Below the pieces are notes generated by a model. The model saw nothing but the letters and a program-made list of their open reading frames with translations. It had not been told where the DNA came from and did not search any database. A stretch of 18,039 bases of DNA from Bacilli bacterium. GTDB taxonomy: Bacteria; Bacillota_I; Bacilli_A; RFN20; CAG-826. The DNA lies in the NCBI GenBank assembly GCA_017531065.1, contig JAFXLR010000129.1:1-18039 (forward strand), given 5' to 3'. Shown piece after piece: positions 1-18,039 of this stretch. Position numbers and translations under genes: made by a program. How positions within the stretch are numbered: the first letter of the stretch is position 1; each line of letters begins with the position of its first letter.

Positions 1-75
1 GTCGGCGATGACGCCGCAGATGCGGTCGATGTCCTCGGCCTTCAGGTACGGGTGCATCGGGAGCGCGAAGCGCGA
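1..75 (-). CDS. DegT/DnrJ/EryC1-type aminotransferase fragment (chimeric end)
   Basis: Read on the minus strand, this stretch is open and encodes FALPMHPYLKAEDIDRICG followed by VIAD. This is the typical C-terminal signature of PLP-dependent sugar aminotransferases of the DegT/DnrJ/EryC1/StrS family, where LPMHPYL and a D-I-x-x-I-C helix are conserved. Those enzymes make amino sugars for envelope polysaccharides. Neither end of the gene is present. The stretch is about two-thirds G+C, well above the rest of the window. It meets the truncated yqeG head-on at about position 74, within a short GC-rich repeat-like stretch. I infer that it comes from another organism or locus through an assembly or amplification chimera. 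Homology is judged by eye. Confidence 0.6.
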
Positions 76-436
76 ACTCATCGAAACGCTTAAGAAAGCC
101 GGAATTGAGTTCTATATCGCTTCCAACAACACTTCCAAACGCGTATCACTTTATGGTGAGAGCCTTGGAATCAAAGTCTTCTCTGGGTTAATGAAACCTT
201 TCAGCGGTCCGCTTAAGAAGCTGATTGCGAGAGAAGGCTTCAAAAAAGAGGAAATAGTCCTTATCGGCGACCAAGTCCTCACTGATGTGAAGGCCGGAAA
301 CAAAGCTGGCATCATGACAATCCTCACTGAGCCAATCAGCAAAGGTGACATCATTTGGACCAGATTTAATCGCGTTTTCGAGAAAAAGAAAAGAAGAAAG
401 ATTCTCTCTGAGACCTATAATTTAATTGGGAGGTAA
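74..436 (+). CDS. yqeG: YqeG family HAD phosphatase, 5'-truncated
   Basis: This is a HAD-superfamily phosphatase of the YqeG (subfamily IIIA) type, found at the head of the yqeG-yqeH ribosome-assembly operon; its substrate is not firmly known. The visible 120 residues run from ELIETLKKAGIEF. They include the SNN motif (HAD motif II region), a K-P segment (motif III) and IGDQVLTDVKAGN, which holds the motif IV acidic residues, followed by the family's GNxxG and P-I segments. The N-terminal 45-50 residues, with the nucleophilic DxD motif, are missing because the sequence switches to unrelated GC-rich DNA before position 74. The open frame continues to position 8, but those residues do not resemble YqeG. 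The stop codon lies directly after GGGAGG, the ribosome site of the next gene. Confidence 0.85.
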   Translation, partial: ELIETLKKAGIEFYIASNNTSKRVSLYGESLGIKVFSGLMKPFSGPLKKLIAREGFKKEEIVLIGDQVLTDVKAGNKAGIMTILTEPISKGDIIWTRFNRVFEKKKRRKILSETYNLIGR

Positions 437-440
437 AAAG

Positions 441-1619
441 ATGAGTATCATCAAATCCGTCCGTCGTTGCTACAACTGTGGCTAAGTCCTTCAGGACGAA
501 GTTCCAAGCAAAGAGGGTTACATCGAACCTACGACTTTGCTATTGCTTCACGCAAGCGACATGATCCTTTGCCACGAATGCTATGAGGAACTTCATCCAA
601 ACGAAGCGCCAGCAGCCGCAGATGTTTCCGATGAATTCTTAAGCATGCTTAGAGACGCCAAAAAAGAAGGCGCCACGATTGTTTACCTAATCGATTTGAT
701 TTCCTTTGAATGCTCATTCAACAAAGAAGTCCTCGATTTAATTGTCGACCTCCCAGTAATCATCATCGCCAGCAAATGGGATTTGATGCCAAAAGAGACA
801 GAAGTCGAGCATACCAAAGAGTATGTCGCTCACCGTTTCAGAGCCGAAGGCTTCAAGAAAGCCAAAGGAACTGACGTCATCCTCCTTGATTACAACAATT
901 CCGCAGATGCCACGCTTGCTTCCGGAATGATCAAGAAGAAACGCCAGGGCAAGAACGTCTATGTTATTGGTGCCAAAGGAGCGGGCAAGAGTGCCTTCCT
1001 TACGAGCTTCCTTAGGCAATTTAAGAATACTTCCAACCGTGGAATCTCGATTGGAGCTTATAAAAACACCTCACTCGAGGTTTGGCAGATTCCTCTCGAT
1101 GACAATTCCTACATCTACGACACTCCAGGTACCGGCGTTAAGAACTCCTTCCTTGGAAAGAACAATTACCCAAAAGAGATAGTCATCACAAGGAGATTGA
1201 CCCCAAGGTAACAAAACGTCGCCTTGAACGGCAGCTTATTCATTGGCGGTATTGCTAGAATCGATCCTATCAAACTCGCTTCTGGTAAGAAGAGAGTATC
1301 TTTCACATGTTACTTCGCACCTAAAGTAGCGCTTAAAGCCATCTCACCGAAGAATGACATGACTGCTTTATTCCAGAAATACATCAAGAACAAGGCTCTC
1401 AAGCCGAACGTCTATTGGTTCAAATGCCAGAATGACGCTGATGTCTTCGACTTTGTGCTAGAAGAGGATGGACCAAGAGATATCGGCATTGCCGGTCTTG
1501 GTTGGGTTTCCTTCGAAGGTAACGCAGGCGATGTCTTTAGAATCTATGTTCCTAAGAACATTGGTGCATACGCGTCACGCGCGAAGATTATTAAGAAAAA
1601 GGAAGGAAAGAAGAAATAA
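441..1619 (+). pseudogene. yqeH: YqeH ribosome-biogenesis GTPase with two in-frame TAA codons
   Basis: YqeH is a circularly permuted GTPase needed for 30S subunit assembly in Bacillus. The reading frame starts at ATG 441, eight bases after GGGAGG (428-433), and runs 393 codons to TAA 1617-1619. It is interrupted by TAA at codon 15 (483-485) and codon 257 (1209-1211), with no frameshift. An N-terminal zinc-finger pair (CYNC, then CHEC about 40 codons later) is visible. SKWD is in the G4 position, GAKGAGKS is the P-loop and DTPG is G3, in the permuted order G4-G1-G3. The C-terminal domain includes LFIGGIARID and GLGWVSF. The first stop falls between CG and VLQ of the zinc finger, the second after LTPR and before the GGIARID segment. 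G4 has S instead of N, and the usual PGTT of G2 reads KNTS. Either this is a recent pseudogene or the stops are base errors. Each could come from CAA, GAA or AAA by one change. Confidence 0.85.
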
Positions 1620-1915
1620 TGCTTTCTCCGAAAAACCGTGCATACCTTAAAGGCCTCGCCAATCATTTAAAGCCATCGCTCAACATTGGCAAAGGCGATA
1701 TAGATCAAACGCTCTTAGATGTCTTAGATAAAGCCCTAGAAGCCCACGAATTAGTTAAGGTTCGTGTTTTAGAAACGGCTTCTTCGACCTTTGAAGAGAT
1801 TTCCGACTCTCTTTGTGAGGGGACTGGCGCCCAATTTGTTGGCAAGGCCGGTCATATCATCACCCTTTACCGCGAAAGTAAGAAGAACAAGACAATCGTA
1901 CTTCCTCATAAATGA
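1619..1915 (+). CDS. yhbY: YhbY/YqeI-type CRM-domain RNA-binding protein
   Basis: This is a small (98 residues, normal length) single CRM-domain protein that binds pre-ribosomal RNA or ribosomal particles; the family includes E. coli YhbY and Bacillus YqeI. The start LSPKNRAYLKGLANHLKP and the following LNIGKGDID match the family signature, in which the GKG/GKxG loop contacts RNA. LVKVRVLE and the C-terminal QFVGKAGHIITLYRES, with its G-x-x-x-x-LYR element, complete the fold. The start ATG overlaps the yqeH stop as TAATG, and GGAAGG just upstream is a good ribosome site. Its TGA stop overlaps the next start as ATGA, so translation is probably coupled. That stop also shows TGA is not read as tryptophan here. 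Confidence 0.93.
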   Translation: MLSPKNRAYLKGLANHLKPSLNIGKGDIDQTLLDVLDKALEAHELVKVRVLETASSTFEEISDSLCEGTGAQFVGKAGHIITLYRESKKNKTIVLPHK

Positions 1916-3045
1916 ACGATAAGATAATCATTTACGGCGGCAGTTTTGACCCGCTTCATAACGGACATGTAGAAATTGCTAAGGCAGCATCTGACCTTTT
2001 AGGCTGTCCTCTTTTGTTCGTGCCAGCGAAGAACGCAAGATGGAAAGATAACGACGCAAGCCCGAAAGACCGTCTTGCCATGTTAAACATCGCTTGCAAA
2101 GAATTAAACAAAAACGGCAGTCGTTTTGGCGTTTCAACCTATGAAATGGAAGCCTCAGGGGATGGGCCGTCCTATAGCGTAGACACTGTTGTCCATTTTA
2201 AGAAAGAATATGACACCGTTTACTTTGTTATTGGAGCGGACCAAGTCAATCAATTCGAGAAATGGAAAGATCCTGATGTCATCGCCTCAAATTCACAGAT
2301 CTATTACGTCCCAAGAAATGGTTATCCATTAAAAGAAGAAAACATAAAGCGTTTCAATATGAAGGCTTTACCATTTAAAGAACATGAAGTGTCCAGCACG
2401 GACATCCGTGAGATGAAATCTATCGATTATCCTGATTGCATCAGACGTTATGTCGAAACCAACTATCTATATTTCATCAAAAGATTAGCGAAATACCTAA
2501 AGAAAACGCGGCTTGATCACTCTGTTCGTGTTGCTAATGTCGCATTGGATATAGCAAGAAACAATAGCAAGGTCCTCGATCCTTTGAAAACTTATCAGGC
2601 CGCTATGCTCCATGATATCGGCAAATACATCCCGGACGATGAATCGAAAGCGATAGTAGCGAGAGAATATTCTAAAGAATATGCAGAATATCCTTATTGG
2701 GCCCTCCATCAGTGGGTAGGAGCCTACTTAGCCGAGAAAGAATTTGGCATTAAGGACAAAGACATCCTCGACTCAATCGCGTATCACTGCACAGGAAGAG
2801 CAGAAATGGGTCCTCTTGAGCAAACAATCTATAGCGCGGATAAAATTGAGCCAGGCAGGGGATACGACTCTTCTGAGCTTATTAACGGATGTCTCCGTGA
2901 CTATCACGAAGGATTCTTAGGCGTATTAGCCGCCAACAGGATCTATTTAGCCGAAAAAACGAAGAATACACCCCATAACAACAGTTGTCCGCTAACTGAA
3001 GAAAGCTATTTCTATTTTTTAGATAACAAGAAAGGAACGAATTAA
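1912..3045 (+). CDS. nadD: NadD-YqeK fusion: nicotinate-nucleotide adenylyltransferase + HD-domain dinucleotide hydrolase
   Basis: This is a 377-residue two-domain protein. Residues 1 to about 190 are NadD, which adenylates nicotinate mononucleotide to deamido-NAD in cytosolic NAD synthesis. GSFDPLHNGH (10-19) is the nucleotidyltransferase HxGH motif and SSTDIR (161-166) the second conserved motif. Residues from about 195 on are an HD-domain protein of the YqeK type, a family shown to hydrolyse Ap4A symmetrically. Metal ligands are visible as LDHSVRVA (H203), LHDIGK (H234, D235), LHQWVG, AYHCTG and SADKIEPGR. In Bacillus these are two adjacent genes, nadD and yqeK; here the frame runs through with no stop between them. 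Fused forms are known in some Mollicutes-related genomes. The start overlaps the yhbY stop (ATGA) and the end overlaps rsfS (TAATG). Confidence 0.93.
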   Translation: MNDKIIIYGGSFDPLHNGHVEIAKAASDLLGCPLLFVPAKNARWKDNDASPKDRLAMLNIACKELNKNGSRFGVSTYEMEASGDGPSYSVDTVVHFKKEYDTVYFVIGADQVNQFEKWKDPDVIASNSQIYYVPRNGYPLKEENIKRFNMKALPFKEHEVSSTDIREMKSIDYPDCIRRYVETNYLYFIKRLAKYLKKTRLDHSVRVANVALDIARNNSKVLDPLKTYQAAMLHDIGKYIPDDESKAIVAREYSKEYAEYPYWALHQWVGAYLAEKEFGIKDKDILDSIAYHCTGRAEMGPLEQTIYSADKIEPGRGYDSSELINGCLRDYHEGFLGVLAANRIYLAEKTKNTPHNNSCPLTEESYFYFLDNKKGTN

Positions 3046-3362
3046 TGGCTTATCCTAAACTAATCAAAGAAACCAAAGAATTACTCGAAGAGAAAAAGGG
3101 AGAAGACATTAAGATAATCGATGTCAGGCAAAGAACGCCTTTCACGGATTATTACATACTGGCAACAGCTCCGAATATGAGAGCTATAGGCGCATACGCA
3201 GACGCGTTAGAAGAATTCTTCCAAGATAAAGTCGAAGATTTAAGGCAAAGCGAAGGCCAACCAGAGTCAGGTTGGGTATTAGTGGACGCTGGTGAGGTAG
3301 TAGTGCATCTGTTCTCAGCTCCTAAACGCCAAGAAATGAATCTGGAAGAACTATTCAAGTAA
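3045..3362 (+). CDS. rsfS: Ribosome silencing factor RsfS
   Basis: RsfS (Iojap/YbeB/YqeL, DUF143 family) binds ribosomal protein uL14 and blocks subunit joining when nutrients are short. The 105-residue length fits the family. Typical segments are IKIIDVRQRTPFTDYYILAT, where the D-x-R/x-x-x-x-F-TDYYI core is conserved, and the C-terminal GWVLVDAGEVVVHLF, matching the W-x-L-x-D-x-G-x-x-V-H-x-F signature. The start ATG overlaps the nadD stop and AAAGGA lies 5' of it. This is the last gene of the plus-strand operon; a hairpin with a T-run follows within 20 bases. The usual next gene in Bacillus, the methyltransferase yqeM, is absent. Confidence 0.94.
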   Translation: MAYPKLIKETKELLEEKKGEDIKIIDVRQRTPFTDYYILATAPNMRAIGAYADALEEFFQDKVEDLRQSEGQPESGWVLVDAGEVVVHLFSAPKRQEMNLEELFK

Positions 3363-3381
3363 TCCAAAGACAACAACCAAG

Positions 3382-3417
3382 AAAGACCGCAACGGAAGTG
3401 CCACAAACGGTCTTTTT
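3382..3417 (+). terminator. Rho-independent-type terminator after rsfS
   Basis: An 8-bp inverted repeat AAAGACCG (3382-3389) and CGGTCTTT (3408-3415) is followed by a T-run to 3419. The loop is long (18 bases) for a classical terminator, but the position 20 bases after the last gene fits. Confidence 0.65.
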
Positions 3418-3419
3418 TT

Positions 3420-3973
3420 AACCCAAAAATTAAGGACTTTAAGCGGTTTCATTGACGACATTACAATTTGATTTTAAACATACCATATTTTGATCAAAAA
3501 TCAGTGGTGGAAGGAAAAGCCATGTTTTTAAAAATATGCAAAATGCACCCAAAATTTTTTTCATTTTTAGTAACTACTTTTGGGCCTCCACTTCCGAAAT
3601 TACTATTTCTTCGCATAATAGCCTTTATGTTAACTAATAGTGATATTAAAAGGCTAATATTCGCGTTTATATATTAGTCTAAATAATTATTGAAACTCTT
3701 TATCCACCCAATTTTTGAGTTTTTAACATATTTCTTAAAACTACTAATTAACTACTTTTGAAATCTACTAACTATTACACCTAAAAACCATGCTTTTAGC
3801 TCTCTAAATATTGGTGTCAAAAAAGTCATCAAAAATACAATTATTCTTAATCTATTTTTATATTGACTATTTCTTGTAAGGGCTTTCAGTTTATATGCAT
3901 TTTAAGTTAATAAAGAAAACCTTTCCTTTATAATCTTTTCTTGTTTCTGATGATTCTATTTCAGGAGATAAAT
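3420..3973. other. AT-rich convergent intergenic region without convincing genes
   Basis: About 550 bases between the ends of two convergent operons, clearly richer in A+T than the flanking genes. I see no ORF with family features. It holds the dif-like site at 3608-3635 and several weak repeats. These are a 12-bp direct repeat (TAACTACTTTTG at 3571-3582 and 3749-3760) with further degenerate ACTACTAA-like copies between and after, an inverted repeat CCCAAAA/TTTTGGG (3548-3554 with 3578-3584), and CTAATAT/ATATTAG (3654-3660 with 3671-3677). A single near-consensus DnaA box (TTATCCACC, 3700-3708) is probably chance. No tRNA or riboswitch pattern was found. Confidence 0.6.
3608..3635 (+). other. 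dif: Candidate dif site (XerC/XerD recombination target)
   Basis: This is a 28-bp site with the XerC/XerD architecture: an 11-bp left arm TCTTCGCATAA, a 6-bp centre TAGCCT, and an 11-bp right arm TTATGTTAACT. Recalled from memory, the E. coli dif right arm (TTATGTTAAAT) and the B. subtilis one (TTATGTAAACT) each differ at one position. The left arm matches E. coli at 8 of 11 and B. subtilis at 7 of 11. The inner CATAA/TTATG symmetry and the exact 6-bp spacing are as expected. It lies in a convergent, AT-rich gap about 450 bp from a Xer recombinase gene. Dimer resolution at the terminus is inferred, not shown. Confidence 0.55.
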
Positions 3974-4003
3974 GAAAAAGGCATTCCTTTTTTGAGGAAC
4001 GCC
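3974..4003 (-). terminator. Rho-independent terminator of the xerD-side operon
   Basis: On the minus strand the sequence reads GGCGTTCC, an 8-base A-rich loop, GGAATGCC, then TTTTTC. The stem is 8 bp with one G-U pair (3996-4003 with 3980-3987). On the plus strand the same pair would be an A-C mismatch and no T-run follows, so the element is oriented to stop transcription from xerD. Confidence 0.75.
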
Positions 4004-4084
4004 GTTTAAGTTAATTGCCTCTTACCCTTTTCCTTATTTATATATACGCATTCGGATCTAAATATGAAACCACATTCATATTTA

Positions 4085-4966
4085 TTATTTTCTGGAACTG
4101 TATCTATCGTAGGCTGAGACTATTCTCTTTGTTGAGACCTGAGTATAAACCTGCGTCGTCGAGATCTTGCTGTGTCCAAGCATTTCCTGAACCGCTCTAA
4201 GCTCAGCGCCGTTCTCTAAGAGATGCGTTGCAAAGCAATGTCTTAAGGTATGCGGAGAGATTGCGTCATCAATACCGGCCATCATTGCGTAATGTTTTAC
4301 CTGTTTGAAGAAATAAATCCTGGATACTGGATGTCCTTGTTTGTTTAAGAATAGATAATTCGAGGCATGACCTGGGTTCTTTTTCCTAACGCCATCGATG
4401 TATTTAGATAAATATTCCAAGGCAAACGACGAAACAGGAACACTGCGCTGTTTATTCCCTTTTCCGAATACAGTGATTATTTTTCCTGGGATATCGAGGT
4501 TTTTGAACTGGAGGCTGATCAATTCGCTGACACGAAGACCCGTGGCATACATTACTTCAAGCATCGCGCGGTCTCTTTGGCCGCTTTCCTTGGTCATGTC
4601 AGGAGCTTCTAACAACGCCTCAACATCCTCGTTGGACACCACCAAAGGCAACTTCTTATCTTTTTTAGGCTTTTCGAATTCTGGAATATCTGCCTCTATC
4701 AGCCCTTCTCCAACCAAAAATGTAAAGAAATTTTTCAAACAGCTATAGCGCCTTAGAATCGTCGATGCAGCCTTATTACTTTCTCCCTCTTTTTGTATGT
4801 ATTCTGCTATTTGTTGAATCATCAAATCATCGGTAGTCTTTGTTTCATTGAAATAATCAAAAAACAACTTAAGGTCTTCCTTATAGTTTTCGATGGTCGT
4901 TCTCGAAACGCCTTTCTCAACTTGGAGATGTTGCAAAAACAACGAGATAGCTTCTCTAATTTCCAT
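4085..4966 (-). CDS. xerD: Tyrosine recombinase, XerC/XerD family
   Basis: This is a 293-residue site-specific tyrosine recombinase of the size and layout of XerC/XerD, which resolve chromosome dimers at dif. Residues 1-88 form the SAM-like core-binding domain, with the typical opening of a helix plus K-G-x-S-x-x-T-I-x-x-Y. Residues 108-290 form the catalytic domain. All catalytic residues are present: R145 in ATGLRVSEL, K169 in FGKGNKQR, H239 and R242 in PHTLRH, H265 in LGHSKISTTQ, and nucleophile Y274 in VYTQVS. Its start lies inside the end of dinB (11-bp overlap), so it is translated from the same message. A terminator follows about 80 bases after its stop. XerD rather than XerC is my preference from the overall sequence, not proven; with only one such gene in the window the partner cannot be judged. 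Confidence 0.92.
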   Translation of the reverse strand: MEIREAISLFLQHLQVEKGVSRTTIENYKEDLKLFFDYFNETKTTDDLMIQQIAEYIQKEGESNKAASTILRRYSCLKNFFTFLVGEGLIEADIPEFEKPKKDKKLPLVVSNEDVEALLEAPDMTKESGQRDRAMLEVMYATGLRVSELISLQFKNLDIPGKIITVFGKGNKQRSVPVSSFALEYLSKYIDGVRKKNPGHASNYLFLNKQGHPVSRIYFFKQVKHYAMMAGIDDAISPHTLRHCFATHLLENGAELRAVQEMLGHSKISTTQVYTQVSTKRIVSAYDRYSSRK

Positions 4967-6140
4967 TTTTCTTCAATGCCTCGCTAGCAATCATGACCAC
5001 CTTTTTGTTGACTTTTCTATTCAAGGAATCAATCAATACCTGGGTTTTATCTTCCTCATAGTCGCTTTCTTCGAATAACGACATCTGGGCGTTCCTATCC
5101 TTAAAAGGAACCAGATTGCCCGCAGTTACTCCAACCAGACGGATCAGTTTTCCCGAATAGTGATCTACATAAAGCTTTTTGGCCATCGTTGAAATGTCCT
5201 CAGCTTCATAAACAGGTTCCAACAGATTCAAAGACTTTGAGCTTACCTTGAAAGTATAGTCCTTTACATTTAAGACCAATCTTTTACATTTCTTCTTCTC
5301 TTTCACGAGATCGTCGCTGACTTCTTTGGATAAGGATTCGATAACTGTTTTGATTTCATCGAAGTCATCGGTATCAGCCATGAAAGTCTGACTGTGGCCA
5401 ATGGACTTCGGATCTGGCCTTTCCGGATTAACGACATCATCGCCGTATCCATTAATGCTCTCTACGTAATAATCGAACCGTTTCTTAAAGTATTTCCTCA
5501 TGCCAGTCTCGTTCTCGATCAATTCATAGGCAAAATCGCCTATCGTGTTGATTCCTTTGCTCCTTAAAAAGGCGGCCGTTTTCTTTCCGATTCCGAAAAA
5601 GCTATCTATTTGAAGAGGATAAAGCATCTTTTTGATGTCTTTTCTCCTGATTACGGTGATTCCCATAGGCTTTTTCATATCAGAAGCCATCTTAGCGAGA
5701 AATTTCGTTGGCCCTACACCTATGGAACATTTCAAACCAATTTGTTTCAAAAGGCCTTGCTGCAAAGAGACCAGCTTGGCCATTGGGTCTTTTTCTTTCT
5801 CGAGCAAAGACGTCATATCGACGAAACCTTCATCGATCGATGCAGCTTCGACCAAAGACGAATAATTCTTAAGGTATCCGAAAAACGAGCGGGACAGCAT
5901 CTCGTAATACGAATAATCCCCAGGAAGGAAGATTCCATTAGGACAAAGCATCCTAGCTTCGCCAATAGGCATCGCTGAATGAACTCCGTATGATCTAGCC
6001 TCATATGAAGCCGTTGAAACAACGCCACGAGGTCCTAAGCCGCCAACAATTACCGGTTTTCCGACATATTCTGGACGACGGATCTGCTCAGCCGTAGCAA
6101 AGAATGCATTTAAATCTACGTGAATGATTATTTTGGCCAC
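4956..6140 (-). CDS. dinB: DNA polymerase IV (Y-family translesion polymerase)
   Basis: This is a 394-residue Y-family polymerase that copies damaged DNA. HVDLNAFFA carries the first metal-binding aspartate (D9) and the aromatic steric-gate pair. YEARSYGV is the nucleotide-contact motif, SIDEGFVD (D103, E104) the catalytic acidic pair, and IGVGPTKFLAKMASD the following conserved helix. The HhH segment FFGIGKKTAAFLRSKG and the little-finger domain follow. QMSLF at 352-356 is a clear sliding-clamp binding motif. The start codon is GTG with no Shine-Dalgarno. A near-consensus promoter ends 6 bases before it, so the mRNA may be leaderless. Position G in IDEG-F differs from the common A. The stop codon (TAG) lies inside xerD. 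No complete SOS box is seen, only a GAAC half-site. Confidence 0.93.
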   Translation of the reverse strand: MAKIIIHVDLNAFFATAEQIRRPEYVGKPVIVGGLGPRGVVSTASYEARSYGVHSAMPIGEARMLCPNGIFLPGDYSYYEMLSRSFFGYLKNYSSLVEAASIDEGFVDMTSLLEKEKDPMAKLVSLQQGLLKQIGLKCSIGVGPTKFLAKMASDMKKPMGITVIRRKDIKKMLYPLQIDSFFGIGKKTAAFLRSKGINTIGDFAYELIENETGMRKYFKKRFDYYVESINGYGDDVVNPERPDPKSIGHSQTFMADTDDFDEIKTVIESLSKEVSDDLVKEKKKCKRLVLNVKDYTFKVSSKSLNLLEPVYEAEDISTMAKKLYVDHYSGKLIRLVGVTAGNLVPFKDRNAQMSLFEESDYEEDKTQVLIDSLNRKVNKKVVMIASEALKKNGN

Positions 6141-6146
6141 GTAGAT

Positions 6147-6175
6147 ATTTTATTTTATGTGTTCCGTTATGTTAA
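6147..6175 (-). promoter_or_regulatory. Promoter for dinB (predicted start of transcription at or near the GTG)
   Basis: On the minus strand, TTAACA (-35, 6175-6170, 5 of 6 to consensus) and TAAAAT (-10, 6152-6147, 5 of 6) are separated by exactly 17 bases. Six bases separate the -10 from the GTG start, so RNA would begin at or within about one base of the start codon. The -35 overlaps the palindrome GTTAAC. Confidence 0.55.
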
Positions 6176-6180
6176 CTAAT

Positions 6181-8037
6181 TTATAGAATTTGTTTGATGA
6201 CAGAATCGATGTCCAAACCAAATTCTTCTTCCTGCTCAGCGATTGTCGCGTGCTGAACATAAACGTTCGGAACGGCAAACGCTTTGATCGAACCTTTGAA
6301 TCCTTTATCTATTAAGGCAGCTTTCAAGGTTTCAACAAAGCCGGCTTCAGTTCCGTATGAATCGTAAACATAGATTTTATCCATCTTTACAATCTCGTCG
6401 ACATCATCTGATAAAGGCAAGAGTTTGACCGCGATGATCATTTCGCCTTGATAACCTTTTTCTTTTAAGGCGTTTAATAAATCTCTTCCTTTAGGTCCAA
6501 CGGCAATAACAGCTTCGCTTGGATTCTTTACATTTGCCAATTTAACCCACGGTTTAACCTCCCATGAGGCTCCGTCATTTTCTTTACATTTAAAAAGAGT
6601 ATGCGGATATCTGATGGCAACGATTCCATGTCCTTTTTCCATAGAATAGTCGATGAGACCGCGCAATTCCTGCGTGTTCGAAGGCATATAAAGATTGGTT
6701 CCTGGAATGGATTTCAAATAGGCTTCATCATAGATGCCCATATGGGTTTCGCCGTCTTTTCCGACAAGTCCGGCTCGATCAATAAGGAGCGTCATGTCGA
6801 CGTTCATTCTTGCGCAATCGTGCAAGATTTCATCGTAAGCTCTTTGCAAGAAAGTCGAATAAACGCAGGCAATTGGGTGCATTCCAGCTAAATAGCTGGC
6901 ACCAGCCATTGTCAAAGCGTGTTCTTCGGCTATGCCTACATCAATGCATCTCTCTGGATATGCTTCGAAGGCGTCTTCAAGATGGCTTCCTTTGATCATG
7001 CCTGGGCAAATAAGTAAGGCATCATCGTGCTTTTCCATCTCTATTTTGACTAAATCGCCAACCAAGTGAGGCCATGAGCAATAGTCAGGATGCTGATTCT
7101 TTGGTTTTCCGGTCTCAATCTCAAAAGGCGTTACGCCATGCCAATAGCCGGTTTTGTCCATCTCAGCTGGTTCGTAGCCTTTTCCTTTTGTTGTATAAAC
7201 ATGGAAAATAACAGTTTTGGTCGCGTTTTTTGCACGCTTGAAGGCCTTATCAAGCATCTTAATATCATGGCCGTCGAATGGACCCATATAAGTGAATCCG
7301 AGATTATCGAACAAAGTGAATGGAACCAAAAGACGTTTGATGCCGTTCTTCAGACTGTAGCTGCATCTGTAAAACCAGCGGCCAACAGCGTTTTTCTCCA
7401 AAGCGTTCTTATATTTGTTTTTGAAAGAGTTATAACCTTTAGCTGTTGAGATGCGACGAAAGAAACGACCGAATCCGCCGACTGGGCGAGAAATGGACAT
7501 ATCATTGTCATTGATGACGATGATCATCTTGCCAAAGCGACCGGCAATATGGTTTAAAGCCTCAAAAGAAAGGCCATTAACCAAGGAGCCATCGCCGATT
7601 ACTGGAACAATGTAATAATCCTCTTTCTTTATATCGCGAGCCACCGCAAATCCTTCTGCGGCAGAAAGTGAAGTCGAGGAATGGCCTGATTCGTAACAAT
7701 CATATTCGGATTCGTCCATACGCATGAAACCGGAGACGCCATCTTTAGAATTGAGGTTTTCCAAACTGCGGCCAGTGAGGATCTTGTGTGTATAGGACTG
7801 ATGGGAAACATCGAAAATCAGTTTATCTTTTGGGAAATCGAAGTTACGATGCAAGGCAACGGTTAACTCGACTACGCCTAAGTTTGAGCTAAGATGTCCA
7901 CCATATTCTGATGTCGCTCTGATGATTTCTTGCCTCATGTCTTGGCAAAGCAAAGCCAAAGACTCGCGTTTCAATCCTTTGACAACGCTTGGGTCTTTAA
8001 TGGTTTTTATGTCGATGTGCTCTATCTCTTTTGCCAT
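6181..8037 (-). CDS. dxs: 1-deoxy-D-xylulose-5-phosphate synthase
   Basis: This thiamine-diphosphate enzyme joins pyruvate and glyceraldehyde 3-phosphate, the first step of the MEP isoprenoid pathway. At 618 residues it is full length. Visible signatures are GHLSSNLGVVELTVALH near residue 47, FDVSHQSYTHKILTGR, the ThDP/metal motif GDGSLVNGLSFEALN (from 148) ending in INDND (175-179), GPFDGHD, and VGIAEEHALTMAGA with the catalytic glutamate at about 371. DRAGLVGKDGETHMG and the C-terminal transketolase domain follow. The ATG has no Shine-Dalgarno in the 43 bases after xseB, which are AT-rich. Having the xseA-xseB genes next to dxs is common in bacteria. No ispA-type prenyltransferase lies between them here. 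Confidence 0.95.
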   Translation of the reverse strand: MAKEIEHIDIKTIKDPSVVKGLKRESLALLCQDMRQEIIRATSEYGGHLSSNLGVVELTVALHRNFDFPKDKLIFDVSHQSYTHKILTGRSLENLNSKDGVSGFMRMDESEYDCYESGHSSTSLSAAEGFAVARDIKKEDYYIVPVIGDGSLVNGLSFEALNHIAGRFGKMIIVINDNDMSISRPVGGFGRFFRRISTAKGYNSFKNKYKNALEKNAVGRWFYRCSYSLKNGIKRLLVPFTLFDNLGFTYMGPFDGHDIKMLDKAFKRAKNATKTVIFHVYTTKGKGYEPAEMDKTGYWHGVTPFEIETGKPKNQHPDYCSWPHLVGDLVKIEMEKHDDALLICPGMIKGSHLEDAFEAYPERCIDVGIAEEHALTMAGASYLAGMHPIACVYSTFLQRAYDEILHDCARMNVDMTLLIDRAGLVGKDGETHMGIYDEAYLKSIPGTNLYMPSNTQELRGLIDYSMEKGHGIVAIRYPHTLFKCKENDGASWEVKPWVKLANVKNPSEAVIAVGPKGRDLLNALKEKGYQGEMIIAVKLLPLSDDVDEIVKMDKIYVYDSYGTEAGFVETLKAALIDKGFKGSIKAFAVPNVYVQHATIAEQEEEFGLDIDSVIKQIL

Positions 8038-8080
8038 GACTAAACAACTTGAAAACTACTAATAATTTACTTAAATGCTA

Positions 8081-8269
8081 TTATTTATCTTTGATAACTT
8101 GGATTTTTGTCTCCGCTTCATCTAAAGACTTTTGCAGATCTTTAATCAAGGAGTTTCCTTCCTCATAAAGCTTCATTGCATCCTCTAAAGAAAGCGTCGT
8201 GTTCTCGACTTTTTCGACAATCTCGTTCAAACGAGCGAGCTTTTCTTCGAAAGTTTGTTTCTTTTCCAT
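8081..8269 (-). CDS. xseB: Exodeoxyribonuclease VII small subunit
   Basis: This is the 62-residue small subunit of ExoVII, which packs along the XseA helices to form the single-strand-specific exonuclease. The characteristic FEEKLARLNEIVEKVE and the later LSLEDAMKLYEEGNSLIK are both present, and the length is normal (60-80). The whole protein is predicted helical or coiled coil. AAGGAG within the end of xseA serves as its ribosome site, and only 5 bases separate the two genes, which supports coupled production of the subunits. Confidence 0.95.
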   Translation of the reverse strand: MEKKQTFEEKLARLNEIVEKVENTTLSLEDAMKLYEEGNSLIKDLQKSLDEAETKIQVIKDK

Positions 8270-8274
8270 AAGGT

Positions 8275-9474
8275 TTACTCCTTGGAGGTGACTTTAGACG
8301 TTATCGTGCCATCTTTCAATACGCTTTTTAGCGTGTCACCTTCTGCTATTTGTTTAATAGACGTAACAATGTTACCTCTTTCATCCGTCGTCATGGAATA
8401 GCCACGGCTAATAACATTACGAGGGTTTAATGCCTCTAATCTAGACGACAGGGAACGAACTTGGTTGCTGGACATCTCTAAGAGATGATCCAAAGACATT
8501 TCTAAACGCTTCGATAATTGCTGAACTTCTTCTTTAGCTTTGGCGTAGTTCGAAGAAGGGTTTTTAAAGAATGGCCTGACACTAAGCGCATTAAGCTGAT
8601 CCCTTTTCTTTGAAAGGAGATTCTTCATCGCGGTATTAAGCGAATCTTCTGCGCCAAGTAAAATGGCCCTAATCTCTTGTTGATCCGGAGTTGCAGCTTC
8701 AGCTGCTCCTGTTGGCGTACTAACTCTCAAATCCGAGACGTAGTCAATCAATGTGGTGTCGATTTCGTGGCCTACCGCAGAGATGCATGGAATGGTGCAA
8801 GCATATAACTCTCTGGTCAACGCCTCGTCATTAAACGCGCTAAGGTCCTCATTTGAGCCGCCGCCGCGTGCGATGATTAAAATATCGATTTCAGTCGTTT
8901 CCGCTCTCCTGAGGGCCTTTAGGAGCTCTTTTGGGGCATCCTTGCCTTGGACGAGCGATGGAAAAACGAGAATATCGCATAAAGGCCAGCGTCTGGAGAT
9001 ATTTTTGATGAGGTCGGCCTCAGCAGCACTCTTATCCCCTACGATCAATCCGATGCTCTTAGGGAACTCTGGTATTGGCTTTTTGTGAGAAATATCGAAC
9101 AAGCCCTCGGCCTGAAGTTTCTTCTTAAGGGCCTCAAGGGCAAGCAAAGCAGCGCCCTGACCAAACTTTTCTAAGGTTTTGACGGTGAAGTTATAGCGGC
9201 CTCTTCCTACATACACGCTTACGGAGCCTAAGGCGATAACCTCATCTCCGTTTTTAGGCTCGAATGGCAAATAGAGATAGTTGTCGCTCCAAAGGATGCA
9301 TGGAATCACGCTCTTTTTCTCATCCACGAGGTCAAAGAAAAAGCCGGAGTTATAGCTTTTCCAATTGCTAATCTCCCCTTTAACGTAAACGTTATGCAGT
9401 TCCTCATCGCCATCGATTTTGGATTTGATGAGGGTGTTAAGCGCTGTAACGCTGAAATACTTATTCTGTTCCAT
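8275..9474 (-). CDS. xseA: Exodeoxyribonuclease VII large subunit
   Basis: This is the catalytic subunit of ExoVII, which degrades single-stranded DNA from both ends into oligonucleotides and takes part in repair. It starts with the OB domain: FSVTALNTLIKSKID, VYVKGEISNWK, then FFDLVDEKKSVIPCILW. The catalytic domain shows IGLIVGDKSAAEADLI, the glycine-rich ARGGGSNEDLSAFNDE, and SAVGHEIDTTLIDYVSDLR followed by STPTGAAE. The C-terminal half is a long coiled-coil region ending in ISRGYSMTTDERG. At 399 residues it is somewhat shorter than the Bacillus form, mainly in the coiled-coil part. The ATG overlaps the nusB stop as TAATG. Confidence 0.95.
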   Translation of the reverse strand: MEQNKYFSVTALNTLIKSKIDGDEELHNVYVKGEISNWKSYNSGFFFDLVDEKKSVIPCILWSDNYLYLPFEPKNGDEVIALGSVSVYVGRGRYNFTVKTLEKFGQGAALLALEALKKKLQAEGLFDISHKKPIPEFPKSIGLIVGDKSAAEADLIKNISRRWPLCDILVFPSLVQGKDAPKELLKALRRAETTEIDILIIARGGGSNEDLSAFNDEALTRELYACTIPCISAVGHEIDTTLIDYVSDLRVSTPTGAAEAATPDQQEIRAILLGAEDSLNTAMKNLLSKKRDQLNALSVRPFFKNPSSNYAKAKEEVQQLSKRLEMSLDHLLEMSSNQVRSLSSRLEALNPRNVISRGYSMTTDERGNIVTSIKQIAEGDTLKSVLKDGTITSKVTSKE

Positions 9475-9890
9475 TAGGCCAAAACCTTATCCAGGATCGC
9501 ATTAACGAATTTATAGTCGTTATCGCTCAGATACTTCTTGGCCAACTCAACCGAAACATTGATGATGATGGCTTTATCTGTTTTCTCGACACTGTAATAA
9601 GACTGGCAATATGCAAGCAAAAGCAAAGCTTGCTCGAGAAGGTTAAGACGATCAAACGTCCACTTCCTCATGTTTTTCTCAAAAATCGGGATGATCTCTT
9701 GGTAATGTTTGACCATGTCCAAAACCATTTCCTTAACAAAAAAGTCACTATCCGCAAAAGACTTTTCGGTCAAACCGCTGACGATATCCTCGATTGGAGC
9801 TGGTAACTTCGCTTGGGAATAGGTCAGGACATCATAAATCGCGAAGAGCGCGACTTCATGAGCTTTGTTGCGAGATAGTGTTTTTTCCAT
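9474..9890 (-). CDS. nusB: Transcription antitermination factor NusB
   Basis: NusB, with NusE (S10), binds boxA RNA and supports antitermination and processing of rRNA transcripts. The 138-residue all-helical protein begins EKTLSRNKAHEVALFAIYD and ends with the family's IINVSVELAKKYLSDNDYKFVNAILDKV, where NEAVELAKKY-like, FVNGVLD-like elements are diagnostic. I chose ATG 9890 because AGGAGG (9902-9907) lies 10 bases upstream of it. An in-frame TTG at 9899 would be only one base from that site. It lies directly after the asp23 terminator and probably begins a new transcript that continues into xseA, xseB and dxs. Confidence 0.92.
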   Translation of the reverse strand: MEKTLSRNKAHEVALFAIYDVLTYSQAKLPAPIEDIVSGLTEKSFADSDFFVKEMVLDMVKHYQEIIPIFEKNMRKWTFDRLNLLEQALLLLAYCQSYYSVEKTDKAIIINVSVELAKKYLSDNDYKFVNAILDKVLA

Positions 9891-9922
9891 AAAGATCAAG
9901 CCTCCTAATAAAGGCGTCTTAG

Positions 9923-9931
9923 TTTATCACA
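9923..9931 (-). promoter_or_regulatory. Possible extended -10 promoter for nusB
   Basis: On the minus strand TGTGATAAA fits the TGnTATAAT extended -10 pattern (4 of 6 in the hexamer plus TG). It lies between the asp23 terminator and the nusB ribosome site AGGAGG. No good -35 is visible, so this is tentative. Confidence 0.35.
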
Positions 9932-9956
9932 TCTATCGAAAAGAGAAAGAGGAAAC

Positions 9957-9988
9957 AAAAAGGGCGCCACCTTTTTTTGGTAGCGCCC
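9957..9988 (-). terminator. Rho-independent terminator between asp23 gene and nusB
   Basis: On the minus strand GGGCGCTACC, a loop of seven A, GGTGGCGCCC, then TTTTTG. The 10-bp stem has one non-Watson-Crick (T/G wobble) pair. It is the strongest terminator in the window and stands 24 bases after the asp23-like gene. Confidence 0.85.
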
Positions 9989-10012
9989 ACTATTACTTTG
10001 TAATCTTCCTGG

Positions 10013-10408
10013 TTACTCAGCCTTGGCCTTCTTTTTCGAAGACTTCTTTTTTGGCTTCTCTCTTGAGACGCGAATCTCAACAGAGACAGGGACGGTTTCG
10101 CACATCATCGAGACGCTGTTGGAAACCTCTTCCTGAATCGAGGTGCAAAGATCAGCGATCGCAGTCACGTTATCTCCCACCACAACGTCCAGCATGAAAT
10201 CCACGCGGCCATCCTTCTTAAAGAAGGCTTTGACCGGACGGACAGCTGAGATGATGTTTCCAAGGCGGGTAAGCGCTTCTCCATAGTTGTTGATCTTAAC
10301 GTTTTGGAGATTGTTGCTCGCGATGGTGACGATATTCTCGAAAGCTTTTCGGTTGATACCCATCTTTCCAGCTTGCTGGTAATTGTTGAGATAGTAGAAA
10401 TCGCTCAT
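10013..10408 (-). CDS. Asp23/Gls24 family protein (YqhY-like)
   Basis: This is a 131-residue Asp23 (DUF322) family protein. It shows the typical GKMGINRKAFENIVTIAS start, an alternating strand-rich centre (KKDGRVDFMLDVVVGDNV) and the IADLCTSIQEEVSNSVSMM helix, ending in VSVEIRVS. The C-terminus is a lysine-rich tail. In Bacillus and relatives a member (yqhY) sits beside nusB and has been linked to fatty-acid synthesis control. Here no acc genes are adjacent. The molecular activity of the family is unknown. There is no Shine-Dalgarno before the ATG; a TACAAT hexamer lies 6 bases upstream. It closes the upstream transcript, as a strong terminator follows. Confidence 0.85.
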   Translation of the reverse strand: MSDFYYLNNYQQAGKMGINRKAFENIVTIASNNLQNVKINNYGEALTRLGNIISAVRPVKAFFKKDGRVDFMLDVVVGDNVTAIADLCTSIQEEVSNSVSMMCETVPVSVEIRVSREKPKKKSSKKKAKAE

Positions 10409-10446
10409 GTGATTATTGTACTTAAATCGCTGTTACAAAGGAAGTA

Positions 10447-12420
10447 TTAGGCAATAAGTTTGGCAATCTTGGCCGCGACTTTCTCAGCGGTGAAGCCACA
10501 GACATCCATAACTTCGTCAGCTGGAGCGCTGTAGCCGAATTCATCCTGAGAGATGACGTTGTCGGCATATTTGTACCAGGAGAGTCCGCTTAACATCTCG
10601 ATAGCAACGCGCTTGGCTTTTGGAAGGGTGATGATGGCATCCTTCTTTTCCTGTGGGAGCTTATCGAAACGCTCGCAGCTTGGCATGGAGATAACGCTAG
10701 CTTTGATGCCTTTCTCTTTGAGAAGAGCGGCAGCATCAAGGGCAAGGCCCACTTCACTACCGGTGGCAATGAGCTCAAGATCGGCGTTCTCTTCTTTCTT
10801 TTCGACGTAGGCACCATCGGCAACGGTCTTGAGAGAAGAATTCTCGAGGTTGCGGAGGTTCTGACGGGAAAGGATAAGGCAGACTGGGTGATCTTTGGTC
10901 TCGAGGGCTAAACGCCAAGCGGCAAAGCACTCTTTGGTATCGGCTGGACGGAGAACCTCGACGCCTGGGATGCTTCTAAGAGCAACAAGCTGCTCGATTG
11001 GTTCGTGGGTTGGACCATCTTCGCCAACGGCGATGCTGTCGTGGGAGAAGAGATAAATGGCTGGTAAGTGCTGGATGGCGCTCATACGGATGGCGTTCTT
11101 CATGTAGTCGCTGAAGACTAAGAAGCAGCCAACGTAGGTGGTCAAACCACCATGGAGCAAGATGCCGTTCTGGGCAGCGGCCATGGCGAATTCACGGATA
11201 CCCCAGTTGACGTTTTTGGCGGAACGGTGTTCGGCATCGAAGCCTGGGTCGCCTGGGATAGCGGTCTTGACGCTGGAGGCAACGTCGGCACTTCCACCAA
11301 AGGTGAATGGGATGTTGGCAGCGACTTCGACAAGCATACGGCCACTGGAATTACGGGTGGCTTCTGGTTTCTCGGCAACGGATGGATCGGCGAACTTGAA
11401 GCCGGTGACATCACGCTTGAAGGCAGCTTCGAAGACTTTGAGCTCTTCTGGATGGGCTTTGCCATAGGCAGCATAAGCGGCCTTGTAATCGGCATAAGCT
11501 TTGGCACCACGCTTGCCAAGGTTCTCATCGAACTCGGCGTAGGTGGATTCTGGAACAGTGAACGGAGGGAAATCGAAACCAAGGGCTTTCTTGGTGGCAG
11601 CGCCTAATTCCTCTCCTAAAGGAGAACCGTGGGTGGTGTGGCTTCCGGCTTTTGGAGAACCATAACCGATGACGGTGTTGATAAGAATCATGGTAGGAGC
11701 ATCGGAATGCTTACGGGCTTCGGTTAAAGCGGCGTCGATCTCATCGAGGTCGTTGCCATCTTTGACTTCGAGGACGTTCCACTGCATGGCCTTGAAGCGA
11801 AGGATCTCGTCTTCGGTCATGGAGTTGCTGGTTGGGCCATCAAGGGTGGAAGTGTTCTTATCGTAGATAAGGATGAGCTTGCCAAGCTTCTGCATTCCGG
11901 CAAGAGAGATGGCTTCCTGGGCAATACCTTCTTCTAAGCAGCCATCGCCGCAGAGACAGTAGGTATAGTGATTCATGATCTTCTCGCCTTCAGCGTAGGA
12001 ACCACGAATCTTTTCTTCGGCCATAGCCATACCAACGGCTTGGGCAACGCCCTGTCCTAAAGGACCACCGGTGGCGTCGACACCTTTGGTCCAGCCAAAT
12101 TCTGGGTGGCCTGGGGTGCGGGAGTTAAGCTGACGGAACTGTTTGATATCGTCGAGGCTTACTTCGTAACCGGCAACGTGGAGCATAGCGTAGAGAAGAG
12201 CGCTGTTGTGTCCACTCGATAGAACGAAGCGGTCGCGGTTGATCCATTCTGGGTGCTTAGGATCGGCGACAAGATGGTTCTTATAAAGAACATAGAGGGC
12301 TGGAGCGATATCAAGCGCCATGCCTGGGTGGCCACTGTTGGCCTTGTTGATCTCGTCGATTACGAGAGCACGGATAGCGCTGACTGCGAGCGCATCCTTT
12401 TCATTGAAGTGACTAATCAT
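10447..12420 (-). CDS. tkt: Transketolase
   Basis: Transketolase moves two-carbon units between pentose-phosphate-pathway sugars, using thiamine diphosphate. It is full length (657 residues). Signatures in order are ANSGHPGMALDIAPALYVLY, DRFVLSSGHNSALLYA, GPLGQGVAQAVGMA, GDGCLEEGIAQEA with the metal-binding YDKNTSTLDGPT, then EDGPTHEPIEQL in the second domain, which is typical of transketolase rather than Dxs. AAGGAG stands 9 bases before the ATG. The 63-base gap to aspS holds an inverted repeat. The third-position base use looks more GC-rich than in dinB or xerD, fitting high expression. Confidence 0.96.
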   Translation of the reverse strand: MISHFNEKDALAVSAIRALVIDEINKANSGHPGMALDIAPALYVLYKNHLVADPKHPEWINRDRFVLSSGHNSALLYAMLHVAGYEVSLDDIKQFRQLNSRTPGHPEFGWTKGVDATGGPLGQGVAQAVGMAMAEEKIRGSYAEGEKIMNHYTYCLCGDGCLEEGIAQEAISLAGMQKLGKLILIYDKNTSTLDGPTSNSMTEDEILRFKAMQWNVLEVKDGNDLDEIDAALTEARKHSDAPTMILINTVIGYGSPKAGSHTTHGSPLGEELGAATKKALGFDFPPFTVPESTYAEFDENLGKRGAKAYADYKAAYAAYGKAHPEELKVFEAAFKRDVTGFKFADPSVAEKPEATRNSSGRMLVEVAANIPFTFGGSADVASSVKTAIPGDPGFDAEHRSAKNVNWGIREFAMAAAQNGILLHGGLTTYVGCFLVFSDYMKNAIRMSAIQHLPAIYLFSHDSIAVGEDGPTHEPIEQLVALRSIPGVEVLRPADTKECFAAWRLALETKDHPVCLILSRQNLRNLENSSLKTVADGAYVEKKEENADLELIATGSEVGLALDAAALLKEKGIKASVISMPSCERFDKLPQEKKDAIITLPKAKRVAIEMLSGLSWYKYADNVISQDEFGYSAPADEVMDVCGFTAEKVAAKIAKLIA

Positions 12421-12463
12421 GTAATTCTCCTTAGTAGATTTTTAGTCAATTTATAGTTTCATT

Positions 12464-12481
12464 AATATTCTAAAGAATATT
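12464..12481. repeat. Inverted repeat in the aspS-tkt gap
   Basis: AATATTCT (12464-12471) and AGAATATT (12474-12481) form a perfect 8-bp inverted repeat around a 2-bp centre, immediately after the aspS stop. On the minus strand a TATAAA hexamer lies just downstream, before the tkt ribosome site. It could be an operator, a weak hairpin, or chance in AT-rich DNA. Confidence 0.4.
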
Positions 12482-12483
12482 AT

Positions 12484-14217
12484 TTACTCCTTCTTTAATT
12501 CGATACCAACAGTATCGAGTGCCTCTTGGCTGACGCCAGCTGGGGCTTTGGACATAGGATCCACGGCCTGAAGGTTCTTTGGGAATGCCTCAACATCGCG
12601 GATATTATCGGTGCCAGAGAGGATCATGGATAAACGATCGAGGCCAAGGGCGAATCCACCGTGTGGCGGCGCACCATACTTGAAGGCATCGATGAACCAA
12701 CCGAACTTCTTGGCAACGTCTTCATCGGAAAGACCGAGAAGTTTGAAGATCTTCCACTGGGTATCGTGGTCGTAGATTCTTAAGGTTCCACCGCCGGCTT
12801 CGTATCCGTTGATGCAGATATCGTAAGCATAGGCGAGGACTTTCTCTGGATCGGTATCAAGGTACGGCAGATCCTCATCGCGTGGACGGGTGAATGGGTG
12901 ATGCTCGGCTGTGTACTGATCTTCAGTTCCTTCGATTTTATCGAACATCGGGAAGCTGATAACCCAAAGAAGATCATAGGTGCCTGGCTTGATTAAGCCC
13001 ATCTCTTTGGCGAAGCGGGTTCTTAAAGCACCAAGACCGAAGTCGACATCACGGCGATACGGAGAGCCAGCGAATAAGACGAGATCATCTTCATTGAGGG
13101 ATAAGGTCTCAATCAATTCTTTCTGAGTGGCTTCATCCATGAACTTGGTGAAGGAACCGCTTAAGGCTCCACCATTGTATTTAAGGGACATAACGCCCTT
13201 AAGACCGAACTTTCTGGCTTCGACCTGAAGTTCATCAAGAACCTTGCGGCTTGTTTCGGTAGCATGGTTAGGAATGACGATGGCACGGATGTATTTGGCG
13301 TCATCGAATCCAGCAAAGCTGGTTTTTTTCATGATGGCGTAAACATCTTTTAAGGTTAAGCCATAACGGGTGTCTGGCTTGTCGCTGCCATAAGTGTCCA
13401 TGGCATCCCAATAATTGATACGACGGAGAGGAAGCTGGACATCAAAGTTGACGATTTCTTTGAAATATCTCTGAAGCATTCCTTCGCAAAGGGTAAGGAT
13501 GTCATCTTGTTCCATGAAGGAGCACTCGACGTCGATCTGAGTGAACTCAGGCTGACGGTCAGCACGTAAATCTTCGTCACGGAAGCACTTTGCAATTTGG
13601 TAATAACGCTCGATTCCGCCGATCATAAGGAGCTGTTTGAAGAGCTGAGGAGACTGCGGAAGAGCATAGAAGGAACCATGGTGAAGACGGGATGGGACGA
13701 TATAGTCGCGCGCGCCTTCTGGAGTGGCCAAGTTAAGGATTGGGGTTTCCACTTCTAAGAAACGGTTCTTATCGAGATACTCATGGGTAAGCTGAACGAT
13801 CTTGGCTCTGACGCGGAGACGACGCTGCATCTCTGGGCGGCGAAGATCAAGATAACGATACTGAAGGCGGGTTTCCTCCAAAGCATCGGTCTTATCGGCA
13901 ATTATGAAAGGCGGGTTCTCGGCCTTGTTGACCACTTTAAGCTCTTTGACGATGACTTCGATATCGCCAGTAGGAAGCTTTGGATTCGGAACTTCTTTCT
14001 TGGAGACGATTCCGGTGACAGAAATGACATACTCGTTTCTGACGTCAGGGACTTCAACCCCTTCTTTAATCATGAGCTGAACGATTCCGGTGTTGTCGCG
14101 TAAGTCAATAAACTCGATGGCACCGAGTCTTCTTCTTGTAGAAACCCAGCCAACAAGCTTTACTTCGCGGCCAACGTCAGATAAACGTAGCTCGCCATTG
14201 TAATCTGTTCTTTCCAT
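12484..14217 (-). CDS. aspS: Aspartyl-tRNA synthetase
   Basis: This class II synthetase charges tRNA-Asp. The 577 residues have the bacterial layout. An N-terminal OB anticodon domain includes VGWVSTRRRLGAIEFIDLRD. The class II core has motif 1 around FLEVETPIL, motif 2 as FRDEDLRADRQPEFTQID, and motif 3 as FALGLDRLSMIL. The inserted GAD domain lies in between, at about residues 285-400. The QSPQLFKQLLM and RYLDLRRP segments are characteristic. AAGGAG lies just upstream of the ATG. It is 16 bases from hisS, the same pairing as in Bacillus and many Firmicutes. No T-box leader is present before either synthetase gene. Confidence 0.97.
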   Translation of the reverse strand: MERTDYNGELRLSDVGREVKLVGWVSTRRRLGAIEFIDLRDNTGIVQLMIKEGVEVPDVRNEYVISVTGIVSKKEVPNPKLPTGDIEVIVKELKVVNKAENPPFIIADKTDALEETRLQYRYLDLRRPEMQRRLRVRAKIVQLTHEYLDKNRFLEVETPILNLATPEGARDYIVPSRLHHGSFYALPQSPQLFKQLLMIGGIERYYQIAKCFRDEDLRADRQPEFTQIDVECSFMEQDDILTLCEGMLQRYFKEIVNFDVQLPLRRINYWDAMDTYGSDKPDTRYGLTLKDVYAIMKKTSFAGFDDAKYIRAIVIPNHATETSRKVLDELQVEARKFGLKGVMSLKYNGGALSGSFTKFMDEATQKELIETLSLNEDDLVLFAGSPYRRDVDFGLGALRTRFAKEMGLIKPGTYDLLWVISFPMFDKIEGTEDQYTAEHHPFTRPRDEDLPYLDTDPEKVLAYAYDICINGYEAGGGTLRIYDHDTQWKIFKLLGLSDEDVAKKFGWFIDAFKYGAPPHGGFALGLDRLSMILSGTDNIRDVEAFPKNLQAVDPMSKAPAGVSQEALDTVGIELKKE

Positions 14218-14233
14218 TTTTTCTCCTTTCCAA

Positions 14234-15547
14234 TTACTCTTCGTGGCAATGACAGTGATGATGTTCTTCGTGTCCTTCGTGGAAGATACTATCGAGCTCT
14301 TCCTGGAGGTTTTCTAACGAAATCTCCTTCTGCTCTTGGCTTTGGAGATTTTTGATCTTAAGGATACCGTTGGCCATTTCTTCCTCGCCAACGATGAGGG
14401 CATACTTCGCGCCTAAGTGTTCGGCTTTCTTGAACATGGCGCCAAATTTAAGAGCGGCCAATGGGGTCTCAGTTGAATAACCGAAGGAACGGCAGGCCAT
14501 CGTGATTTCGAAGGCAGCATCGAGGACTTTGTCTCCGACAGGCATGACATAAAGGTCAACGCCTTCTTCGATGTGATCAAGGAGATGGCTGTCTTCCATA
14601 AGGCTATAGACGCGCTCTAAGCCCATGGCAAAGCCAACGCCGGCTAAGTCAGGTCCGCCAAGACCTTTGATGAGTCCGCCATAGTGACCACCGCCGCAAA
14701 CTGCGCCGTAGTCTTTGTTTTCTGGGCTCGTAAGATGGATCTCGAAGACGACTTCGCTGTAGTAATCGAGTCCGCGGACAAGATTCTCGTCGATCTCATA
14801 ATCGATTCCCATCGCGTTGATGATATTTAAGGTTTCATAGAAACGCTTCTCACTCGCTTCGCTGAGATAATCTTTGATTTTTGGAGCGCCTTTGGCGATT
14901 TCCTGATCGTGCTCGACTTTGCAATCGAGGATACGGAGAGGATTGAGCTTGATACGCTCTTTGCAATCGTCACACATCTCATCGATGTGGCCGCTGAAGT
15001 ATTTGACCAAAGCTTCGCGGTAAGCGGCTCTGGTTTCGTTGTCTCCTAAGGAGTTGATCTTGAGTTTGACGTTCTCAAAACCAAGCATCTGAAGGGCGCT
15101 GACAGCTAAGCAAATGCACTCGGCATCGGCTCTTGAGCTATCTAAACCAACTTCTTCGACACCAAACTGGTGGAACTGGCGATAACGGCCAAGCTGTGGT
15201 CTTTCGTAACGGAAAGCTGGGCCTTGGTAATAAAGTTTGAGAGGAAGGTCCCCTGCATAAAGCTTGTTGGAGATGATGGCACGCATGACACCGGCGGTGA
15301 ATTCAGGACGGAGGGTGATGCTGCGGTCTCCTTTATCAAGGAAGGTGTACATCTCTTTGCGGACGATATCGCTGCCTTCACCCGTTCCACGAGCAAAGAC
15401 TTCGGTGTATTCCATCGATGGGACGATTATTTCTTTATAACCGTAGAGTTCGCAAGCCGCTCCTAAAACGGCTTCGATATAACGCATACCAATGGCTTCT
15501 TTGCCATAGATATCGTGGGTACCTTTGACTGGCTGGTAATTTGGCAT
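14234..15547 (-). CDS. hisS: Histidyl-tRNA synthetase with His/Cys-rich tail
   Basis: This class II synthetase charges tRNA-His. Visible are VKGTHDIYG at the start, the motif 2 region YYQGPAFRYERPQLGRYRQF, the histidine-specific LVRGLDYYSEVVFE, the glycine-rich CGGGHYGGLI, and motif 3 as GVGFAMGLERV. A C-terminal anticodon-binding domain follows. The length is 437 residues, some 15 more than a plain bacterial HisRS. The extra is a tail with seven histidines and two cysteines (423-437: HEGHEEHHHCHCHEE). GGAAAG stands before the ATG. It lies 13 bases after relA and 16 before aspS, so all three are probably one message. The tail might bind metal; that is inference. Confidence 0.96.
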   Translation of the reverse strand: MPNYQPVKGTHDIYGKEAIGMRYIEAVLGAACELYGYKEIIVPSMEYTEVFARGTGEGSDIVRKEMYTFLDKGDRSITLRPEFTAGVMRAIISNKLYAGDLPLKLYYQGPAFRYERPQLGRYRQFHQFGVEEVGLDSSRADAECICLAVSALQMLGFENVKLKINSLGDNETRAAYREALVKYFSGHIDEMCDDCKERIKLNPLRILDCKVEHDQEIAKGAPKIKDYLSEASEKRFYETLNIINAMGIDYEIDENLVRGLDYYSEVVFEIHLTSPENKDYGAVCGGGHYGGLIKGLGGPDLAGVGFAMGLERVYSLMEDSHLLDHIEEGVDLYVMPVGDKVLDAAFEITMACRSFGYSTETPLAALKFGAMFKKAEHLGAKYALIVGEEEMANGILKIKNLQSQEQKEISLENLQEELDSIFHEGHEEHHHCHCHEE

Positions 15548-15560
15548 GTAACTTTCCTTT

Positions 15561-17801
15561 CTATTTCATGACGCGTTCAACGTTATAAACGCCTTTGATT
15601 TCGAGAATGGTTTGGAAGACCTGTAAGATTGTAGCACTATCGCTGACATAAATGGTGAGGTTGACTACGTCATTCATCGTTTTTTCCATCAAATGGATCT
15701 TTAAGTCGGTGACGAGGACGCCTCTGGTAGAGAGCGCACTCATGATATCGACAAGAAGATTTGGACGGTCGTTGGCATAAATCCTGATAAGCGCTGGGAA
15801 TTTAGATGTAACACCCAGGTCTGGATTCCAATGGACATCGATGAGACGTGGTTTTCCTTTGGTAACGTTAGCGCATGACGCTCTATGAACGACGATTCCC
15901 TTGCCATTTACGACATAACCGACAATGTCATCTCCAGGAACTGGTGTGCAGCATTTCGCGAGAGAAATCGCGATATTGTCGACACCGTCGACCAAAACCG
16001 GAGTTTTGGAATCGCTTCTAACAACGGATACGAGGTTTGGTTTCGAGGATTTCTTACGAACTCCAAGGAAATCAACTATCGAAAGAGGCGCAGGATTCCT
16101 GTTGGCCACAAGCTCATAAAGGTTCTCAAGGCTCTTAGCGTTGAAGTGTTCGAGCGTCTTAGAATCATTGAGGAGCTTTTCCATCTCGCCAGGTCCGATT
16201 CCCTGCTGGCCAAAGGCCTCAAGACAGTTTTCCTTGCCTTTATTGATGAGGTCTTCGCGGAGGAAATCGTTCTTCTTCTGTAAGAAACGCCTGATATGGG
16301 CTTTGGCAGAAGATGTTTTAGCGATCTCAAGCCAGGAATCATTCGGTCCTGGCGCGTTTTTGGCGGTTCTGATTTCGCAGACATCACCGGTCTTTAGGAC
16401 CGTTGACAAGGCTGCGTTAGCGCCATTAACAACAGCGCCAATCGCACTTTCTGCGACTTTGGTATGGATGCGATAAGCGAAGTCGAGGACGGTCGCCCCT
16501 GCTGGAAGATCGATGACTTTACCCAACGGGGTGAAAACATAAACGTTCGCGTTGAAGACGTCGTGCTCAAGGGCTGCGATGTATTCTTTCGCATCACTGC
16601 TCTCATTTTCGGCGCTCATAGAGACGAAATCACGGAACCAATGGAGTTTTTCCTCGATGTCACGCTGTTCTTCTCTGGCGTTATAGTGCTCGCCTTCCTT
16701 ATATCTCCAGTGTGCGGCAACACCGCTTTCAGCGACTTCGTCCATCTCTTCGGTTCTAATCTGAACCTCATAGATGTTTCCGTCGCCGGAGACGATTGTT
16801 GTATGGAGAGACTGATAAAGGTTCGGCTTAGGCATGGCGATGTAATCTTTAAGACGCCCAGGAACCGGCTTATATGTCGCGTGGATGATACCAAGGATTG
16901 TGTAACAGTTCATGACGCTGTCGGTGATAATACGAACAGCGAGAATATCGTAGAGTTCATCGAAGTTATAATGCTTCAGATACATCTTGCGATAAATCGA
17001 GTAAATCGATTTAATACGAGATTCCATACGGAACTTGATCTTGTTTTCGAAAAGAAGATCCGCGATACGTTTCTGAAGCGCGTCGAGCGAGCCTTGGCGG
17101 TTTGCCTCCCTTGCATTAAGCAAGGCAAGGATCTCGTTATATTTCTCAGGCTCGAGATATTTAATGGATAAATCTTCCATCTCGCTTTGCATCTTGCAGA
17201 TACCAAGACGATGGGCGATTGGAGTAAAAACATCGAGTGTTTCTTTGGCAAGAGCCTGCTGCCTCTCTGGTTTTAAAGCATCAAGCGTGCGCAAATTATG
17301 CAGACGGTCTGCTAGTTTTACGATGATGACACGGACATCTTTCGCCATGCCGAGGAAAATCTTACGGTGATCCTCCGCTTCGAAATCCTGCTCGGTTCTA
17401 TGGGAAAGCTTCATGCGTTGGATCTTAGTTAAAGAATCAACGATAAGCGCGACATCGGGAGTAAATTCTCTTTCAATATCCTGGATTGTCGCATCGGTGT
17501 CTTCGACAACGTCGTGAAGAAGACCGGCTGCGATGGTCTCAGGACCACCCTGAAGAGAGGCCAAGATATAGGCCACTTCAATTGGGTGCTGTATATAAGG
17601 TTCTCCGCTTTTACGGAAAACCCCTTTGTGTTTATTTGCCGCAAAAAGATAGGCTTTCTCGATCATGTCTCTATCTTTTTGGTTCTTAATATAGGTAAAG
17701 TAAAGCTCTTTGACATCGTCAAAAGAATGCATAGGATAGCCGCCATTAGGCAGCAATTTCTTGCTTTCTTTAGCTGTTTTGGCCTCAACTTTGTTATCCA
17801 T
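15561..17801 (-). CDS. relA: Bifunctional (p)ppGpp synthetase/hydrolase Rel
   Basis: Long RelA/SpoT homologue that makes and degrades (p)ppGpp in the stringent response. Domains in order: the HD hydrolase with an intact HDVVEDTD (about residue 96) and KLADRLHNLRTL; the synthetase with RIKSIYSIYRKM, YDILAVRIIT, YQSLHTT and VQIRTEEMDEVAESGVAAHWRYK; TGS (VYVFTPLGKVIDLPAGATVLDFA); the zinc-finger-type CCTPVPGDDIVGYV region; and a C-terminal ACT domain (IRIYANDRPNLLVDIMSAL). The intact HD motif supports a bifunctional enzyme. The start is uncertain. I chose ATG 17801 (746 residues). An in-frame TTG at 17822 has no ribosome site and overlaps the likely promoter. An ATG at 17732 would give 723 residues, nearer the usual N-terminus. 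It precedes hisS, as in Bacillus. Confidence 0.94.
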   Translation of the reverse strand: MDNKVEAKTAKESKKLLPNGGYPMHSFDDVKELYFTYIKNQKDRDMIEKAYLFAANKHKGVFRKSGEPYIQHPIEVAYILASLQGGPETIAAGLLHDVVEDTDATIQDIEREFTPDVALIVDSLTKIQRMKLSHRTEQDFEAEDHRKIFLGMAKDVRVIIVKLADRLHNLRTLDALKPERQQALAKETLDVFTPIAHRLGICKMQSEMEDLSIKYLEPEKYNEILALLNAREANRQGSLDALQKRIADLLFENKIKFRMESRIKSIYSIYRKMYLKHYNFDELYDILAVRIITDSVMNCYTILGIIHATYKPVPGRLKDYIAMPKPNLYQSLHTTIVSGDGNIYEVQIRTEEMDEVAESGVAAHWRYKEGEHYNAREEQRDIEEKLHWFRDFVSMSAENESSDAKEYIAALEHDVFNANVYVFTPLGKVIDLPAGATVLDFAYRIHTKVAESAIGAVVNGANAALSTVLKTGDVCEIRTAKNAPGPNDSWLEIAKTSSAKAHIRRFLQKKNDFLREDLINKGKENCLEAFGQQGIGPGEMEKLLNDSKTLEHFNAKSLENLYELVANRNPAPLSIVDFLGVRKKSSKPNLVSVVRSDSKTPVLVDGVDNIAISLAKCCTPVPGDDIVGYVVNGKGIVVHRASCANVTKGKPRLIDVHWNPDLGVTSKFPALIRIYANDRPNLLVDIMSALSTRGVLVTDLKIHLMEKTMNDVVNLTIYVSDSATILQVFQTILEIKGVYNVERVMK

Positions 17802-17810
17802 AACAAGTTG

Positions 17811-17847
17811 ATTATACTCCAAAAGATTAGATTCTAAACAAGTTTAG
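17811..17847 (-). promoter_or_regulatory. Promoter for relA
   Basis: On the minus strand a perfect -10 TATAAT (17816-17811) lies 16 bases after TTTAGA (4 of 6 to the -35 consensus), just behind the recJ stop. The predicted RNA start is about 3 bases before ATG 17801. If ATG 17732 is used the leader would be about 70 bases. Confidence 0.5.
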
Positions 17848-17849
17848 AA
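17832..17849. repeat. Inverted repeat over the relA -35 and recJ stop
   Basis: TTCTAAAC (17832-17839) and GTTTAGAA (17842-17849) form a perfect 8-bp inverted repeat with a 2-bp centre. It covers the recJ TAA stop and the presumed relA -35. It may be an operator, or a weak end-of-recJ hairpin; only a short T-rich stretch follows. Confidence 0.5.
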
Positions 17850-18039
17850 GGTCTTTTCACACAAAATATCTAATGAGCGCTTTCCTCTGAACTCATTAAT
17901 CCTAAAGGAACAAATGAGATCAACCTTGGTGTCTAAGTCAAAGGAATCCTCGCTTAGACCGAATGAGAAAAGCCTAACATCAGACGCTAGCTTAACCGAT
18001 AAGAACCTTCCGTCTTTGATATAAGTGAAGGTCTTCGGA
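17844..18039 (-). CDS. recJ: Single-strand DNA exonuclease RecJ, C-terminal end only
   Basis: The minus strand is open from the window edge to TAA at 17846-17844, giving the last 64 residues of a protein. They contain YIKDGRFLSVKLASDVRLF, then FSFGLSED, and end with INEFRGKRSLDILCEKTF. This matches the C-terminal OB domain of RecJ, where an I-N-E-x-R/N-G-x-R-S-L-Q-x-x-x-E ending is typical. RecJ degrades single-stranded DNA 5' to 3' in repair and recombination. In Bacillus recJ lies upstream of apt and relA; apt is absent here. The catalytic DHH domains are outside the window. Confidence 0.75.
   Translation of the reverse strand, partial: PKTFTYIKDGRFLSVKLASDVRLFSFGLSEDSFDLDTKVDLICSFRINEFRGKRSLDILCEKTF

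Follow-up and report, generated by a model that had tools for sequence, protein, structure and literature searches.

The 28-bp sequence TCTTCGCATAATAGCCTTTATGTTAACT, located exactly at positions 3608–3635 on the plus strand of the 18,039-nt stretch of DNA analyzed here (the window), is the chromosomal dif site of an uncultured Bacillota with a small genome, lying at the replication terminus between two converging and separately terminated operons; we put the probability of this reading at about 95%. The XerCD–dif system of the window is of a known kind, and its function is that of the textbook.

Sequence and layout of the dif site

The layout expected of XerCD–dif (28 bp, two arms and a 6-bp centre) is present in the window site (Table 1). 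In the portions of the sources available to us, dif is printed as GGTGCGCATAATGTATATTATGTTAAAT for E. coli (PMC2731167, PMC3025954) and as ACTTCCTAGAATATATATTATGTAAACT for B. subtilis (PMC3025954). Against both sequences, the arm match counts claimed in the initial annotation were confirmed. Of the exact 6-bp centre that it had also claimed, the length stood but the sequence did not, TAGCCT agreeing with E. coli at 1/6 and with B. subtilis at 2/6 positions. This centre is also unlike that of most of the relatives listed, and the left arm matches 10/11 positions of ACTTCGCATAA, the left arm of the form that we chose as the commonest at the order level. The assignment of the left arm to XerC and of the right arm to XerD is assumed by analogy with E. 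coli.

A pattern made of the positions shared with E. coli dif, and therefore partly circular, is expected 0.01 times by chance in the window; conservation was taken as the independent test. When up to 3 mismatches were allowed, the 24-mer core occurred only once in the host assembly (956 kb, 84% complete), in which no better dif was found elsewhere.

Table 1. Features of the dif locus in the window
Feature	Position	Strand	Evidence or remark
dif left arm, XerC-side half-site TCTTCGCATAA	3608..3618	+	8/11 vs E. coli, 7/11 vs B. subtilis
dif central region TAGCCT, 6 bp	3619..3624	+	spacing same as known dif
dif right arm, XerD-side half-site TTATGTTAACT	3625..3635	+	10/11 vs both E. coli and B. 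subtilis
nadD–yqeK fusion, left flank	1912..3045	+	NF005519 280 bits, below cut-off 315; TIGR00482 113.5 bits and TIGR00488 109 bits, both above cut-off
rsfS, left neighbour converging on dif	3045..3362	+	TIGR00090 88.6 bits, above cut-off
Probable intrinsic terminator, rsfS operon	3379..3418	+	hairpin −13 kcal/mol, z −3.1, T run at end
Probable intrinsic terminator, xerD operon	3980..4003	−	terminator scan match; hairpin −14.4 kcal/mol, z −5.4
xerD, tyrosine recombinase, 293 aa	4085..4966	−	449 bp from dif, pointing at dif
dinB (DNA polymerase IV), upstream of xerD and overlapping it	4956..6140	−	best model NF002492 338 bits, below cut-off; NF002677 262 bits, above cut-off

XerD is encoded beside dif and XerC elsewhere

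The product of the gene next to dif scored 322.4 bits with the NCBIfam XerD model and 288.3 bits with the XerC model, both under the equivalog cut-offs and the former narrowly so, and 123 bits with the XerS model, whose cut-off is 267. It contains the Pfam domains PF00589 and PF02899, and residues 7–283 align with the solved structure of E. coli XerD (1a0p; E 1e-54). Stretches carrying the conserved Arg, Lys, His-x-x-Arg, His and Tyr, which we take to be the catalytic residues, were seen by eye.

The host genome yielded two matches to the XerD model. The second lies on another contig, between genes named trmFO and rpsB by model, and scored higher as XerC, below the equivalog cut-off. Among 52 Xer proteins placed in a tree, 14 formed a well-supported clade that held the host XerC and every protein encoded next to trmFO or rpsB. 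None of these 14 was linked to dif, and all 30 dif-linked proteins fell outside the clade, as did the window XerD; the root and the deep split outside the XerC clade were weak, and one sequence (G104_other) was slightly overlong and flagged for composition. On this evidence, the recombinase next to dif is classed as XerD-like, and the second is predicted, from its gene neighbourhood and the tree, to be XerC.

The host therefore appears to encode both XerC and XerD, as an XerCD–dif system requires, and both genes are expected to be needed. The compact dif–recombinase locus proposed in the initial annotation was only partly borne out: xerD does adjoin dif, but the locus is not a self-contained module. 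With xerC elsewhere (trmFO–xerC–rpsB), this is an ordinary two-recombinase system rather than a module like XerS/difSL.

The site is conserved in the genus, family and order

When the gap of the window was aligned with those of five close relatives, bases 3609–3634 formed a single invariant run of 26, the next longest being 10. Within the genus, 31/37 genomes had a match at up to 3 mismatches and 30/37 had the expected neighbours too; the one match without them (G160, locus L126) was dropped as spurious, leaving 30. nadD and rsfS were found beside the site in 28 of the 30 genus loci recovered. The two loci without them were L126 and L141, a false, non-dif match in the relative G104, whose true dif does have nadD and rsfS as neighbours; both were excluded from the neighbour counts. 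The thirtieth genome, G141, yielded no locus and was counted since xerD lies 4 kb from its site. A single Xer hit was seen in 5 of the 6 genus genomes that had no dif match, as if the contig carrying the terminus were missing from them. G150 and G167, each at least 90% complete, gave no dif match at up to 3 mismatches.

At the family level, 68/86 sampled genomes matched at up to 2 mismatches and the pattern read backward matched none; at the order level, 99/117 genomes matched, again with no hit for the reversed control. A looser pattern allowing 3 mismatches matched 142/146 family genomes, but its reversed control was also frequent and these counts were discarded. Among 79 loci similar to XerD, 13 had a dif-like site, all of them within the 14 best-matching loci (L034–L047); the remaining 65, from many phyla, had no dif-like site within the available DNA, and the reversed patterns matched none. 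As the patterns are Bacillota-like and some loci are short, this contrast is indicative only. Taken together, the match to two dif sites known from experiment, uniqueness and conservation in close relatives, genus, family and order confirm the proposed dif-like XerC/XerD site as a canonical dif.

The site maps to the replication terminus by synteny

The host assembly consists of 171 contigs, and the terminus was placed by synteny with G104, a relative of the same genus whose sequence is a single contig of 1,061,998 bases. The cumulative GC skew of G104 reaches its maximum at 719187, 33 bp from dif at 719220, and its minimum at 203365–204329, depending on where the sum is started; dnaA is at 203776. 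The strand of the genes flips at dif, most long ORFs pointing to dif from both sides. G104 has a single good dif (2 mismatches), the next best candidate having 5, and the gene order of the window is kept on both sides of it. The skew peak, the orientation flip and the conserved gene order thus argue that the window lies at the terminus, as initially proposed. A second relative, G047, gave no usable GC skew on its 728-kb contig and showed a gene-orientation switch within 6 kb of dif.

Inside the window itself, the GC skew is mixed. Between 10000 and 17500, positive values prevail over tkt, aspS, hisS and relA, which lie on the minus strand to the right of dif, where the skew of G104 is negative.

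Linkage of xerD to dif across the class

In the genus, xerD was found on the same contig as dif, 0.15–5.8 kb away, in 28 of the 30 genomes with dif; one of the XerD hits (G153) was partial, and the two unlinked dif contigs were only 7.6 and 3.3 kb long. Once XerD matches weaker than about E 7e-50 had been dropped, 58 of 68 family genomes had dif and xerD on one contig, and in all 58 xerD lay 0.15–5.8 kb from dif, on the right-arm side and facing it. Elsewhere in the order, dif was present in 40 genomes, 25 of which had an XerD hit at the cut used; 23 had both on one contig. The distance was within 6.3 kb in all 23, with xerD facing dif from the same side in 22 and lying on the other side in G219.

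Outside the order, among the XerD matches listed, at least 53 of 100 genomes with a dif candidate had both on one contig; these 53 could be scored and 47 were left unscored, weaker or duplicate second sites in a genome being dropped. Among the same matches, xerD was within 8 kb of dif and facing it in at least 39 of the 53, at 9.9 kb in one, and at 36–236 kb in 13, which belong to families f18, f19, f24, f26 and f28. The pattern used class-wide was looser, and its reversed control matched 43/198 genomes by our count; 30 of the 39 linked class-level sites had at most 1 mismatch.

We then surveyed 42 regions, representing 18 families, for the genes found no more than 10 kb from dif. Forty of them were chosen from genomes in which a single contig carries both dif and xerD, whether close together or far apart, and the other two were the window and G104; families f13, f22 and f25, and within the order f2, f6, f7 and f8, have no such genome and did not enter the survey. 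The most widespread neighbour was a xer gene to the right of dif (30/42 regions, 13/18 families), which occurred on that side only, and deoB was on the same side as xerD in 12 families. Among clusters found only on the left, the best reached 6 families; a mixed cluster reached 7 (5 left, 2 right), and nadD and rsfS 5 each. By BLAST, 8 of the 30 dif-side xer genes were slightly closer to the host XerC than to XerD; the tree places all 8 outside the XerC clade, weakly so for family f17. In f18, f19 and f28, xerD is still beside deoB and the pair lies far from dif. Overall, in 13 of the 18 families sampled, xerD points at dif from no more than about 8 kb away, in most cases together with deoB, and the other side turns over. 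The xerD–deoB operon thus has a firmer tie to dif than any gene of the other flank.

Across the class, we regard this closeness as an old synteny that may be under selection. A stronger proposal, which would add to the dif reading without replacing it, is that xerD is selected to stay near dif and not merely inherited there: the two-recombinase XerCD system in much of one class would keep only xerD tied to dif, as an intermediate between scattered XerCD genes and the XerS and XerH modules. We hold this to be tentative and rather unlikely. The advantage may lie in a local supply of XerD or in late-replicating dosage, as it may for XerS/difSL and XerH/difH, although XerC is encoded elsewhere. 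Arguing for selection are the linkage in every scored genome of the family and of the rest of the order, that in at least 39 of 53 genomes beyond it, and the rank of xer (13 families) and then deoB (12) as the most widespread neighbours. However, the families are not independent, and deoB, for which we know of no role at dif, is nearly as constant as xerD, so operon inertia may suffice. The five families with a distant xerD also speak against selection, as do the opposite side of xerD in G219, the 47 unscored class genomes and the matches of the class-wide reversed control. In the literature covered, which is incomplete, we found no printed statement of a lasting dif–xerD link in a two-recombinase system of Bacilli.

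The interval between dif and xerD differs from one relative to another, and genes may be gained and lost there. No deoB lies in it in the window. In G104 (L177–L178; C1 719250–724090), models identify deoB and an ABC permease in it; a third gene is lipoprotein-like and matched no model, and a further one looks by eye like an aldo/keto reductase. A dif–xerD distance ranging from 0.15 to about 6 kb among relatives indicates that DNA has been gained and lost beside the site, as might be expected of a mobile-element or plasmid site that borrows XerCD (att or cer-like). Such an origin is nevertheless very improbable, considering that the site is present in a single copy in the host assembly, that housekeeping genes flank it on both sides, that it coincides with the skew switch in G104 and that no element genes were seen in the G104 interval.

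The gap and its folding

As the initial annotation had described, dif lies near xerD in an AT-rich gap between convergent operons (3363–4084, 722 bp), bounded by rsfS (+) and xerD (−). Each operon has its own probable terminator, and dif is therefore probably not a terminator itself; the terminator scan gave no match for the hairpin on the rsfS side. With the gathering threshold, Rfam gave no match anywhere in the window.

A concentric outer inverted repeat (3599–3607 / 3636–3644) surrounds dif and accounts for strong folding in the window (z −3.7). Of three relatives that were folded (z −0.7 to −1.2), two lack the repeat and L041 has a shorter, 5-bp form. The repeat was considered as an accessory site and rejected; because its right half is unconserved and two of the three relatives lack it, it is probably due to chance. 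A palindrome that arose by chance or has a regulatory role (terminator or operator) and happens to resemble dif would suit the window hairpin and the weak outer helix kept in L041, but it is the least probable reading of all and is refuted in practice by the lack of the outer helix in the two other relatives, the separate probable terminators, and the persistence of the dif layout through family and order, where the reversed controls matched nothing.

At about 3862–3890, the gap also contains a conserved block, TTGAC...TGTAAGGGCTTTCA (TGTAAGCGCTTAC in L035 and L036), which is promoter-like and has no obvious gene downstream; we take it to resemble a promoter with a catabolite-control (cre) site.

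Other features of the window

An exact copy of the right arm is located at 6167–6177, just upstream of dinB. In 9 of 14 relatives (L034–L036, L038, L041–L045), the first 10 bases of this copy are likewise present just upstream of dinB, at the same offset in five of them. By eye, the dinB strand shows a TTAACA / TAAAAT pair there that is promoter-like and overlaps the copy; transcription from it would begin almost at the start codon of dinB, and the copy may be a promoter element or a half-site. In yqeH (441–1619), in-frame TAA codons occur at 483 and 1209, where five close relatives (L034–L037, L041) have lysine, encoded by AAA at the first position. Because other genes of the window end in TAA, yqeH looks decayed or affected by an assembly error rather than recoded. 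About the first 85 bases of the window (1–85) are GC-rich, and their minus strand reads by eye like the end of an unrelated aminotransferase; this is possibly a chimeric contig end.

Proposed mechanism and comparison with known Xer systems

In E. coli and B. subtilis, two dif sites pair at the septum with XerC and XerD on their arms; activation of XerD by FtsK is followed by strand exchange over the dif centre, which resolves chromosome dimers. By analogy, recombination in the host would generate a chromosome dimer and FtsK would bring both dif copies to the septum; XerC would bind the left arm and XerD, whose gene lies 449 bp from the site, would bind the right one, and strand exchange by XerC and XerD across the 6-bp centre would yield monomers. 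Binding, the order of strand exchange, control by FtsK and dimer resolution are all presumed from those two species. FtsK with alpha, motor and gamma domains (PF17854, PF01580, PF09397) is encoded in G104. SpoIIIE/FtsK of B. subtilis is guided by a polar octamer, GAGAAGGG, which in G104 is only weakly polar (16 vs 8 copies); a survey of octamers in that genome gave many polar ones and no clear motif of the B. subtilis type.

Like XerC/XerD–dif of E. coli and CodV/RipX–dif of B. subtilis, the window site comprises 28 bp with 11-bp arms and a 6-bp centre, is single-copy and maps to the terminus; two recombinases and, in G104, an FtsK with a gamma domain complete the likeness. Unlike in that type, xerD is found 449 bp from dif. 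The accessible part of Kono et al. (2011) reports that, in the bacteria studied there, xerC mostly lies close to dif and xerD close to the origin (PMC3025954), and Carnoy and Roten (2009), in the part at hand, give as the classical case a canonical dif with two recombinase genes scattered over the chromosome (PMC2731167).

The excerpts available on XerS/difSL of streptococci and lactococci describe a recombinase gene that adjoins its site (PMC5357621), as xerD does here at 449 bp, and a terminus location (PMC2731167), which the window shares. They describe difSL as a 31-bp site whose centre measures 11 bp and which is served by a single recombinase of 356 aa (PMC5357621); by contrast, the window has a 28-bp site with a 6-bp centre and two Xer genes in its host, and its recombinase scores 123 bits as XerS vs 322 as XerD. 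The 6-bp centre, the two Xer genes and the sub-threshold XerS score set the window apart from a single-recombinase module of the XerS/difSL kind. XerH/difH of epsilon-proteobacteria resembles the window in that the recombinase gene is linked to the site in most species, and differs in having a single recombinase and a difSL-like site (PMC2731167).

For this poorly studied uncultured gut lineage, dif fixes the terminus and offers an anchor for origin–terminus mapping in fragmented genomes. That xerD is kept beside dif while the other flank changes provides a testable lead on the evolution of linked Xer/dif modules. If selection, and not inertia, holds the two together, the arrangement could show how single-recombinase modules arose.
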